Source of the DNA: Tardiphaga sp. 709
Lineage (GTDB): Bacteria > Pseudomonadota > Alphaproteobacteria > Rhizobiales > Xanthobacteraceae
Direction of reading: 5' to 3'
DNA length: 64,000 nucleotides
NCBI RefSeq assembly: GCF_032401055.1
Contig: NZ_CP135529.1
Location: forward strand, 4,028,501 to 4,092,500
A model generated the notes under the pieces. That model had not been told where the DNA came from. It saw only the letters and a list, made by a program, of their open reading frames with translations, and did no database searches. A program made the position numbers and the translations under genes. How positions within the stretch are numbered: position 1 is the first letter of the stretch; every line of letters begins with the position of its first letter. This document shows, piece after piece, positions 1 to 64,000 of the stretch.

Positions 1-150
1 CACGATGCAGGCGCCGCACTGGCTGGTATCGCAGCCCACATGGGTCCCGGTCAGGTTGAGATTTTCGCGGAGCAGGTGGACGAGAAGGGTTCTGTCTTCG
101 ACCGTGGCAGAGACAGATTTGCCATTGACCGTCAGCTTGACTGTGGACAC
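1..150 (-). CDS. CoxS-like [2Fe-2S] subunit of a molybdenum hydroxylase (5' end only)
   Basis: The reverse complement reads from a GTG at 150 to the window edge, giving the first 50 residues of a [2Fe-2S] ferredoxin-fold subunit. The cluster motif C-x4-C-x2-C ([10 protein letters not shown]) lies at residues 40-48, after the typical opening [14 protein letters not shown] Shine-Dalgarno at 156-160 fixes the GTG start. The family is the small electron-transfer subunit of CO dehydrogenase / xanthine dehydrogenase-type hydroxylases, which passes electrons from the molybdenum site to FAD. The partner subunits would lie outside the window, so the substrate cannot be told. It is divergent from pcaI. 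Confidence 0.8.
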
Positions 151-232
151 GCAGACCTCCCGGTATTTTTTAATTATTCCAATTAGAAGCGCGGTCCGGA
201 AAGTTTGCAACTGGGAATTTGGTGGGGCGACT

Positions 233-292
233 TTCTCCCCTCTCTCCCAGCGCAGCGAAGCTGCGCGCCGCGGGCGAAGGGAAAGTCACGCG
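233..292. repeat. dispersed palindromic repeat, family A
   Basis: A pyrimidine-rich arm (CTCCCCTCTCTCCC) is followed by GCGCAGCGAAGCTGCGCGC, itself an inverted repeat, and a purine-rich closing arm. The same core recurs at about 25763-25955 between argF and hslO. The 151-410 gap between the divergent coxS-like and pcaI genes holds this repeat and presumably both promoters. I see no small gene there. Confidence 0.6.
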
Positions 293-410
293 TATCCCTC
301 CTGCAAATTTGTGCCTTTATATCCGCAAGCTGCGATGCTCTAGTCGCGGCGCAATAAAGGCCGCAAGCGATTGCGGACAATAACAATTCCGCGACGAGGA
401 GTTTTCGGGA

Positions 411-1082
411 GTGATCGATAAGAGCGTAGCCAGCCCGGCCGAGGCCGTGGCTGGGGTGAAGGACGGCGCGGTCGTCCTGGTGGCCGGGTTCGGTACTGTC
501 GGCATTGCCGATGATCTGCTGGAGGCGCTGCACGAGCAGGGTGCGACCAATCTCACCATCGTCCACAACAATGCCGGCAATGGCGACACTGGTTTGGCCC
601 GGCTGATCAATTCCGGTCGCGTAGCCAAGGTGATCTGCTCCTATCCGCGCTCCGGCGACTACAGCGCTTTCCTCAATGCCTATCGTGCCAAGACGCTGGA
701 ACTCGAACTGGTGCCGCAGGGCATCATCAGCGAACGCATGCATGCTCATGCCGCGGGGCTCGGCGGCTTCTTCTCCCCGGTCACGGCGCATACGAAACTT
801 GCCGAGGGCAAGGAGACCCGCGAGATCGACGGCGTGCTGCACGTGTTCGAGAAGCCGCTGAAAGGCGACATTGCGCTGCTGCGTGCCATGAAGGCCGATC
901 GCTGGGGCAATCTGATCTACAACCAGTCGGCACGTAATTTTAATCCGATCATGGCCATGGCTGCCGATCTCAGTGTGGTGCAGGTGGACGAGATGGTCGA
1001 GCTTGGCAGCATGAATCCGGAAGCGGTGGTGACGCCGAGCATCTTCATCGATCGTATCTTGGTAGTGGGATCAAAGGCATGA
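411..1082 (+). CDS. pcaI: 3-oxoadipate CoA-transferase subunit A
   Basis: This 223-residue protein has the family I CoA-transferase alpha-subunit fold. It has the glycine-rich opening GFGTVGIADDL (about residues 26-36), the HNNAGNGDTGLA block (about 52-63) and the late RNFNPIMAMAA segment. With PcaJ it moves CoA from succinyl-CoA to 3-oxoadipate, the penultimate step of the beta-ketoadipate route for protocatechuate and catechol. The start is GTG at 411, with GAGGAG upstream. It overlaps pcaJ by 4 bp (ATGA), so the two subunits are translationally coupled. Family members also act on acetoacetate or other 3-oxoacids. The pca name rests on recalled similarity, since no other pca gene is in view. 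Confidence 0.82.
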   Translation: MIDKSVASPAEAVAGVKDGAVVLVAGFGTVGIADDLLEALHEQGATNLTIVHNNAGNGDTGLARLINSGRVAKVICSYPRSGDYSAFLNAYRAKTLELELVPQGIISERMHAHAAGLGGFFSPVTAHTKLAEGKETREIDGVLHVFEKPLKGDIALLRAMKADRWGNLIYNQSARNFNPIMAMAADLSVVQVDEMVELGSMNPEAVVTPSIFIDRILVVGSKA

Positions 1083-1768
1083 CGACGACGTATAGGCCGC
1101 TCAACCGTGACCAGATGGCCTGGCGCGCCGCACAAGACCTGCAGGAGGGCGCTTACGTCAATCTCGGCATCGGTATGCCGACGCGGGCGGCGAGCTACGT
1201 GCCCGATGGGCGCGAGGTGATCTTCCACAGCGAGAACGGCATTCTCGGTCTCGGGCCGAAGCCGGAGCCGGGCACGGAAGACGAGAATCTGATCGATGCC
1301 GGCAAGAACTACACGACTCTGATCAAGGGCGGCGTGTTCATGCACCACGCCGACGCGTTCCTGATGATCCGCGGCAAGCATCTCGATGTCAGCCTGCTCG
1401 GCGCCTTTGAAGTCTCGGAAGCCGGCGATCTCGCCAACTGGACCACGGAAGATCCATCCTTTCCGCCCGGTGTCGGCGGCGCGATGGATCTGGCGGTCGG
1501 CGCCAAGGAAATCCGCGTGATCATGGATCATACCGACAAGGCCGGTAAGCCGCGTATCCTCAAGAAGTGCCGGCTGCCGCTCACGGCACCGGGCTGCGTC
1601 AAGCGCATCTACACCAATCTAGCGGTCATTGACGTCACGGAGCAGGGCCTGTTCGTGCGCGAGATGGTCGAGGGTATGACGCTGGAGCAGTTGCAGGCAC
1701 TCACCGAGCCCAAGCTGCAGCTCGCCAACAACTGGCAGGCGCTGACCCCGCCGGCGATGGCGGCGTAG
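1079..1768 (+). CDS. pcaJ: 3-oxoadipate CoA-transferase subunit B
   Basis: The 229-residue beta subunit carries the catalytic glutamate in HSENGILGLGP (Glu52), which forms the glutamyl-CoA thioester intermediate of family I CoA-transferases. NLGIGMPT (about 28-35) and PGVGGAMDL are further family signatures. The ATG overlaps the pcaI stop, so both are made from one message. A second, separate CoA-transferase pair at 59115-60416 is shorter and closer to AtoDA/ScoAB types, so the two are unlikely to be a recent duplication. Substrate choice between 3-oxoadipate and acetoacetate cannot be settled by eye. Confidence 0.82.
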   Translation: MTTTYRPLNRDQMAWRAAQDLQEGAYVNLGIGMPTRAASYVPDGREVIFHSENGILGLGPKPEPGTEDENLIDAGKNYTTLIKGGVFMHHADAFLMIRGKHLDVSLLGAFEVSEAGDLANWTTEDPSFPPGVGGAMDLAVGAKEIRVIMDHTDKAGKPRILKKCRLPLTAPGCVKRIYTNLAVIDVTEQGLFVREMVEGMTLEQLQALTEPKLQLANNWQALTPPAMAA

Positions 1769-1796
1769 GGACTTCGAAGAGCACCCGCCCCTCCAC

Positions 1797-1878
1797 CGTC
1801 ATGGCCGGGCTTGTCCCGGCCATCCACGCCTTCCTTGTGGCAAAGACGTGGATGCCCGCGACGAGCGCGGGCATGACG
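1797..1878. repeat. dispersed palindromic repeat, family B
   Basis: An imperfect inverted repeat starting CGTCATGGCCGGGCTTG and ending GAGCGCGGGCATGACG can fold into a long hairpin downstream of pcaJ. A sister copy lies at 4126-4208. Such elements are typical of gene ends in Bradyrhizobium relatives. The rest of the 1769-2055 gap shows no gene. Confidence 0.65.
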
Positions 1879-2055
1879 GAGCTTTAAAGCAACAGCCTCC
1901 CGAGGGGGCATCCCCCGTTCAGCTCCACGCAACCTCCAGAAGTTCCGGTATCCGTTTACTCGTCCTTAGCCAATGTGCCGTAGGTTTGGGCATCGGCTTT
2001 GCGCGCGCTTGCGCGCGATGACCGGGATGTTGGGAGTGATGAACGGGGGCCCCAC

Positions 2056-4101
2056 GTGGCAACGACGACGCTTGTCCGGAAGAAGCCGGCTTCTTTTAAG
2101 TTTCCTGCCCTCAGATTCCGCGCCAAGGTGACGCTGGGCTTTGCGGCCGTGCTCGCCATATCCGCGCTCAGCATGGTGCTCGCTTATGTCGGCTTCGAGC
2201 GCATCTCGGCCGGCGTGGTGTCGTATCGCACCAGCGTTGCGGAGTCCGGTCTGGCCCGTAATATCGACCGCGAACTGACCTCCTATCAGGCGCTGACGCG
2301 CTATTACGTCCTCACCAGCAATGAAGCGGACGCCAAGGCAGCGAAGGCTGCGGAAACCAGTCTGAAGGACGCCATCGACCAGTCGATGAAGGTGACCAAG
2401 GACTCCGCGCGGCTCGACAAGATCACCAAACTGTCCCGCGAATTCATTACCTTCACCAAGGTGTTCGCCGACATCCTCACCGTCAAGGGACAGAACGACA
2501 CCATCGCGTCGACCCAGTTGTCGCGCACCAGCCTGATGCTGCGTAACAAGATCGATGATCTCGGCGACACCGCGACTATGGCCGGCCTTGCTTCCGTGCA
2601 GGATCAGGTCAAGGAAATCACCACCCAGTTCATCACCGCGACCTCGCTCGTGAACACCTATATCGGCAAGGCCGAGGACAAGACCTCGAATGCCGCGACG
2701 GCCCGCATCAAGTTCCTGCAGAACTCGTTTGCGACGATCTATGCCAATGACGACAAGATCAACAACAAGGTGAAGGAGATCACCGCGGAGACGAAGCTCT
2801 ACGCTGATGCTTTCGTCAAGTTCGTTGAGAACACCAAGAAGGTCGACGGTCTCGTTCAGGAAATGTCGGAGACGGCGGGAGCGATCACCAAGCTGTCGAC
2901 GGCGATGAAGGGGGATCTGCTGTCCGATCAGCAGCGTCTTGAAACCGAATCCGACACCACGATCCACGACACCGAGCGCCAGGTGATGGTGCTGGGCGTT
3001 GGCGGCTTCATCGTCGGTGCCATCCTTGCGCTGCTGCTGGGCCGCAGCATTGCCGGTCCGATGATTGCGATGTGCGCAGCGATGCGCAAGCTCGCAGCCG
3101 GTGACTTCGAAGTCGTGCTGCCAGGTCTTGGCCGCCGCGACGAACTCGGCGACATGGCGTCGGCCGTGGAAGAGTTCAAGGTACAGGCCATCGCGAAGGC
3201 CGAGCGGGATGCCGCAACTCAGGAAGAGCAAAGCCGCGAGGCCGGTGCGGCGCGCCGTGCCGAACTCATCCGCTTTGCCGACGATTTCGAGGCCGCCGTG
3301 GGCGCGATCGTCTCGAACGTGTCGGCATCGGCAGGGCAGCTGGAAACCGCAGCGGGCACGCTGACTCGCACCGCCGAGACCACCGAGGGATTGTCGAGCC
3401 GCGTCGCCGGCGCATCGGATCAGGCCTCCTCGAACATGCAGTCGGTCGCGACCGCGACCGAAGAGCTCTCGCTGTCGGTCAATGAAATCGGCCGCCAGGT
3501 GCAGACCTCCAGCAAGATCGCGGACAGCGCAGTCGTGCAAGCGCAGCAGACCGATGCTCGCATCGGCGAATTGTCGCGGGCCGCACAGCGCATCGGTGAC
3601 GTCGTCGATCTCATCACGGCGATTGCCGAACAGACCAACCTTCTGGCGCTCAATGCGACCATCGAGGCCGCGCGGGCCGGAGATGCCGGCCGCGGCTTCG
3701 CGGTTGTGGCGTCCGAAGTGAAGTCACTGGCCAGCCAGACCGCCAAGGCGACCGAGGAAATCTCGACCCAGATTGCCGGCATGCAGAGTGCGACGCAGGA
3801 GTCGGTGTCAGCGATCAAGCAGATCGGCAGCACCATCGGCGAGATTTCGGGCATTGCCTCGGAGATCGCCAGCGCCGTCGAGCAGCAGGGCGCTGCCACG
3901 CGCGAGATCGCACAGAACGTCCAGCGCGTTGCCCACGGCACCCAGCAGGTCGCCGGCGATATCGTCGACGTCAACCGCGGCGCGACCGAAACCGGCGCGG
4001 CATCGGCTCAGGTGCTGAATTCGGCACAGACCCTGTCGAGCGAAAGCGCGCGCCTGCGTGCCGAGCTCGACCGGTTCATGGGGAATATCCGGGCGGCGTA
4101 A
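2056..4101 (+). CDS. methyl-accepting chemotaxis protein
   Basis: A transmembrane chemoreceptor of about 681 residues from the preferred GTG at 2056. An open frame extends upstream to a TTG at 1999 but looks non-coding. Order: a first membrane helix (about residues 24-46), a large all-helical periplasmic region of about 260 residues resembling the HBM/CHASE3 four-helix type, a second membrane helix (about 309-332), a HAMP domain, and a methyl-accepting signalling domain. The highly conserved hairpin tip is AEQTNLLALNATIEAARAG (about 523-541). It should signal through CheW/CheA to the flagellar motor. No C-terminal CheR-tether pentapeptide is visible. The ligand is unknown. No che genes adjoin it. 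Confidence 0.9.
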   Translation: MATTTLVRKKPASFKFPALRFRAKVTLGFAAVLAISALSMVLAYVGFERISAGVVSYRTSVAESGLARNIDRELTSYQALTRYYVLTSNEADAKAAKAAETSLKDAIDQSMKVTKDSARLDKITKLSREFITFTKVFADILTVKGQNDTIASTQLSRTSLMLRNKIDDLGDTATMAGLASVQDQVKEITTQFITATSLVNTYIGKAEDKTSNAATARIKFLQNSFATIYANDDKINNKVKEITAETKLYADAFVKFVENTKKVDGLVQEMSETAGAITKLSTAMKGDLLSDQQRLETESDTTIHDTERQVMVLGVGGFIVGAILALLLGRSIAGPMIAMCAAMRKLAAGDFEVVLPGLGRRDELGDMASAVEEFKVQAIAKAERDAATQEEQSREAGAARRAELIRFADDFEAAVGAIVSNVSASAGQLETAAGTLTRTAETTEGLSSRVAGASDQASSNMQSVATATEELSLSVNEIGRQVQTSSKIADSAVVQAQQTDARIGELSRAAQRIGDVVDLITAIAEQTNLLALNATIEAARAGDAGRGFAVVASEVKSLASQTAKATEEISTQIAGMQSATQESVSAIKQIGSTIGEISGIASEIASAVEQQGAATREIAQNVQRVAHGTQQVAGDIVDVNRGATETGAASAQVLNSAQTLSSESARLRAELDRFMGNIRAA

Positions 4102-4125
4102 ACGCGATGCCCGCAACTATAACGC

Positions 4126-4208
4126 CGTCATGCCCGGCCTTGTGCCGGGCATCCACGTCTTGACGGCGAAGGAAGGCGTGGATGGCCGGAACAAGTCCGG
4201 CCATGACG
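4126..4208. repeat. dispersed palindromic repeat, family B (second copy)
   Basis: The sequence starts CGTCATGCCCGGCCTTGTGC and ends AAGTCCGGCCATGACG, mirroring the copy at 1797-1878. It sits between the convergent chemoreceptor and atzF ends, where it could act as a bidirectional transcription barrier. Confidence 0.65.
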
Positions 4209-4213
4209 ATGAG

Positions 4214-6019
4214 TTACTTCACGCTCGCCATATAGGCCCGCCATCCGCCAAACGACGAGATATCGCGCGCGCCTTCGGTCGCCTTGGCTTCCACCAGGAA
4301 GCCCTTCACGTTTGAGCCATCCGCCAGCCGCAGCGTACCGATCGACATCGGCTCCGGCAGCGATGCGACGAACTTGCCGAAATTTGCTGCCGACAACGCC
4401 CAGACTTCGACCGCGATTTCCGCGCCCGTACCATCCGCGACGCGCAGCAATCCGGGCTTCGCCGGCGTGGTGCCGTTGAGCGCATAGAATTTGTAGTCCG
4501 GCGCCGTCGTCGTGGCTTTCAGCAGGCGACCGCTCAGCGCCTGCAATTCGCCGTTCAGGGCCATGCCGGAGAGATGCGCACCAACAACGGCGATCGCGAT
4601 CTCGCCCTCGGCGACTTCGGTGGAGAGTGGCGCCAGCGCCGGCTGCGGCAGGGCCCTGGCGCCAACCGGCAGCTTGGTGTCGGCGTGAAACACCCGGCCG
4701 ATGCTGGCCAGCAAGGCGTCGTCGCCGCCCGGCGCCAGTAGCGTGATGCCGAACGGGATTCCGTCGGCGCGCATGGCGGCGGGAATGGCGAGACCGCAGA
4801 GGTCGAGCAGGTTGACGAAGTTGGTATAGGTGCCGAGCCGCGAATTGAGCTTGATGGGGTTGGCGAGCACCTGCGCCGTCGTATAGGCGGTCGGTGCCGT
4901 CGGCAGCACCAGTGCGTCGATAGCAGTGAAAGCCTGTTCGGCGACACGCTTCAACTCCTGCAACTTGTACAAAGCCGCAAACGTATCGGTCGCACTCTGC
5001 CGTGCGCCGGCGATGGTGATCTCGCGCGTGACGGGATGGATCGCATCCGGCGCAGACGCCAGCAAATCGCGAATCACCAGCAGGCGCTCGGCGACCCATG
5101 GGCCGTCATAAAGCAGCCGCGCGGTCTCATAGAACGGCTCGAGATCGAACTCGACTAGAGTCGCACCCAGTGACGTCCAACGCTTGAGCGCGTCCGCATA
5201 GGCTTTCTCCGAGGATTTGTCGCCGAAGAAGATCAACTGCCCGTTGCGCGGCACACCGAGCTTGAGGCCTTTCGGAAATTCCGTGACCGAACCCGGCACC
5301 CGCTTGCGCGAATAGGGATCATGCACGTCATAGCCGCCCATCACATCGAGCGCGGCAACAGCATCGTCCACCGTGAGCGTGAAGATCGACACGCAATCCA
5401 GCGTGCGGCAGGCCGGCACGACGCCGGCCGTCGGGATCAGGCCGAGGCTCGGCTTAAGGCCGACGATATTGTTGAGCATGGCGGGCACGCGGCCGGAGCC
5501 CGCAGTGTCTGTACCAAGCGTCAGCGGCACGAGGCCCGCGGACACGGCAACGGCAGAGCCGGAGCTCGATCCGCCGGGCACGAGATCGTCGCGGATTGCA
5601 TTCTTGGGAATGCCATAGGGTGAGCGCACGCCGACGAGGCCAGTCGCGAACTGGTCGAGATTGGTCTTGCCGATGATGATCGCACCCGCGGCGCGCAGTC
5701 GCGCCACGGCGCTGGCATCGCGCGTTGCGTTATAGGCGAAAGCGGGACAGGCCGCGGTGGTCGGCAGACCTGCGACGTCGATATTGTCCTTCACGCCGAC
5801 CGGCACGCCGTAGAGCGGCAGCGTTGCGGGATCCTTCGCAGCGAGCGCCTCGACTTCGGCAATCGCCTCGGCCTCGTTCCGGAGCGTGATGAAGATGGCC
5901 GTGTCGCCGCGGTCGCGGATGCGCTGATAGCTGCGGGCGACTGTCTGTGCGGGCGTCACGGTGCCGGCGCGATGCGCGGCAACGATGGCGGCGATCGTTT
6001 CGGGAACGGACTCACTCAC
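4214..6019 (-). CDS. atzF: allophanate hydrolase
   Basis: About 601 residues from a GTG at 6019; the open frame reaches 6055 but its first codons overlap a leader hairpin. The N-terminal amidase-signature domain shows the full Ser-cisSer-Lys triad: Lys77 (GVKDN), Ser151 (GGSSSG) and Ser175 (DTAGSG). The spacings of 74 and 24 residues match what I recall for Pseudomonas AtzF. The C-terminal part (from about 460) fits the allophanate-hydrolase C-terminal domain, ending FGGWRAYMAS. It cleaves allophanate to ammonia and CO2. It is the third gene of the biuret-like operon, 54 bp after the permease. No biotin-dependent urea carboxylase is next to it, which favours biuret over urea as the source of allophanate. 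Confidence 0.88.
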   Translation of the reverse strand: MSESVPETIAAIVAAHRAGTVTPAQTVARSYQRIRDRGDTAIFITLRNEAEAIAEVEALAAKDPATLPLYGVPVGVKDNIDVAGLPTTAACPAFAYNATRDASAVARLRAAGAIIIGKTNLDQFATGLVGVRSPYGIPKNAIRDDLVPGGSSSGSAVAVSAGLVPLTLGTDTAGSGRVPAMLNNIVGLKPSLGLIPTAGVVPACRTLDCVSIFTLTVDDAVAALDVMGGYDVHDPYSRKRVPGSVTEFPKGLKLGVPRNGQLIFFGDKSSEKAYADALKRWTSLGATLVEFDLEPFYETARLLYDGPWVAERLLVIRDLLASAPDAIHPVTREITIAGARQSATDTFAALYKLQELKRVAEQAFTAIDALVLPTAPTAYTTAQVLANPIKLNSRLGTYTNFVNLLDLCGLAIPAAMRADGIPFGITLLAPGGDDALLASIGRVFHADTKLPVGARALPQPALAPLSTEVAEGEIAIAVVGAHLSGMALNGELQALSGRLLKATTTAPDYKFYALNGTTPAKPGLLRVADGTGAEIAVEVWALSAANFGKFVASLPEPMSIGTLRLADGSNVKGFLVEAKATEGARDISSFGGWRAYMASVK

Positions 6020-6032
6020 GATGCGAACCTGC

Positions 6033-6060
6033 TGCGGATGGCACGGGTGTGCCACCCGCA
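6033..6060 (-). other. hairpin in the atzF leader
   Basis: TGCGGATGGCAC, a short loop, then GTGCCACCCGCA form a 12-bp stem with one mismatch between the permease stop and the atzF start. There is no T-run, so it is more likely an mRNA processing or stability element than a terminator. Confidence 0.45.
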
Positions 6061-6073
6061 GGTTGAGACGATG

Positions 6074-7717
6074 TTATTCAGCAGGCACGGCAAGTGGCGG
6101 CTCCGATTGCGGGACAGAAGACAGGCTGGTTGCGCCGAACTTGTCCGCGGCAAAGAGCCCGGCTGCAACAAGAGCATAAGCGAGAGCAACGCCGGGCGTC
6201 ACCCCCAATCCACCGCCGATCCCGATCGCCTCGCCATGCATGAAGCCGAAATAGGTCAGGACGGCGCCGGCCAGAGCGAAGGCCGATGCATTGATGAATT
6301 TGCGTTCGATGACGAACACCGCGATGGCGCCGAGCACCAGGCCGACCAGGATCGAGCCGCCGCCCATGACTTCAAGGCCGTGGAACAGCACGCCGTTCTG
6401 TCCCATCTTGGCGATGAATTCGGGCGAATGGATCGCGCCGAAATTCATGCCGGCGGCGCCAAGTGCGCCGGACAACAGCACCGTGGCCCAGGCCGCGAGA
6501 TGCGGCGTCAGCGCAAGCGCGATGGCCGGCGCGTGTTCGCGTGGCGTGGTCTCGAACGCCTGCGCACAGATCAGCATGCCGATATAGAGCAGGATCGGTG
6601 AGATCGCGACCACAGGGATGACGGCCAGCATCAGCGAGATGACGCCGAACCACGACAGCACGATCACCATCAGGCCGGTCGCCGCAGAGTAGCCGATCCG
6701 GCCACCCATCGCCTTCCAGCCGGGATGGCCGATATAGACCGCGTTGATGAAGGGGTTGCCCATCAGGCAGCCGATCAGCGAGACGACGCCGTCGGCGGTC
6801 AGTACGCGGGTGGTCGGATATTCGTCGCCGGCTGCTTCCGCGGACTCGACGTTGTCCATCGCTTCGACCAGATCGTAGATGCCATAGGGAATGGCGGTGA
6901 CCAGGATGATGCCGAGGAACTGGAATCCCGAGAAGACGTGATCGAAGGCTGGCAGCGGTACCGAGAAGCCGAAATTGGTGAAGGCCGCCTTGACGCCGGC
7001 GACGCTGACGCCGCCGATACCGACGCCAAACAGATTGGAGCCCCAGGCGATCACCATGCCGACGCCGATCGCGACGAGGCCTGCCGGAATCCCCTTGGGA
7101 TATTTATAGCCGCCGAACCAGCTCAGCATGATGATGGCAAAGCAGGTGAGGCCGATCACCGGCGTCATGAACATTTCCAGCGCCGGACGCATCGCGATGA
7201 AGGCGATAGAAACGCCGGCCAGTGTCCCGAGCAGTGCGGCACGCGGCGTCACCTTGCGGATCCAGGGCGCAATGAAGCCGCCGATCATCAGGATAAAGCT
7301 CTGGAAGAACACCCAGACGAGGCCGGCTTCCCAGCCCTTGATGGGATCGCCCGTCGTGATCGAGATCGGCAGCATGATCACGAAGGTGACGATGAACATA
7401 TGCGGCACGCTGATGCCCGAGGGCAGCGCGCAGACGTCGCTGCGGCCGGTCTTCTGCGCAAGTTTGTAGGCGAGCCAGGCGTAGTACATCGTCGACAGGC
7501 ACATCATCAGGCCCATGGCCGGCAGAATGCGGCCGAACACGATGTTGTCAGGCATCTTCAAGACGAAGCGCAGCAGGCCGGTCAGCACCAGCATGTTGAC
7601 GAGAATGTTGGTGCCGAAGCCGAAAAACGCATTCCAGTCGCCCGGCGTCCATAGCGCGGGCTTGAAGTCGGATTTGCTGGCAGAATCTTTAGAAAACGTC
7701 CCCGCGGTCGTGCTCAT
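6074..7717 (-). CDS. NCS2-like membrane permease, candidate biuret or ureide transporter
   Basis: A 547-residue polytopic membrane protein with about 12-14 hydrophobic helices, opening with a short polar tail and then [15 protein letters not shown]. Its length and glycine/proline-rich helices resemble the nucleobase-cation symporter-2 (xanthine/uracil permease) superfamily. I do not recognise a characterised orthologue. Its start overlaps the stop of the upstream amidohydrolase by 4 bp (ATGA) and atzF follows, so it should import the operon's substrate. Biuret is the inferred cargo. Other small ureides are possible. Confidence 0.72.
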
Positions 7718-8448
7718 CGTGATGCTCCTGCTGCAAGTTTGTTGGAAGTCTCCGGTGCATGTTCAGAACGTGTGATGGCGTCGAGAATGGCGGCGGAGTC
7801 GGCGACCCAGCCGAAGATACCGCCCTGGGCCTTGATCATCTTCAGGCCCATCTCGTGGAATTCAGGGAAGTAGGACGCGCAGCCGTCAGAAATGACGATG
7901 CAGCGATAGCCGCGGTCATTGGCTTCGCGCACGGTGGTGTTGACGCAGACTTCGGTGGTGACGCCGCAGACCAGCAGCGTGTCGATCTCGCGCGCCTTGA
8001 GATCGGCACCGAGCGTCGTGGCGTAGAATGCGCCCTTGCCGGGCTTGTCGATGACGATCTCGCCTTCGACCGGATAGAGCGCGGGAATGATGTCGTGACC
8101 TGCCTCGCCGCGAATGAGGATGCGTCCCATCGGACCGGGATCGCCGATCCGCAGTGACGGCGCGCCGCGTTCGATCTTGGCGGGCGGTGCGTCGGAGAGA
8201 TCGGGCAGGTGCCCCTCACGGGTGTGCACCACCATCATTCCGGTTTCGCGCGCCGTTTTCAGGACCGCGGCGATCGGGGCGACGGCGCTGGCCAGTTGCG
8301 ACACGTCATTACCCAGTGTCTCGCCGAAGCCGCCGGGCTCCATGAAATCGCGCTGCATGTCGATGATGACGAGCGCCGTCACTGCCCAGTCGACCGCGAT
8401 CGGGCCGGGTTCGGCAATAACCGTTGCTGAGTGTGGTGAGTCCGCCAT
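7714..8448 (-). CDS. biuH: isochorismatase-fold amidohydrolase, probable biuret hydrolase
   Basis: A 244-residue cysteine hydrolase. The triad is Asp30 (IIDMQRDF), Lys135 (VIDKPGKG) and Cys168 (TTEVCVNTT). Gln208 (KAQGGIFG) lies exactly 40 residues after the Cys, the spacing I recall for the substrate-binding Gln of Rhizobium leguminosarum biuret hydrolase (Cys175/Gln215). [10 protein letters not shown] and REANDRGY are also shared with that enzyme. It would convert biuret to allophanate plus ammonia, feeding AtzF. It is the first gene of the operon, with GGGAGAG before the ATG and a sigma-54 promoter upstream. A triuret hydrolase or ureidoacrylate amidohydrolase remains possible from sequence alone. 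Confidence 0.78.
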
Positions 8449-8493
8449 TTGCCGTCTCTCCCCAAGGGCATGGGTCTCTCAGGAGTTAACGAA

Positions 8494-8508
8494 GCAAGGC
8501 GCGTGCCA
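8494..8508 (-). promoter_or_regulatory. sigma-54 (RpoN) promoter of the biuret operon
   Basis: The minus strand reads TGGCAC-GCGCC-TTGC followed by T, a full match to the -24/-12 consensus with the required 10-bp GG-to-GC spacing. It predicts a transcript start near 8482, leaving a leader of about 34 nt before the GTCTCTCCC-complement ribosome site and ATG. Sigma-54 control fits nitrogen-limitation induction through NtrC. I could not find a convincing NtrC site between 8520 and 8714. Confidence 0.75.
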
Positions 8509-8519
8509 TTGTGTACAAT
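8508..8519. promoter_or_regulatory. small palindrome touching the -24 element
   Basis: ATTGTGTACAAT is palindromic at 10 of 12 positions and resembles GntR-family operators. It abuts the -24 element of the biuret operon promoter, so a repressor bound there could block RpoN. This is only a shape-based suggestion. The rest of 8520-8714 shows no gene. Confidence 0.25.
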
Positions 8520-8714
8520 GACAAGCGGCGACATGCTTCGAAGCTAATCGCGCGGTATTTCAGGAGCTTGTTGGAAAATAGCTTTGCAACATACCGGTCT
8601 CAAGCGAGACTGGAATTCGTTAATTGCTCATTTTATAACCGCGGCTGATTATGACGGCAGCCGGTCCCCCGGATGTGGCTGATGCTCCATCCCGGGGGCC
8701 GTCGTTGTCCATCA

Positions 8715-9521
8715 TCAATCCCAGCCGTCGCCTTTGATGCCTGGATTCGCATAAACGATGCCGCCATCCACCGCGATGGTGGCGCCGACCACGTAATCGC
8801 CGGCGCGCGAGGCGAGATAGATCGCCGCGCCCGCCATGTCCTCGTCGGTGCCGATCCGGCCGGCGGGCACGCGGGTTGCCACTTCATCGGCATTGTCGCG
8901 TGCAGCCTTGTTCATGTCCGACTGAAACGGGCCCGGCGCGATGGCCGTGACGACGACGTGATCCTGGATAAGTTTGACGGCCATCCGCCGCGTCAGGTGG
9001 ATCAGGCCGGATTTGCTCGCCGCATAGGAATAGGTCTCCATCGGATTGACGAAGATGCCGTCGATGGACGCGATATTGATGACCTTGGCGGGCTTGTCCG
9101 CGCTGGCTGCTGCACGCAGCGGTCCGGCCAGCGCCTTGGTCAGAAAGAACGGCGTCTTGACGTTCAGCGTCATCACCTTGTCCCAGCCGCTCTCCGGAAA
9201 TTCATCGAAGTCCGCGCCCCATGCGGCGCCCGCATTGTTGACGAGAATGTCGAGCTTGGGTTCACGCTTCTTGATCTCGGCAGCCAGCATCTCGATGCCG
9301 GCCATGGTCGAAATGTCGATCGGCAGTGCGATGCATTCACCGGCGTATTGCGCGGAGAGTTCTTTCGCCGTGGCTTCGCACGGCCCGGCCTTGCGCGCGG
9401 TGATGTAGACCTTCGCTGCGCCCTGGCTGAGAAATCCCGCTGCGATCATCTTGCCGATGCCGCGCGAGCCGCCGGTGACGAGTGCAATGCGGCCATCGAG
9501 CGAAAACAGATTGGTGAACAT
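8715..9521 (-). CDS. short-chain dehydrogenase/reductase
   Basis: A 268-residue classical SDR. The NAD(P)-binding TGGSRGIG is at residues 16-23, NNAG at about 92-95, and the catalytic Ser-Tyr-Lys appears in INIASIDG and YSYAASKSG. The C-terminal DGGIVYAN is typical of 3-oxoacyl or glucose/ribitol-type reductases, and RhlG-like beta-ketoacyl reductases look closest. The ATG at 9521 has GGGAGG just upstream. It stands alone on the minus strand. The substrate cannot be told. Confidence 0.8.
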   Translation of the reverse strand: MFTNLFSLDGRIALVTGGSRGIGKMIAAGFLSQGAAKVYITARKAGPCEATAKELSAQYAGECIALPIDISTMAGIEMLAAEIKKREPKLDILVNNAGAAWGADFDEFPESGWDKVMTLNVKTPFFLTKALAGPLRAAASADKPAKVINIASIDGIFVNPMETYSYAASKSGLIHLTRRMAVKLIQDHVVVTAIAPGPFQSDMNKAARDNADEVATRVPAGRIGTDEDMAGAAIYLASRAGDYVVGATIAVDGGIVYANPGIKGDGWD

Positions 9522-9598
9522 GACGCCTCCCGTTTATTTTGTCGTTGGGCCGATTGTGTGCGGCGGCGGGCAAGGCGAGTCAACAAGCGCCGCTGCAG

Positions 9599-9612
9599 TT
9601 GAGCCAGATCAA
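9599..9612. promoter_or_regulatory. FNR/FixK box upstream of the CBS-BON gene
   Basis: TTGAGCCAGATCAA matches TTGAT-N4-ATCAA at 9 of 10 conserved positions. Its centre is about 85 bp before the proposed ATT start at 9691. A class II site at -41.5 would place the transcript start near 9647, a sensible leader length. It is the only such box outside the 50-62 kb block. Confidence 0.6.
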
Positions 9613-9690
9613 TGCCGGAACTGGCGGCCGGCGTAGGCTTCTCGCGTTGGTTCGTCCAGCAAACGGACCTCAACCCAACGGGAGAGTGTC

Positions 9691-10416
9691 ATTAGAGCTC
9701 ATCAAATTATGACCCGCAAGCTCGTCACCGTGTCGCCAGACGCGTCGATTAGCGAAGCTGCGAGGCTGATGATCGACTACCACGTCAGCGGATTGCCTGT
9801 GGTGGATGCGGCCGGCAAGCTGGTTGGCATCGTGACCGAGCGGGACTTCCTGCGTCGGCACGAGGTCGGCACGCAGCGCAGGCGTCCGCGCTGGCTCGAA
9901 TTCGTGCGTGGCCCCAGCCTGCAGGCCATCGATTATGTCCGCGAAGCCGGCCGCAAGGTGCACGAGATCATGACCCGCGAGGTCCGCACGGTGACCGAGG
10001 AGACCGGGCTGGCCGATGTCGTCGAGGTGATGGAGAAGTATCACATCAAACGCGTGCCGGTGGTGCAGGGCGACAAACTCGTGGGTATCGTCAGCCGGCA
10101 GAATTTCGTCGAAGCCATCGCTGATGTCATGCAAGATGTCTCCGATGTCGGGTCGAGTGATGCGTTGATCCGCCGTCGCATCGTCGCTGTGCTCAGACAT
10201 AACGAATGGACACCATTCGGCCTCGACGTCCGGGTGAAGGATGGCGTCGTGGACATCGACGGCTTCATCACGGACGAGAATGTCCGTCGGGCGATCGTCG
10301 TGGCTGCTGAAAATGTGGCTGGCGTCACCCGCGTCAACGAGCATCTGTGCTGGGTCGATCCGATGTCGGGCGTGTACTTTCCGCCGGATACCGATCTGCC
10401 GCAAAAGCCGGTCTGA
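9691..10416 (+). CDS. CBS-CBS-BON domain protein (likely ATT start)
   Basis: 241 residues if translation starts at ATT 9691. Two CBS domains (about residues 7-60 and 85-145, with SGLPVVD and KRVPVVQGDKLVGIVSR) form an adenine-nucleotide-sensing Bateman module. They are followed by a BON domain (about 160-220, VKDGVVDIDGFI). The first ATG is at 9709, but the six in-frame codons before it (I/M-R-A-H-Q-I, then MTRK) complete the usual start of this family. A GGGAGAG ribosome site at 9680-9686 is spaced correctly for the ATT and 23 bp too far for the ATG. An FNR-type box upstream suggests low-oxygen expression. It probably monitors energy charge at the envelope. No partner is encoded nearby. Confidence 0.8.
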   Translation: MRAHQIMTRKLVTVSPDASISEAARLMIDYHVSGLPVVDAAGKLVGIVTERDFLRRHEVGTQRRRPRWLEFVRGPSLQAIDYVREAGRKVHEIMTREVRTVTEETGLADVVEVMEKYHIKRVPVVQGDKLVGIVSRQNFVEAIADVMQDVSDVGSSDALIRRRIVAVLRHNEWTPFGLDVRVKDGVVDIDGFITDENVRRAIVVAAENVAGVTRVNEHLCWVDPMSGVYFPPDTDLPQKPV

Positions 10417-10475
10417 TCCGGCGCGGGACGCAAGACTCCAGCAAGGCTGCAGTTCGCCTGCAGCGCATGGCCAGA

Positions 10476-11534
10476 CTATCCGGTGCCGCCGCGCTGGAAG
10501 CCGTTCCACATCGCGGTGGCCGCGCCGGAGGTCAGCACCGGCAGATAGCGGGTGTCCTGATAGTTGCCGTTCAGCGAGACCCGCGGCAGCGCCGTGAGCT
10601 GCGAGGAGTTGTCCGAGGCGATCACGCCGGGGCGCGTCGTCACGGCTGTTTCGAAGCCGGCGCCTTTCGCCAATGCGAATTCCCGTGTACCAGCAGCGCA
10701 GCGGTCGCCATAGGGATAGGCAAGATGCACGGCCGGGCGCTGCAGAACGTTTTCGATATCGGTGCGGCTGGCTGACAGCTCATGCACGACCATCGCTTCG
10801 GTCTGCTTGGCGAGATTGCAGTGACTTACAGTATGCGCGCCGATTGTCACCAGCGGATCGGCGGCGAAAGGTTTGAGTTCGTCCCACGACATGCACAGTT
10901 CGCGGCTGACCGCGTCTTCGTCGATGCCATGCGCGGCGCAGAGTGCGCTGATCTCGCGGCGGACATCCGCTTCTTCCGGCAATCCGCGCAGCCAGCCATG
11001 CAGGCGGTCGAACGCCATGTCCTTGCCGGCGAGAGTCGATGTGTCCAGGCGCTCCATCTGTCCGTCGATCGGGGCCTCGATCGCGTCGGCCCTGGCAACG
11101 ACGCGCTCCAGCGCCACCCACCATAGCCGGCCTGTGCCGGAGGCGAAGTCGCTGGTGACATAGACCGTGAAGGGCGCGTCGAAATCCCGCATCGCGGGCA
11201 ATGCATGGTCGCGGTTGTCGCGATAGCCGTCGTCGCAGGTGAAACAGGCAAAGCGGCGCGAGAAATCCCGCTCCGTCAACCGCCGCTGCACTTCATCGGG
11301 GGTCACGATATCGACGTCGGTTGCGCGCAGATAAGCGAGGGTGGCGCGCAGGAAATCGGGCGTGATCTCGAGGTGACGGTTGGGCTGGAACGAACCGGCA
11401 TGCGCAGGGCGCACATGGTGCAGCATGAAAATCGTGCCGACGCCGCCGAAGATAGGTCGCAACACCCGGTGGGCGCCGCTGAAATACAGCGCATCCAGCC
11501 CGGCACGAATAATCGTATTGCGAATCTGCTTCAT
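10476..11534 (-). CDS. polysaccharide deacetylase family protein
   Basis: About 352 residues from the ATG at 11534; a TTG five codons upstream is also open. The NodB homology domain shows the metal-binding Asp pair in FTCDDGYRDN (about 109-118), the H-x3-H motif in HTVSH and a late AYPYGD. These are the zinc and catalytic residues of carbohydrate esterase family 4, which removes N- or O-acetyl groups from glycans. An early FMLHHVRP is typical of the subgroup that acts on exported or capsular polysaccharide. No signal peptide is evident, so a cytoplasmic or membrane-peripheral role is likely. It converges on the CBS-BON gene with only about 60 bp between. Confidence 0.8.
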   Translation of the reverse strand: MKQIRNTIIRAGLDALYFSGAHRVLRPIFGGVGTIFMLHHVRPAHAGSFQPNRHLEITPDFLRATLAYLRATDVDIVTPDEVQRRLTERDFSRRFACFTCDDGYRDNRDHALPAMRDFDAPFTVYVTSDFASGTGRLWWVALERVVARADAIEAPIDGQMERLDTSTLAGKDMAFDRLHGWLRGLPEEADVRREISALCAAHGIDEDAVSRELCMSWDELKPFAADPLVTIGAHTVSHCNLAKQTEAMVVHELSASRTDIENVLQRPAVHLAYPYGDRCAAGTREFALAKGAGFETAVTTRPGVIASDNSSQLTALPRVSLNGNYQDTRYLPVLTSGAATAMWNGFQRGGTG

Positions 11535-11696
11535 CGTATGACCGAGCAATTGATGCTACCCACGGAAATGATCAGAAACGATTGAACAAAGCGTTATTCG
11601 AATACCCGCGGCGACGCCAGAGGTTTGCCTTGATTTCAGTTTGACAGTCCCGCAAGGGTTTGTTTTCTCTCTGTTTCCAGACCCGCAGGACGTCGA

Positions 11697-13100
11697 ATGC
11701 ACGGATTTTACAGGTGGAGTGCCAAATGGTGGCCCGGGCTCATCCCGCTTGCCATCCTTTGGGCGGTTGCTGCCTGGGTTAGCACGATTCCGCTTGAGAC
11801 GGATTTAACGGCGCGTAGCACTGAGGCGCTGAAAAACACGATCCTCGACAAGAGCCAGATCACGGTTGCCGGCCGTGACGTATCGTTTTCTGCCGAAGCA
11901 TTTTCCGAAGACGGTCGCCGCAGTGCGGTCTCGTCGGTCGAGGCCACGCCGGGCGTTCGCCTGGTCAATGACGAGACCCGTCTCGTCGCGGAAGCCAAGC
12001 CGTTCGTCTGGGTCGCGGAGCGCGACAATGTCCGCGTCACGCTATGGGGAACCGCGCCATTGCCGGCCAGCAAGGCGCGAATTGTGGAAGCGGCCCGCGC
12101 CGCACTCAGCGGAACCGAGGTCTCCGACCGCATGGGTCTGAAGCGCGGCGCGCCTGTTCGCTTCGATGCCGCGGCTGTGTTGTTGCTTGATCAGGTCGCC
12201 AAGCTGAAGGAAGGCAAGGCGGTGATTTCGGATACCAATGTCAGCCTCTCCGGCATGGCGCGCGATCTCGGTGGCCGCGAAGCCATTGCGGCGGCGCTGA
12301 AGAATCTGCCGGAAGGCTTCACGGTCGCGGCCAATGACATCAAGGCGCCGCCCTATGTGTTCCAGGCCAACAAGGACCCGGTGACGAACACGCTGACGCT
12401 GAGCGGCTATGTCCCGGACAACAACATCCACGCCGCGCTTGCGTCGGCTGCCGGACGCAAGTTCGGCAATGAGAAGATCGTCGACAACCTGAAGGCTAGC
12501 ATCGGCGCGCCCGGTGGTTTTGCGGCAGCGGTGACGACGGCGCTGGGTGCGCTGTCGCGGCTGTCGACCGGCACGCTGGTGGTGTCCGATCGCGAGGTGA
12601 AGCTGTCGGGGGACGCGCTCTACGAAGCCGCCGCCGACCAGATACGCGCAAGTCTCGCGCGCGAGCTCCCGCAGGGTTGGCAGGCCAAAGCCGAAGTATC
12701 GGTGAAGCCCGCCGCGGCACCGGTCGATGCCAGCGTGTGCCAGCAGCTCTTCGCGCAGAACCTGACCAAGGGCCGCATCCGGTTTGAGCCGTCCAGCGCC
12801 AGCATCAATGTGGATTCCGCGGGCTTGCTCGATCGCCTCGTGGAAATCGCCATGCGCTGTCCCAATGTCCGGGTCGAGATCGCCGGTCACACCGACGGCG
12901 ATGGCGACGCGGCGTTCAATCAGTCGCTCTCGGAAAAGCGCGCGCTCGCCGTTGAAGAATATCTCGTGAAGGCCGGCTTGCCGGCGGACCGTTTCTCCAC
13001 CAGCGGCTACGGCAGTACCCAACCCATCGCCACCAACGATACCGACGAAGGCAAGCTGCAGAATCGCCGGATCGAATTCGTCGTGAGGCAAGCGCCATGA
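11697..13100 (+). CDS. OmpA-family envelope protein with BON-like repeats
   Basis: 467 residues. One N-terminal membrane helix (about 12-31) anchors a large periplasmic part with repeated alpha/beta BON-like units. The C-terminal OmpA/MotB domain (about 350-465) binds peptidoglycan, as shown by EIAGHTDGDGD, the conserved S-E-K-R-A stretch and the closing QNRRIEF. The architecture recalls mycobacterial ArfA: membrane anchor, BON, OmpA. The stop overlaps the next gene by 4 bp (ATGA), so it heads a tightly coupled three-gene operon. A TTGACA at 11641-11646 may be its -35 box, but no good -10 follows. Role: probably envelope linkage or stress resistance. Confidence 0.85.
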   Translation: MHGFYRWSAKWWPGLIPLAILWAVAAWVSTIPLETDLTARSTEALKNTILDKSQITVAGRDVSFSAEAFSEDGRRSAVSSVEATPGVRLVNDETRLVAEAKPFVWVAERDNVRVTLWGTAPLPASKARIVEAARAALSGTEVSDRMGLKRGAPVRFDAAAVLLLDQVAKLKEGKAVISDTNVSLSGMARDLGGREAIAAALKNLPEGFTVAANDIKAPPYVFQANKDPVTNTLTLSGYVPDNNIHAALASAAGRKFGNEKIVDNLKASIGAPGGFAAAVTTALGALSRLSTGTLVVSDREVKLSGDALYEAAADQIRASLARELPQGWQAKAEVSVKPAAAPVDASVCQQLFAQNLTKGRIRFEPSSASINVDSAGLLDRLVEIAMRCPNVRVEIAGHTDGDGDAAFNQSLSEKRALAVEEYLVKAGLPADRFSTSGYGSTQPIATNDTDEGKLQNRRIEFVVRQAP

Positions 13101-13396
13101 CTTATCTTGCGATGTTTCACTGGGGCTGGCTGCTCGGGGCGTTCCTGATCGGCTTCTGCATGGGCTGGATCGCCGTGGTCTATCGCGGGCGTTCGGTGTC
13201 GCGGGTCTGGATCCAGCGCCTGTCGGTAATCGCCGCGGTCATCATCGGCGTCGCGATTGGTAAAGTCGTGCCCGGCCGCTTCGGCTACTGGCTCGATCTC
13301 GGCCTCGCATTGTTCGGCTTCTATCTCGTCGGCTGCGCCATCGGGTCGTGGCTGCGCGATATCGTGGTGACCCGGCAGCAGGCGCGCTCGGCGTGA
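13097..13396 (+). CDS. small three-helix membrane protein, unknown
   Basis: 99 residues with three hydrophobic stretches (about 6-28, 41-58 and 64-86), short charged links and a basic tail RQQARSA. I do not recognise a family. It overlaps the OmpA-family gene before it and the DinB gene after it, each by 4 bp. The product is therefore likely made in fixed ratio with the OmpA/BON protein and may be its inner-membrane partner. The positive-inside pattern suggests a cytoplasmic C-terminus. Confidence 0.75.
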   Translation: MTYLAMFHWGWLLGAFLIGFCMGWIAVVYRGRSVSRVWIQRLSVIAAVIIGVAIGKVVPGRFGYWLDLGLALFGFYLVGCAIGSWLRDIVVTRQQARSA

Positions 13397-13908
13397 CGCT
13401 GCTCGACCATTACCGCATGTTCGGCCGGTACAATGTCTGGGCCAACGGCCTACTGTTCGACGCGGCGGGCGCGCTCAGCCGCGAGCAATATCAGGCCGAC
13501 CGGGGCGCGTTCTTCAAATCCGTCCATGGCACGCTCAATCATCTGCTGGCAACGGACCGGATCTGGATGAAGCGCTTCACCGGCGAAGGCGAGGCGCCGG
13601 ATCGTCTCGATGCCATTCTGTATGAGACCTGCGACGGGTTGCATGCGGCGCGCATCGCCGAAGATGCCCGGATTCTCGGTTATGTGGACGGGCTCGACGA
13701 GCGCCGTCTCAACGGCACCATCAAATTCCGCCGGGTGTCGTCTCCCGAAGAATTTGAACAGCAGCTGGCGCCGGCCCTGGCGCACTGGTTCAATCATCAG
13801 ACCCATCACCGCGGGCAAGTCCATGCGTTGCTGACGGGTCTGACAGGCGGGGCGCCCGAACTCGATCTGTTATTTTTTCAACGTCTCGCCGCCAAATCGG
13901 CGGCATGA
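13393..13908 (+). CDS. DinB-family metalloenzyme-like protein
   Basis: 171 residues from a GTG at 13393 that overlaps the previous stop (GTGA); an upstream GTG at 13348 would add 15 poorly matching residues. The four-helix DinB/YfiT fold is indicated by YNVWANGLL at the start, then HGTLNHLLATDRIWMKRF and HWFNHQTHHRGQVHALL. These histidines supply the usual three-His metal site. Members include thiol-transferases using bacillithiol or mycothiol and many proteins of unknown role. Alphaproteobacteria make glutathione, so the substrate is unclear. The coupling to envelope genes is odd. Confidence 0.82.
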   Translation: MTLLDHYRMFGRYNVWANGLLFDAAGALSREQYQADRGAFFKSVHGTLNHLLATDRIWMKRFTGEGEAPDRLDAILYETCDGLHAARIAEDARILGYVDGLDERRLNGTIKFRRVSSPEEFEQQLAPALAHWFNHQTHHRGQVHALLTGLTGGAPELDLLFFQRLAAKSAA

Positions 13909-14173
13909 GGTCACGAAAGCCTCATTGTCACGTGAGACGCGTCGGGACGTTGGCATTTTGCCGCAGCGAATGCGCCCGAGAGGCTGGTGGTTTGTTAGGG
14001 CTGACCTAATATACTGATGTGGCTTGTTTTTATTCACAGCCGGCGAATTCCACTTTGCCGCAAAACGCGCTACGACGGTTGTGCCGGAGACAACTGATGT
14101 GGCGGTTCCGCCGAGGCTAGTCTGACTTCCTGGTCCAGATCTCTCTGGTCAGGGGATCGCATTCGAGGTTGAG

Positions 14174-15220
14174 ATGCTGGAAGCAATACGCAGGGCGATC
14201 TCGTTTCTGCGCGAGAAGCAAATCCTGCACAAGCTCGGTGTCTTGATCAGCGTCGCGGTGATCGGCGTCGCCTGCTACATGCTGTATCACAAGCTGCGGA
14301 ACATCGACGCTGCCGCCGTTTTCCGGGCGATGAAAGAGACCGAGCCGCGGCTGATCATGCTGTCCGCGCTGTCGGTTGCCGCCGGTTATTTCACGCTGAC
14401 ATTCTATGATTGGTTTGCGGTGCGCACGATCGGTCGCCGCGACGTGCCGTACCGGATCAACGCGCTGGCCGCTTTCACCAGCTATTCGATCGGCCACAAT
14501 GTCGGCGCCAGCGTCTTCACCGGCGGCGCGGTGCGCTATCGCATCTATTCGGCCTGGGATCTTAGCGCCGTCGATGTCGCCAAGATCGTCTTTCTCGCCG
14601 GCCTCACCTTCTGGCTCGGCAATCTCGCGGTGCTCGGTATGGGCATCGCCTATCACCCGGAAGCGGCTAGCGCGATCAACCAGGTGCCGCCATGGATGAA
14701 CCGTATCCTGGCCTACATCATCCTCGCCGGCCTCGTCGGCTATGTGGTCTGGGTCTGGATGAAGCCCCGCAGCGTCGGCCGTGGCCCCTGGTCGGTGGTA
14801 CTGCCTGGCGGTCCGCTGACCCTGCTGCAGATCACCATCGGCATCATCGATCTCGGCTTCTGTGCGCTCGCGATGTACATGCTGGTGCCCGCCGAGCCTG
14901 ACGTCGGTTTCGTTGTGGTGGCGGTGGTGTTCGTCTCGGCCACCTTGCTGGGTTTCGCCAGCCATTCGCCCGGCGGTCTTGGCGTGTTCGATGCCGCCAT
15001 GCTGGTTGGCCTCGAAATGATGGATCAGGAAAAGCTGCTGGCTGGCATGCTGCTGTTCAGGGTGCTTTATTACCTCGCGCCGTTCTTTATATCAGTCATG
15101 TTACTGACGCTTCGCGAGCTTATTATCGGTTCGCGATCGAAAAAGCTGCAGGCGGTCGCGGCGGACGCCAAGCCCGGCGTTGGCCACCCGCTCAAGGAAC
15201 ATGGTCGCTCCGGCGCCTGA
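14174..15220 (+). CDS. YbhN/lysylphosphatidylglycerol-synthase-type membrane protein
   Basis: 348 residues with about eight membrane helices, matching the UPF0104 / LPG-synthase transmembrane family. Characteristic blocks are NVGASVFTGGAVRYRIYS (about 111-128) and FASHSPGGLGVFDAAM (about 259-274). The C-terminal lysyltransferase domain of MprF is missing, so it is more likely a lipid flippase-like or unassigned protein than a full synthase. GAGG precedes the ATG. It ends 39 bp before phoR and may be co-transcribed with it. The 13909-14173 gap before it shows no gene or clear signal. Confidence 0.82.
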   Translation: MLEAIRRAISFLREKQILHKLGVLISVAVIGVACYMLYHKLRNIDAAAVFRAMKETEPRLIMLSALSVAAGYFTLTFYDWFAVRTIGRRDVPYRINALAAFTSYSIGHNVGASVFTGGAVRYRIYSAWDLSAVDVAKIVFLAGLTFWLGNLAVLGMGIAYHPEAASAINQVPPWMNRILAYIILAGLVGYVVWVWMKPRSVGRGPWSVVLPGGPLTLLQITIGIIDLGFCALAMYMLVPAEPDVGFVVVAVVFVSATLLGFASHSPGGLGVFDAAMLVGLEMMDQEKLLAGMLLFRVLYYLAPFFISVMLLTLRELIIGSRSKKLQAVAADAKPGVGHPLKEHGRSGA

Positions 15221-15259
15221 TATACGTTCGCATTCGCAGCAGGAAGAGATCCGGTTCAG

Positions 15260-16576
15260 ATGGCCATTGAAGCTTCTCCATCGACCATGTTTTCGCCGTG
15301 GCCGGACCGGCTGCGGCATTCGGCGATCATCCTGCTGGCCGCCGGCCTGGCGCTGGCCGCATTGGTGTTTTTCGGCGAGTTGTCGCCGCTGCGCGCGGGC
15401 ATCGTGTTCGTCTGCATCGCCGGCGCGGCGCTGGTGCCGTGGCGGCTGCATGACGTGGTGACGGCGCGCGACGAGGCGCTGGCCGCCAATCCTGTCGAGG
15501 CGCCCGCGGTGCGTGCTATCATTGCCGGCATTCCCGATCCCGCCGTGCTGCTCGACCGCGCCGGCCGCGTCATCCATCTCAATGCCGCAGCGGCGCAGCT
15601 CGCGCCGGCACTCCGCAAGAACGAACTGGCGCAATTCGCGCTGCGCTCGCCGGAGATCATCACCGCCTTGCGCGAGTCCATCGCCACCACCGAGCCGCGT
15701 CGCGCGACCTATCTCGATCACGTTCCGGTCGATCGCTGGATGGAATTGATGATCACGCCGGTGCCGGTTCCGACCGCCTTTGGCGGCACCGACACCTGCA
15801 TGCTGATGACGTTCCACGACCAGACGCCGCTGCGCCGTGTCGAGGAAATGCGTGCCGATTTCGTCGCCAATGCCAGCCACGAGCTGCGCACGCCGCTGGC
15901 GGCGCTGTCCGGCTTCATCGATACGTTGCAGGGACCGGCCAAGGACGACGCCAAGGCGCGCGAGCGCTTTCTCGGCATCATGCATGCGCAGGCGACCCGC
16001 ATGGCACGGCTAATCGACGATCTGCTGTCGCTGTCGCGCGTCGAGCTGTCGGCGCATGTGCGGCCGGATACGCTGGTGGATATTCTCCCCATTATCCGTC
16101 AGGTCGGCGATGGGCTGGAGCCGCTCGCCAACGAGCGCAACGTCAGGATCGAAATGGCGCTGCCGGAGACGCCGGTGTCCATCGCCGGCGATCGCGAGGA
16201 ATTGTTGAGGCTGTTCGAGAACCTGATCGAGAACGCGCTGAAATACGGCGCATCCGGCGGCAAGGTCGACGTGTCGTTGACCACGGAGTCGACTGCGGAA
16301 GGTGTGCCGGAAATCCGCGTCGCCGTGCGGGACTATGGCCCGGGCATCGCCCCCGAGCATCTGCCGCGCCTGACCGAACGCTTCTACCGGGTCGATGTCG
16401 GCGACAGCCGCGCACAGGGCGGTACGGGCCTTGGCCTCTCGCTGGTGAAGCACATCCTGAACCGGCACCGCGGCCGGCTGCTGATCGAAAGCGTGCCGAA
16501 GAACGGCGCGACTTTTACCGCCGCCTTTCCACAGGTGAAGACGCTGCCGGCGCCTCCCGCCTCCGCGGCATCCTGA
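15260..16576 (+). CDS. phoR: phosphate regulon sensor histidine kinase
   Basis: 438 residues. Two N-terminal membrane helices (about 19-38 and 45-62) lead to a PAS-like region (about 85-190), then the HisKA dimerisation helix with phospho-acceptor His207 (NASHELRTPL). The HATPase domain has the N box ENLIENALKYG, the G1 box DYGPGIAP and the G2 box GGTGLGLSLVKH. With PhoB (21671-22381) it forms the two-component system that senses phosphate limitation through the Pst transporter and PhoU. Lack of a large periplasmic loop fits PhoR rather than a general sensor. It is the first gene of the pho-pst cluster, though pstS has its own promoter. Confidence 0.9.
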   Translation: MAIEASPSTMFSPWPDRLRHSAIILLAAGLALAALVFFGELSPLRAGIVFVCIAGAALVPWRLHDVVTARDEALAANPVEAPAVRAIIAGIPDPAVLLDRAGRVIHLNAAAAQLAPALRKNELAQFALRSPEIITALRESIATTEPRRATYLDHVPVDRWMELMITPVPVPTAFGGTDTCMLMTFHDQTPLRRVEEMRADFVANASHELRTPLAALSGFIDTLQGPAKDDAKARERFLGIMHAQATRMARLIDDLLSLSRVELSAHVRPDTLVDILPIIRQVGDGLEPLANERNVRIEMALPETPVSIAGDREELLRLFENLIENALKYGASGGKVDVSLTTESTAEGVPEIRVAVRDYGPGIAPEHLPRLTERFYRVDVGDSRAQGGTGLGLSLVKHILNRHRGRLLIESVPKNGATFTAAFPQVKTLPAPPASAAS

Positions 16577-16612
16577 CGCCCTAAACTCCCTTCGTTCTCC
16601 TGCGCCCATAGC

Positions 16613-16630
16613 GACCGCCCTCGGGCGGTC
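16613..16630. other. hairpin after phoR
   Basis: GACCGCCC-TC-GGGCGGTC is a perfect inverted repeat 37 bp after the phoR stop. It lacks a T-run, so it is at best a weak or Rho-assisted terminator. The rest of 16577-16900 contains a second short palindrome (CGCGCGCATGCGCGCG) but no gene. Confidence 0.4.
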
Positions 16631-16900
16631 GGGCAGCGCTGCGCGTCGCTCGGACAGTCAAAAAAGCCCTGGCGGATGGTGCGGCATTGCGTCCGATCAC
16701 CCTCAATATCGTACCCGCCGTTGTCATACGCGCGCATGCGCGCGAGGCCGGATTCCGCCTGCTGAAACATATTGTTAACCCCTGTGACGGCGGATTTTGA
16801 CGGCCGGGCATGGCCCTTATGGCAGGGCATTTTCGATGTCATTTGCACGGTAAAATTATCCGCGGAGGCAGAAAAACAAAGCATTTACAGATGCTTGGTG

Positions 16901-16929
16901 CCGTCATCCAAGTGTCACGGAACTATCAT
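16901..16929 (+). promoter_or_regulatory. PHO box: three half-sites at 11-bp spacing before pstS
   Basis: CCGTCAT (16901), GTGTCAC (16912) and CTATCAT (16923) are copies of the CTGTCAT half-site at an exact 11-bp period, the arrangement bound by PhoB dimers. A possible -10 hexamer CACAAT at 16935-16940 sits right after, as expected for a PhoB-activated promoter lacking a -35 box. It should drive pstSCAB-phoU-phoB when phosphate is low. Confidence 0.85.
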
Positions 16930-17015
16930 AAAAGCACAATCGACCACCCCTAAACGGGCGGCGTGAGCACAACTGGCGCATCCGGCGCGGTCGCTCACGA
17001 GATTGGAGACATCCC

Positions 17016-18026
17016 ATGAAATTCCTCAAAGCGATCGTCGCTGCCGGCCTCGTCGCCGCCTCGACCTCGGCATTTGCCGCCGACATCACGGGTGCCGGCG
17101 CAACCTTCCCGTTCCCGGTCTATTCGAAGTGGGCCGACGCCTACAAGAAAGAGACTGGCAATGGTTTGAACTACCAGTCGATTGGTTCGGGCGCCGGCAT
17201 CAAGCAGATCCAGGCCAAGACCGTAACCTTCGGCGCCACCGACGCGCCGCTCAAGGCTGAGCAGCTCGAGAAGGACGGCCTGGTTCAGTGGCCGATGGTG
17301 ATGGGCGCGATCGTTCCCGTCGTGAATCTCGAAGGCATCGCCTCGGGCGAGCTGGTTCTCTCCGGCGAAGTGCTCGGCGACATCTATCTCGGCAAGGTCA
17401 CCAAGTGGGACGACGCTGCCATCGCCAAGCTGAACCCGAAGCTGAAGCTGCCGTCGGCCGCCATCACCGTCGTTCGTCGTTCGGACGGTTCGGGCACCAC
17501 CTTCAACTTCACCGACTATCTGTCCAAGGCCTCGGCTGACTGGAAGACCAAGGTCGGCACCGGTACCGCCGTCGAGTGGCCGGTTGGCGTCGGCGCCAAG
17601 GGCAACGAAGGCGTCGCGGGCAACGTAGGCCAGACCAAGAATGCCATCGGTTATGTTGAATACGCTTACGCCAAGCAGAACAAGCTGACCTATACCGGCA
17701 TGGTCAACAAGGCTGGCAAGACCGTGCAGCCGACCGTCGCGGCTTTCCAGGCTGCTGCGTCGAACGCCGATTGGGCCAAGGCTCCTGGCTACTATGTCAT
17801 CCTGACCGACCAGCCGGGCGAAACCTCGTGGCCGATCACTGCTGCGACCTTCATCCTCATGCACAAGGCCCCGACCGACAAGGCGGCCTCGGCTGAAGCG
17901 ATCAAGTTCTTCAAGTGGTCGTTCGAGAAGGGCGCCAAGATGGCTGAAGAGCTCGATTACATTCCGATGCCGGAACCCGTCGTCAAGCTGATCGAAAAGA
18001 CCTGGTCGGCTGACATCAAGAGCTGA
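17016..18026 (+). CDS. pstS: periplasmic phosphate-binding protein
   Basis: 336 residues with a cleavable signal peptide (about residues 1-22, ending AFA). The mature protein opens [16 protein letters not shown] and contains the phosphate-binding loops GSGAGIKQI and [16 protein letters not shown], typical of PstS. It captures inorganic phosphate for the PstCAB ABC transporter. GGAGA lies upstream of the ATG, and a triple PHO box lies about 90 bp before the start. A strong hairpin follows the gene before pstC, probably letting PstS accumulate in excess of the membrane subunits. Confidence 0.95.
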
Positions 18027-18039
18027 TCTGGTCTGTGGG

Positions 18040-18065
18040 CGGAGGAGAGGGGCATCTCTCCTCCG
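18040..18065 (+). terminator. hairpin between pstS and pstC (attenuator or stabiliser)
   Basis: CGGAGGAGAG-GGGCAT-CTCTCCTCCG forms a perfect 10-bp stem starting 14 bp after the pstS stop, followed only by TTTGC. The weak T-run suggests partial termination or 3'-end protection rather than a full stop. That is a common way to raise binding-protein levels above the permease. Confidence 0.6.
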
Positions 18066-18173
18066 TTTGCTGCAGGGCTGAATTTCTTTCTTCTTCTCTT
18101 CTGACTTCGCGCCCTGACAAGCCCCTCCAGGGCAATGCGTTTTGGGGTATTGTAACAATTACAGGGGACTGGC

Positions 18174-19172
18174 GTGGCAGACATGGCCGTACAGAGCTCT
18201 TCGATGGACGCTGCCGGACCTTATGATCGTGCGAAGGCTTTGAATGCCTTCAAGACGGGGGACCAGGCGTTCTACTGGATCACCCGCATTTCGGCTCTGT
18301 CCGTTCTGTTTATCCTCGGCGGCATCATTCTGTCGCTCATCGTTGGTGCGTGGCCGGCGCTTCGAGAATTCGGCTTCTCGTTCCTGACGACGCAGCGCTG
18401 GGCACCGTCGGCTGATCCGCCGGTGCTGGGAGCGCTCGGCCCGATCTACGGCACGCTGATCACCTCGGTGATCGCCATGGCGATCGCCATCCCAGTCGGC
18501 ATCGGCATCGCGATCTTCCTCACCGAACTGTGCCCGAACTGGCTGCGCCGCCCGATCGGCATGGCGGTCGAGCTTCTCGCCGGTATTCCCTCGATCATCT
18601 ACGGCATGTGGGGCTTCTTCGTGCTCGGCCCGTTCCTGGCCAACCACGTGCAGCCATTCATGATCAACGCCTTCGAAGGCGTCCCGGTCCTCGGCGTGAT
18701 CTTCGCCGGCCCGCCGTCCTATCTCTCGCTGTTCAACGCGTCGCTGATCCTCGCCATCATGGTGCTGCCCTTCATCACCTCGATCTCGGTCGACGTGTTC
18801 AAGACCGTGCCGCCGGTGCTCAAGGAAGCCGCTTACGGCGTCGGCTGCACCACCTGGGAAGTCGTCCGCAACGTCGTCATCCCCTATACCCGTGTTGGTG
18901 TGATCGGTGGCGTCATGCTGGCGCTCGGCCGTGCGCTCGGTGAAACGATGGCGGTGACCTTCATCATCGGCAACTCGTTCCGTATCACAGGCTCGATCTT
19001 CGGCCCAGGCACTACGATCTCGGCGGCGATCGCCAGCGAGTTCGCGGAGAGCGACGGTCTGCATCAATCGGGTCTGATCCTGCTCGGTCTCCTGCTGTTC
19101 GTGCTGACATTCTTCGTGCTCTCGGCAGCGCGTCTGATGCTGCTGCGTCTGGAAAAGAAGGCGGGCAACTAA
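18174..19172 (+). CDS. pstC: phosphate ABC transporter permease PstC
   Basis: 332 residues with six predicted membrane helices. The start is GTG 18174 with AGGGG eight bases upstream; an ATG three codons later is also possible. The binding-protein-dependent transport signature (EAA loop) is seen in [19 protein letters not shown] (about 222-240) followed by the [10 protein letters not shown] motif that is hallmark of PstC. It forms the channel with PstA and is driven by PstB. The helix [13 protein letters not shown] is also conserved in the family. It lies two bases upstream of pstA in one operon. Confidence 0.94.
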
Positions 19173-19173
19173 T

Positions 19174-20015
19174 ATGAACCCGATTTACGCTTCACGCCGT
19201 CGCAACGACATGATCATCCGTGGGCTCTGCATGGGTGCCGCTCTCTTTGGCGTCACCTGGCTCGCGCTGATCCTGTTCACGCTATTCTACAACGGTATCG
19301 CCGGCATCAGCTTGCAGATCTTCACCCAGAACACGCCGCCGCCCGGCTCCATGGAAGGCGGCCTGCTCAATGCCATCGTCGGTTCGATCATCATGACCGT
19401 CATCGGCGTCGGCATCGGCGCGCCGCTCGGCCTGTTCGCCGGCACCTATCTCGCGGAATACGGCAAGCACGACAAACTCACCTCGGTGATCCGCTTCATC
19501 AACGACGTGTTGCTGTCGGCCCCGTCCATCATCATCGGCCTGTTCGTTTATGGTGCGGTGGTGGTTCCGATGGGCGGCTTCTCGGCTCTCGCCGGTTCGC
19601 TTGCGCTCGCCGTGATCGTGATCCCCGTCGTGGTTCGCACCACTGAAGACATGCTTGGTCTCGTGCCGAACCCGCTGCGCGAAGCGGCCTCGGCGCTCGG
19701 CCTGCCGCGCTCCCTGGTCATCAAGCGGATCGCCTATCGTGCAGCCCGCGCCGGTCTCATCACCGGCGTGCTGCTGGCGACCGCGCGTGTCGCTGGTGAA
19801 ACGGCGCCGCTGCTGTTCACCGCGCTGAGCAACCAGTTCTTCAGCCTCGATCTCACCAAGACGATGGCCAACCTGCCGGTGACCATCAACAACTTCGTGC
19901 AGAGCCCCTACGAGTACTGGAAGCAGCTCGCCTGGAGCGGTGCCCTGATCATCACCTTGACCGTACTTGCCCTTAACATTGGCGCGCGCATTCTCGGCGC
20001 CGAGAGGACAGCAAA

Positions 20016-20019
<4 letters not shown>
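19174..20019 (+). CDS. pstA: phosphate ABC transporter permease PstA
   Basis: 281 residues, six membrane helices, the second half of the phosphate channel. Family signs are [12 protein letters not shown] (about 109-120), the EAA loop [18 protein letters not shown] and [15 protein letters not shown]. Its ATG comes two bases after the pstC stop, and its own stop overlaps the pstB start by 4 bp (ATGA), so the complex is translationally coupled. Length is usual for the family. Confidence 0.94.
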
Positions 20020-20843
<824 letters not shown>

Positions 20844-20871
20844 CGCGACATATTCGCGGGAGGAATTTGAG

Positions 20872-21585
20872 ATGGCTTTTGAACACACCACCAAGGCTTT
20901 CGACGACGATCTGCAGGAGCTGACCCGTCTCGTCGCCGAGATGGGTGGCCTCGCAGAACGGCAGATCGTCGAATCCGTCGATGCGCTGATCCGCCGGGAC
21001 GTCGCGCTCGGTGCGCGCGTCGTTGCCACCGACGCCGAGATCGACCAGTTGCAGCGCACGATCGAAGAGCGTGCCGTGCTGACCATCGCCAAGCGCCAGC
21101 CCATGGCTGTCGATTTGCGCGAGATCGTCGGCGCGCTGCGCGTCGCCACCGATCTCGAGCGGATTGGCGATCTCTCCAAGAACATCGGCAAGCGCGTCAA
21201 TGCGCTCGACAGCGATTTCCATCCGCTGAAGCTGATCCGCGGCCTCGAACACATGACTGACCTCGTGACCACCCAGGTCAAGGCCGTGCTCGACGCCTAT
21301 GCCGCACACGATTTGCCGGCCGCCATGACGGTGTGGAAGGGCGACGAGGAAATCGATGCGATCTGCACCTCGCTGTTCCGCGAACTCCTGACCTATATGA
21401 TGGAAGACCCGCGTAACATTTCGTTCTGTATCCACCTGATGTTCTGCGCCAAGAACATCGAGCGGATCGGTGACCACGCCACCAACATTGCGGAAACCGT
21501 GTTCTACATGATCGAGGGCCAACAGATCCTCGACAAGCGCCCGAAGGGCGACATGACCACATTCGCGAATACGCCGACGGTCTGA
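20872..21585 (+). CDS. phoU: phosphate signalling protein PhoU
   Basis: 237 residues, all-helical, built of two similar three-helix bundles, each with the metal-binding E/D-x3-D pattern: DLERIGDLSKNI (about 102-113) and KNIERIGDHATNI (about 193-205). PhoU restrains PhoR kinase activity while PstSCAB is saturated with phosphate. GGGAGGA lies upstream of the ATG, and the gene follows pstB by 28 bp. A palindromic repeat separates it from phoB. Confidence 0.94.
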   Translation: MAFEHTTKAFDDDLQELTRLVAEMGGLAERQIVESVDALIRRDVALGARVVATDAEIDQLQRTIEERAVLTIAKRQPMAVDLREIVGALRVATDLERIGDLSKNIGKRVNALDSDFHPLKLIRGLEHMTDLVTTQVKAVLDAYAAHDLPAAMTVWKGDEEIDAICTSLFRELLTYMMEDPRNISFCIHLMFCAKNIERIGDHATNIAETVFYMIEGQQILDKRPKGDMTTFANTPTV

Positions 21586-21589
21586 AGCA

Positions 21590-21629
21590 TGATCCGGAAA
21601 AGTGGAAGCCAGTCTTCCGCAAGGATCAT
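21590..21629. repeat. dispersed palindromic repeat, family C
   Basis: ATGATCC near the phoU stop and GGATCAT 27 bp later, with inner arms TGGAAG/CTTCC, fold into a two-part hairpin between phoU and phoB. Sequences of this type are common in rhizobial genomes. It may lower phoB expression relative to pst genes. Confidence 0.6.
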
Positions 21630-21670
21630 GACCTAAAGGCTTTTCGGACGTCACTGAGGATATTGACCAT

Positions 21671-22381
21671 ATGGCTGTGAATGCACGCATTCTGGTGGTG
21701 GAGGACGAGGAAGCCCTCACGACGCTTCTTCGCTACAACCTCGACGCCGAAGGCTATGATGTTGAAACCGTCGCGCGCGGCGACGATGCCGACACCCGCT
21801 TGAAGGAGCGGGTGCCGGATCTCGTGGTGCTCGACTGGATGCTGCCGGGTCTTTCCGGCATCGAACTGTGCCGCCGTCTGCGCGCACGGCCTGAAACCAA
21901 GGCATTGCCGATCATCATGCTGACGGCGCGGGGCGAAGAGAGCGAGCGCGTTCGCGGTCTCGCCACCGGTGCCGACGATTACATCGTCAAGCCGTTCTCC
22001 GTGCCGGAGCTCCTGGCCCGCGTGAAGGGCCTGCTCCGTCGTGCAGCTCCCGAGCGTCTCGCCACCGTCTTGGCGTTTGGCGACATCGAACTCGACCGTG
22101 ACAAGCGCCGCGTCGTGCGGTCCAGCCGCCCGATTGATCTCGGTCCGACCGAATATCGCCTGCTGGAGTTCTTCCTGGAACATCCGGGCCGGGTGTTCAG
22201 CCGTGAGCAGTTGCTCGACAGCGTCTGGGGCCGCGACATCTATATCGACGAGCGCACCGTCGACGTGCATATCGGCCGCCTGCGCAAGCTGCTCAATCCC
22301 GCCGGTGAGCCCGATCCAATCCGCACCGTGCGCGGCGCCGGCTATGCGCTGGACGATCGCTTCGACAAGGCGGCGGAGTAG
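21671..22381 (+). CDS. phoB: phosphate regulon response regulator
   Basis: 236 residues of the OmpR/PhoB class. The receiver domain has the acidic pair in VVEDEE (10-13), phospho-acceptor Asp55 (VVLDWMLPG), Thr in MLTARG and Lys in YIVKPF. The winged-helix DNA-binding domain (about 135-230) ends with the conserved RTVRGAGYAL. Phosphorylated by PhoR, it binds the PHO boxes before pstS and so activates its own operon. It follows phoU after the repeat at 21590-21629. Confidence 0.95.
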   Translation: MAVNARILVVEDEEALTTLLRYNLDAEGYDVETVARGDDADTRLKERVPDLVVLDWMLPGLSGIELCRRLRARPETKALPIIMLTARGEESERVRGLATGADDYIVKPFSVPELLARVKGLLRRAAPERLATVLAFGDIELDRDKRRVVRSSRPIDLGPTEYRLLEFFLEHPGRVFSREQLLDSVWGRDIYIDERTVDVHIGRLRKLLNPAGEPDPIRTVRGAGYALDDRFDKAAE

Positions 22382-22388
22382 ATATCTT

Positions 22389-22553
22389 CCTTCTCCCCGC
22401 CTGCGGGGAGAAGGTGGCCCGGCATAGCGCAGCGACGCCGGGTCGGATGAGGGGGACTCTCCATCGGCTTCGGAGTCTGTGGAGCGTCCCCCTCACCCGA
22501 CGCCCTCATGCTTCGCATGCGGGCCTCGACCTCTCCCCGCAAGCGGGGCGAGG
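22389..22553. repeat. composite palindromic element, family D
   Basis: Three nested inverted repeats sit downstream of phoB: a 12-bp stem CCTTCTCCCCGC/GCGGGGAGAAGG at 22389-22414, a long imperfect hairpin joining GTCGGATGAGGGGGAC to its mirror near 22486-22502, and CCTCTCCCCGC-AA-GCGGGGCGAGG near the end. This is a typical intergenic mosaic element of this bacterial group, with no coding content. Confidence 0.6.
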
Positions 22554-22570
22554 TAAGAAGCCCCAAATAA

Positions 22571-22599
22571 AAAATGCCCGGCTCATCACCGGGCATTTT
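22571..22599. terminator. bidirectional terminator between phoB and gcrA
   Basis: AAAATGCCCGG-CTCATCA-CCGGGCATTTT forms an 11-bp stem with A-rich and T-rich flanks, so it can stop transcription from both converging genes, phoB on the plus strand and gcrA on the minus strand. Confidence 0.85.
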
Positions 22600-22623
22600 C
22601 ATTTGGTTTAGATGCTTTCCAGC

Positions 22624-23133
22624 TCAGCGCGTCGGCTTTGGGACCGCGCGGCGGCGGTCGCTGGCCGGCTGATAGGCGATACGCGAGTGATGCGCGCAAT
22701 AGGGGGCACCGGCCAGGGCCTTGCCGCCGCAGAAATAGAAGTCCGCGCTCGACGGATCGCCGATCGGCCAATGGCAGGTGGCTTCGTTGAGTTCGACCAG
22801 CGACAGGCGCTGGCTGATCGGCACGATGTTGTCATAGGCGATCGGGTCGGGCTCGGCCTCGATCTCGTAATTATGGGCCAGCGCGGTATTGCCGCGCGCC
22901 ATCGGGCGGGCGACGCGTACCATCTGCTGCGCCGGGCGCGCCTTGCGCTGCCGCGGAGCTGCCGAGGAGGGGCTCTTGGCACGACCGGACAGGCCAAGGC
23001 GGTGAACCTTGCCGATCACGGCGTTGCGGGTCACGTTACCGAGTTCCGCAGCGATCTGGCTGGCGGAAAGGCCGCCTTCCCAGAGTTTCTTCAACTGTTC
23101 GACGCGATCGTCGGTCCATGTCATTACCGTCAT
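22624..23133 (-). CDS. gcrA: GcrA cell-cycle regulator
   Basis: 169 residues from the ATG at 23133, chosen because AAGGGAAA is well spaced before it; the open frame extends to 23193 without support. The N-terminal helix-turn-helix shows the family signature WTDDRVEQLKKLWEGGLSAS with RNAVIGKVHRLGL. The C-terminal part with CHWPIGDP, FYFCGG and YCAHH is also conserved. GcrA binds sigma-70 and activates promoters carrying CcrM-methylated GANTC sites in alphaproteobacteria. A disordered basic linker joins the halves. It converges on phoB across a shared terminator. Confidence 0.93.
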   Translation of the reverse strand: MTVMTWTDDRVEQLKKLWEGGLSASQIAAELGNVTRNAVIGKVHRLGLSGRAKSPSSAAPRQRKARPAQQMVRVARPMARGNTALAHNYEIEAEPDPIAYDNIVPISQRLSLVELNEATCHWPIGDPSSADFYFCGGKALAGAPYCAHHSRIAYQPASDRRRAVPKPTR

Positions 23134-23441
23134 CGCCGTTTTCCCTTCGTGAGCGCCGGCCTGACCGGGCAGCGCTGCGAGTTGAGACTTCAAAAATCCC
23201 TGCGGTCAGAATCCTTTAGCGCTCACCGGGCGCGAATTTCGCGTCCGGCTGTTACGCCGCACTGGATGTGTCAAAAGGATCTACCGCCGCACGAGATGTC
23301 GTATCCGACGAGGCAAAAGCTACAATATGCCGTGACTCGCGCGCAAGAGTCGGGCATGCCGCGTCCACATGCTTCTGCAAGTAAAGCTGCAAAATCGGCT
23401 TTTTCTGCGACTCCGTGTGACTCGAAAGCCGCAGTGCGCGG

Positions 23442-23469
23442 TTGACAGTCTTCACAGCACACATAGAAT
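23442..23469 (+). promoter_or_regulatory. sigma-70-type promoter of argD-argF
   Basis: TTGACA (23442-23447), a 16-bp spacer and TAGAAT (23464-23469) form a near-consensus housekeeping promoter. Start of transcription should be near 23476, leaving a leader of about 105 nt before argD. The 23134-23441 stretch between it and gcrA shows no gene. Confidence 0.65.
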
Positions 23470-23476
23470 AATGCCC

Positions 23477-23503
23477 ACGTGCCGCCCGAGAAGGGCGGCA
23501 CGT
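23477..23503 (+). other. 5'-terminal hairpin of the argD leader
   Basis: ACGTGCCGCCC-GAGAA-GGGCGGCACGT is a perfect 11-bp stem starting at the predicted transcript start, followed by TTCGTTTC. It may shield the mRNA 5' end, act as an early attenuator, or terminate a transcript coming from upstream. Confidence 0.5.
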
Positions 23504-23579
23504 TTCGTTTCTAGGGTCCGTTGTTCGATTTCGCACAGTTGTCATCGACGCGGCCGCAGTCTTTTCGATCGGATCGGTT

Positions 23580-24818
23580 ATGACCAGCAACGCAACGTCT
23601 TCGCCCCTCTCTCAGGCTCACTTGCTGCCTGTTTTCGCGCGTGCGGATGTCGCTTTCGAGCGCGGTGAAGGCGCGTGGCTGATTGGAACCGATGGCGAGC
23701 GCTATCTCGATTTCACCAGCGGCGTCGCCGTGAACGCACTTGGCCATGCGCACCCACATATGGTCGCCGCATTGCAGGAGCAGGCCACCAAGCTCTGGCA
23801 CATGTCGAACCTGTTCAAGAGCCCGGACGGCGAGCGCCTCGCGGCCCGGCTGTGCGAACAGAGCTTTGCCGACTTCGTGTTCTTCGCCAATTCGGGTGCG
23901 GAAGCGATGGAATGCGCGATCAAGGTGACCCGGCACTATCATTTCTCCAAAGGCCATCCCGAGCGCACGCGCATTATCACCTTTGAAGGCGCGTTCCATG
24001 GCCGGACCCTCGGCACGCTCGCCGCGACCGGCGCTGCCAAATATCTCGAAGGCTACGGCACGCCGCTCGACGGCTTCGACCAGTTGCCGCTCGGCGATAT
24101 CGAAGCCGTGAAGAAGGCGATCGGTCCGAACACCGCCGGCATTCTCATCGAGCCGCTGCAGGGTGAAGGTGGCGTGCGTGCGCCGAGCAACGCGTTCTTC
24201 GGCGCATTGCGCGAACTCTGCGACAAGAACGGCATCCTTTTGATATTCGACGAAGTGCAGACCGGCATGGGCCGCACCGGCGAGTTGTTCGCCTATCAGC
24301 GCATCGGCGTGACGCCTGATGTGATGTCGCTGGCCAAGGCGCTCGGCGGCGGCTTCCCGATCGGCGCGTGCCTCGTCACGGCGGAAGCGGCTGAAGGCAT
24401 GGCGCCCGGCTCCCACGGCTCGACCTTTGGCGGCAATCCGCTGGCGGTGGCCGCGGCGAATTCCGTGCTCGATATCATGCTGAAGCCCGGCTTCTTCGAC
24501 CATGTGAAGAAGATGTCGCTGTTGCTGAAACAGAAACTCGCAGGCGTGGTCGATGGCCATCCAGATGTGCTCAGCGAAGTGCGCGGCGAAGGTCTTCTCA
24601 TCGGCCTCAAGGCTGTCGTGCCGGCGGGCGATCTCGTGGCCGCACTGCGTGACGCGAAGCTGCTCACCGTTGGCGCCGGCGATAATGTCGTGCGCTTCCT
24701 GCCGCCGCTGATCGTCAGCGAGGCCGAGATCGAGCAGGCCGTGCAGCGGCTGGAACAGGCTTGCGTGGCTCTCGGCTCATCCGCCAAGGCATCTGCAAAG
24801 ACGCAGGGAGCCGCGTGA
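23580..24818 (+). CDS. argD: acetylornithine aminotransferase
   Basis: 412 residues, class III PLP-dependent aminotransferase. PLP lysine is Lys253 in [11 protein letters not shown], the cofactor-ring Asp is in [13 protein letters not shown] (about 223-234), and [12 protein letters not shown] (102-113) binds the phosphate. It makes N-acetylornithine from N-acetylglutamate semialdehyde in arginine synthesis and may double as succinyldiaminopimelate aminotransferase for lysine. Its stop overlaps the argF start by one base (TGATG), so they form an operon, as is usual in this group. Confidence 0.93.
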
Positions 24819-25756
24819 TGAGCACGTCACCGCGGCACTTCCTCGATCTCACGGCCGTGCCGGCCAGTGAGTTGCGCAATATCATGAACGCGGCTGCCGC
24901 CATGAAGGCGAAGCTGAAGGGGCGGGATGGCACCAATGCCGAGCCCGATCGTCCGCTCAAGAACAAGACGCTGGCGATGATCTTCGAAAAGCCGTCGACG
25001 CGCACCCGCGTGTCATTCGAGGTCGGCATGCGCCAGCTCGGCGGCGAAGTCGTGATGCTCACCGGTGCCGAAATGCAGCTCGGTCGCGGCGAGACCATTG
25101 CCGACACCGCACGCGTACTGTCGCGCTTCGTCGACATCATCATGATCCGTATCCTCAATCATGACTCGCTGGTGGAGCTTGCGGAAAATGCGACGGTGCC
25201 GGTCATCAATGGCCTGACGCGGTTCTCGCATCCCTGCCAGGTGATGGCGGATGTCATGACCTATGAAGAGCACCGTGGTCCGATCAAGGGCCGGACCGTG
25301 GCCTGGACCGGCGATGACAACAATGTGTTGATGTCCTGGGCGCATGCGGCCGAGCGCTTCCAGTTCAAGCTCAATATCGCGACGCCGCCGCAGCTGTCGC
25401 CGAAGAAGCCGTTCAAGGACTGGGTCAAGGCTGCAAACGCGCCGATCACCTTCAGCGACGATCCCGATGCGATGGTGAAGGGCGTCGATTGCGTCGTCAC
25501 CGACACCTGGGTGTCGATGGGCGACAAGGACGGCGAGACCCGCCACAACCTGCTTAAGCCCTATCAGGTCAATGCGCGCCTGATGTCGCTGGCCAAGCCC
25601 GATGCGCTGTTCATGCATTGCTTGCCCGCCCATCGCGGCGATGAGGTCACCGACGAGGTGATCGACGGTCCGCAGTCGGTGGTGTTCGACGAGGCCGAAA
25701 ACCGTCTGCATGCGCAGAAGGGCATTCTGGCCTGGTGCCTCAACGCGGTGGCGTGA
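24818..25756 (+). CDS. argF: ornithine carbamoyltransferase
   Basis: 312 residues from the ATG at 24818 that overlaps the argD stop; GCAGGGAG is upstream, and an earlier in-frame start lies inside argD. Motifs: carbamoyl-phosphate-binding [12 protein letters not shown] (about 61-72), HPCQ (about 138-141), ornithine-side DTWVSMG and [10 protein letters not shown] near the end. It forms citrulline from ornithine and carbamoyl phosphate. Length is normal. The gene closes the argDF operon before a repeat element. Confidence 0.95.
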
Positions 25757-25762
25757 TCTTTT

Positions 25763-25955
25763 CTTCCCCTCTCCCCGAGCGCAGCGAAGCTGCGCGCCGT
25801 GGGAGAGGGTGGATCGAACACGCGAAGCGGGTTCGAGACGGGAGAGGCATATCCACAAGCGCCGAGCTTTGCGGCTATCCCTCTCCCGCCTTCGCTTCGC
25901 TCAGGCACCCTCTCCCACTGCGCGGAGCTTTGCTCCGCTGGGGGAGAGGGGAAGA
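25763..25955. repeat. dispersed palindromic repeat, family A (double copy)
   Basis: Left arm CTTCCCCTCTCCCCGAGCGC and right arm ending GCTGGGGGAGAGGGG enclose two smaller palindromes around GCAGCGAAGCTGCGCGC and GGAGCTTTGCTCC. The core matches the element at 233-292. It fills most of the argF-hslO gap. Confidence 0.65.
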
Positions 25956-26030
25956 AGCCGTGCGTCACCTGGATTTCCCGGTTCCATCGCCCCCTTTCAC
26001 TTGCGGCCCTCCGCCCCCAAATAGAGCGCC

Positions 26031-27029
26031 ATGACCCCATCAAATCCAAATCTCCAGCCCGACGCCCCCATCCGCGCGCCGTCCTCCGTTCCGGTCGATG
26101 ACGCGGTGCTGCCCTTTGAGGTTGCGCCGCTCGATCTGCGCGGGCGGCTGACGCGGCTTGGCCCGGCGCTCGACGAGCTGCTCGCCAAGCATGATTATCC
26201 CGCGCCGGTGGCCAAGCTGCTCGGCGAGGCGATCGTGCTGACCACGCTGCTCGGCTCGTCGCTGAAATTCGACGGCCGCTTCATCCTGCAGACCCAGACC
26301 GACGGTCCGGTGTCGCTGATGATCGTCGACTTCCGCGCGCCCGATAAAATGCGCGCCTATGCGCGGTTCGATGCCGAGCGCCTTTTGCCCGGTCTCGGCA
26401 CCGCGGCGCTGCTCGGCAAGGGCCATCTGGCGATGACCGTCGATCAGGGGGCGGATATGAGCCGCTATCAGGGGCTCGTCGCGTTGAATGGCGGCACGCT
26501 GGAAGATGCCGCGCATGAATACTTCCTGCGCTCCGAACAGATTCCGACCAAGGTGCGCCTCGCCGTCGGCGAAGAATGGCGCAGCGGCGAGGAAGGCGGC
26601 CCGAAACATCGCTGGCGCGCCGGTGGCATGCTGCTGCAGTTCCTGCCGAAGGCGCCGGAGCGCGTGCAGCGCGACCTCCATGCCGGCGATGCGCCGGAGG
26701 GCGCGACCGTGGATGCCGTGCCGGAAGATGACGCCTGGGTCGAGGGCCAGTCGCTGATTGGCACCGTCGAGGATGTCGAGCTGATCGATCCGGATCTATC
26801 CGGCGAGCGGCTGCTGTATCGCCTGTTTCACGAGCGTGGCGTCCGCGTGTTCGCCCCATCGCCGCTGCGCGCGGAGTGTTCCTGTTCGCGCGATGCCGTG
26901 TCCGGCATGCTCAAGAGCTTCGAGCCGCAGGACCGCGCCGATATGGTCAAGGACGACAAGGTCGTCGTGACCTGCGAGTTCTGTTCGTCGGTGTACGAGT
27001 TCACACCGCAGGAAGCGGGCGTGGAGTAG
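26031..27029 (+). CDS. hslO: Hsp33 redox-regulated holdase chaperone
   Basis: 332 residues. The N-terminal holdase domain contains ILQTQTDGPVSLMIVDFR (about 85-102). The C-terminal redox switch has the four zinc-binding cysteines in ECSCSRD (about 283-289) and CEFC (about 318-321). On oxidation they form disulfides, release zinc and activate the chaperone. The N-terminal extension of about 40 residues is longer than in E. coli, as is usual for alphaproteobacteria. It follows argF after a repeat, an order I recall as common in Bradyrhizobium. Confidence 0.93.
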   Translation: MTPSNPNLQPDAPIRAPSSVPVDDAVLPFEVAPLDLRGRLTRLGPALDELLAKHDYPAPVAKLLGEAIVLTTLLGSSLKFDGRFILQTQTDGPVSLMIVDFRAPDKMRAYARFDAERLLPGLGTAALLGKGHLAMTVDQGADMSRYQGLVALNGGTLEDAAHEYFLRSEQIPTKVRLAVGEEWRSGEEGGPKHRWRAGGMLLQFLPKAPERVQRDLHAGDAPEGATVDAVPEDDAWVEGQSLIGTVEDVELIDPDLSGERLLYRLFHERGVRVFAPSPLRAECSCSRDAVSGMLKSFEPQDRADMVKDDKVVVTCEFCSSVYEFTPQEAGVE

Positions 27030-27059
27030 GCATTCGCCCGCGTCCTCCCGACTCAAGCT

Positions 27060-27189
27060 CGTCATTCCGGGGCGCATGAAAGCGGCGAAGCCGCTGAAAT
27101 GCGAACCCGGAATGTCAGAGTGTTTGGCGCTGAACAGGTCAGGATTCCGGGTTCACGTGCGCGAAGGCGCGCCCGTGCCCGGGAATGAT
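27060..27189. repeat. dispersed palindromic repeat, family E
   Basis: CGTCATTCCGGGGCGC at the left and GTGCCCGGGAATGA at the right flank an inner pair AACCCGGAATGTC / AGGATTCCGGGTTC. The whole folds as a cruciform downstream of hslO. Confidence 0.6.
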
Positions 27190-27225
27190 AGCTTGGCGCG
27201 CCTAAACATTTTTTCCTATCTCTAA

Positions 27226-27253
27226 TTGACAACATCCCTCCATGGACTATATT
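27226..27253 (+). promoter_or_regulatory. strong promoter with no gene after it
   Basis: TTGACA (27226-27231), 16 bp, TATATT (27248-27253) is one of the best promoter matches in the window. The next 640 bp on the plus strand carry no credible protein gene, so it probably makes a non-coding transcript starting near 27260. Confidence 0.6.
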
Positions 27254-27259
27254 CCCCAT

Positions 27260-27780
27260 CGTCCTGCCCCACCGAGAGGGGCGATCGCGATCGTCACGTT
27301 CGCGGGGTGGGATGCGGTGGACGCCGGAGATGCGGCGTTACGCGGTTTGGGGGTGACGTCTGTCTTCGGGCAGGACGGATCTGCGCCAGCACTGCCACTG
27401 GCAAGGAGACGGCCGACCTTCGGACGGAAAGACCCTCTGGACAGTGTGACGGACGACCAACTCGAAACGCGTCCGGCTTACTCGCTTGAGGCTCCCTGTC
27501 CCTCCGCCGTGGGACCATCATTTTGGTGATCGGACCGTTCGCCAAGGCAAAGTGCAAGCAGGCTGAAAAAACACCGTATGCGGAACGTCGGGCACTTGCT
27601 CGGCGCCTCCGAAAGTCCTGATGCACCAACTTTGCGGAAGACCGCATTCGCATCAGGCCCAAGGGTGCAACGGGCACCCGGCGTTCCGCACGCCCTCTCG
27701 CAAGGGGGCGGGAATGCGAAGCACGACGGCGCCCCCGCGCCGCAAACAATGGGGGCGATGACGCATGTCTGAAGGACAAG
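27260..27780 (+). ncRNA. candidate structured non-coding transcript or repeat
   Basis: Downstream of the promoter at 27226 the sequence is GC-rich and structured. A perfect 9-bp arm TGCGGAACG (27579) pairs with CGTTCCGCA (27690) and extends by a further G-rich/C-rich segment to about 14 bp, closing an ~80-nt loop. A second hairpin CGCCCTCTCGCAAGGGGGCG follows at 27691-27710. From memory, related stretches with a GCACCCGG-CGTTCC-type arm occur many times in Bradyrhizobium-group genomes. A 95-codon frame at 27242-27529 has no family features and looks spurious. Extent and function are guesses. The region runs to the apaG stop at 27895. Confidence 0.4.
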
Positions 27781-27894
27781 GCTCTCCAGAACAGTGGCTG
27801 TTTGACAGTTGAATCTGCGATGGCGCACAGGCGCCAGCGATATCCCCCTTCAGCGCAGCTTCGCCGCTTGAGGGAGGGAGAAGAAGACCTGCCC

Positions 27895-28287
27895 CTAATT
27901 CAGCACACGCTTCCTGTCCGGTCCGTCCAGCGAAAATAGCGGCACGTCGATCTCGAACGGCTCACCGGTATCGGTCACCATCTGATAGGTGCCTTCCATG
28001 AAGCCGGACGTCGTCGGCAGCGGCACGCCCGATGTGTATTCGAAGCGTTCGCCGGGGCCGAGCACGGGCTGTTCGCCGACGACGCCTTCGCCGCGCACTT
28101 CCTGCATGCGGCCGGCCGCATCGGTGATGATCCAGTGGCGGGTCTTCAGCTGCACGGTCTCTTTGCCGGCATTGGTGATGACGACCGTATAGGACCAGAA
28201 GAACTCGCGCTTCTCCTGCGACGAGCGTTCGGGCATGAAATTCGGTTCGACGGTGACTTCGATCTGTCGTGTTATGGCGCGGTACAT
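27895..28287 (-). CDS. apaG: ApaG (Co2+/Mg2+ efflux-associated) protein
   Basis: 130 residues from the ATG at 28287 (MYRAITRQIEVTVEP), the usual start of the family; the open frame extends to 28368. The fibronectin-III-like fold is marked by FFWSYTVVITNAG, TRHWIITDAAG, GEGVVGEQPVLGPGE and FEYTSGVPL with FMEGTYQM. The exact role is unsettled: mutants in enterobacteria affect divalent-cation resistance, and it binds pyrophosphate-like ligands. It stands alone, convergent to the putative non-coding stretch. No strong ribosome site is visible. Confidence 0.9.
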   Translation of the reverse strand: MYRAITRQIEVTVEPNFMPERSSQEKREFFWSYTVVITNAGKETVQLKTRHWIITDAAGRMQEVRGEGVVGEQPVLGPGERFEYTSGVPLPTTSGFMEGTYQMVTDTGEPFEIDVPLFSLDGPDRKRVLN

Positions 28288-28517
28288 GGCGGTGTCATCG
28301 TTCAAAATACGTCGCAAGCATAGCGAAAACCGCGCCTTTGGCCAAATCACGTGAAGTTCGGCGTCCAACGCCGGCGGGCCATCGCTGTTTCAACATAGTT
28401 ACCGCATAATCGATCCCTGATTTGGTTATGACGTGACGGATCGTCCCATGCAAATGGCCTGCGTGTGGTGGGACGGTTAATTTTCATTATGCGACGATTG
28501 CCGTTGAGCGGTGCTGA

Positions 28518-29774
28518 ATGACCTCTGTTGTCGATCCGATCGCCGACCAGCTCCACGCAGACACGTCAATGCACGTATCCGCGTCGCGGGCCTCGGCGCG
28601 TGCCGATACCGTGTCGCTTCCCGTTGCAGGCACCGAGCGTGAGTTGCGTCTCGATCTGTTTCGCGGGCTGGCGCTGTGGCTGATCTTCATCGACCACCTG
28701 CCGCCGAATATCCTGACCTGGCTGACGATCCGTAATTACGGTTTCAGTGACGCTACCGAGATCTTCATCTTCATCTCCGGCTATACCGCCGCTTTCGTCT
28801 ATGGCCGCGCGATGCAGGAGCAGGGCACGCTGGTCGCCAGCGCGCGCATCTTCAAGCGGGTCTGGCAGATCTATGTCGCCCACGTCTTCCTGTTCACGAT
28901 CTTCCTCGCGGAAATCTCCTATGTTGCGACGCGGTTCGAGAACCCGCTCTATTCCGAGGAAATGGGAATTCTCGATTTTCTCAAACAGCCCGATGTGACC
29001 ATCGTTCAGGCGCTGTTGCTAAAATTTCGCCCGGTGAACATGGACGTGTTGCCGCTCTATATCGTCCTCATGCTGTTCCTGCCGCCGATCCTCTGGCTGA
29101 TGCGGCGCCGCGCCGATCTCACGCTGGCGCTGTCGGTCGGTCTTTATGCGCTGACCTGGGAATTCGACCTGCATCTGACCGCCTACCCGAACGGCGTCTG
29201 GGCCTTCAATCCGTTCGCCTGGCAGTTGCTGTTCGTGTTCGGCGCCTGGTGTGCACTGGGCGGCGCCGTCAGGATGTCGCGGATACTGTCATCCAACATC
29301 ACGCTGTGGCTCTGCGTGGCCTATCTTCTGGCGGCGTTCTGGGTGACGCTGACCTGGTACATTCCGCAGATCCATCATCTGCTGCCGAAGGTCATCGAGC
29401 AGTGGATGTATCCCATCAACAAGACCGATCTCGACGTGCTGCGCTTCGCCCACTTCCTGGCGCTGGCGGCGCTCACCGTCCGTTTCCTGCCCAAGGAGTG
29501 GCCGGGGCTGAAATCGGTCTGGCTGCGGCCGATGGTGTTGTGCGGCCAGCACTCCCTCGAAATTTTCTGTATCGGGGTGTTCCTGGCCTTTGCCGGCCAT
29601 TTCGTGCTGGCTGAGGTCGCCGGCGGAGCCGGCATGCATGCCCTGATCAGCTTCCTCGGCATAGTTGTTATGTCAACCGCCGCCTGGGTGTTTTCGTGGT
29701 ACAAGGGCGTCACTGTCAAAGGCGGATCCCGCGCCAAACGATCCGACGCGGATCTCGCAGGAGGGGAAGCATGA
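28518..29774 (+). CDS. opgC: OpgC-type membrane acyltransferase
   Basis: 418 residues, about ten membrane helices, belonging to the OpgC family. LDLFRGLALWLIFIDHLPPN (about 44-63) and DATEIFIFISGYTAAFVYG (about 78-96) are characteristic, including the conserved Arg and His of the acyltransferase-3 superfamily. OpgC succinylates osmoregulated periplasmic glucans. The stop overlaps the following SGNH gene by 4 bp (ATGA), making a three-gene operon with two SGNH-fold proteins. That suggests a combined O-acylation system for periplasmic glucan or another polysaccharide. Confidence 0.85.
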   Translation: MTSVVDPIADQLHADTSMHVSASRASARADTVSLPVAGTERELRLDLFRGLALWLIFIDHLPPNILTWLTIRNYGFSDATEIFIFISGYTAAFVYGRAMQEQGTLVASARIFKRVWQIYVAHVFLFTIFLAEISYVATRFENPLYSEEMGILDFLKQPDVTIVQALLLKFRPVNMDVLPLYIVLMLFLPPILWLMRRRADLTLALSVGLYALTWEFDLHLTAYPNGVWAFNPFAWQLLFVFGAWCALGGAVRMSRILSSNITLWLCVAYLLAAFWVTLTWYIPQIHHLLPKVIEQWMYPINKTDLDVLRFAHFLALAALTVRFLPKEWPGLKSVWLRPMVLCGQHSLEIFCIGVFLAFAGHFVLAEVAGGAGMHALISFLGIVVMSTAAWVFSWYKGVTVKGGSRAKRSDADLAGGEA

Positions 29775-30529
29775 AGGCCGTTCTGCGGCTCACGATGCTG
29801 GCTGGCCTGCTGGTGGCGGCTCCTGTCCGGGCCGAACCGCCCGCGCATACCTGTGAGGTTCCTGCCTACCTCCTGACATCCGAAAGCACCCTGCCCAAGG
29901 TCGAGGCCGCGGCAAAACCGGGCGGAAGGCTCGATATTCTGGTCATTGGCAGCCGATCCTCGGTGATCGGGGTCTCCGACCACTCCGCGGCCTATCCGAA
30001 CCGGCTACAGACCTATCTCAAGGAGAAGCTGCCGGGCGTCGAGGTGAACGTGGCGCTGGAACTGCAGGTCAAGAAGACCGCCGAGGAAATGGCTCCGACC
30101 CTGGAACAGCTGGTGACGGACAAGAAGCCGAACCTGGTGATCTGGCAGACCGGAACCGTGGATGCCATGAAACAGGCCGACGCCGAGGACTTCCGGAACG
30201 CCCTGGATGAGGGCGTTGCCGTCATGCAAAAGGCCGGAACTGACGTCATTTTAATGAATCTGCAGTACAGTCCGCGCACGGAGACGATGATTTCCGGCTC
30301 CGCCTACCTAGATAATATGCGCGTGGTGGCGCAGCAGCACGACGTCCCGCTGTTCGACCGTTTCGCCATCATGCGGCACTGGAATGAGAGCGGTGATTTT
30401 GACCTGTTCAGCGCGTCGCCCGGCATGGAGCTGGCGAGGCGGGTGCATGATTGTCTTGGCCGGGCGCTTTCGACCTTTGTCGTCGATGCGGCCAAGATCA
30501 AAGCAGCGGATTTGAGGATTCAGCGTTAA
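29771..30529 (+). CDS. SGNH-fold periplasmic protein, probably catalytically dead
   Basis: 252 residues from the ATG at 29771 overlapping the opgC stop; signal peptide about residues 1-21 (ending VRA). Residues from about 57 match its downstream neighbour: VIGSRSSVIG, AYPNRLQTYL, PNLVIWQTGTVDAM and QYSPRTETM. The block I serine context is altered (GSRSS in place of GSSST), the block III GTN asparagine is GTV, and the block V D-G-x-H dyad is absent (SASPGMELARRVHD). It therefore keeps the fold but apparently not the catalytic residues. It may be a binding or regulatory partner of the active paralogue. Confidence 0.78.
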   Translation: MKAVLRLTMLAGLLVAAPVRAEPPAHTCEVPAYLLTSESTLPKVEAAAKPGGRLDILVIGSRSSVIGVSDHSAAYPNRLQTYLKEKLPGVEVNVALELQVKKTAEEMAPTLEQLVTDKKPNLVIWQTGTVDAMKQADAEDFRNALDEGVAVMQKAGTDVILMNLQYSPRTETMISGSAYLDNMRVVAQQHDVPLFDRFAIMRHWNESGDFDLFSASPGMELARRVHDCLGRALSTFVVDAAKIKAADLRIQR

Positions 30530-31500
30530 TGAGTTTCGTCGGCCATTTGTCTCGCTTTGCTGTCGTCGCTGCCTTTGCCGCCTCTACGACTCTCGCACTC
30601 CCGATCTCATCGTCCATCGCGCACGCCGAAGCGGCGCAGGCCGCCCCGGCTGACAGCAAGGGCGCCGACCAAAGCGTTGCGGTCAATGATCCCGCGGACG
30701 CCGCGAAGAGGGGCGTCGCTGCGAAGGCCATCGACAAGGTCAAGGAAGTCGCAAAGACCGCTACCGATATCTTGAGCCGCGTCCCCTGCCGCGCGCCGAA
30801 AGGCGGCATGAAGGCGATGGGCGCGCTGCCGCATGTGGCCAGCAAGCTTGTTGCCGGCAAGCCCGTGGTCATTGTTGCGTTCGGTTCGTCCTCCACCGAA
30901 GGCTACGGTTCGACGGCGCCGGAATTCACCTATCCGAACCGCCTCGCAGCGCAGTTGCATCGCGCCTATCCCTCGGCCAATATCACCGTGCTCAACCGCG
31001 GCAAGGGCGGCGAAGACGCGCCGGAAATGATGGCGCGGTTGCAGAGCGAAGTGATCAATTCGAAGCCTGATCTCGTGATCTGGCAGGTCGGCACCAATGC
31101 GGTGCTGCGCAATCTCGATCCCGGCGAAACCAGCAAGATGGTGGAAGACGGCGTCGCCCGCATTCAGGCGGCGGGCGCCGATCTGGTGCTGGTCGATCCG
31201 CAATATTCGCCGCTGGTGAATACGCGTCCCGAAGGCACCAGCAAGATGGTCTCGCTGCTGCATAAGGTGGCCGAACTGCGCAAGGTCGGCATCTTCCCGC
31301 GCTTCGAAGTGATGAAGGAATGGCACGAAGGCCAGCAGATGTCGTTCGACAGCTTTGTCATTGCCGACGGCCTGCATATGAACGATTGGGGCTATGCCTG
31401 CTTCGCGCAGTTGCTCGGCGACAACATCATCAAGTCGGTCGGCCAGGTGAAGCTCGGCATCAACGAGCCGCAGATTCAGCAGGCGCAGAAGCCGCTGTAA
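30529..31500 (+). CDS. SGNH/GDSL hydrolase or acyltransferase, periplasmic
   Basis: 323 residues from the ATG at 30529, overlapping the previous stop by one base (TAATG). A signal peptide (about 1-34) and a low-complexity Ala/Lys/Asp linker precede the domain. SGNH blocks are intact: nucleophile Ser in VAFGSSSTEGYGS, GTNA in VIWQVGTNAVLR, and the Asp/His pair in DGLHMNDWGY. It is likely an esterase or acyltransferase working on acylated glycans made by the linked OpgC. It shares YPNRLAAQL, PDLVIWQ and PQYSPLV with the degenerate paralogue upstream, so the pair arose by tandem duplication. Confidence 0.83.
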   Translation: MSFVGHLSRFAVVAAFAASTTLALPISSSIAHAEAAQAAPADSKGADQSVAVNDPADAAKRGVAAKAIDKVKEVAKTATDILSRVPCRAPKGGMKAMGALPHVASKLVAGKPVVIVAFGSSSTEGYGSTAPEFTYPNRLAAQLHRAYPSANITVLNRGKGGEDAPEMMARLQSEVINSKPDLVIWQVGTNAVLRNLDPGETSKMVEDGVARIQAAGADLVLVDPQYSPLVNTRPEGTSKMVSLLHKVAELRKVGIFPRFEVMKEWHEGQQMSFDSFVIADGLHMNDWGYACFAQLLGDNIIKSVGQVKLGINEPQIQQAQKPL

Positions 31501-31528
31501 GTTCGAAGAGGGGCGAATACCTCTCAGC

Positions 31529-31639
31529 CGTCATTGCGAGCCTTGGCGAATTGCGAAGCAATTCGTTTGGGCGAAGCAATCCAGTCTTGCTTGAAAGAAA
31601 GTCTGGATTGCTTCGTCGCAAGTGCTCCTCGCAATGACG
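31529..31639. repeat. dispersed palindromic repeat, family F
   Basis: CGTCATTGCGAGCCTTGGCG at the left and CTCCTCGCAATGACG at the right, with an inner AAGCAATCCAG/CTGGATTGCTT pair, give a long hairpin between the convergent SGNH gene and metZ. Similar elements are frequent in Bradyrhizobium and Rhodopseudomonas. Confidence 0.7.
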
Positions 31640-31652
31640 ATGGAGAGATTGG

Positions 31653-32834
31653 CTAAGCCTTCGCCAGCGCCGCTTCAAGATCCTCGATCAGATCGTCACG
31701 ATGCTCGAGGCCGGCCGAGAAGCGGATAAAGCCCTCTGTGATCCCGAGTTCGAGCCGTGCTTCCAGCGGCAGGCGCTGATGCGTCGTCGTCGCCGGATGC
31801 GTGACGAGGCTCTTGGCATCGCCGAGATTGTTGGAGATCCGGGCGACCTTCAGCTCATTGAGGACGCGGAACGCCGCTGCCTTGCCGCCCTTCACCTCGA
31901 AGCCGATCAGCGTCGAGCCGGCGCGCATCTGCTTCTTCACCGTTGTCGCCTGCGGATGGTCCTCGCGGCCCGGATAGATCAATCGCGAAATCTTCGGATG
32001 CTGGGCCAGCACATCCGCGATCGCCGCGGCCGTCTGGGTTTGCCGCTCGACGCGGATCGCCAGCGTCTCCAGTCCCTTCACCAGCGTCCACGCATTGAAT
32101 GGTGAGATCGAGGGGCCGGTCTGGCGCAGATAGTTATGAATATGCTCGTCGATGAAGTCCTTCGACGACAGGATGATGCCGCCGAGACAACGTCCCTGAC
32201 CGTCGATGTGCTTGGTTGCCGAATACACGACGACATCTGCACCGAGCGCCAGTGGGCTCTGCCAGAGCGGCGTCGCGAACACGTTATCGACAATCAGTCG
32301 CGCGCCGCCGGCATGGGCGATGTCAGCGATGGCAGATATGTCGAGCACGTCGAGCGTCGGATTTGTCGGACTTTCCAGGAACAGCGACTTGGTGTTGGGG
32401 CGCATCGCCTTCTGCCACTGGTCGAGGTCGAGGCCGTCGACGAGGGTGAATTCGATGCCATAGCGCGGCAGCAACTCCTCGATGACGTAGCGACAGGACC
32501 CGAACAGGGCTTTCGCAGCAACGACGTGATCGCCCATGCGCAGCGGCGCGAGAATGGCGGTGGTCACGGCGGCCATGCCGGTGGCCGTCGAGCGCGCAGC
32601 CTCCGCACCTTCGAGGTCGATCATGCGGCTCTCGAACATCGACGTATTCGGATTCGAAAAGCGCGAATAGATGAAACCGGGATCTTCGCCCTTGAACCGC
32701 GCCTCGCAGGCTTCTGCGGTCTCGTAGATGAAGCCCTGCGTGAGGAAGAGGGCTTCGGACGTCTCGTTGAATTGTGAGCGCAGCGCGCCGGAATGAACGA
32801 GCCGGGTTTCGGGGCGATAGGACTTCGTAGACAT
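31653..32834 (-). CDS. metZ: O-succinylhomoserine sulfhydrylase
   Basis: 393 residues, Cys/Met-metabolism PLP enzyme. PLP lysine is Lys208 in YSATKHIDGQG, with STATGMAAV (about 82-90), SRFSNPN (58-64) and ESPTNPTLDV also conserved. It makes homocysteine directly from O-succinylhomoserine and sulfide. The start is the ATG at 32834 with GGAGG upstream; the open frame reaches 32909 into the riboswitch terminator. Transcription is controlled by the SAM-II riboswitch in its leader. Cystathionine gamma-synthase is the nearest alternative. The riboswitch and MSTKSYRPETRLVHSG start favour MetZ. Confidence 0.9.
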   Translation of the reverse strand: MSTKSYRPETRLVHSGALRSQFNETSEALFLTQGFIYETAEACEARFKGEDPGFIYSRFSNPNTSMFESRMIDLEGAEAARSTATGMAAVTTAILAPLRMGDHVVAAKALFGSCRYVIEELLPRYGIEFTLVDGLDLDQWQKAMRPNTKSLFLESPTNPTLDVLDISAIADIAHAGGARLIVDNVFATPLWQSPLALGADVVVYSATKHIDGQGRCLGGIILSSKDFIDEHIHNYLRQTGPSISPFNAWTLVKGLETLAIRVERQTQTAAAIADVLAQHPKISRLIYPGREDHPQATTVKKQMRAGSTLIGFEVKGGKAAAFRVLNELKVARISNNLGDAKSLVTHPATTTHQRLPLEARLELGITEGFIRFSAGLEHRDDLIEDLEAALAKA

Positions 32835-32867
32835 GTGACCTCCAACGTACCCGCGTAACACGGGCAC

Positions 32868-32902
32868 AAAAAACCGGCCTGGACGGACGTCCTCAGGCCG
32901 GG
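32868..32902 (-). terminator. terminator of the metZ SAM-II riboswitch
   Basis: On the minus strand CCGGCCTG (from 32901) pairs with CAGGCCGG (to 32874), with an inner GGAC/GTCC, followed by six T (32873-32868). The 5' arm (32894-32902, CCCGGCCTG) can instead pair with an upstream CAGGCCGGG at 32928-32936 that directly follows the aptamer. The two hairpins are mutually exclusive: terminator versus antiterminator. Confidence 0.8.
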
Positions 32903-32936
32903 ATCGCATGCTGGAAGGACATGTGTCCCCGGCCTG

Positions 32937-32990
32937 TTTAGCGACTTATTTTACGTGGCTGCAAGCCGGCCGGCTCAAATCACCACGGGA
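32937..32990 (-). promoter_or_regulatory. SAM-II riboswitch aptamer
   Basis: On the minus strand the aptamer reads GTGGTGATTTGAGCC, then GGCTTGCAGCCACG, then TAAGTCGCTAAA. These are the P1 stem, the SAM-contacting loop and the pseudoknot strand of the SAM-II class, found in alphaproteobacteria before met genes. The next bases form the antiterminator arm. A TTGACG at 33022-33027 (minus strand) with a 17-bp spacer to TATGCA (32999-33004) could be the promoter, placing the transcript start just before the aptamer. Confidence 0.93.
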
Positions 32991-33103
32991 TAACGATGTG
33001 CATATTCCCGCTTGCCCTTTTCGTCAAGGCGGGGCTGAGATAACCGGTAAAGTCGCTATTTTTCAGTGTATTCTCGCTGAAGGACGACCGAAGGACGAGA
33101 CCT

Positions 33104-34210
33104 GTGCCGTTTACGCTTGCCCCCGATGCCGATGGAATTCTGCCCGACCGCATGATTGCAGCGATGGCCGATGCTGGCCTGATCCTGCCGGAATATCCCT
33201 TCGTCGAGAGCCAGATCCAGCCTGCCAGCCTCGATCTGCGGCTCGGCTCCATCGCCTATCGCGTGCGCGCCAGCTTCCTGCCGGGGCCGAATTCGACCGT
33301 CGCCGAGCGCATCGACGAGTTGAAGCTGCACGAGATCGATCTGTCCGACGGTGCGGTGCTGGAGACCAACTGCGTCTACATCGTGCCGCTGATTGAAAGT
33401 CTGGCGCTGCCGCCGAACATCTTCGCCGCCGCCAATCCGAAGAGCTCCACGGGACGCCTCGACGTGTTCACGCGGGTGATTGCTGATGGCACCAGACGGT
33501 TCGATGTGATCGGTGCGGGCTATCACGGGCCGCTCTATGCCGAGATCAGCCCGAAGACATTTCCAGTCCTGCTGCGCGAAGGCTCGCGTCTGTCGCAGGT
33601 GCGCTTCCGCGTCGGCGATGCGGTGCTCGATACCGAAGCGCTGGAAGAACTCCACGCGCAGGAGCCGCTAGTTGATAGCGAGACGGCGGATCTGAACAAC
33701 GGCCTCGCACTATCGGTCGATCTCTCTGGCGAAAACGCCTCGGGCTTCGTCGGCTACCGCGCCAAGCGTCATACCGGTGTGGTCGATATCGATCGTCGCG
33801 GTGGCTACAGCGTCAATGAATTCTGGGAGCCGATCTCGGCGCGCAAGGACGGCACGCTGATCCTCGATCCCGGCGAGTTCTACATTCTCGCCTCCAAGGA
33901 AGCGGTGCAGGTGCCGCCGGACTATGCCGCCGAAATGGTGCCGTTCGATCCGCTGGTCGGCGAATTCCGCGTGCATTATGCCGGCTTCTTCGATCCCGGC
34001 TTCGGCCATGATGGCGCCGGCGGCAAGGGCTCGCGCGCCGTGCTCGAAGTGCGCTCGCGCGAAGTGCCGTTCATTCTCGAACACGGCCAGATCGTCGGCC
34101 GTCTGGTCTATGAGCGCATGCTGGATCGTCCGGATGCCCTCTATGGCCAGCGCATCGGCTCAAATTATCAGGGCCAGAGCCTGAAACTTTCGAAGCACTT
34201 CAAGGTCTGA
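33104..34210 (+). CDS. dcd: double-domain 2'-deoxycytidine triphosphate deaminase
   Basis: 368 residues, about twice the E. coli Dcd length, because two dUTPase-fold units are fused. The first carries QIQPASLDLRLG (about 37-48) and NPKSSTGRLDVFTR. The second carries EFYILASKEAVQVP, EFRVHYAGFFDPGFG and FILEHGQIVGRLVYE. It turns dCTP into dUTP for thymidylate synthesis. The start is GTG at 33104 with AAGGACGAGA upstream. This long form is normal in alphaproteobacteria. It is divergent from metZ, with the riboswitch in between. Confidence 0.88.
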   Translation: MPFTLAPDADGILPDRMIAAMADAGLILPEYPFVESQIQPASLDLRLGSIAYRVRASFLPGPNSTVAERIDELKLHEIDLSDGAVLETNCVYIVPLIESLALPPNIFAAANPKSSTGRLDVFTRVIADGTRRFDVIGAGYHGPLYAEISPKTFPVLLREGSRLSQVRFRVGDAVLDTEALEELHAQEPLVDSETADLNNGLALSVDLSGENASGFVGYRAKRHTGVVDIDRRGGYSVNEFWEPISARKDGTLILDPGEFYILASKEAVQVPPDYAAEMVPFDPLVGEFRVHYAGFFDPGFGHDGAGGKGSRAVLEVRSREVPFILEHGQIVGRLVYERMLDRPDALYGQRIGSNYQGQSLKLSKHFKV

Positions 34211-34226
34211 CGGGGGCGTCGTCGCG

Positions 34227-34433
34227 TCAACGCTTCGCAGTCTGTACCAATGCCGCAGGCGACGGCGATAATGCCCGCTTCATCGCGGCGTAAGTGCGCA
34301 ACTGCGCGGCGCTCTTCAGAGCGTGATCGCGCGCTTCGCCGGGCGGCAGCAATGCGGCCTCGCTGGTCCGGGAAGCCGCCTGGATATCCAGGTGATCGGC
34401 CGAAAGAAAGACCATTTTCTGCCTGTTGCGCAT
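34227..34433 (-). CDS. small conserved-looking protein, unknown
   Basis: 68 residues, helical and charged, with ATG at 34433 and AAGGAC nine bases upstream. The segment DHLDIQAASRTSEAALLPPG followed by EARDHALKSAAQLRTYAAMKR looks like a recurrent Bradyrhizobium-group small protein that I recall but cannot name. No membrane segment or metal motif is seen. It is tail-to-tail with dcd and just downstream of the zinc-ribbon gene, so the two small genes may share a transcript. Confidence 0.6.
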   Translation of the reverse strand: MRNRQKMVFLSADHLDIQAASRTSEAALLPPGEARDHALKSAAQLRTYAAMKRALSPSPAALVQTAKR

Positions 34434-34457
34434 CGTGCTTGTCCTTTCACGGCGTGC

Positions 34458-34691
34458 CTAATTCGGCGCGCGAAGGTCGGCGTCGAGCCATCCTGCAGAT
34501 CTGGATTTCATAGGGTCTTCGGCAAGCAAGGCTTTGATGAAATGGCCGCATGACCCGCATTCGAACGAGCGCGAGTCCACCCCCGACGACCCCGGACCGA
34601 TCCGGGCGAGCATCATGCGGGACATGCATCTGGGGCAGCGCGGACGTTCGCTTGAAGTGAGATTGTTCGGTTCGGGCCGAATTTCAATCAT
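34458..34691 (-). CDS. small zinc-ribbon protein, unknown
   Basis: 77 residues from the ATG at 34691 (AGGGG upstream); the open frame continues to 34802 without support. Two CxxC knuckles, CPRC (about 19-22) and CGSC (about 44-47), frame MSRMMLARIGPGSSG and form a zinc ribbon of the type seen in many short rhizobial proteins. The function is unknown. DNA, RNA or protein binding are all possible. It lies 24 bp upstream of the 68-residue gene. The gap to the Crp/Fnr gene (34692-34870) shows nothing else. Confidence 0.7.
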   Translation of the reverse strand: MIEIRPEPNNLTSSERPRCPRCMSRMMLARIGPGSSGVDSRSFECGSCGHFIKALLAEDPMKSRSAGWLDADLRAPN

Positions 34692-34870
34692 GGTGCACCC
34701 CTGTGTAACAGGCGGGAGCACGATGCTCTCAGTCACCGACAAAAGCCGATGTGCAGCTCGGTGATGGCGGACCATGCGCTCCATATGTCGGAGAGTCGAC
34801 ATAATTCTCCGGTTCCATCATTAATTCGCGGAACCTCGGGCTTTGGATCAGTCCGGTGTTCGACACTGGC

Positions 34871-35566
34871 TTAGTTAGCGCTTGAAAGCCTTTGGAAGCA
34901 CTCGCACGACAAGTCTTCGACCTTCTGTCGGTCAAGTATTTTGATGGTCCCGCGCGCGTAGGTAATGATGCCCGCCTTCTGCAGATTGCTCGCGACGTCC
35001 GTGACCGACGTACGTCGCACACCCAGCATCTCGGAAAGGAACTCCTGCGTCAGCTCGACCGTATCGCTTGCGGCACGATCGGACGACTGGAGCAGCCAGC
35101 GGCAGAACCTCTGGTCGATGGGATGTAGCGCGTTGCAGCCGGCGGTGACGCGCGACTGCATAAGCAGCACTTCGTTGTAGTCGATGCACAGCTTCCGGAT
35201 GACCTCGTTCGCCGCGACTGCCTTCCTCAACTGCGATGCCGCGATCAGCGTGCAGGTCATAGAAAGCTGAACGACGACGCGGACCGACGACTTGTAGAGG
35301 CCGATTCCCGCCATCGCCCCGACGACGCCCTCACGTCCGACCGTCGATGTCTCGATGGCCTTGCCGTCCTGCATGACAACGAGCAAGGAGAGCATCCCGC
35401 TGTGAGGGAAGTAGATCTGGTCGAACTCCTCACCGGATTCCAGCAACACCTGCCCTTGCGGGAGATTCCGGGTTGAAAGATTGGGAAGGAGCATCTCGAG
35501 TTCGGAGCGCGGCAAGGTCGAGAGCAGCTTGTTGTCCAAGGGACCGCCTGAATTCGGCGACAGCAT
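34871..35566 (-). CDS. Crp/Fnr-family transcription regulator
   Basis: 231 residues from the ATG at 35566, chosen for AGGAAA seven bases upstream; the frame stays open to 35749. A cyclic-nucleotide-binding-type beta barrel (about 20-130; FPHSGMLSLLVVMQDG and VGREGVVGAMAGIG) leads through a dimer helix to a winged helix with FLSEMLGVRRTSVTDVASNL (about 178-197). The Fnr N-terminal cysteine cluster is missing, and the barrel lacks the arginine set for cAMP. The recognition helix (VRRTSV) differs from that of FNR/FixK, so it is probably not the factor that reads the TTGAT-N4-ATCAA boxes in this window. Confidence 0.85.
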   Translation of the reverse strand: MLSPNSGGPLDNKLLSTLPRSELEMLLPNLSTRNLPQGQVLLESGEEFDQIYFPHSGMLSLLVVMQDGKAIETSTVGREGVVGAMAGIGLYKSSVRVVVQLSMTCTLIAASQLRKAVAANEVIRKLCIDYNEVLLMQSRVTAGCNALHPIDQRFCRWLLQSSDRAASDTVELTQEFLSEMLGVRRTSVTDVASNLQKAGIITYARGTIKILDRQKVEDLSCECFQRLSSAN

Positions 35567-35840
35567 GCAGGTTTCCTGCCCGATCGGTCGGGCCGCTTCC
35601 GCAAGGGGGTTGGAATACGCTCCGAGAGCACGTTCCACGCGGGTTACCGTACATATGGGGTGCCGGATGCGAGAATGGGCGGCGCCAAGCCGTGCCGGCA
35701 GGCCATCTCGCGGAATCACGATTGGCAGACCCCGGATAGCCAAGTTCATTCAGGCGCTTAAGACGATTGCGCCGAAATATAATATTTCTCGCTTTGGACG
35801 AGGTATGTGCTTCGCAACCTCCCTGATCTCTCCTGGCACC

Positions 35841-35877
35841 AAAAAAAGGCCCGCATCGCTGCGGGCCTAAGTTTTTT
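35841..35877. terminator. bidirectional terminator
   Basis: AGGCCCGCA-TCGC-TGCGGGCCT is a 9-bp stem flanked by A7 on the left and T6 after AAG on the right. It ends the porin transcript on the minus strand. The rest of 35567-35909 has no gene. Confidence 0.88.
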
Positions 35878-35909
35878 CTGGAGACGAAGTAGACGATAGA
35901 TCGTCAGGC

Positions 35910-36569
35910 TTACTGAACGAAGCCTGCGCCGAAATTGCCCAGATTGAAGCGATAGTTCAGGCCAGCCTTGATCGTGTGCTCGTCGTTCTTGAATCCGCCG
36001 ACAGCGAGAGCTGGCGTGAGGAAGGTGACGTTGCCGAAGTCGTAATACTGATATTCGACCTTGCCCGACCAGTTCTGGGTGAACAGATATTCGAGACCGC
36101 CGCCAACCGTGTAGCCATCGCGACCGCCGTTGCCGCCGAAGCCATTGGTGAAGCGCGAGTCAGCCCAGGCGTAACCGCCCTTGGCGTATACCAGGGCCGG
36201 ACCCCAGGTGTAGCCGAGACGACCGGTGACCGAACCGAGGCCACGATTGTCGAAGTTGCTGTTGGTGTCCTTGAAGCTGTAATTGGCTTCGAGACCGAAC
36301 ACCCAGTTCGGCGCGAACTGGTAGTCGTAACCACCCTGCACACCGCCCATGAACGTGCCGTCGCGGCTGCCGATCAGTGCGTTGTCTTCACCCGGGAACG
36401 CGCCGCCGACGTGACCACCGATGTAGAAGCCGGTCCAGTTGTAGATCGGAGTAGCCGGAGCATAGGCCGGAGCCTTGGTGTAGGGGCGTGCAGCCAGGTC
36501 AGCAGCAGACGCAGGAGCAGCCAAGGCGACGAGGGCCAGAGCAGCGGTAGACAGTAGAAGCTTCTTCAT
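35910..36569 (-). CDS. Omp25/31-type outer-membrane beta-barrel protein
   Basis: 219 residues with a signal peptide (about 1-22, ending ASA). The mature part opens with a Pro/Ala/Tyr-rich stretch, then NWTGFYIGGHVGGAF, the hallmark of the Omp25/31 opacity family. It ends in alternating beta strands and GLNYRFNLG. It is likely an eight-strand porin-like barrel of the outer membrane. GAAGGA lies upstream of the ATG, and a strong terminator follows. Its 230-bp upstream region (36570-36800) has no other gene. Confidence 0.9.
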   Translation of the reverse strand: MKKLLLSTAALALVALAAPASAADLAARPYTKAPAYAPATPIYNWTGFYIGGHVGGAFPGEDNALIGSRDGTFMGGVQGGYDYQFAPNWVFGLEANYSFKDTNSNFDNRGLGSVTGRLGYTWGPALVYAKGGYAWADSRFTNGFGGNGGRDGYTVGGGLEYLFTQNWSGKVEYQYYDFGNVTFLTPALAVGGFKNDEHTIKAGLNYRFNLGNFGAGFVQ

Positions 36570-36800
36570 CAGGTGTTCCTTCTCAATCCCAACGGGGATG
36601 ACGAAGGCGAACCTAGACTATTGCGCAGTGATTGCTGTCACACGCGTGCAACAGAGCTCCAAACGAAAAAGGCAGCTTTGGCGGCCGCGTCGCGCTTACG
36701 ACACAGCATTGCCCAAATTGATTCAGGAACTTTTCACGATGTGCGATTTCGCTTCAATCATGTTCGGATTAAGGCGACGGAACCCGACATTGATCCCCCA

Positions 36801-37694
36801 TTAGCCGCGGTAACGCAACGCTTCAACCAGCGCCGCAAATGCGGGTGTCGATTGCCGGCGGCTCGGATAATAAAGGTGATAGCCCGAGAACGGTTGGCAC
36901 CAATCGTCCAGCACCTGAACAAGCCGGCCTGAGGCAATGTGATCGCGCACGCGATCCTCGGGTAAATAGGCCAGCCCCAGTCCGCTCAGCACCGCCTTGT
37001 GGCGCAGCGACATGTTGTTGAACACGATCTGGCCATCGACGCGCACTTTCAAAGCGCGCCCGCGCTTCTCGAACTCCCACGCATAGAGGCCGCCCATGGT
37101 CGGCAGACGGATATTGATGCAGTCATGCGCGGTGAGATCTTGCGGGCGTTTCGGCAGCGGGCGTTTGGCGAAGTAGGACGGTGCGCCGACCACGACCATG
37201 CGAAAGTCCGGCCCGATCCGGACGGCGATCATGTCTTTTGCGACCTGTTCGCCCAGGCGAACGCCGGCATCGTAGCGTTCCGCAACGATATCGATGAGGC
37301 CGTAATCGACGACGAGTTCGGCCTTGATGTCGGGATAGCGTGGCAGCAACTTCGCGAGGGCGGGCCAGATGATCGTCTCGGCGGAATGCTCACCGGTGGT
37401 GATGCGGATAGTGCCGGCCGGCTTCTCGCGCAGCTCCGTGACAGCCGCGAGTTCGGCGTCGATCTCTTCCAGCTTCGGGCCGATCGTCCGGATCAGGCGT
37501 TCACCCGCCTCGGTCGGCGCCACGCTGCGGGTCGTTCGGGTGAGGAGCCGCAGTCCGAGCCGCTCCTCAAGGCCGCGAATGGTGTGGCTGAGCGCGGATT
37601 GCGAGACGCCGAGCTTGGCGGCTGCGCGCGTGAAGCTCGCTTCTTTCGCGACGGCGAAGAAAGCAAGGAGGTCGTCGATTGTCTGGCGGGCCAT
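36801..37694 (-). CDS. LysR-family transcription regulator
   Basis: 297 residues. The N-terminal winged helix (about 5-64) has FTRAAAKLGVSQSALSHTIR and the RLLTRTTRSV wing typical of the group that often controls adjacent oxidoreductases. A periplasmic-binding-like effector domain follows (about 90-295). It is divergent from the aldo/keto reductase gene, with a palindrome between them, so it probably regulates that gene and itself. The inducer is unknown. Confidence 0.9.
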   Translation of the reverse strand: MARQTIDDLLAFFAVAKEASFTRAAAKLGVSQSALSHTIRGLEERLGLRLLTRTTRSVAPTEAGERLIRTIGPKLEEIDAELAAVTELREKPAGTIRITTGEHSAETIIWPALAKLLPRYPDIKAELVVDYGLIDIVAERYDAGVRLGEQVAKDMIAVRIGPDFRMVVVGAPSYFAKRPLPKRPQDLTAHDCINIRLPTMGGLYAWEFEKRGRALKVRVDGQIVFNNMSLRHKAVLSGLGLAYLPEDRVRDHIASGRLVQVLDDWCQPFSGYHLYYPSRRQSTPAFAALVEALRYRG

Positions 37695-37721
37695 TCATGA
37701 ATCCGGCTGATAAGTGCGTGC

Positions 37722-37735
37722 AGATTATATCATCT
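37722..37735. promoter_or_regulatory. candidate LysR operator
   Basis: AGATTATATCATCT is palindromic at 12 of 14 positions and lies 28 bp before the LysR start and about 100 bp before the aldo/keto reductase. The position fits an autoregulatory LysR-type recognition site. Confidence 0.4.
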
Positions 37736-37737
37736 AG

Positions 37738-38826
<1,089 letters not shown>

Positions 38827-38845
38827 TCCGCAGGTCACGCGCTGC

Positions 38846-39706
38846 TTAAGTCTCGCGCTGCTGCCACAGCGCCGTGAGGCCTTCGCGATAGGTCGGAAAC
38901 GCGAGCTTCACGCCGAGCTCGCGTTTCAGCCGTGCATTCGAGATGCGGTTGTTGCTGGCATAGAAGCTGCGCGCCATCGGGCTCATCTCGGCGTCATCGA
39001 AATTCTGTTCGGGCGGCGGCGCGATTCCCATCAGCGAAGCGGCAAATGTCACGACGTCCTGCGGCGGCGCGGGTTCGTCGTCGCACAGATTCCAGATGCC
39101 GGTCTTCGCGTAATCGAAGGCAGCGGCGATGGCCGCCGCGATGTCATCCACATGAATGCGGTTGAATACCTGACCCGGCTTGACGATGCGATGGGCCTTG
39201 CCGGCTTTGAGATTTTCCAGCGCATTGCGGCCGGGGCCGTAGATGCCAGCGATGCGCAGAATTGTCGTGCGATTGCCGGCCACGGCAGACCAGCCGGCTT
39301 CGGCATCGATGCGTGCCTTGCGCCGGCCCTCGCCGTAAACCGGGGCAGTTTCGTCGATCCAGGCGCCCTGATGGTCGCCGTAAACCCCGACGCTGGAGAG
39401 ATAGACGATCCGTCGGATGCCGCTGGCGGCAATCTCGGAGCCAAAAGTCTGCAACACGGGATCGCCGTCCGCGCCGGGCGGAATCGAGACGAGCAGTGCG
39501 TCGGCCTTTGCGAGGTAATCGGCAATGCGGGGATCGGCGACGTCCGGGTTGAAGACGAGCGTCTCGATATCGCGGGCTGGCGCCAAGGCTGCCGACTTGC
39601 CGGCCGTGCGGACGGTGCCGGCAATCCCGGTGAATTGACCGCCATGCTGCGCGAGGAAGCGGTTTGCGCTGTAGCCGAGCCCGAAGACGAAAAGACGCAC
39701 GTTCAT
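38846..39706 (-). CDS. atypical SDR / NAD-dependent epimerase-like protein
   Basis: 286 residues from the ATG at 39706; an earlier start at 39754 is less likely. The Rossmann opening is LFVFGLGYSANRF, with a shortened GxGxxA nucleotide motif. VYLSSVGVYGDHQG, the tyrosine of the YGEGRRKARIDAE stretch and RIAGIYGPGRN follow the extended SDR pattern, as in E. coli YeeZ. The substrate is unknown, probably a nucleotide sugar or related compound. It converges on the aldo/keto reductase gene (20-bp gap) and is divergent from the UxaA-type gene. Confidence 0.8.
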   Translation of the reverse strand: MNVRLFVFGLGYSANRFLAQHGGQFTGIAGTVRTAGKSAALAPARDIETLVFNPDVADPRIADYLAKADALLVSIPPGADGDPVLQTFGSEIAASGIRRIVYLSSVGVYGDHQGAWIDETAPVYGEGRRKARIDAEAGWSAVAGNRTTILRIAGIYGPGRNALENLKAGKAHRIVKPGQVFNRIHVDDIAAAIAAAFDYAKTGIWNLCDDEPAPPQDVVTFAASLMGIAPPPEQNFDDAEMSPMARSFYASNNRISNARLKRELGVKLAFPTYREGLTALWQQRET

Positions 39707-39861
39707 CCCATTTCTGTATAAATCGGGCGGATCGGCCCGTTTAAAGGTCATCATTCGGGGTGCAAAGCGCGCCGGTCAAGTGCGCGACACCGTCATCTTT
39801 TGTGCTACTGCTCTGCTACGAGACCGGCGCGAATGCCGGCAGATTTGGGAAGGACAAGGCG

Positions 39862-41406
39862 ATGGCCACCACGCTGGCAGCAGATGCATATGCGCCGCGC
39901 TACATCAAACTGAATGCGCGCGACAACGTCGCCATCATCGTCAATGATTTTGGCCTGCCTGCAGGCACCAGGATGATAGGTGGTCTGGAGCTGCGCCATT
40001 TCGTGCCGCAGGGGCACAAGGTGGCGCTGGAAGATATCGCCAAGGATGCGCCGATTATCCGCTACGGCGAGATCATCGGTTATGCACTGGATATGATTTC
40101 GGCCGGCGAATGGGTCGAGGAGGCGCGTATCCACATGCCCGATGCGCCGGACCTCGACAGCCTTGAGATTGCCAATGCGGTTCCCGAACCGCAGCCGCCG
40201 CTGAACGACTACACATTCGAAGGTTTTCGCAATCGCGACGGCTCCGTCGGCGTGAAGAACATTCTCGCCATCAGCACCTCGGTGCAGTGCGTCGCCGGCA
40301 CGCTTGAATTTGCACTGAAGCGCATCAAGGCCGAGCTGCTGCCGCGCTATCCGAATGTCGATGACGTCGTCGCCGTCACCCATGGCTATGGCTGTGGCGT
40401 CGCCATCAATGCGCCGGATGCCTATATCCCGATCCGGACGCTGCAGAACATCGCGCGCAATCCGAATTTCGGCGGCGAGGTGATGGTGGTCGGCCTTGGC
40501 TGCGAGAAGCTCGCACCGGAGCGTTTGCTGCCGAAGGAGGATCCTTCCAGCATGATGCGTCTGCAAGACGAGGGCAATCAGAGCTTTGGCGATATGGTGG
40601 ATACCATCATCACCATGGCCGAAGCGCGCTTGAAAATCCTGAACCAGCGCAAGCGGGAGACCTGTCCGGCTTCCGACCTCGTGATCGGCTTGCAATGTGG
40701 TGGCAGTGATGCGTTTTCCGGCGTGACCGCCAATCCGGCGCTCGGCTTCGCCAGCGATCTGCTGGTGCGCGCCGGCGCAACGGTGATGTTCTCCGAAGTC
40801 ACCGAAGTGCGCGATGCCATCGAGCTGCTGACGCGACGCGCCATCAATGCCGATGTCGGCCGAGCGCTGATACGCGAGATGGATTGGTACGACTCCTATC
40901 TGGCGCGGGGCGGCGCCGATCGCAGCGCCAATACGACGCCCGGCAACAAGAAGGGGGGTCTCGCCAATATCGTCGAGAAGTCGCTCGGCTCGATCGTTAA
41001 GTCCGGATCATCAGCGATCAGCGGCGTCATCGGCCCGGGCGAACGCGCGACGACGAAGGGACTGCTGTTTGCAGCAACACCGGCCAGCGATTTCGTCTGC
41101 GGCACGTTGCAGCTCGCCGCTGGCATGCAGATGCAGATATTCACCACGGGACGCGGTACGCCCTATGGGCTGGCACAGGCGCCCGTGATCAAGGTTTCGA
41201 CGCGCACCGAACTGGCGAAACGCTGGTCAGACCTGATCGATTTCGACGCCGGCCGCATTGCCAGTGGCGAAATGACCATCGAAGAAGCCGGCTGGGAGCT
41301 GTTCCAGCTGATCCTCGACGTCGCCAGTGGCCGCAAGCAGGTCTGGGCGGACAAGTGGGGGCTGCACAACGATCTGGTGCTGTTCAACCCCGCACCGGTC
41401 ACCTGA
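39862..41406 (+). CDS. UxaA/GarD-type sugar-acid dehydratase
   Basis: 514 residues from the ATG at 39862, with GGAAGGACAAGG upstream. An N-terminal SAF domain (about 15-95) precedes the large altronate/galactarate dehydratase domain. That domain contains [22 protein letters not shown] (about 172-180), VVGLGCEK and [19 protein letters not shown] (about 277-295), where cysteines may hold iron. The family removes water from altronate, galactarate or related sugar acids to give 2-keto-3-deoxy products. The fused SAF plus UxaA form matches a single-chain enzyme. The substrate cannot be fixed without pathway neighbours. Confidence 0.85.
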
Positions 41407-41408
41407 TC

Positions 41409-42749
41409 TTATTGCAGTGACGCCGCTTTCGCGCCCGATGGCGTCACGCGCCAGATCGTGTTGCCGACATCGTCAGCCACCAGCAATGCGCCCTTGCTAT
41501 CGACGCGCACTCCGACCGGGCGGCCCTGCGCTTCACCACCGTCATTGAGGAAGCCGGTGAGCACATCCTGCGGCTTGCCCGATGGCTTGCCGTCAGTGAA
41601 GGGCACGAAGATCACCTTGTAGCCGCTTTGCGGGCGCCGATTCCACGAGCCGTGCTGGCCGATGAAAGCGCCGTTCTTCATGTTGGCAGGGAAGAGATCG
41701 CCGGTGTTAAACGTTAGGCCGAGCGACGCGGTATGCGCGCCGAGCGCGTAATCCGGCGCGATGGCTTTGGCGACCATATCGGGACGTGGCGGTTGCACGC
41801 GGACATCCACATGCTGGCCGTAATAGCTGTAGGGCCAGCCATAGAAACCGCCATCCTTCACCGAGGTCATATAGTCCGGCACAAGGTCGCTGCCGATCTC
41901 GTCGCGCTCGTTGACGGTGACCCACAGCGCGCCACTTTGCGGCTGCCACGACGGGCCGTTGGGATTGCGCAGGCCGGATGCGAAGACGCGTGAGGCGCCG
42001 GTCGCGCGGTCGATCTCGAGCACTGCGGCGCGGTCTTTCTCGGCATCTATCCCGTTCTCGCCAACATTGCTGTTGGAGCCGACGGTTGCATAAAGTTTGG
42101 TGCCGTCGGGGCTCGCCGTGAGATCCTTGGTCCAGTGGTGATTGATCGGGCCGCCGGGCAGGTCAGCCACCTTCACGGCAGGCGTTGTGATCCTAGTATC
42201 ATCGGTCCTGTAGGGAAACTTCACCACGGCATCGGCATTGGCGACAAAGAATTCGTCGCCCACCAGCACCATGCCGAAGGGTGAGTTGAGCCCTTCGAGA
42301 AACGCTGTCCTGGTCTCGGCGATGCCGTCGCCGTCTGCGTCGCGCAGCAGCGAAATGCGATTTGCTGTCGGCGTGCCCGCGCCAGCATGGCCCATCACCA
42401 GTTTCATGACCCAGCCCTTGATGCCCTTGCCATCTTCCGGTTTCGGTGGCGCATTGCTTTCTGCCACCAGCACATCGCCATTGGGCAACACATAGACCGT
42501 GCGGGGATGATCGAGCCCGCGCGCAAAAGCGTTGACCGTCATGCCGTCAGCAGCCTTCGGCTTGGCGCCGGCGGGCCAGCCGACCGCCTTGGAGACATTG
42601 ACCGTTGGAATAAGCGACTTGTTGGGCTCGACAAGCTTCGGCGACGGTCCGAAATCCTCGCCGGATGCGATGGTGGATTTCTCATTGCATCCGGCCAGCG
42701 GCAGCGCCAGGGCGACGAGACAGGCGGAAAGCAGGAATTTCTGGCGCAT
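41409..42749 (-). CDS. PQQ-dependent sugar dehydrogenase-like lipoprotein
   Basis: 446 residues. A lipoprotein signal ends in the lipobox LAGC (Cys21). The rest is a six-blade beta propeller of the soluble glucose/L-sorbosone dehydrogenase type, with repeated [18 protein letters not shown] and GLRNPNG segments. [12 protein letters not shown] and the [14 protein letters not shown] loop are characteristic of the sorbosone dehydrogenase group. It should oxidise a sugar or aldose in the periplasm using PQQ, feeding electrons to the respiratory chain. It is tail-to-tail with the UxaA-type gene (2-bp gap), which may act on sugar acids, a loose metabolic link. Confidence 0.85.
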
Positions 42750-42877
42750 GGAATGTCCTTGTGGCTGAGGACATAAAATGCGCGCGATGCAGGAACGTTC
42801 GACCTCCCTGCATGAATTTCATGTGAAGCCGGAGTGATGCGCGGCTATGGTCCTTCCCAACAATCAGGGAAGAAACG

Positions 42878-43930
42878 ATGACCGGACCGACAAATACGAG
42901 CGACGAAGCCACCTGGACGCGCTGGCGTAGCGTCGCCGATCTCTATCACGCCTATTTCACCGGCCTGATCCTGACCACGGTCACGCGCCGCGGCACGGCA
43001 GATGCCGCGGAGTTCATGTTTCGCATCTTCCGCCGCCAGCAGCAGGAGCGCTTTCTGCCCGGCCTCGCAAAGCTCGGTCTGTCCGGCCTGCCACCCGCGG
43101 TCGCTGCGGCCCAGTATCACTATCTCTCGAACTGGATCGGCGGCGTGTCGGTCGAGTACATGTATGAGAGCGACCGCAAGGCCTGGATTCGCTATCCACC
43201 GCCGCGCTGGATCTGGCGCGGCACTGCGATCTGCGGCGTGCCCGGCGAAGTCTCCCGCGCGATGCTGCGCGGCTGGCACGCCAATAATGGCGTGTCGCTC
43301 GGCAATTCCCGCATGGGCTTTGTCTGCACCAAGCAGAGCGTTGATGGCCAGGATGGGCTCGAAGGCTACTACTGCGAATACGACCATGATTTGGATATCG
43401 ATCAGCGTCTGGTGTTCGCGCGCCATCTGGAAGCGCCGTTGTTCGATCCCGCCAAGGCGCCTGCGCTGCCCGTCGATAGCTGGCCAAAGGCCCGGTTGGA
43501 GAAGGCCTATCGCAACTACGCCATGGAATATGTGCGGACCGCAGCGCCTGCGGCGGTTCAACTGTTCGGTCCGGTCGATGCAGGCTATTTGCTGCATCTC
43601 ACCGGCAAGCTGATCGGCATGCAGTATTTCGACGAGGTGTCTGCGGGCTTCGGCCTGCAGCGCGGCAACGCCAGGGTCTTCGCAGAATTTCTGAGCACCT
43701 TGTTCGCGGCGCAAGACGATGTCGTGGAGATCAGCAAGTCCGAGGGCCAGTTCGAGATCCGGCAGCAGAGCTGGAAACTGATGGATGGCGTTGCAGACAA
43801 CAATATCGCCTGCGCGAGGGCCTTGCAGGGGCTGGTCGAAGGTCTCGCCGCCGGATGCGGTCGCAATTTACCCATCACGATGATGCCGGCACGCGGTGGT
43901 GCGCTCCCGTTCATCTGGTCGGTCGGCTAG
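42878..43930 (+). CDS. hypothetical protein, 350 residues
   Basis: Not recognised. The protein is soluble and rich in aromatic residues and arginine. Visible blocks are WIGGVSVEYMYESD (about 87-100), IRYPPPRW, GFVCTKQSVDG and YYCEYDHDLD (about 167-176). Two cysteines and nearby acidic residues could bind a metal or act in catalysis. A very remote link to the thiazoline-carboxylate hydrolase-like families crossed my mind but no motif proves it. AGGGAAGAAACG precedes the ATG. Codon use is like its neighbours. It is not coupled to the MATE gene 129 bp downstream. Confidence 0.7.
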   Translation: MTGPTNTSDEATWTRWRSVADLYHAYFTGLILTTVTRRGTADAAEFMFRIFRRQQQERFLPGLAKLGLSGLPPAVAAAQYHYLSNWIGGVSVEYMYESDRKAWIRYPPPRWIWRGTAICGVPGEVSRAMLRGWHANNGVSLGNSRMGFVCTKQSVDGQDGLEGYYCEYDHDLDIDQRLVFARHLEAPLFDPAKAPALPVDSWPKARLEKAYRNYAMEYVRTAAPAAVQLFGPVDAGYLLHLTGKLIGMQYFDEVSAGFGLQRGNARVFAEFLSTLFAAQDDVVEISKSEGQFEIRQQSWKLMDGVADNNIACARALQGLVEGLAAGCGRNLPITMMPARGGALPFIWSVG

Positions 43931-44059
43931 CGCTTCGACCCCTTGATACTGCAGCGCAAATCGAACATCCCCCATGCGTGTGTCGCGCATGGCATTATCA
44001 GCGATCGGTGCTAGGAACGGGGTGTCCGGCAGGCAAGACCGGAAGCTCAGGGAGAATGC

Positions 44060-45505
44060 ATGTCCGACGCTGTCGTCGCCGAACCCCGATTGGTCGATGC
44101 CGACAAGCAGCCGCTTCCGAGCCTGAAGGCGCCGGCCAAAAATCCCCTGCTGGATCATCCCATTCTGCCGACCATTCTGCGGCTGGCCTGGCCCAATGTC
44201 GTCGCGCTGACGGCGGGCGCCGTCGTCGTTATTTTCGAGACCACCTATGTCGGCCGGCTCGGCACCGAAGCATTGGCGGCGATGGCGCTGGTGTTTCCCT
44301 TCGTGATGCTGACCATGACCATGTCCGGCGGCGCCATGGGCGGCGGTGTGTCATCGGCGATTGCGCGGGCGATCGGTGCGGGCGACCGCGAGCGGGCCTC
44401 GACACTGGCCGGGCACGCGCTGCTAATCGCCCTCTGCTTCGGCCTCACCTTCACGGTCGGCATGCTGACCTTCGGCTCCATGCTGCTGCAACTGCTTGGT
44501 GGCCGCGGCAATGTGCTGAGCCAGGCGCAGGGCTACATCACCGTCTTCTTCGCTGGTGGCGTGATCCCCTGGCTGCTGAATACCTTTGCGGCGATCCTGC
44601 GCGGCACCGGCAACATGAAGATCCCCTCCGCCATGCAGATGGCGGGGGCCGCCTTGCAGGTGGTTCTCGGTGGCGTGCTGGGCCTCGGCTTCGGTCCGAT
44701 CCCGCAATTCGGCATGCCCGGCGTCGCGGCGGGCACGCTGATTGCGTTCACGATCGGCACAGGCGTCATGGGCTGGTATGTCTTTTCCGGTCGTGCGCGA
44801 GTCCGGCCTCAGATCAAGGGCTTTCGCATTCAGCGCGGAATGTTCTTCGATATTCTGAAAGTGGGTGCCATCGCCTGTTTCAATCCGCTACAGGGCGTTC
44901 TGACTCTCCTGATTTTCACTCATATGCTGGCGCATTACGGCACCGCGGTGCTGGCCGGCTACGGCATCGGTGCGCGGCTCGAATTCATGCTGAGCACGCT
45001 GGCTTTCGCGGTGGGTATCGCGTCGGTGCCGATCGTCGGCATGGCAATCGGCGCTGGCCGCGTCGCGCGTGCGCGCCGCGTGACCTGGACTGGCAGCGTA
45101 ATCGCCTTCGGTGTCGTCGGCCTGCTCGGCACACTGATCGCGATCTTCCCCGATGCTTGGGTCAGTCTGTTCACCAATGATGCCGGTGTGCGCGCGGCAA
45201 GCCGGACCTATCTGGCCACCTGCGCGCCAATGTATGCCTTTCTGGGGCTGTCCACGGTGGCCTATTTTGCCTCGCAGGGCGCCGCCAAGGTGCTCGGCCC
45301 GGTGCTAGCGCAAACCGCGCGGCTGGTCTTCGTCAGCGTTGGCGGCTGGTGGCTGCTGTCTATCGATGCCTCGGCCACAAGCTTTTTCTGGCTCGCGGCG
45401 GCGTCTATGGTGCTGCTCGGCGTGCTGTCGGCACTCAGCGTACTGCTGACGTCGTGGGGACCGAAGGCTGGCCCCGTGCCCGAGATCCGGCCGGAGCTCG
45501 TCTGA
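44060..45505 (+). CDS. MATE-family efflux transporter
   Basis: 481 residues with a ~45-residue cytoplasmic N-terminus and 12 predicted membrane helices in two similar halves. The first half has RLAWPNVVALTAG and FETTYVGRLGTEALAAMALVFP (motif split here around residues 58-80). The second has GAIACFNPLQGVLT and YGIGARLEFML. These are the duplicated features of multidrug and toxin extrusion exporters, which use a Na+ or H+ gradient. CAGGGAG lies upstream of the ATG. It converges on the 45513-46040 gene with a 7-bp gap. The substrate is unknown. Confidence 0.9.
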   Translation: MSDAVVAEPRLVDADKQPLPSLKAPAKNPLLDHPILPTILRLAWPNVVALTAGAVVVIFETTYVGRLGTEALAAMALVFPFVMLTMTMSGGAMGGGVSSAIARAIGAGDRERASTLAGHALLIALCFGLTFTVGMLTFGSMLLQLLGGRGNVLSQAQGYITVFFAGGVIPWLLNTFAAILRGTGNMKIPSAMQMAGAALQVVLGGVLGLGFGPIPQFGMPGVAAGTLIAFTIGTGVMGWYVFSGRARVRPQIKGFRIQRGMFFDILKVGAIACFNPLQGVLTLLIFTHMLAHYGTAVLAGYGIGARLEFMLSTLAFAVGIASVPIVGMAIGAGRVARARRVTWTGSVIAFGVVGLLGTLIAIFPDAWVSLFTNDAGVRAASRTYLATCAPMYAFLGLSTVAYFASQGAAKVLGPVLAQTARLVFVSVGGWWLLSIDASATSFFWLAAASMVLLGVLSALSVLLTSWGPKAGPVPEIRPELV

Positions 45506-45512
45506 GCAGTTT

Positions 45513-46040
45513 CTAGCCAACGCGCGTCGCAGTAAATTCCAAATCGCGCCGCCACGTCGCGCCGTCGTCATGCGAGGTCTCGCCGCGCCATAGAAACGAG
45601 CGTGGCGTGATCTGCGAGAAGCTCCAGCGGATCGGGCGCCCGTCACTGTCGCGGCCGAGCTGGACTATGTCGTCGCCCTGCTTGCGGCCGGTCATGGTGA
45701 GAAAATTCTGCATCACCGGATCGGTCCACTGAATCTGCCACGCGTCGATGCGCGGATCGTAGATCCGCAGCGTGCTTCCATACGAGTAGGCATTCGCTGC
45801 GGCGTCGCCGTCGCGCAACCGGCCGCGCGGCGGCACGATCCAGACATCCTGGATGGCACGCCCTTCCAGCACCCAGCCGAAATGCCATTCGCCCTTGCGC
45901 CGGCGCTCTCCGCCGTCCGGCATATACCTGACCACATCGAGATCCCAGGCGCCGATCAGCCAGCCATAGAGATCCATCTGGCCGATGCGATCCGGGGCAG
46001 GGCCGTCCGCTGCGAGCGCACCGAGAAACGATGCAGTCAT
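45513..46040 (-). CDS. DUF1579/lipocalin-like hypothetical protein
   Basis: 175 residues, a single predicted beta-barrel with repeated tryptophans: LIGAWDLDVVRYMPDGG, KGEWHFGWVLEGRAIQDVW, YGSTLRIYDPRIDAWQIQW. The pattern resembles DUF1579 and other small lipocalin-like proteins of unknown role. Its start overlaps the SRPBCC stop by 4 bp (ATGA), so it ends the OGT-AraC-SRPBCC operon. It may bind a small hydrophobic ligand. Confidence 0.75.
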   Translation of the reverse strand: MTASFLGALAADGPAPDRIGQMDLYGWLIGAWDLDVVRYMPDGGERRRKGEWHFGWVLEGRAIQDVWIVPPRGRLRDGDAAANAYSYGSTLRIYDPRIDAWQIQWTDPVMQNFLTMTGRKQGDDIVQLGRDSDGRPIRWSFSQITPRSFLWRGETSHDDGATWRRDLEFTATRVG

Positions 46041-46438
46041 CGCGCGGCTTTCCCGAATTGCTTCTGCATCGCTGCGAGGCCCAGATCCATCTGGCTGCTC
46101 ATATAAGGCGCGATTTCATTCGGCAGCACGTCGGCCGTCCAGACAAACCGGCAGCGCGCATCGCCATTGGCAAACACCTGCGCTGACGCGCTGTGCTGGC
46201 TGATACGTTCGCTGACGATGGCATAGACGAGGCGCCGTCGGTCGTGGTCGCAAGTGACCAGTCTTTCGCGTGCGATGGACCCATTGGCGAACGTCACGAT
46301 ACGTGCGTCGCCGTCCAGCTTTGTGTCAGTGACGAATCCCGGCACCAGCCGGGTGTGCAGCGCGCCGAAGTCGGCCAGTGCGGACCAGACATCGTCTGCC
46401 GGTGCGCCGAGGAAAATCTCTTTGTGAATCGATGCCAT
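46037..46438 (-). CDS. SRPBCC (START/Bet v1-like) family protein
   Basis: 133 residues of the polyketide-cyclase/START-like fold: a first strand with KEIFLGAPADDVWSAL, then WTADVLPNEIAPYMSSQM (about 100-117) and a final amphipathic helix. These proteins bind lipids or other hydrophobic molecules. GGGAGG precedes the ATG. It lies 35 bp after the AraC gene and overlaps the next gene by 4 bp. The function here is unknown. Confidence 0.82.
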   Translation of the reverse strand: MASIHKEIFLGAPADDVWSALADFGALHTRLVPGFVTDTKLDGDARIVTFANGSIARERLVTCDHDRRRLVYAIVSERISQHSASAQVFANGDARCRFVWTADVLPNEIAPYMSSQMDLGLAAMQKQFGKAAR

Positions 46439-46473
46439 GCTGTGCCTCCCGGTTGATCAGGACGGCAAGCTAC

Positions 46474-47316
46474 TCAGTGCACGGCCAGCCGTTCTTGGAA
46501 AATCTTGCGGTCGCCGCGCGAAGCCTGTCGAAATGCGCGGGGCGAGACGCCGGCGGCGCGATGGAAGCTGCGCACGAAATTCGAGAGATCGCCGAAGCCG
46601 ACATCGAAGGCGATGTCGGTAATGGCGTGGTCTTGCTCGGCCAGCAGGTTTGCAGCCCGCCGCAGCCGCGCGCGCACCAGATACTGGTGCGGTGTCACGC
46701 CGAGCACGTTCCTGAACAGGCGTAGGAAATGAAACGGACTCAGTCCGGCCTGATGGGCGGCCGCATCGAGGTCGATCTCCTCGCTGGCATGGGCGTCGAT
46801 CCACAGCGCGGCCTCGACCGCGCGCCGGCGATCCCGTGCATTGCCGGTCACATGCCTGCGCGGCTCGCCCGAGACGACGTCGACAAAACGCGCGGCAAAC
46901 GCATAACCGATCTCATCGAGCCCGAGATCGCTATGGGCGCCGGCACTTGCCTGAGCGAGCTCGCCAAGCACCATCAGTTCGGCGCGTGGCGCGATGGCGC
47001 CCTGCTGCCAGATGTCCCTGGCGTCGCCGACGGTGTCGATCAGCTCAGGCGCGAAGGAGAAGGACAGGCATTCGTCGCCGCAGCCGTGATGTTCGTGATG
47101 GCAGGTATATTCGTCGCCGGGGTGCCCGATCAGCAGCGCGCCGGCGATGAGTTCGTGCGACTGTCCGCGGCAGTGACAGCCGAAACTGCCCTTGCGAACA
47201 TAAGAGAGCGAATGGCCGGCGTGGTGTTCGGAAAACGGCCGGTCGTCCGGACCCGCCGTACAGCGATAGTCCGTGACGGTGATCGCGTTGCTTTGGAACA
47301 GTGTTGTTGCCTGCAT
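46474..47316 (-). CDS. AraC-family regulator with a Cys/His cluster
   Basis: 280 residues. The C-terminal AraC DNA-binding domain (about 160-265) shows [19 protein letters not shown] and a second helix-turn-helix at [20 protein letters not shown]. The N-terminal cupin-like domain carries C47, H48, C49 and a dense C72-H73-H74-H76-H77-C79-C83 cluster, which looks able to bind a metal or react as a thiol switch. Its start is 9 bp from the OGT stop. Pairing of an AraC activator with an O6-alkylguanine methyltransferase recalls a split Ada system, but the Ada N-terminal methyl-phosphotriester domain is not evident. Confidence 0.86.
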
Positions 47317-47325
47317 GGGCTCAAT

Positions 47326-47904
47326 TTAGCCCTGCGGGCGCAATGGGGCAACCGACAGCAGGGCGTCGAACAGGGTGGTCGTCCGGCCGGCCACCGCGCC
47401 CTCGATCGAGAGCAGCCGCGACTTGGTGATGATGCCGCCATTGCCGGCAAAGCCGCTGGTCTGGCCCGCAACGGCCAGTGCACGGTGGCATGGTACGAGG
47501 ATCGCAAACGGATTGCGCGCGATGGCCTGGCCGACCGAATAGATCGCGCCGCTGGCGCCGAGCTTTGCTGCTATCTCCGCATGGGTGCGGGTTTCGCCAC
47601 GCGGGATCATCCGGATCGCCTCATAGACACGGCAATTGAACAGCGGCAGGCCATGCATATCGACTGGCACATCGACGAGGTCGACGGCTTGCCCGCGCAG
47701 CAGCGCAACGATGCCCTCGATGGCGTAGTCGACATCGGCGGGCGGCCGGAATTCGCGCGCATCGGGAAATTGCTGCAGCAGGCGGCGCCGGGTCTCGATC
47801 TCGCGCGCTTCCGGCAGTTGCACGCCAACAATGCCGGCATCGCCCCATGCGATACCGCATCGGCCCACCGACGTGTCGAAGGTTGTGTATCCGTGCCCAG
47901 CCAT
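47326..47904 (-). CDS. ogt: methylated-DNA-protein-cysteine methyltransferase
   Basis: 192 residues from the ATG at 47904; the open frame reaches 47994. The C-terminal domain has the active-site Cys139 in ILVPCHRAL, the arginine finger region VGQAIARNP and FNCRVYEAIRMIPRGET for DNA binding. It moves O6-alkyl groups from guanine onto its own cysteine, a one-use suicide repair. It is the first gene of a four-gene minus-strand operon ahead of an AraC-type regulator. 47905-48068 holds its promoter region and no gene. Confidence 0.9.
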   Translation of the reverse strand: MAGHGYTTFDTSVGRCGIAWGDAGIVGVQLPEAREIETRRRLLQQFPDAREFRPPADVDYAIEGIVALLRGQAVDLVDVPVDMHGLPLFNCRVYEAIRMIPRGETRTHAEIAAKLGASGAIYSVGQAIARNPFAILVPCHRALAVAGQTSGFAGNGGIITKSRLLSIEGAVAGRTTTLFDALLSVAPLRPQG

Positions 47905-48068
47905 CCCGAAGGCGATGTTAGCAGGCGAATTGAAACCGTCATCTGGAATCTTTGAGCGGTTACCTTTCAGGGTGCGGCCGGGTGTGCGGCGCAAGGAAAC
48001 TGTAACCGGCTGCCATCAATCCGCTTGGCGGATCGGTCGGTCTCGGCTAGATCAGATGACGCGACGAT

Positions 48069-48142
48069 GCGGGCGTAGTTCAATGGTAGAACGGCAGCTT
48101 CCCAAGCTGCATACGAGGGTTCGATTCCCTCCGTCCGCTCCA
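48069..48142 (+). tRNA. tRNA-Gly (anticodon CCC)
   Basis: A 74-nt cloverleaf with the CCA encoded. The acceptor stem GCGGGCG pairs with CGTCCGC (one G-T pair), the D arm holds AGTTCAATGGTAGA, the anticodon stem GCAGC/GCTGC carries the loop TTCCCAA, and the T arm has GGTTCGATTCC. Anticodon CCC reads GGG. The 3' end is a usual integration target, and an integrase remnant lies 54 bp downstream. Confidence 0.97.
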
Positions 48143-48195
48143 GCACTTAGCCGGGAAATCTTTGAAAGTTTTGCTGGCTGTTTTGCAAAGTTTGT

Positions 48196-48552
48196 TCATT
48201 GTCTGGCCTCCAATTTCCTGATGCGCGCCTTCATCGCTGCGGCGCGACCCACATAGGGTCGGATGATCTTTTCGACGGATTCCTCTTCCCAGGCGAGCGT
48301 CTCCGCGATCTCGCGCATGGTGAAGCCGGCGACGTAAAATTTGGTAGCTGCGGTGCCAGCCATCTTGGCGTCGATTTTTGCCTTGTTGAAAAAACTACCG
48401 AAGCCGTCAGCGGACCAAGGACGGCTGCAACTAGCGACGGTACTGAGGCCGAAGCGCTGCGCATCCGTCACGGATGCGAATTTCTCTCTGGAGCGGATGA
48501 CGACGATAGCGAGAACACGTGATGCAATCACTGGATCTTCTGCCGCGCTCAC
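48196..48552 (-). pseudogene. tyrosine integrase remnant beside tRNA-Gly
   Basis: The last ~75 residues of this frame match the C-terminal end of a phage-type tyrosine recombinase: PWSADGFGSFFNKAK, then AGTAATKFYVAGFTMREIAE and IIRPYVGRAAAMKARIRKL. The conserved H-x-L-R-G of the catalytic centre should come directly before GTAAT but has been deleted, leaving DAKMAGTAAT. The N-terminal two thirds are missing. It is therefore a dead relic. Its place next to a tRNA gene shows that an integrative element once entered here. The start codon is not meaningful. Confidence 0.75.
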
Positions 48553-48877
48553 TGCGCTGCGCGTAGGAGTGAATGCCGTTGTGAGTCAGGCCCGTCCCGG
48601 CATCCGCATCGGGGTCCTCGCCGAGGGAGGAGTCGTATTCGGTGCCGCCCGCGCCGTGATCGACAGCATGGAGAAGCAAAGCCGTAATTGGTCATGGTCG
48701 AACGCGATCTTGATAATTGCTTGAGACGAAAATTCCCCAGAACAAGCGATGCCGATTGGGAAGATAGGCTTGGAGACCGAGGCCCCCTCAGGTCCTTATC
48801 TGCAAAAATCACCATGAGATATCGTGGCGCTAATGGACGCGCGGGATGAACCGAAGTCGAGGCGGGCAAAATGAAAG

Positions 48878-48899
48878 AGGCCGCCTACTGAGGCGGCCT
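48878..48899 (-). terminator. terminator of the 29-residue membrane peptide
   Basis: On the minus strand AGGCCGCCT-CAGT-AGGCGGCCT followed by CTTTCATTTT forms a 9-bp stem overlapping the TAA of the small gene at 48899-48988. It supports real transcription of that gene. Confidence 0.65.
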
Positions 48900-48988
48900 T
48901 ACTTTATGAACACGAGGGCTGCGACTATCACGACAGGGACTAGCCCAGCCACGATGACGAAGGCGCTATAAAGGTGTTCTTTTGACAC
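48899..48988 (-). CDS. 29-residue single-helix membrane peptide (candidate)
   Basis: Reading back from GTG 48988: a polar start SKEHLYSAF, then a hydrophobic helix VIVAGLVPVVIVAALVFIK to a TAA at 48899. GGGG lies 9-12 bases upstream on the minus strand and an intrinsic terminator follows at once. The layout (ribosome site, start, membrane helix with Lys cap, terminator) is that of genuine small membrane proteins. It has no known homologue I can name. It sits between the integrase relic and the low-oxygen block. The flanking 48553-48877 and 48989-49296 contain no other credible gene. Confidence 0.5.
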   Translation of the reverse strand: MSKEHLYSAFVIVAGLVPVVIVAALVFIK

Positions 48989-49296
48989 GGCAGCTACCCC
49001 AGATGAGGGAGCATTTTATGATCCGCCTCCGGGAAAGTCCTGTGCACTTTGTGCCAAAAACCAAATCGGCGGCCGTACTTCTTTGGGTTGAAGTGGCCAT
49101 CCAATATTTTCATGTTCCCGTCAGTAGGGCCCCTTTTTTGAACTGCGCTATGGCTTCGCCAATTCGGCGTCCGGCATGGGGCTTACGGGCTGGCGCAAAG
49201 ATCCGTCACGGAAGCCGTGCTCAATGGCGGCGCAATGCTCTGAATCATCGGCGATGATGAGCTTCCTGATGCGGGCTAGGGGGAGTACGTCAGCGT

Positions 49297-50151
49297 TTAT
49301 CTCTGCGGTCCTGATAGGTTCACCTCACGCTCAGCCCGAAAAACATTGCTGTGCAGGCTGGCGATCCACTGCCGGCCGCTAGAGGTAACATTGAGATACC
49401 GTATCGCAAGCTGAATCTGCGGTGCAACGTTGGTCCAGTAGAACTGTGGAAATTTATAGACGATGTCAGCCGGCGTTGCATAACCAAGCGCTTTATTCAG
49501 TCCGATCTCCTCGAACTCATGGAACAGAGCATTTGATTTCCTTATGTAATTGGGATCACCGAGCTGGCCAATCAGATCCGCAGCACGCAACAGCAATCCC
49601 TCTTCCTCGTCGAGGTCATCACCTCCTCCGTTTGTTGCATCGATGTAGGGAAAGCGCGTGTATTCGATGGCCCGGGCAATCCGGGCGGCGTCGACTTCCT
49701 CCACGGCATGGAGCCTCTCAATCACAAAGAGCTTTGAGCGGTCGACATGGTAGGGTGCGAGCGCGGCATCGGAGGATCCAACCGGCAATTCAATTTTGCG
49801 CCCGGTAAGGTCCGCAACATAAGCGCCGTCTTCATCGCCCTGGATGATGCCCCGCACATATCCAATGTCATGGGTCAGGCAGGCCATAATGAAGTTCGCA
49901 TAGTCGGTTGCGGTGGTCGTCCGTTGCAGCGCGCGGCCCGCCAGAATATCGTTCCCGACCAGCGTAACCAGCATGGTATGCTCGATATTATGATAGAGTG
50001 CATCACTATTTCCGATGCACTCCAAAGCTAGCCTGGCGGCAAAGGGCAGCAATTTTATCAGATCGGAATGTGAGGAGCGGAAGCGACCTTCGGTTTCCTG
50101 CGCCAGAAACGTGCCAAGGGCTTGCGCTGTCACTTGAGGAATTGTGATCAT
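49297..50151 (-). CDS. HD-domain metal-dependent phosphohydrolase
   Basis: 284 residues. The HD superfamily metal ligands are visible as His in YHNIEHTMLV (about 53-62) and His-Asp in CLTHDIGYVRG (about 91-101), with a later aspartate in LLLRAADLIGQLGDPNY. The long helical fold is that of nucleotide or cyclic-nucleotide phosphohydrolases, but no GGDEF or sensor domain is attached. The substrate is unknown. An FNR/FixK box lies at 50284-50297, 139 bp before the start. It is the first gene of the low-oxygen block after the tRNA and integrase relic. Confidence 0.85.
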   Translation of the reverse strand: MITIPQVTAQALGTFLAQETEGRFRSSHSDLIKLLPFAARLALECIGNSDALYHNIEHTMLVTLVGNDILAGRALQRTTTATDYANFIMACLTHDIGYVRGIIQGDEDGAYVADLTGRKIELPVGSSDAALAPYHVDRSKLFVIERLHAVEEVDAARIARAIEYTRFPYIDATNGGGDDLDEEEGLLLRAADLIGQLGDPNYIRKSNALFHEFEEIGLNKALGYATPADIVYKFPQFYWTNVAPQIQLAIRYLNVTSSGRQWIASLHSNVFRAEREVNLSGPQR

Positions 50152-50283
50152 CTTGGCATCCAGTCCTGCCCAGTTGTTGTCATGATCGTCGGGTCCTCAG
50201 CGGTATCCTTCAGCTACAGCATCGCGAAAGCTGTGACTGTCGAAGGATACCAACGCAAACTACCGGCGAGAGCTCTCTGAGAG

Positions 50284-50297
50284 TTGATCTGAATCAA
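50284..50297. promoter_or_regulatory. FNR/FixK box upstream of the HD-domain gene
   Basis: TTGATCTGAATCAA is a perfect TTGAT-N4-ATCAA. It lies between the antiporter stop and the HD-domain gene and can only serve the latter. The 50152-50380 gap has no gene. Confidence 0.75.
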
Positions 50298-50380
50298 CGC
50301 TCTGAAAGCCGGACTCCCGAAGCGTTCGACGTCGAATAGAAATAAGCGCCAGCGGTGCGCTGCCTCACCGAGCGCGGGCT

Positions 50381-51481
50381 TCATTCTACCCCTTGGCCCG
50401 TCGGCGGAACTACATATAGCGTTAGCGCAAAGACTGCGTAAATGAAGATGAGTAGGGCGCCGACGAACCAGGCCGAGCGACCGCTGCTCGTAATGAAGCT
50501 CGCTGTCACGGTCGCAATCATGACCATAGTGACGGCGCCGGGCCAGAATTGCAGGCTCATTGGCGACGGTCCGACGACATAGCTGAGTAGCACCAGGGCG
50601 GGGGCTACGAACAGCGCAATCTGGGAGGCGCTGCCAAGCGCGATGCTGACGCTCATGTCGAGGCGGTCCTTGCGAGCGGCAGAAAAGGCAACGGCAAACT
50701 CGGCAGCGGCCCCGACCATTGAGACGATGATAAAGCCAACGAAGGCCGGGCTCATTCCAAACGTTGCTGCAGCCTTCTGCACCGACTCGACAAAAATCTC
50801 ACTCACAAGTGCAACCAGCACGGTGACAGCAAGCAGTGTGCCCACCGCAAGGACGATCGGCCAGTGTTCCTCGCCTTCGTCGTGCGCGGCGCTTGCGAAT
50901 AACTCCTTGTGGGTCTTCAGCGAGAACAGCAGGCCGAGTGCGTAAGCAATGATGAGCAGGATGGCGAGGCCGACGCTGAGCTTCCGCATGACGGTCTCAC
51001 CCTGCACGAGATCAAGGTCGGCGACTGCCGATGGAGCGAGCAGGGCGACCGTCGCCATCAGTAAGAGACCGGAGTAGAGCCGCGCGCCGGAGCGATTATA
51101 TTCTTGGACATGGTAGCGCAGGCCGCCAAGGAGCAGACAGGCGCCGAGCATGAAGAGGGCGTTGGTGACAATCGCACCGGCAATTGACGCCTTCACCAGC
51201 ATGTACTGGCCGGCCTGTAACGCGGTGATCGCAATGATAAGCTCCGTTAAGTTTCCCAGCGTGGCGTTGAGCAACCCGCCGACGGCATCACCGGTCTTGG
51301 CGGCAACCGCTTCGGTCGCATGGCTGAGCAGGGCGGCCAGCGGCACGATGGCGAGAACCGAGAGTATGAACAGCAGCGTATGGGAATGCGGCGCTATTGC
51401 TTCCACGACCAGCACGACAGGCACGAAGATCAACATCCAAAGCAGTGGTGTGTGCTGGATTTGCTTGAGCAGGGGTTTCAT
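50381..51481 (-). CDS. Ca2+/H+ antiporter of the CAX/ChaA family
   Basis: 366 residues, about 11 membrane helices. The two signature repeats of the cation/Ca2+ exchanger superfamily are clear: GGLLNATLGNLTELIIAI (about 68-85) and FIIVSMVGAAAEFAVAF (about 252-268). These carry the acidic residues (Glu in LGNLTE and GAAAEF) that bind the ion. It exports Ca2+ or Na+/K+ in exchange for protons. An FNR/FixK box centred 69 bp upstream of the start suggests low-oxygen expression. I leave the symbol blank because CAX and ChaA are not separable here. Confidence 0.88.
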   Translation of the reverse strand: MKPLLKQIQHTPLLWMLIFVPVVLVVEAIAPHSHTLLFILSVLAIVPLAALLSHATEAVAAKTGDAVGGLLNATLGNLTELIIAITALQAGQYMLVKASIAGAIVTNALFMLGACLLLGGLRYHVQEYNRSGARLYSGLLLMATVALLAPSAVADLDLVQGETVMRKLSVGLAILLIIAYALGLLFSLKTHKELFASAAHDEGEEHWPIVLAVGTLLAVTVLVALVSEIFVESVQKAAATFGMSPAFVGFIIVSMVGAAAEFAVAFSAARKDRLDMSVSIALGSASQIALFVAPALVLLSYVVGPSPMSLQFWPGAVTMVMIATVTASFITSSGRSAWFVGALLIFIYAVFALTLYVVPPTGQGVE

Positions 51482-51543
51482 AGCGGTGCCGTCTCCATAT
51501 TGAACGCGACGGCGGAAACTCCGATCCCATCGCGGGACCGGTA

Positions 51544-51557
51544 TTGATCTAGCTCAA
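51544..51557. promoter_or_regulatory. FNR/FixK box upstream of the antiporter gene
   Basis: TTGATCTAGCTCAA matches TTGAT-N4-ATCAA at 9 of 10 conserved positions. Placed at -41.5 it predicts a transcript start near 51509 and a 28-nt leader for the antiporter on the minus strand. Confidence 0.68.
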
Positions 51558-51566
51558 CAAGACCTC

Positions 51567-52088
51567 CTAGGTGAGCTTAAGCACGAGGCTGACGATCTGG
51601 GGATCTTTCCGCGGGGCTGCCTTGAAGCCGAACCTGGTGAAGATCTTTCGCATCGCGGTGTTCTCGGGCAGAACTTCTGCGGTCAATTCTTTCAGCCCGG
51701 CGTCACGTCCGAGTTTGATGAGGTGCCGCATGAGGATCGAGCCCACGCCGCGTCCCTGCCACCCATCGACTACCATGAACGCCATCTCGGCCTGGCCTGG
51801 CTCGGAAACGATATATCGGCAACCACCCACCAGGATATTCCGGCCCGCTTCCTCAGCGCGCGCAGTCAGCGCGACATGATTTTCGAAATCAATGTCCATG
51901 AAGAAGGCGCGTTCCTTGTCGGAGAAATGGCGTTTCATAACGAAAAAGCGGCGTTGCAGCGATTGGACGCCGGCCTGTGTGAGCGCGGCGAGCATGTCCG
52001 GCTCGTCTTCCGGCCGAAGCGCCAGGATACTCACAAGGCTGCCATCGCGTAACTGCTCTTGCGCGGCGTAGGTGGCAGCATCGGACAT
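51567..52088 (-). CDS. GNAT-family acetyltransferase
   Basis: 173 residues from the ATG at 52088 with GCGGAG upstream; the frame is open to 52211 but that part overlaps a regulatory box. The GNAT fold has MAFMVVDGWQGRGVGSILMR (about 108-127), containing the acetyl-CoA-binding Q/R-x-x-G-x-G/A loop, then LTAEVLPENTAMRKIFTRFGF. The substrate is unknown. Related stand-alone domains also occur at the end of acetyl-CoA synthetase-like fusions linked to acetate metabolism, which would fit the acetate kinase nearby. It shares an FNR box with the divergent AI-2E gene. Confidence 0.86.
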   Translation of the reverse strand: MSDAATYAAQEQLRDGSLVSILALRPEDEPDMLAALTQAGVQSLQRRFFVMKRHFSDKERAFFMDIDFENHVALTARAEEAGRNILVGGCRYIVSEPGQAEMAFMVVDGWQGRGVGSILMRHLIKLGRDAGLKELTAEVLPENTAMRKIFTRFGFKAAPRKDPQIVSLVLKLT

Positions 52089-52161
52089 GGGAGCTCCGCT
52101 GGCATGATCGAGAAACCTGTTCGGCCCAGCGTCAAGCAAAGGGGGGCTGCCGGACGGAGGG

Positions 52162-52175
52162 TTGATCTGGATCAA
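52162..52175. promoter_or_regulatory. FNR/FixK box between the GNAT and AI-2E genes
   Basis: TTGATCTGGATCAA is a perfect palindromic match. It is centred 80 bp from the GNAT start and 65 bp from the AI-2E start, so it may serve both divergent promoters. Confidence 0.75.
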
Positions 52176-52233
52176 GACTACCGGATGTCCGCAGCAGCAA
52201 CGCTGACGCACCTGAACAGATCAAGGCGCGTTC

Positions 52234-53325
52234 GTGAAAACACTTCGCCGCGTTTTATCCGGGGACGATGTCATCCAGCTTGTGGTCCGGGTGGGATTGC
52301 TGGCGTTACTGGTGATCTGGACGTTCATCGTGATCCGCTCCTTCGTGCCAATTCTGGCTTGGAGCGGTGTCCTTGCAGTCGCCTTCTATCCGGCTTTCAA
52401 CTGGCTGGCCAAACTGCTCGGTGGCCGTCCCCGAACGGCTGCGACGATCCTCACAATCGTCAATCTTGGAATTGTGATCGGGCCGGCGACTTGGCTGGGT
52501 TTGAGCGCGGTGGATGGGGTCAGACAACTCGCCGATGACCTGAGTGCCGGCAATCTGGTCATTCCGTCACCGCCCGAACACATCAAGGAATGGCGTTTCG
52601 TCGGGCCCCAGCTGTATGAAATCTGGAGCCGGGCGTTCAGCAATATCAGGACGGTGTTGCGCGAGGTCGCGCCGTATTTGAAACCCTTGGCGGGGACGAT
52701 GCTCACGCTTGCGGGGAGCGTCGGCGTCGGTACGCTCAAATTTTTGCTGTCCGTGCTTATAGCCGGCTTTCTCTTCCCCTACGGTGCCCAACTGGCCGCA
52801 GGCGGAAGGCGTCTTCTTTCCCTCATCGTTCCCGAGCAGAGCGAACATTTGCTGGATTTGGCGGGGGCGACAATCCGCGCCGTCTCTCAGGGCGTGATCG
52901 GCGTCGCGGTCTTGCAGGCCCTGCTGGCGGGCATCGGGTTCAAAATGGCCGGCATTCCCAGCGCTGGCCTCCTGGCCTTTGCGGTCATGCTGCTGACCAT
53001 CATTCAGATCGGCGCAGCAATCGTCATTCTTCCTGTGGTCATCTGGATCTGGATGGACAAGGATTTCACCACGGCACTGCTGTTGACAGTGTTTCTTGGC
53101 TTCGTCGGCGTGCTCGACAACATATTGAAACCGCTCGTGATGGGACGCGGACTTACGACGCCGACACTTGTCATCTTCATCGGCGTCATCGGAGGAACTC
53201 TTGCACACGGAATTGTTGGCCTCTTTATCGGGCCGATTGTTCTTTCGGTCGCCTGGGAGTTGATGGCGGCATGGATGCGCGAGGATCAATCCAGACCGGC
53301 GCCGGGGCTGACTGCGGACCCTTGA
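52234..53325 (+). CDS. AI-2E-family membrane transporter
   Basis: 363 residues with seven to eight membrane helices in the AI-2E/PerM pattern: two pairs near the N-terminus, a soluble middle (about 95-150) and a helical C-terminal half with FLGFVGVLDNILKPLVMGRG (about 287-306), the family signature. Members export signalling molecules or act as Na+/H+ antiporters. The start is GTG 52234. The stop overlaps the FNR box that precedes the DUF3141 gene, so the downstream operon has its own promoter inside this gene's end. Confidence 0.87.
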   Translation: MKTLRRVLSGDDVIQLVVRVGLLALLVIWTFIVIRSFVPILAWSGVLAVAFYPAFNWLAKLLGGRPRTAATILTIVNLGIVIGPATWLGLSAVDGVRQLADDLSAGNLVIPSPPEHIKEWRFVGPQLYEIWSRAFSNIRTVLREVAPYLKPLAGTMLTLAGSVGVGTLKFLLSVLIAGFLFPYGAQLAAGGRRLLSLIVPEQSEHLLDLAGATIRAVSQGVIGVAVLQALLAGIGFKMAGIPSAGLLAFAVMLLTIIQIGAAIVILPVVIWIWMDKDFTTALLLTVFLGFVGVLDNILKPLVMGRGLTTPTLVIFIGVIGGTLAHGIVGLFIGPIVLSVAWELMAAWMREDQSRPAPGLTADP

Positions 53326-53335
53326 CCTAGATCAA
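53322..53335. promoter_or_regulatory. FNR/FixK box upstream of the DUF3141-pta-ackA-fabI operon
   Basis: TTGACCTAGATCAA matches 9 of 10 conserved positions and is centred 61 bp before the DUF3141 ATG. A class II promoter would start near 53370 with a 20-nt leader. No CTGTCAT-type PHO half-site is visible in 53326-53389. Confidence 0.72.
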
Positions 53336-53389
53336 CGATGCCTTGCGCAAAGCCCCTTGAATGACGTGGCGCGACGATGAGGTCGGAAC

Positions 53390-55612
53390 ATGTCGAAGGA
53401 AGCGTCAAACTTGCTGGGCGGTCCGATGTCCGGGCTCGTTGCTTCGGCGGTGGAATACATGGTCGATGCTGGACAGCGGAGCATGCTGTTCCTGGACGTT
53501 ATGCGTCAGCGTGGCGATCAGTATCGCGAGCATGTCGCGCAGACCGCACCGCATGTCCTTCAGTATGCAGCCGAATTGATTATCGATGGTCGTGACCTGA
53601 ACGAGCCTGTGAACTACGCGCTGGTTCGCATCGTTCCGCCCGCGGGCGTTGAAATCGATTTCGAACGACGGCCGTTCATCGTGGTCGATCCTCGTGCAGG
53701 TCACGGTCCGGGCATCGGCGGTTTCAAGGCCGACAGTGAAATAGGCGTGGCGATGAAAGCAGGTCACCCCTGCTATTTCATTGGCTTCCTGCCGGAACCG
53801 ATGCCGGGACAGACCATCGAGCGCATAGCGCGGGCCGAAGCGCAGTTCATCGAGAAGGTCATCGCTCTGCATCCCAAGGCTGACGGCAAGCCTTGCGTCA
53901 TCGGTAATTGCCAGGCCGGTTGGGCCGTCATGATTTTGGCATCGCTGCGGCCCGAGCTGTTCGGGCCGCTGATCATCGCAGGCGCTCCGCTCGCGTATTG
54001 GGAAGGAGTGCACGGAAAATACCCGATGCGCTATTCCGGTGGCCTGATGGGAGGCAGTTGGCTTACCGCGATGACCAGTGATCTCGGTGCCGGAAAATTT
54101 GACGGCGCCTGGCTGGTGCAAAATTTCGAGAACCAGAACCCCTCGAACACGCTGTGGACCAAGCAATACAATGTCTATTCCAATATCGATACCGAGGCGG
54201 ATCGCTATCTTGAGTTCGAGCGTTGGTGGGGCGGCCACGTCAATCTGAATGCTGAAGAAATCCAGTTCATCGTCGACGAGCTTTTCATTGGCAACAACCT
54301 CGCCGCGGGCAAGGTCGAGATGTCGGACGGCCGGAAGGTCGACTTGCGCAATATCAGGTCGCCGATCCTGGTGTTCTGCTCCGAGGGCGACAACGTTACG
54401 CCGCCGCAGCAAGCGCTGAATTGGATCCTCGATTGCTATGCTGATGTGGATGAGATCAGGGCGTACGGGCAGACGATTGTCTATACGGTTCACCAAAGCA
54501 TCGGCCATCTGGGGATCTTCGTGTCCGGCGGCGTAGCCAAGAAGGAACATACGGAGTTTTCCAGCAACATCGATCTCATCGATGTATTGCCGCCGGGTCT
54601 CTATGAAGCGACCTTTGAAGCCAAGGGGGAGGCGACCGCGAGCGCCGACCTCGTCGTCGGTCAATGGGTGATGCGCTGCGAGGCCCGGACGCTTGATGAC
54701 ATCAGGGCCATGGGCGGTAATTCGCCGGAGGATGAGCGGCGCTTCGCTGCCGCCAAGCGCGTCTCGGAGATGAATCTCGCAGCCTACCGGAAGTATGTTC
54801 AACCCTGGCTCAAGAATGCAGTGACGCCGCAGATGGCGGAAATGATGCGCAATTTGCATCCGTTGCGGCTTCAATATGAAGCTTTCAGCAGCAAAAGTCC
54901 CTGGATGAGCTGGGTGAAGTCTGCCGCGGACAGCATCGAAGACAATCGCAAGCCGGTCTCCAAAGATAATCCCTTTCTGGCCTTTCAGGAGCAGATGGGG
55001 AAGCAGATCGTTCACGCACTGGACGGCTGGCGGGACGCTCAAGAGGCGCTGAGCGAGGCCATGTTCCTCAACATCTATGGGTCGCCGGAATTGCAAGCAG
55101 CCCTCGGCATCGACCCGAAGTCCGAGCCGTCGCGCCGCCGGGAAATGTCGGCCGAGCACCGAGCCATGCTCGACAAGAAGATCGCTGAACTCAGGTCCAG
55201 GATTGCAGTGGGTGGCCTTCGCGAAGCGACCTTGCGTTCGTTGCTTTATGTTGGCTCTGCGCGGGGAATGGTCGATGAGCGAAGCATCGAGGCGCTGCGC
55301 CAGGTTCGGCGCGATCAGGCCGGAGCACAATTAACGCTGTCCGAATTCAAGACTCTGGTGCGCGAGCAGTTCTTCATGCTGTTGCTCGATCCGGAAGGGG
55401 CGCTTGCCGCTATTCCGGCGTTGCTGCCTGCGGATCACAATCAAAAGCAGGCGATTTTCGCGGCGATGCGTGAGGTGTTGTCCGCCAGCGGCGAAATCAC
55501 TGGCGAGCGCGCAGTCAGGCTCGGGCGGATCGCCGGGTTGTTCGGTGTGGAAGCAGGCGGGGTGGGGACGTCAAACGTTACCCATTTCGACCCTGAGGCG
55601 AGAGCGTCGTAG
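53390..55612 (+). CDS. DUF3141 protein, alpha/beta hydrolase with a PHA-synthase-like Cys nucleophile
   Basis: 740 residues. The hydrolase core (about 90-400) has a lipase-like box GNCQAG with Cys174 where serine is usual, as in polyhydroxyalkanoate synthases. The acid and base are visible as Asp in FCSEGDNVTPP and His in SIGHLGIFVSGG, also like PhaC. The C-terminal ~330 residues are helical and specific to the family. No signal peptide is seen, so it is cytoplasmic. It heads an operon with pta, ackA and fabI. A homologue called PHB-synthase-like precedes pta-ackA in Sinorhizobium, as I recall. Its reaction is unproven: acyl transfer to or from a polyester or CoA is likely. Confidence 0.85.
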   Translation: MSKEASNLLGGPMSGLVASAVEYMVDAGQRSMLFLDVMRQRGDQYREHVAQTAPHVLQYAAELIIDGRDLNEPVNYALVRIVPPAGVEIDFERRPFIVVDPRAGHGPGIGGFKADSEIGVAMKAGHPCYFIGFLPEPMPGQTIERIARAEAQFIEKVIALHPKADGKPCVIGNCQAGWAVMILASLRPELFGPLIIAGAPLAYWEGVHGKYPMRYSGGLMGGSWLTAMTSDLGAGKFDGAWLVQNFENQNPSNTLWTKQYNVYSNIDTEADRYLEFERWWGGHVNLNAEEIQFIVDELFIGNNLAAGKVEMSDGRKVDLRNIRSPILVFCSEGDNVTPPQQALNWILDCYADVDEIRAYGQTIVYTVHQSIGHLGIFVSGGVAKKEHTEFSSNIDLIDVLPPGLYEATFEAKGEATASADLVVGQWVMRCEARTLDDIRAMGGNSPEDERRFAAAKRVSEMNLAAYRKYVQPWLKNAVTPQMAEMMRNLHPLRLQYEAFSSKSPWMSWVKSAADSIEDNRKPVSKDNPFLAFQEQMGKQIVHALDGWRDAQEALSEAMFLNIYGSPELQAALGIDPKSEPSRRREMSAEHRAMLDKKIAELRSRIAVGGLREATLRSLLYVGSARGMVDERSIEALRQVRRDQAGAQLTLSEFKTLVREQFFMLLLDPEGALAAIPALLPADHNQKQAIFAAMREVLSASGEITGERAVRLGRIAGLFGVEAGGVGTSNVTHFDPEARAS

Positions 55613-55646
55613 GGCAGGTTCAGTCACGGGGAGTGGGAGCAACATC

Positions 55647-56609
55647 ATGTCAGCTGACGCAAGCCAAGCACGATCTCCCAGTAAATATGATCGACTGATC
55701 ACGGCGGCGAAGGCTGTGCCGCCGGTCCCGACTGTTGTCGTGCATCCTTGCGATGAGACCTCGCTGCGCGGCGCTGTCGATAGTGCGCAAGCAGGCATCA
55801 TCCGGCCAGTCCTGGTCGGTCCCGCTCAGAAGATCAAGGATACCGCGGAGAAGAGCGGCCTCGCCATCGCGGGCTTCGAGATTGTCGACGCTGCGCATAG
55901 CGATGATTCTGCTGCCAAGGGTGTCGAGTTGATTCATGCAGCCAAAGGCGAGATGCTGATGAAAGGCAGCCTGCATACCGACGAACTCATGCGAGCCGTG
56001 ACGGCAAAAGTCGGCGGCTTGCGCACCAATCGGCGCATCAGCCACGTGTTCGTGATGGACGTTCCGGCCTACGCCGAGACCATTTTTGTCACAGATGCGG
56101 CAATCAACATCTTTCCGGATCTCGCAGCCAAGCGGGATATCATTCAAAATGCCATCGATCTCTACAATCAAGCGGGGTTCGGCCAGTCTCCACGCGTGGC
56201 GATCCTCTCGGCGGTGGAGACTGTCACCGCCATGATTCCCTCGACGATCGAGGCGGCGGCGCTTTGTAAAATGGCCGACCGCGGCCAGATCACCGGCGGG
56301 GTGCTCGACGGCCCATTGGCCTTCGACAATGCCATCGATGTTGAGGCAGCGCGGATCAAGGGCATCAAGTCCGAGGTCGCAGGACGCGCGCAGATACTTG
56401 TTGTTCCCGACCTTGAGGCCGGCAACATGCTGGCAAAGAATCTCGCTTACTTCGCCAAGGCTGATGGCGCCGGTATCGTGTTGGGGGCCAGGGTGCCCGT
56501 CGTGTTGACGTCGCGTGCGGACACGGCGCGCGCCCGGATGGCGTCCTGCGCCATAGCCTCGCTATACGCGCATGCGAGGCGTCAGCATGCACCAACAGTT
56601 TCCGGGTGA
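55647..56609 (+). CDS. pta: phosphate acetyl/butyryltransferase
   Basis: 320 residues from the ATG at 55647; an open frame reaches back into the DUF3141 gene but has no start support. The single-domain phosphotransacylase fold has [21 protein letters not shown] in its first third, then [13 protein letters not shown] (about 109-121), [21 protein letters not shown] and [13 protein letters not shown] (about 223-235). It interconverts acyl-CoA and acyl phosphate. The size fits both acetate (short Pta) and butyrate (Ptb) enzymes. GGGAG lies upstream. It is followed by acetate kinase after 5 bp. Confidence 0.88.
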
Positions 56610-56614
56610 TAGTC

Positions 56615-57829
56615 ATGGATACAATTCTTGTCGTCAATGCTGGCTCCTCAAGCGTCAAGTTTCAGATTTTCTCGGTTGAGGGAGAGGGGAACTTACAAAG
56701 GCGGATCAAGGGCCAGATAGATGGAATCGGCAGCCGCCCGCGGCTACGTGCGAATGGCCAGAACGGCGATCCGATGGCTGATCGTGCTTATCCGATCGAG
56801 GCCGTGGCAGATGTACCAGCGGCGATGTCTGTCGCCGGCGCCTGGCTGCGTGACGAGCTGAATATCAACCCAATCGCCGTCGGCCATCGCGTCGTTCATG
56901 GCGGACCGGATTATGCAAATCCGGTCTTGATCGACCATGGAGTTGTGGGGCGGCTGGAACGGTACGTCTCTCTGGCTCCCCTGCACCAGCCACATAATCT
57001 GGCACCGATCAGGACAATTCTAAACAACTTCCCAACCCTGCCGCAGGTTGCCTGTTTCGACACTGCCTTCCATCGCGATCATGATGCGCTGGCGGACTAC
57101 TATGCGATCCCGCATCAGCTTCATGCCGAAGGCATCAGGCGCTACGGCTTCCATGGCCTGTCCTACGAGTATATCGCCAAGCGCTTGTCGCAAGTCGCAT
57201 CGAACGTCGCTGGCGGGCGCGTGATCGTCGCCCATCTCGGTAGCGGTGCATCGATGTGCGCGATCAAGAACGGAAAGAGTGTCGAGAGCACCATGGGCTT
57301 TACAGCGCTCGATGGTCTCGCAATGGGAACACGTGCGGGCCAGCTCGATCCGGGCGTCGTGCTCTATCTGATCGCGGAAAAAGGGATGTCCGTCTCCAAA
57401 GTGCAGGATTTCCTCTATCGGGATTGCGGTCTGAAAGGACTGTCCGGGGTCAGCAATGACATGCGAGAGCTCCAGACCAGCGGCGATCCGCGCGCTGCAT
57501 TTGCGGTCGACTATTTCGTCTATCGGGTCGGCCTCCACGCCGGCATGCTGGTGGCCGCGCTGCAGGGCCTCGACGCCTTCGTATTCACCGCCGGGATCGG
57601 CGAGAATTCGGCCACGATCCGAGCGCGCATTGCTGAGAGACTGACCTGGCTTGGGGTCACACTCGATGCAAGCGCGAATGCGGCAAATGCCAGCAAGATT
57701 TCAGGGGCAGACAGCCGTGTTCCCGTCTTCGTGATTCCCACCGACGAAGAGTTAATGATTGCGCAGCACACCCTGACGCTGCTGATGAATCCGAAAACGC
57801 AAAATCAGAAGCGCGAGAGAGTGTCATGA
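56615..57829 (+). CDS. ackA: acetate kinase
   Basis: 404 residues from the ATG at 56615 (a GTG at 56606 overlaps the pta stop and is also possible). Motifs: phosphate-binding [11 protein letters not shown] (about 6-16), [30 protein letters not shown] and [12 protein letters not shown], then [11 protein letters not shown]. It makes ATP from acetyl phosphate, completing substrate-level phosphorylation with Pta. Butyrate or propionate kinase activity cannot be excluded. The stop overlaps fabI by 4 bp (ATGA). Confidence 0.92.
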
Positions 57830-58617
57830 CAATTCCGGTATTTCCCGAGACCAGTGTCGCGTTGAAAGGCAAGAAGGGGCTGGTCGTCGGTATTGCCAAC
57901 GATCAGTCCATCGCGTGGGGCTGCGCCAAGGCATTTCGGGCGCTTGGCGCTGAGGTTGCCGTCACCTATCTGAACGAGAAGGCCAAGAAGCATGTCGAGC
58001 CCCTTGCCGTGACACTGGAGTCTCCGATCTTCATGCCGCTCGATGTGATGGTTGAGGGCGAAACCGAGAAGGTGTTTGAACGAATTGGCAAGGAATGGGG
58101 CCATCTCGATTTTCTGCTGCACTCCATCGCCTTTTCACCCAAAGGTGCATTGCATGGCCGTGTGGTCGACGTGGACCGTGAGGGCTTTCAGAAGACCATG
58201 GACGTGTCCTGCTGGTCGTTCATGCGCATGGCGCATCTGGCCGAGCCTTTGATGAAGAACGGCGGAACGATGTTCACCATGACTTATTACGGCAGCCAGA
58301 TGGTAGTGAAGAACTACAACGTCATGGGCATCGCGAAGGCGGCGCTTGAGGCCGCGGTGCGTTATATCGCAGCCGAGCTTGGCCCGAAGGGCATTCGCGT
58401 GCATGCCATCTCGCCTGGGCCGCTGGCAACGCGTGCGGCATCAGGCATTCCGGAGTTCGATGAATTGATGGACAAGGCCCAGTCGCAGGCACCGGCGCGC
58501 AGTCTCGTCAGCATTGACGACGTGGGGAGGGCGACGGCGTTCCTCGCGCTCGATGGCGCCAAGCTGATCACCGGGAGCGTGATGTATATCGATGGCGGCT
58601 ACCACATCATCGATTGA
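57826..58617 (+). CDS. fabI: enoyl-ACP reductase (FabI-type SDR)
   Basis: 263 residues. The NADH-binding start is [20 protein letters not shown] (about 16-35), the type I pattern with SIAWG. Catalytic Tyr-x6-Tyr/Met-Lys is seen around [20 protein letters not shown] (about 158-177). It reduces trans-2-enoyl-ACP in fatty-acid synthesis, or an enoyl-CoA here. Such operon copies are often second fabI genes. It is translationally coupled to ackA. A role as an electron sink that regenerates NAD+ under low oxygen fits the setting. Confidence 0.9.
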
Positions 58618-58633
58618 CGTATGGACCCCTGCT

Positions 58634-59092
58634 TCAGCTGAAGTGCAGGCCGATCACTTCGGCGACGCAGGCCGGGCGCTTGCCGCCCTCGATCTCGATC
58701 GTCACCCGATAGTGGGTGCGCAAGCCGTTGGGCGGCACTTCCTCGGCTTCCGCAATGCTGACGCGTCCACGCAACCTTGAACCGGCCGGCACCGGGGAGA
58801 GATAGCGAACGCGATCCGCGCCATAGTTCAGCGTGTTCTTCAACCCTTTCAAACCCATCACCGAGCGGATGAACATCGGCGTCAAGCTCAATGACAGCAG
58901 GCCGTGAGCAATGGTCTTGCCGCCCGGCATCTCTGCCTCCGCCCGCTCCTGGTCGACATGAATCCATTGTTCGTCGCAGGTTGCTTCCGCAAAAGTGTTG
59001 ATCCGATCCTGTGTCACCTCGATCCAGTCGCTAACGCCGATCTCCGTACCTACGGCGGCTTTCAGCTCATCGAACCCGTTGAAAATTCGCAT
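58634..59092 (-). CDS. MaoC-like (R)-specific enoyl hydratase
   Basis: 152 residues, a single hot-dog domain. The hydratase-2 region DRINTFAEATCDEQWIHVD (about 29-47) carries Asp and His, followed by ERAEAEMPGGKTIAHGLLSL, which is the usual signature. PhaJ, NodN and MaoC enzymes share it. PhaJ types supply (R)-3-hydroxyacyl-CoA for polyester synthesis, which would link to the PhaC-like DUF3141 protein. It is the last gene of the minus-strand set 62039-58634 and meets fabI tail-to-tail. Confidence 0.86.
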   Translation of the reverse strand: MRIFNGFDELKAAVGTEIGVSDWIEVTQDRINTFAEATCDEQWIHVDQERAEAEMPGGKTIAHGLLSLSLTPMFIRSVMGLKGLKNTLNYGADRVRYLSPVPAGSRLRGRVSIAEAEEVPPNGLRTHYRVTIEIEGGKRPACVAEVIGLHFS

Positions 59093-59114
59093 CGCGATTC
59101 GTTCCTGTGCACGG

Positions 59115-59765
59115 TTACAGCTTCATTTCAGGGACATTGTCTGGAACAGCGATCTCCGCCTCGGTCACCGCCAGCACCTCGGCGATGCTGACGCCGGGCG
59201 CCGTCTCCAGCAAAGTTGCATTGCCGCCGGGAAACGCGATGACTGCCATATCGGTGACAACGAGATCGATCGGCCGCGCCGACGTCAGCGGCAGGTTGCA
59301 CCTCGCGACGATCTTGGACTTTCCTTTGGCCGCATGCTGCATGGCGACGATGACGCGCTTAGCGCCGCTGACGAGATCCATGGCGCCGCCCATCCCTGGC
59401 ACCATCTTGCCAGGGATCATCCAGTTGGCGAGGCGCCCGCCGGCATCGACCTGCAGACCGCCGAGCACGGTGAGATCAACATGACCGCCTCGGATCAAGC
59501 CGAACGACATCGCGCTGTCGAAGGTGGCGGCGCCGGGCAGGGCGCTGATCGGCTTGCCGCCGGCATCAGTCAGCAGAGGATGGGCCATGCCTTGCTCCGG
59601 GATGGGACCGGTGCCGATCAGGCCGTTCTCGGACTGAAAGTAAACGTGCAGGCCCGCTGGCACGTAGTTAGCCACCAGTGTCGGAATGCCGATGCCGAGA
59701 TTGACGAGGTTGCCAGGTCGAAGCTCCTGCGCCACGCGGCGGGCGATGATGGTTTGCGCATCCAT
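59115..59765 (-). CDS. atoA: 3-oxoacid/acyl CoA-transferase subunit B
   Basis: 216 residues, family I beta subunit with the catalytic Glu46 in YFQSENGLIGTGP. NLGIGIPTLVANYVP (about 22-36) and PGMGGAMDLVSGAKRV are shared signatures. It pairs with the subunit at 59769-60416, 3 bp upstream. The AtoDA/ScoAB type uses acetate, succinate or acetoacetate as CoA acceptor or donor. The name atoA is by similarity; the acid used is unknown. Confidence 0.84.
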   Translation of the reverse strand: MDAQTIIARRVAQELRPGNLVNLGIGIPTLVANYVPAGLHVYFQSENGLIGTGPIPEQGMAHPLLTDAGGKPISALPGAATFDSAMSFGLIRGGHVDLTVLGGLQVDAGGRLANWMIPGKMVPGMGGAMDLVSGAKRVIVAMQHAAKGKSKIVARCNLPLTSARPIDLVVTDMAVIAFPGGNATLLETAPGVSIAEVLAVTEAEIAVPDNVPEMKL

Positions 59766-59768
59766 GGA

Positions 59769-60416
59769 TCACCCGTTCGCAACGAGATAATCGACCAGGG
59801 GGCCAGGAGTCATGACATGGTCAGGCGCGATCACGCCGACCGGAACAATATGTTCGGCGGTGACGATCACGGTATCCGCAGCCATCGCCATGACCGGATT
59901 GAAGTTACGTGCCGTGAGGGCGTAGGAAAGGTTGCCGGCGTAGTCGGCGAGAAATGCCTGCACCAATGCAAAATCCGCGCGCAGCGCGGTTTCCAGCAAG
60001 TATATCTTCCCGCCGACATCGATCCTCTGCTTGCCTTCCTCGACGAGCGTACCGACGCCTGTTGGCGTGAGTACGCCGCCAAGCCCACAGCCGCCAGCGC
60101 GAATGCGCTCGACGAAAGTGCCCTGCGGGATGAGATCGACGGTGATCTGCTTGCCCAGCATTTGTTGCTGGGCTTTCGGATTGAGCCCAATATGGGTCCC
60201 GATCATGTGGGTCACGTGTGCGCCGTCAAACAGCTTTCCAACGCCTTTTCCAGGTGTGGCCGCGTCATTGCTGATGAGAGAAAGATTCGATTTCCTCTGC
60301 CGTACCAGCTCGTCGAGAAGGCGCTCAGGCGTGCCGACACCCATGAACCCGCCGACCATGATGCTTGCACCGGCCGGGATCACCGCAATGGCTTCTTCCA
60401 GGGAAACGGCCTTCAT
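59769..60416 (-). CDS. atoD: 3-oxoacid/acyl CoA-transferase subunit A
   Basis: 215 residues, alpha subunit, with the glycine-rich GASIMVGGFMGVGTPERLLD (about 16-35) and the conserved GTFVERIRAGGCGLGG (about 119-134). GGAG lies upstream of the ATG at 60416. It forms a heterotetramer with AtoA. Together with MaoC it could handle crotonyl-, 3-hydroxybutyryl- or acetoacetyl-CoA. The FNR/FixK box at 60492-60505 is 82 bp upstream. Confidence 0.85.
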   Translation of the reverse strand: MKAVSLEEAIAVIPAGASIMVGGFMGVGTPERLLDELVRQRKSNLSLISNDAATPGKGVGKLFDGAHVTHMIGTHIGLNPKAQQQMLGKQITVDLIPQGTFVERIRAGGCGLGGVLTPTGVGTLVEEGKQRIDVGGKIYLLETALRADFALVQAFLADYAGNLSYALTARNFNPVMAMAADTVIVTAEHIVPVGVIAPDHVMTPGPLVDYLVANG

Positions 60417-60491
60417 GAGGAGGCTCCGGTCGACAGGCGATCAAGAAAAGGCGACCATGACGAAGTGTTGGTCCATCAACCCGGCGCTCCT

Positions 60492-60505
60492 TTGATCTGC
60501 GTCAA
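60492..60505. promoter_or_regulatory. FNR/FixK box upstream of atoDA-maoC
   Basis: TTGATCTGCGTCAA matches 9 of 10 conserved positions. It overlaps the last codons of the 204-residue gene and is correctly oriented for atoD on the minus strand, so atoDA-maoC may have its own promoter. Confidence 0.62.
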
Positions 60506-61116
60506 GACTTCTGATCATTTCCTTCGCGAATGGAAATGCCAACGCTCTTGAGGGCATTCGCCCATAGCTCGCGAACCTGGGTATGTCGCTGTTCGAGGGC
60601 GACGCTCACGGGATCGCGAAAGGGCGCAAGGTTCGGGCCCTTCAAAAGAAGAATCTGCGCCTGCAGCAGGCGGCCGCTTTCAAGTTCAATACGGCGCAGC
60701 GCCGTGACGAACGGATCATGCGCCTTGGCATCGACCGGCAGGAGGGCCGCCGGGCGGATGCCAGCATGTATGGCATGTGCGCGGGCGGCGAGATCACCCG
60801 CCAGCGCCAGGGGTGGATCGGGAATGCCTTCGATTGGCTTTGGCAGCCATGTTGTTTCCCAGGATCCCACCAGATAGCTCAGGGCAAGATCGGGAGTCCA
60901 CGATGTCGCACGCAGCAACAGGGAAACGATCTCGGTTTCGCGATAAAACTGCGCGTTCAATTCGGTTTGCCAGGCGGAGTCCAGCTTGAGCGGCAAGGCA
61001 AACGCGAACTGCCGCGCCAGCGCGCCATGGGCCGAGACCAAGAATGCGGCCACGCGCGTCTGCTGATGCGGGGGCACGCAGCCATTGGTATCGAGTGGCC
61101 CGAAGAACCCGCTCAT
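60502..61116 (-). CDS. uncharacterised protein, 204 residues
   Basis: Not recognised. Mostly helical by appearance, with no membrane segment or metal motif. Visible blocks: RQFAFALPLKLDSAWQTELN (about 35-54), SLLLRATSWTPDLALSYLVG, then a C-terminal helix LESGRLLQAQILLLKGPNLAPFRD and RHTQVRELWANALKSVG. The last part could be an amphipathic helix, as in granule- or lipid-associated proteins, but this is a guess. Its start overlaps the alpha/beta hydrolase stop by 4 bp, so they are made together, and both lie in the FNR-box block. Confidence 0.7.
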   Translation of the reverse strand: MSGFFGPLDTNGCVPPHQQTRVAAFLVSAHGALARQFAFALPLKLDSAWQTELNAQFYRETEIVSLLLRATSWTPDLALSYLVGSWETTWLPKPIEGIPDPPLALAGDLAARAHAIHAGIRPAALLPVDAKAHDPFVTALRRIELESGRLLQAQILLLKGPNLAPFRDPVSVALEQRHTQVRELWANALKSVGISIREGNDQKS

Positions 61117-62039
61117 CGCATCGTTCCCTGCACCGGAATTGCACGCAGATGGTCGTAGCCGGCGGGAAACGGCATAATCTCGCCACCGGCTTCCTCCGGC
61201 GCAACATGGACAGACTTTTTGCCTTGCCAGCGACCTGCCAGCACATCCTCCGCAAAGCGTGCGAGCAGGTCGGCGGTGAGTGCTGGCTTCTCGAGCGTGA
61301 AGGCGTGATAAGCGCGCGGAATGATCGTGAGCGAGCTATCGGGAATGTGGATACGCAGGGTTTCGTGAAGCGCGCGTGGCGTCAGAAAGTCGAATTCGCC
61401 ATTCAGGATCATCGTCGGCACGCCGATACGATGTAGTTGCGACGTCAGCGGCTGGAAATCGAGGAAGGATTCCATCAGGTTCTGCAGTGCGTAGACGTCA
61501 TTGATCAGCCAGCCCTGCCTCTTGACCTTGTCGAGCGTTTCGAGAACCGGCTGCAGCCATTGGTCGCTGACATTCATGGGCAGCAGCAAGTCCTGAAGAT
61601 AGCTTGTGCCGCCAAGGATCAATCCGGTGCGCAGGGCATTGCCAAGTAGATAGAGTTGAGGCGGGAGCTCCGCAAAACAGCTCATTGGCACGAGGCCGGC
61701 GAGCCGCTGGCTGTGTTCGATGGCATAGCGTAGTGCGATGAGACCGCCGAAGCTGATACCTCCGAGAAAAACGGGGCCCTTACCCAGTTCTTCGATCAGA
61801 AGGTGGAGTGCAGCGACGTGATCGTCCTGACGGATGAAAAGCGCGGGCTTATCGGACGCACCCTGGCCAAGCAGATCGAACGTCGCAACGCGGAAGCGCC
61901 TTGCGACCAGCGCGTCGCGATAGGCAGTCCATAGTTCGGCGTATTGGGTCAGCCCGTTGACCAGAACGTAGACGGGTGCGTCCTCCGGGCCGTCAAGTTC
62001 ATAGCGTATCCGATACGTACCATACTTCAGGAACGGCAT
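61113..62039 (-). CDS. alpha/beta hydrolase
   Basis: 308 residues. The catalytic triad is visible: nucleophile Ser in GGISFGGLIA (about 93-102), Asp in LNGEFDFLTP (about 218-227) and His in PRAYHAFTLE (about 245-254). NGLTQYAELWTAY supplies the oxyanion region. The soluble fold and size fit esterases and the PHB-depolymerase/lipase group. It may cut thioesters or polyester. It is the first gene of an operon with the 204-residue protein and probably with atoDA-maoC, and shares an FNR/FixK box with the divergent gene at 62171. Confidence 0.86.
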   Translation of the reverse strand: MPFLKYGTYRIRYELDGPEDAPVYVLVNGLTQYAELWTAYRDALVARRFRVATFDLLGQGASDKPALFIRQDDHVAALHLLIEELGKGPVFLGGISFGGLIALRYAIEHSQRLAGLVPMSCFAELPPQLYLLGNALRTGLILGGTSYLQDLLLPMNVSDQWLQPVLETLDKVKRQGWLINDVYALQNLMESFLDFQPLTSQLHRIGVPTMILNGEFDFLTPRALHETLRIHIPDSSLTIIPRAYHAFTLEKPALTADLLARFAEDVLAGRWQGKKSVHVAPEEAGGEIMPFPAGYDHLRAIPVQGTMR

Positions 62040-62098
62040 TGCGCTGACCGGTTGGCGATTTGATCGCTGCGATACTCAACTCCCGAAAGTCGATTCCA

Positions 62099-62112
62099 TT
62101 GAGCTAGATCAA
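62099..62112. promoter_or_regulatory. FNR/FixK box shared by two divergent hydrolase genes
   Basis: TTGAGCTAGATCAA matches 9 of 10 conserved positions. It is centred 66 bp from both the minus-strand hydrolase start (62039) and the plus-strand start (62171), a symmetrical divergent arrangement. Confidence 0.72.
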
Positions 62113-62170
62113 GCCTTTCCGGGAAGTCTCGCCGAACACTTTTACGAAACGCCATTGGGAGGATGCGGTC

Positions 62171-64000
62171 ATGACCGGGGCAGACGCCACGAAACGTTGT
62201 GCTGTCAGTCTGATCATACTGCTCGTCGGCACAGCGATAGCGACCGCACAGCCCTTCACGCGTCGCTCGTCGCAAGTCCAGCATGATGGATTGAAGAAAT
62301 ACTACGAGATATCAAACTTCCGGCTGGGCGGTAAGTATGACCTCAACGACCACGCCAAGTGGGAAGACGGCGGCGAGGGTGGAGTCACGCTGGAGTCGCT
62401 CGGTGGTGGTAAGCTACGCACGGCCTATGTCGCAGTCGGAAACCCGCGCCGCAATGCCGCCGGTGAGATCACCAATGCGGTGGTCATAAATTCCTACTAT
62501 TCCGGCGACTCTACCGACATGTATGAGCAATGGGTCAAGGGCGCCGCGCTATCAGGCGGCGTGCCTATCATTGGTCCCGGACGACCGATCGATACCGACC
62601 GTTACTATGTCATTATGGTCGATCCGTTGGGCACTTGGGGCGCCAGCAAACCTTCGGACGGCCTTGGTATCAAATTTCCGCAGTACAGCTACTTTGACAT
62701 GGTGCAGGCCAACTATCGGATGTTGCGCGATCATTTGAAGGTCGTGCGCGTGGCGCTGGTCGCCGGCGTCTCGATGGGGGGCACGCAGACTTATGTTTGG
62801 GGCGTGCTGCATCCCGAATATATCGGTGCGCTGATGCCGATTGGCGGTACGACGCAGTCTGACGCCGGGGATCCAGTCGGCAACTGGACGTTCCAGCTCA
62901 TGACGGCCGCTATCCAGTCCGACCCGGTCTGGCAATCGACCAAGGGCGATTACTATAAGCTACCGAAGGAGAAACACCCGCTGCCGGGCATGGCCTTCGG
63001 CTGGTCGGTTCTTGGTCTGACCGGCTATGATTTCGGCTACAGGACAAACCAGAGTTTCGCGTCGGGAAGTTTTCTACTGGGACCCGCCGAATGAGAAAGC
63101 CGGTCTCAACGTGAATAACCGCTCTAAACTATATGATGCGGTGGATCTGGTCTGGCGCAACCGTATCGGCGAAACCTACAATATCAATGAGAACCTCGGG
63201 CGCATTCAGGCTCGCACGTTGGTGATGCATATCACCAACGACCTCTGGCTGAATTTCAAGCTTGCCCAGCGCGCCGTCGATCGCGTTCCGGGCGCAGACC
63301 TTATCTCCGAGGAGAGCCCGGTTGCTCACTACGGTGTGTTTCCGATCATCAACAATCGGAAGAACGATCCGAAATTCGTCGCGTTCATGGACGACGTGGC
63401 GAGCCTCGACCGGGCGCAGCAGTTCGTCGACAAGAATTATCGTATCCCTCGGGTTGCCGAAAATATCGACAAAACAAAATCGTTCTGGAAGGACTACGTG
63501 ATCTATCCCTATCCGGTCAAATATGCGACCGCGAAGGACAAGCGTGGGACGTCCTGGCAGATCGGCTACATGGACGAATATGCCGGTACGGACAGGGATC
63601 CGAAGGTCCTTGTCATCATTCACGGCAAGGGCGCTTTCGGCGGGCACTACGGCAATATCATGCAATATGCCTTGCGCAGTGGCGTGCGCGTGATCGTGCC
63701 CGATTTGCCTCATTATGGCATGTCCGGGCCCGGCAATCTCGACAAGAGCCCGGCGCGCAGCATGCAGGATATGCGCGAGGTGATCTATGATCTCGTCGTC
63801 AACCAGCTCAACGTCAAGAAGGCGCATTACCTTGGCCACTCTCTCGGCGGCCAGTTCGTGATGGGCTACGCCCTGACCTGGCCGGATGCGGTGCAAAGTC
63901 TTGCGCTCGAGGCGCCTTCCGGTCTTGAGGAATATCCGCGCGACATCACGGTCGCCAAGGACAAGAAGGCGCGTCTGTTCGACGAATCCTTCGGCCGTGA
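62171..64000 (+). pseudogene. secreted tandem alpha/beta hydrolase, frameshifted, continues past the edge
   Basis: The frame opens at ATG 62171 (GGGAGGA upstream) with a signal peptide (about 1-26, ending TATAQ-type). It reads a MetX/homoserine-acetyltransferase-like hydrolase with nucleophile AGVSMGGTQTYVWG (about 198-211), then stops at 63094. In the +1 frame from about 63063 the sequence runs on without a stop to 64000: WDPPNEKAGLNV, a spacer, then a second alpha/beta hydrolase unit with IIHGKGAFGGHYG and a second nucleophile AHYLGHSLGGQFVMG. One base too many (or two missing) near 63058-63066 best explains this. Either the gene is broken or the assembly has an error. The substrate is unknown; a secreted ester or polyester hydrolase is plausible. 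Confidence 0.78.

Follow-up and report, generated by a model that had tools for sequence, protein, structure and literature searches.

The window, that is, the whole stretch of 64,000 nucleotides that was analysed, carries in its last part a block of enzyme and transporter genes interspersed with boxes of the FixK/FNR type. The features are given below, with box distances counted from the first base of the box to the start codon.

49297..50151, minus strand: gene with no Pfam match
50284..50297, no strand: FixK/FNR box, perfect, 146 bp before gene 49297-50151
50381..51481, minus strand: Na/Ca-exchanger family transporter (Cax-like); PF01699, 3.7e-37
51544..51557, no strand: FixK/FNR box, 1 mismatch, 76 bp before the Cax-like gene
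51567..52088, minus strand: GNAT acetyltransferase; PF00583; start taken as the ATG at 52088 (the longest ORF begins at 52211)
52162..52175, no strand: FixK/FNR box, perfect, between the divergent AI-2E (72 bp) and GNAT (87 bp) genes
52234..53325, plus strand: AI-2E family (YdiK-like) membrane protein; NF008216, 194 bits, below the cut-off of 305
53322..53335, no strand: FixK/FNR box, 1 mismatch, 68 bp before the DUF3141 start
53390..55612, plus strand: DUF3141, PhaC-like alpha/beta hydrolase; PF11339, 3.2e-293; TIGR01836, 8.7e-8, below cut-off
55647..56609, plus strand: phosphotransacylase, nearer Ptb than Pta; PRK11890, 510 bits, above cut-off; start taken as the ATG at 55647 (profile scans used 55617-56609)
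56606..57829, plus strand: acetate/propionate-family kinase AckA; TIGR00016, 360 bits, above cut-off
57826..58617, plus strand: extra FabI-type enoyl reductase; NF005717, 439 bits, above cut-off
58634..59092, minus strand: MaoC hydratase; PF01575, 9.4e-20
59115..59765, minus strand: CoA-transferase subunit B (AtoA-type); TIGR02428, 301 bits, above cut-off
59769..60416, minus strand: CoA-transferase subunit A (AtoD-type); TIGR02429, 205 bits, above cut-off
60492..60505, no strand: FixK/FNR box, 1 mismatch, 89 bp before atoD-atoA-maoC
60502..61116, minus strand: 204-aa protein, second gene after the hydrolase; no Pfam or NCBIfam match
61113..62039, minus strand: alpha/beta hydrolase; PF12146, PF00561
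62099..62112, no strand: FixK/FNR box, 1 mismatch, between a divergent gene pair (73 and 72 bp from the starts)
62171..63998, plus strand: MetX-like protein plus a second alpha/beta hydrolase part, in two overlapping frames, running beyond the window

Pfam and NCBIfam agreed with the gene list of the first-pass annotation, with the exception of the label phosphotransacetylase, the protein being nearer phosphate butyryltransferase. The MetX-like/hydrolase gene, split into two overlapping frames here, was a single frame in 45 of 46 relatives. The closest relatives of the extra FabI within its own genome share 48% and 45% identity with it, and the nearest solved structure for the MaoC hydratase was Rv0130 (2c2i, 3.1e-39). 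Further along, the island also has PPK2 and PflB/PflA/FocA, of which pyruvate formate-lyase PflB (TIGR01255, 1104 versus a cut-off of 994.2) and its activase PflA (TIGR02493, 278.3 versus 231.75) exceeded their models, while the FocA-like transporter scored below its model cut-offs.

A motif scan of the window recovered all six boxes at the positions first reported (50284, 51544, 52162, 53322, 60492, and 62099), and all six match TTGA-N6-TCAA; the stricter motif under which they had been described, TTGAT-N4-ATCAA, is perfect only at 50284 and 52162, the other four carrying one mismatch each. At up to one mismatch to the stricter motif, the window contains 7 sites versus 1.72 expected, with no more than 6 in any of 100 shuffles, and only one of them, at 9599, lies outside the block; with TTGA-N6-TCAA there are 8 sites, two of which lie outside (9599 and 18240). 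The distance from the first base of the box to the start codon was −68 to −89 in seven of eight box-gene pairs and −146 in one.

In the 6.36-Mb genome, TTGA-N6-TCAA occurs 92 times versus 19 for the reversed control pattern. Fifteen perfect palindromes were listed genome-wide on both strands, and 6 of these fall between 4,078,784 and 4,117,951. Clustering was tested on those main-contig sites, 72 in all, whose fifth position is T or C on one strand or the other; the remainder of the 92, not all of which were listed, was left out. In this set the island holds 12 boxes in 40 kb and extends 28 kb beyond the window, the next densest 40 kb of the chromosome holds 4, and 20,000 uniform random placements gave a maximum of 8. 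Thus, the box density exceeds the genomic background, and the cluster claimed for a 12-kb block is real, although its extent had been underestimated. The GC content, about 0.60-0.65 up to 48 kb, is lower thereafter (0.56-0.61), which would suit boxes that arose through chance or composition. This explanation is scarcely credible, in view of the rarity of the reversed pattern, both in the genome and in 1.70 Mb of related sequence (4 versus 386 for the box), of the clustering beyond random placement, and of the conservation of the boxes at a fixed position in relatives.

Across 80 related loci, first genes have the box some 62 to 77 bp upstream. It was found before DUF3141 in 80/80 (within 250 bp), AtoD in 65/65, the hydrolase in 41/47, the MetX-like gene in 40/45, and AI-2E in 32/40, and before the internal genes AckA, FabI, and AtoA in 0/77, 0/76, and 0/69, respectively; since the relatives are mostly of one genus, these counts are not independent. 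Homologues of gene 49297-50151 had a box within 250 bp in all 6 relatives counted, and the Cax-like gene was boxed in 5 of 6. The GNAT gene was boxed in 0/8, counting from its long start, and the FixK-like gene (0/11), PPK2 (0/17), IalB (0/5), and a LuxR-type regulator (1/14) were unboxed or nearly so in relatives. Many of the island's transcription units thus have a box, but not all of them. When the relatives were aligned, the box core upstream of DUF3141 reached 1.99 bits versus 0.55 for the remaining upstream region, and box cores exceeded the mean of the remaining region in 5 of 5 aligned promoters. Other conserved 8-column stretches are also present upstream, up to 1.72 bits before the MetX-like gene, where the upstream region overlaps a divergent gene. 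Among 9 distant genomes, no strict box was found within 300 bp of DUF3141, and one-mismatch boxes precede it at 70 bp in locus L131 and at 187 bp in L132; control by the box is thus lineage specific. Taken at the level of sequence, the boxes are evolutionarily conserved sites of the type read by oxygen-responsive regulators.

The island encodes its own FixK-like regulator, in which no FNR cysteine cluster was seen by eye and which has seven matches genome-wide, itself included. Another FixK-like gene adjoins genes reading as ccoNOQP and has perfect boxes on both sides, which serve as a sequence-level positive control, and at 2.64 Mb two boxes immediately precede the gene for an FNR-like protein whose N-terminal stretch is rich in cysteine. 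None of the three Crp/FNR-type proteins scanned passed the cut-offs of the named FixK, FnrL, and Fnr models. The best FixL match scored 193.5 bits, in the kinase part only, versus a cut-off of 850 that none of 14 control genomes passes either, and the best FixJ match scored 202.6 versus 255, passed by 1 of 14. Because neither FixL nor FixJ exceeded its cut-off and a cysteine-rich FNR-like protein is encoded elsewhere, FixK as the sole regulator is doubtful, and oxygen may instead be sensed by an FNR-type Fe-S protein. NnrR-type proteins use related sites, and with seven matches to the island regulator in the genome, an NnrR-like Crp/FNR protein could be the main reader of the boxes, in which case the response would be to nitric oxide or nitrate instead of oxygen. 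We consider this quite improbable, as no denitrification genes were found among 40 Pfam-scanned proteins and boxes of this kind also flank the FixK-like neighbor of the ccoNOQP-type genes.

Because the boxes are clustered and stand before first genes and not internal ones, we regard the block as very probably a FixK/FNR-box regulon with a low-oxygen energy role, forming a chromosomal island. At the level of sequence, the regulatory half of the regulon originally proposed has good support: the boxes are enriched, keep a set distance ahead of first genes, are missing ahead of internal ones, and are better conserved than their flanks, and the genome encodes FixK/FNR-type regulators. The putative metabolic half, ATP formation and electron disposal, fits the enzyme families. 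A drop in oxygen would lead an Fe-S FNR-type sensor, FixK paralogs, or both to occupy the boxes and switch on transcription from class II-like promoters, and the induced units would provide substrate-level ATP and electron disposal.

Systems of this kind are already known, namely FixK2 regulons and the Burkholderia lxa locus. The FixLJ-FixK2 regulon of Bradyrhizobium diazoefficiens uses the same type of box, spaced similarly from start codons (in five targets validated by in vitro transcription, the first base falls between −47 and −140), and its validated targets include phaC2 and ppsA (PMC9104804, in part); it differs in its FixLJ cascade, for which no match here exceeded the model cut-offs. 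Its unit blr3456-blr3459 includes pta (blr3457) and ackA (blr3458), and in a phaR mutant the first gene, blr3456, was up 7.2-fold as transcript (at 0.5% oxygen) and log2 7.2 as protein, with PhaR motifs predicted upstream (Table 1 in the sections consulted of PMC10888616). The PHA-responsive repressor PhaR might accordingly be the main control of this operon family, with the FixK/FNR box secondary. Such a reading appears unlikely: the new direct PhaR targets named in those sections, seven in number, do not include blr3456, and the box is kept in every relative counted for DUF3141. Forty-one of 51 putative FixK2 targets also rose in that mutant (same source); the rise of blr3456 was nevertheless dropped as proof of FixK2 control, since the predicted PhaR motifs explain it equally well. 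The portions of the literature examined do not list blr3456-blr3459 among FixK2 targets. The string "blr345" is absent from the main text of PMC6515984, PMC10454721, PMC4064962, PMC6201568, and PMC9104804, and the available parts of PMC6127331 and PMC2908626 contain nothing further on these enzymes. A literature search joining FixK with pyruvate formate, acetate kinase, and polyhydroxybutyrate gave no match. A comparative FnrN/FixK study suggests phbC control in some Rhizobiales, though the portion seen does not settle whether phbC corresponds to DUF3141 (PMC4999443).

The DUF3141 protein has a PhaC-type triad, Cys174-Asp334-His373, whose motifs occur in 80/80 relatives and whose residues occur in 9/9 distant homologs. 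The triad aligns with that of the PhaC of its own genome, and the match to the class III PhaC model falls in the catalytic region. Unlike PhaC, however, it scored far below the class I and III cut-offs (31.5 versus 365.3 and 20.5 versus 622.65 bits) and has no PhaC_N domain match in Pfam. A search with its sequence profile turned up no solved structure at E 0.01, and a structure prediction from 16 related sequences (mean pLDDT, 52.9) was not taken into a fold search. An alpha/beta hydrolase survey, in the part available, places DUF3141 together with PHA synthases and a Cys-Asp-His triad (PMC11878206). The phosphotransacylase scored 298.9 with the Ptb model TIGR02706 (equivalog cut-off, 410.5) and 66.1 with the Pta model TIGR00651 (cut-off, 311.2), and its best solved relative was the phosphate butyryltransferase 7vg9. 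The families of the phosphate butyryltransferase/kinase route to ATP thus occur in the block, but the kinase, in contrast to that route, belongs to the acetate/propionate family and did not exceed butyrate kinase cut-offs. Assigned from family only, the exact substrates of these enzymes are far less certain than the regulation.

From these families we infer that the block probably helps its Bradyrhizobium-like host to make energy from acyl-CoA at low oxygen, perhaps drawing on stored polyester as well. PflB would convert pyruvate to acetyl-CoA plus formate; acyl-CoA would be taken by the Ptb-like enzyme to acyl-phosphate and by AckA on to acid plus ATP; (R)-3-hydroxyacyl-CoA could be reduced with NADH, through enoyl-CoA, by MaoC together with the extra FabI; AtoDA would exchange CoA; and DUF3141 would work on hydroxyacyl-CoA or polyester. 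A simpler account keeps the boxes regulatory and limits the enzymes to ordinary pyruvate fermentation and acetate, with DUF3141, FabI, and MaoC in membrane or granule maintenance. We take it as a serious contender, though less likely than not. PflB and PflA above their cut-offs, the FocA-like transporter, and the AckA model score argue for it, and in locus L130 Pfl adjoins FabI-DUF3141-Pta-AckA. The phosphotransacylase, closer to Ptb than to Pta, argues against it, as does the distribution of Pfl, which is present in 18 of 149 genomes searched within the family, versus DUF3141 in 94/94 and the phosphotransacylase in 87/94 loci compared (loci chosen by DUF3141).

At its most far-reaching, energy from acyl-CoA at low oxygen would take the form of a polyester fermentation by DUF3141, the Ptb-like enzyme, AckA, and FabI (with MaoC and AtoDA), a speculative scheme that we rate as improbable. 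Here DUF3141 would release hydroxyacyl-CoA from stored PHB, MaoC and FabI would spend NADH on forming butyryl-CoA, and the Ptb-like enzyme and kinase would finish with butyrate and ATP; if this were true, aerobes would survive without oxygen on their own plastic. In any case, a PhaC-like family still named DUF3141 is now tied to a defined switch, because the box is kept throughout the relatives, and to defined partners, because DUF3141, the phosphotransacylase, and AckA adjoin in 5 of 9 distant genomes (with AspT-PflA-PflB alongside in a single case). This opens a route to the role of DUF3141 and to energy upkeep at low oxygen in aerobic soil bacteria and legume symbionts.

The Burkholderia lxa locus, one long low-oxygen locus, shares with the island a PHA polymerase, a phosphate acetyl/butyryl transferase, and an acetate kinase, as well as a sulfate transporter, an HlyD protein, and Crp-family and response regulators (PMC4981469, Table 2, in the part available). 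It differs in having six universal stress proteins (PMC9104464, likewise in part), a domain absent from the 40 Pfam-scanned proteins, a scan that covered small ORFs only partly. The lxa genes listed in those sources also include PhbB and alcohol dehydrogenases, in place of which the island carries FabI, MaoC, AtoDA, and Pfl.

Six FixK/FNR-type boxes had been proposed in the first-pass annotation as copies of TTGAT-N4-ATCAA, at 50284, 51544, 52162, 53322, 60492 and 62099 of the window, and all six were found there; the motif was perfect in two and carried one mismatch in four, and all matched the strict pattern TTGA-N6-TCAA. Six further boxes lie past the window end, the last at 4,118,730 of the contig, giving 12 boxes in 40 kb. 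The window occupies 4,028,501-4,092,500 of a 6.26 Mb contig. Genome-wide (6.36 Mb), we counted 92 strict sites versus 19 for the reversed control pattern, and 6 of the 15 perfect palindromes fall in this island, the boxed block. To test for clustering, we took 72 of these 92 strict sites, namely those on the main contig whose position 5 is T or C. In 20,000 uniform random placements, the maximum was 8 sites per 40 kb, and the densest 40 kb apart from the island held 4 sites versus its 12, so that the same box density does not recur elsewhere in the genome. These results confirmed the clustering of boxes, more strongly than first stated.

Searches with Pfam and NCBIfam models recovered the genes originally listed for the block, i.e., DUF3141, phosphotransacylase, AckA, FabI, MaoC, two CoA-transferase subunits and hydrolases. 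Upstream of these genes, AI-2E, GNAT and Na/Ca-exchanger proteins are encoded; a tRNA gene (window 48069-48139, plus strand) lies just ahead of where GC drops and the boxed block starts. Downstream of the window are further hydrolases, an ion channel, a Crp/FNR regulator, a FixJ-like response regulator, IalB, SulP and PPK2; DUF3302 with an HlyD-like gene, DUF2092, a histidine kinase, DUF3300 and DUF4344; and FocA-AspT-PflA-PflB (4,112,194-4,117,914 of the contig, FocA and AspT by likeness), with a perfect box before PflB. The PFL family was present in 18/149 genomes searched within the bacterial family.

Box conservation was examined in 80 DUF3141 loci from public genomes, mostly Bradyrhizobium, kept of 333 encoding a relative; by DUF3141 protein, the nearest named relative is Bradyrhizobium sp. 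NFR13 (95% identity, own-genome records possibly having been left out of the comparison). These loci (1.70 Mb) contain 386 boxes versus 4 reversed-pattern sites, counts that are not independent because the loci are related. A box precedes DUF3141 within 250 bp in 80/80 loci and within 150 bp in 79/80. The 250-bp counts, all restricted to genes with the start and 250 bp upstream present, are summarized below for the other genes.

Genes with a box within 250 bp upstream
AtoD, 65/65
Hydrolase, 41/47
MetX-like, 40/45
AI-2E, 32/40
DUF3302, 11/12
DUF3300, 9/9
DLH-type hydrolase, 6/6
Gene at window 49297-50151, 6/6
Cax, 5/6
SulP, 6/9
Ion channel, 4/8
PflB, 4/4
Internal genes:
Pta, 4/77
AckA, 0/77
FabI, 0/76
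MaoC, 0/65
AtoA, 0/69
orf204, 0/47
HlyD, 0/12
PflA, 0/4
AspT, 0/4
FocA, 0/3

Counting against a regulon, a box within 250 bp was found before 0/11 FixK-like, 0/17 PPK2, 0/5 IalB, 0/7 histidine kinase, 1/14 LuxR-type regulator and 0/8 GNAT genes, the last measured from the long start. The median distance from box centre to start was 62.5 to 76.5 bp for DUF3141, two divergent hydrolase genes, AI-2E and AtoD, and in 5/5 aligned upstream regions the box core was more conserved than any other stretch.

Conservation of aligned upstream regions, in bits (eight core columns; mean elsewhere; best other 8-column stretch)
DUF3141: 1.99; 0.55; 1.17
AtoD: 1.90; 0.68; 1.46
Hydrolase: 1.86; 0.81; 1.45
MetX-like: 1.94; 0.95; 1.72
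AI-2E: 1.68; 0.46; 0.75

Clustering, placement before first genes and core conservation thus support well, at the level of sequence, the regulation originally proposed. The MetX-like and second hydrolase parts (window 62171-63998) occupy two overlapping frames here and a single frame in 45/46 relatives with both, and the split may be a true break or a sequencing error.

Three of the genome's Crp/FNR proteins are candidate regulators. The island's own is FixK-like, scoring 218 bits against a cut-off of 300, and shows no FNR-type cysteine cluster on visual inspection; the second, encoded at 2.64 Mb and closely preceded by two boxes, has an N-terminus rich in cysteine; the third adjoins ccoNOQP-like genes (read by eye) with perfect boxes on both sides. 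No FixJ in the genome exceeded the model cut-off of 255 (best, 202.6 bits) and no FixL that of 850 (best, 193.5 bits, kinase part only); as the FixL model passed in 0/14 control genomes, a divergent FixL may still be encoded. The boxes would more probably be read by an Fe-S sensor of the FNR type together with FixK paralogs than through the classic FixLJ-FixK2 cascade.

In the portions of the Bradyrhizobium diazoefficiens report considered here, a predicted unit blr3456-blr3459 includes pta (blr3457) and ackA (blr3458), and in a phaR mutant at 0.5% oxygen its first gene, blr3456, rose 7.2-fold in transcript and by log2 7.2 in protein; 41/51 putative FixK2 targets also rose (PMC10888616). From gene order, blr3456 would be DUF3141 and blr3459 FabI. 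The response ties this unit to PHB control; direct PhaR repression explains it equally well, since PhaR motifs are predicted before blr3456 (PMC10888616). The examined parts of the FixK2 target table place the same box type at -22 to -150 (-47 to -140 for the five targets that in vitro transcription confirmed) and do not name blr3456-blr3459 (PMC9104804). The low-oxygen-induced Burkholderia lxa locus, as described in the sections consulted, carries acetate kinase, PHA polymerase, phosphate acetyl/butyryl transferase, a sulfate transporter and Crp-family regulators (PMC4981469, PMC9104464). The island is predicted to work like the FixK2 regulon and the lxa locus and to belong to the low-oxygen-regulon kind; it is not classed as an lxa locus because none of 40 proteins scanned is a universal stress protein. 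Regulons of this kind are already known, but the DUF3141 module has received little study and lends itself to testing.

The block would most likely serve ATP supply and redox balance at low oxygen, and the earlier metabolic reading, a low-oxygen acyl-CoA/acyl-phosphate block, is plausible. Pfl would act first, at low oxygen, followed by conversion of acyl-CoA via acyl-phosphate to acid with ATP gain; MaoC and FabI could form an NADH sink, and DUF3141 may act on hydroxyacyl-CoA or polyester. DUF3141 is grouped with PHA synthases in the part of a survey considered (PMC11878206); its Cys174, Asp334 and His373 motifs are kept in 80/80 relatives, and these residues, aligned with the own-genome PhaC, are present in 9/9 distant homologs. 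The phosphotransacylase scored under cut-off with the Ptb (299 bits) and Pta (66 bits) models and above it with PRK11890 (510 bits), and its best match among solved structures is a phosphate butyryltransferase. Elsewhere in the genome, PTA_PTB matches are limited to two adjoining frames at 732799-733762 of the main contig (733 kb), outside the window. MaoC is nearest to Rv0130, and the island FabI is an extra one, with two others in the genome standing at 48% and 45% to it.

Other genomes lend further support to this role: outside the family, 9 of 199 genomes searched carry near full-length DUF3141. Phosphotransacylase and kinase adjoin it in 5/9, FabI lies inside the 14-20 kb read around it in 6/9, and AspT-PflA-PflB-FabI-DUF3141-Pta-AckA are consecutive in one. 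The enzyme set is broader than the box wiring, since DUF3141 has a strict box within 300 bp in 0/9; one-mismatch boxes lie 70 bp (L131) and 187 bp (L132) from it in two of these genomes. In L132 (GC 0.42), FabI-AtoD-AtoA-DUF3141-Pta-AckA form a single stretch, and a strict box precedes the FabI match by ~118 bp. Elsewhere in the window, a SAM_alpha riboswitch (84.2 bits) was found at 32917-32996 on the minus strand.
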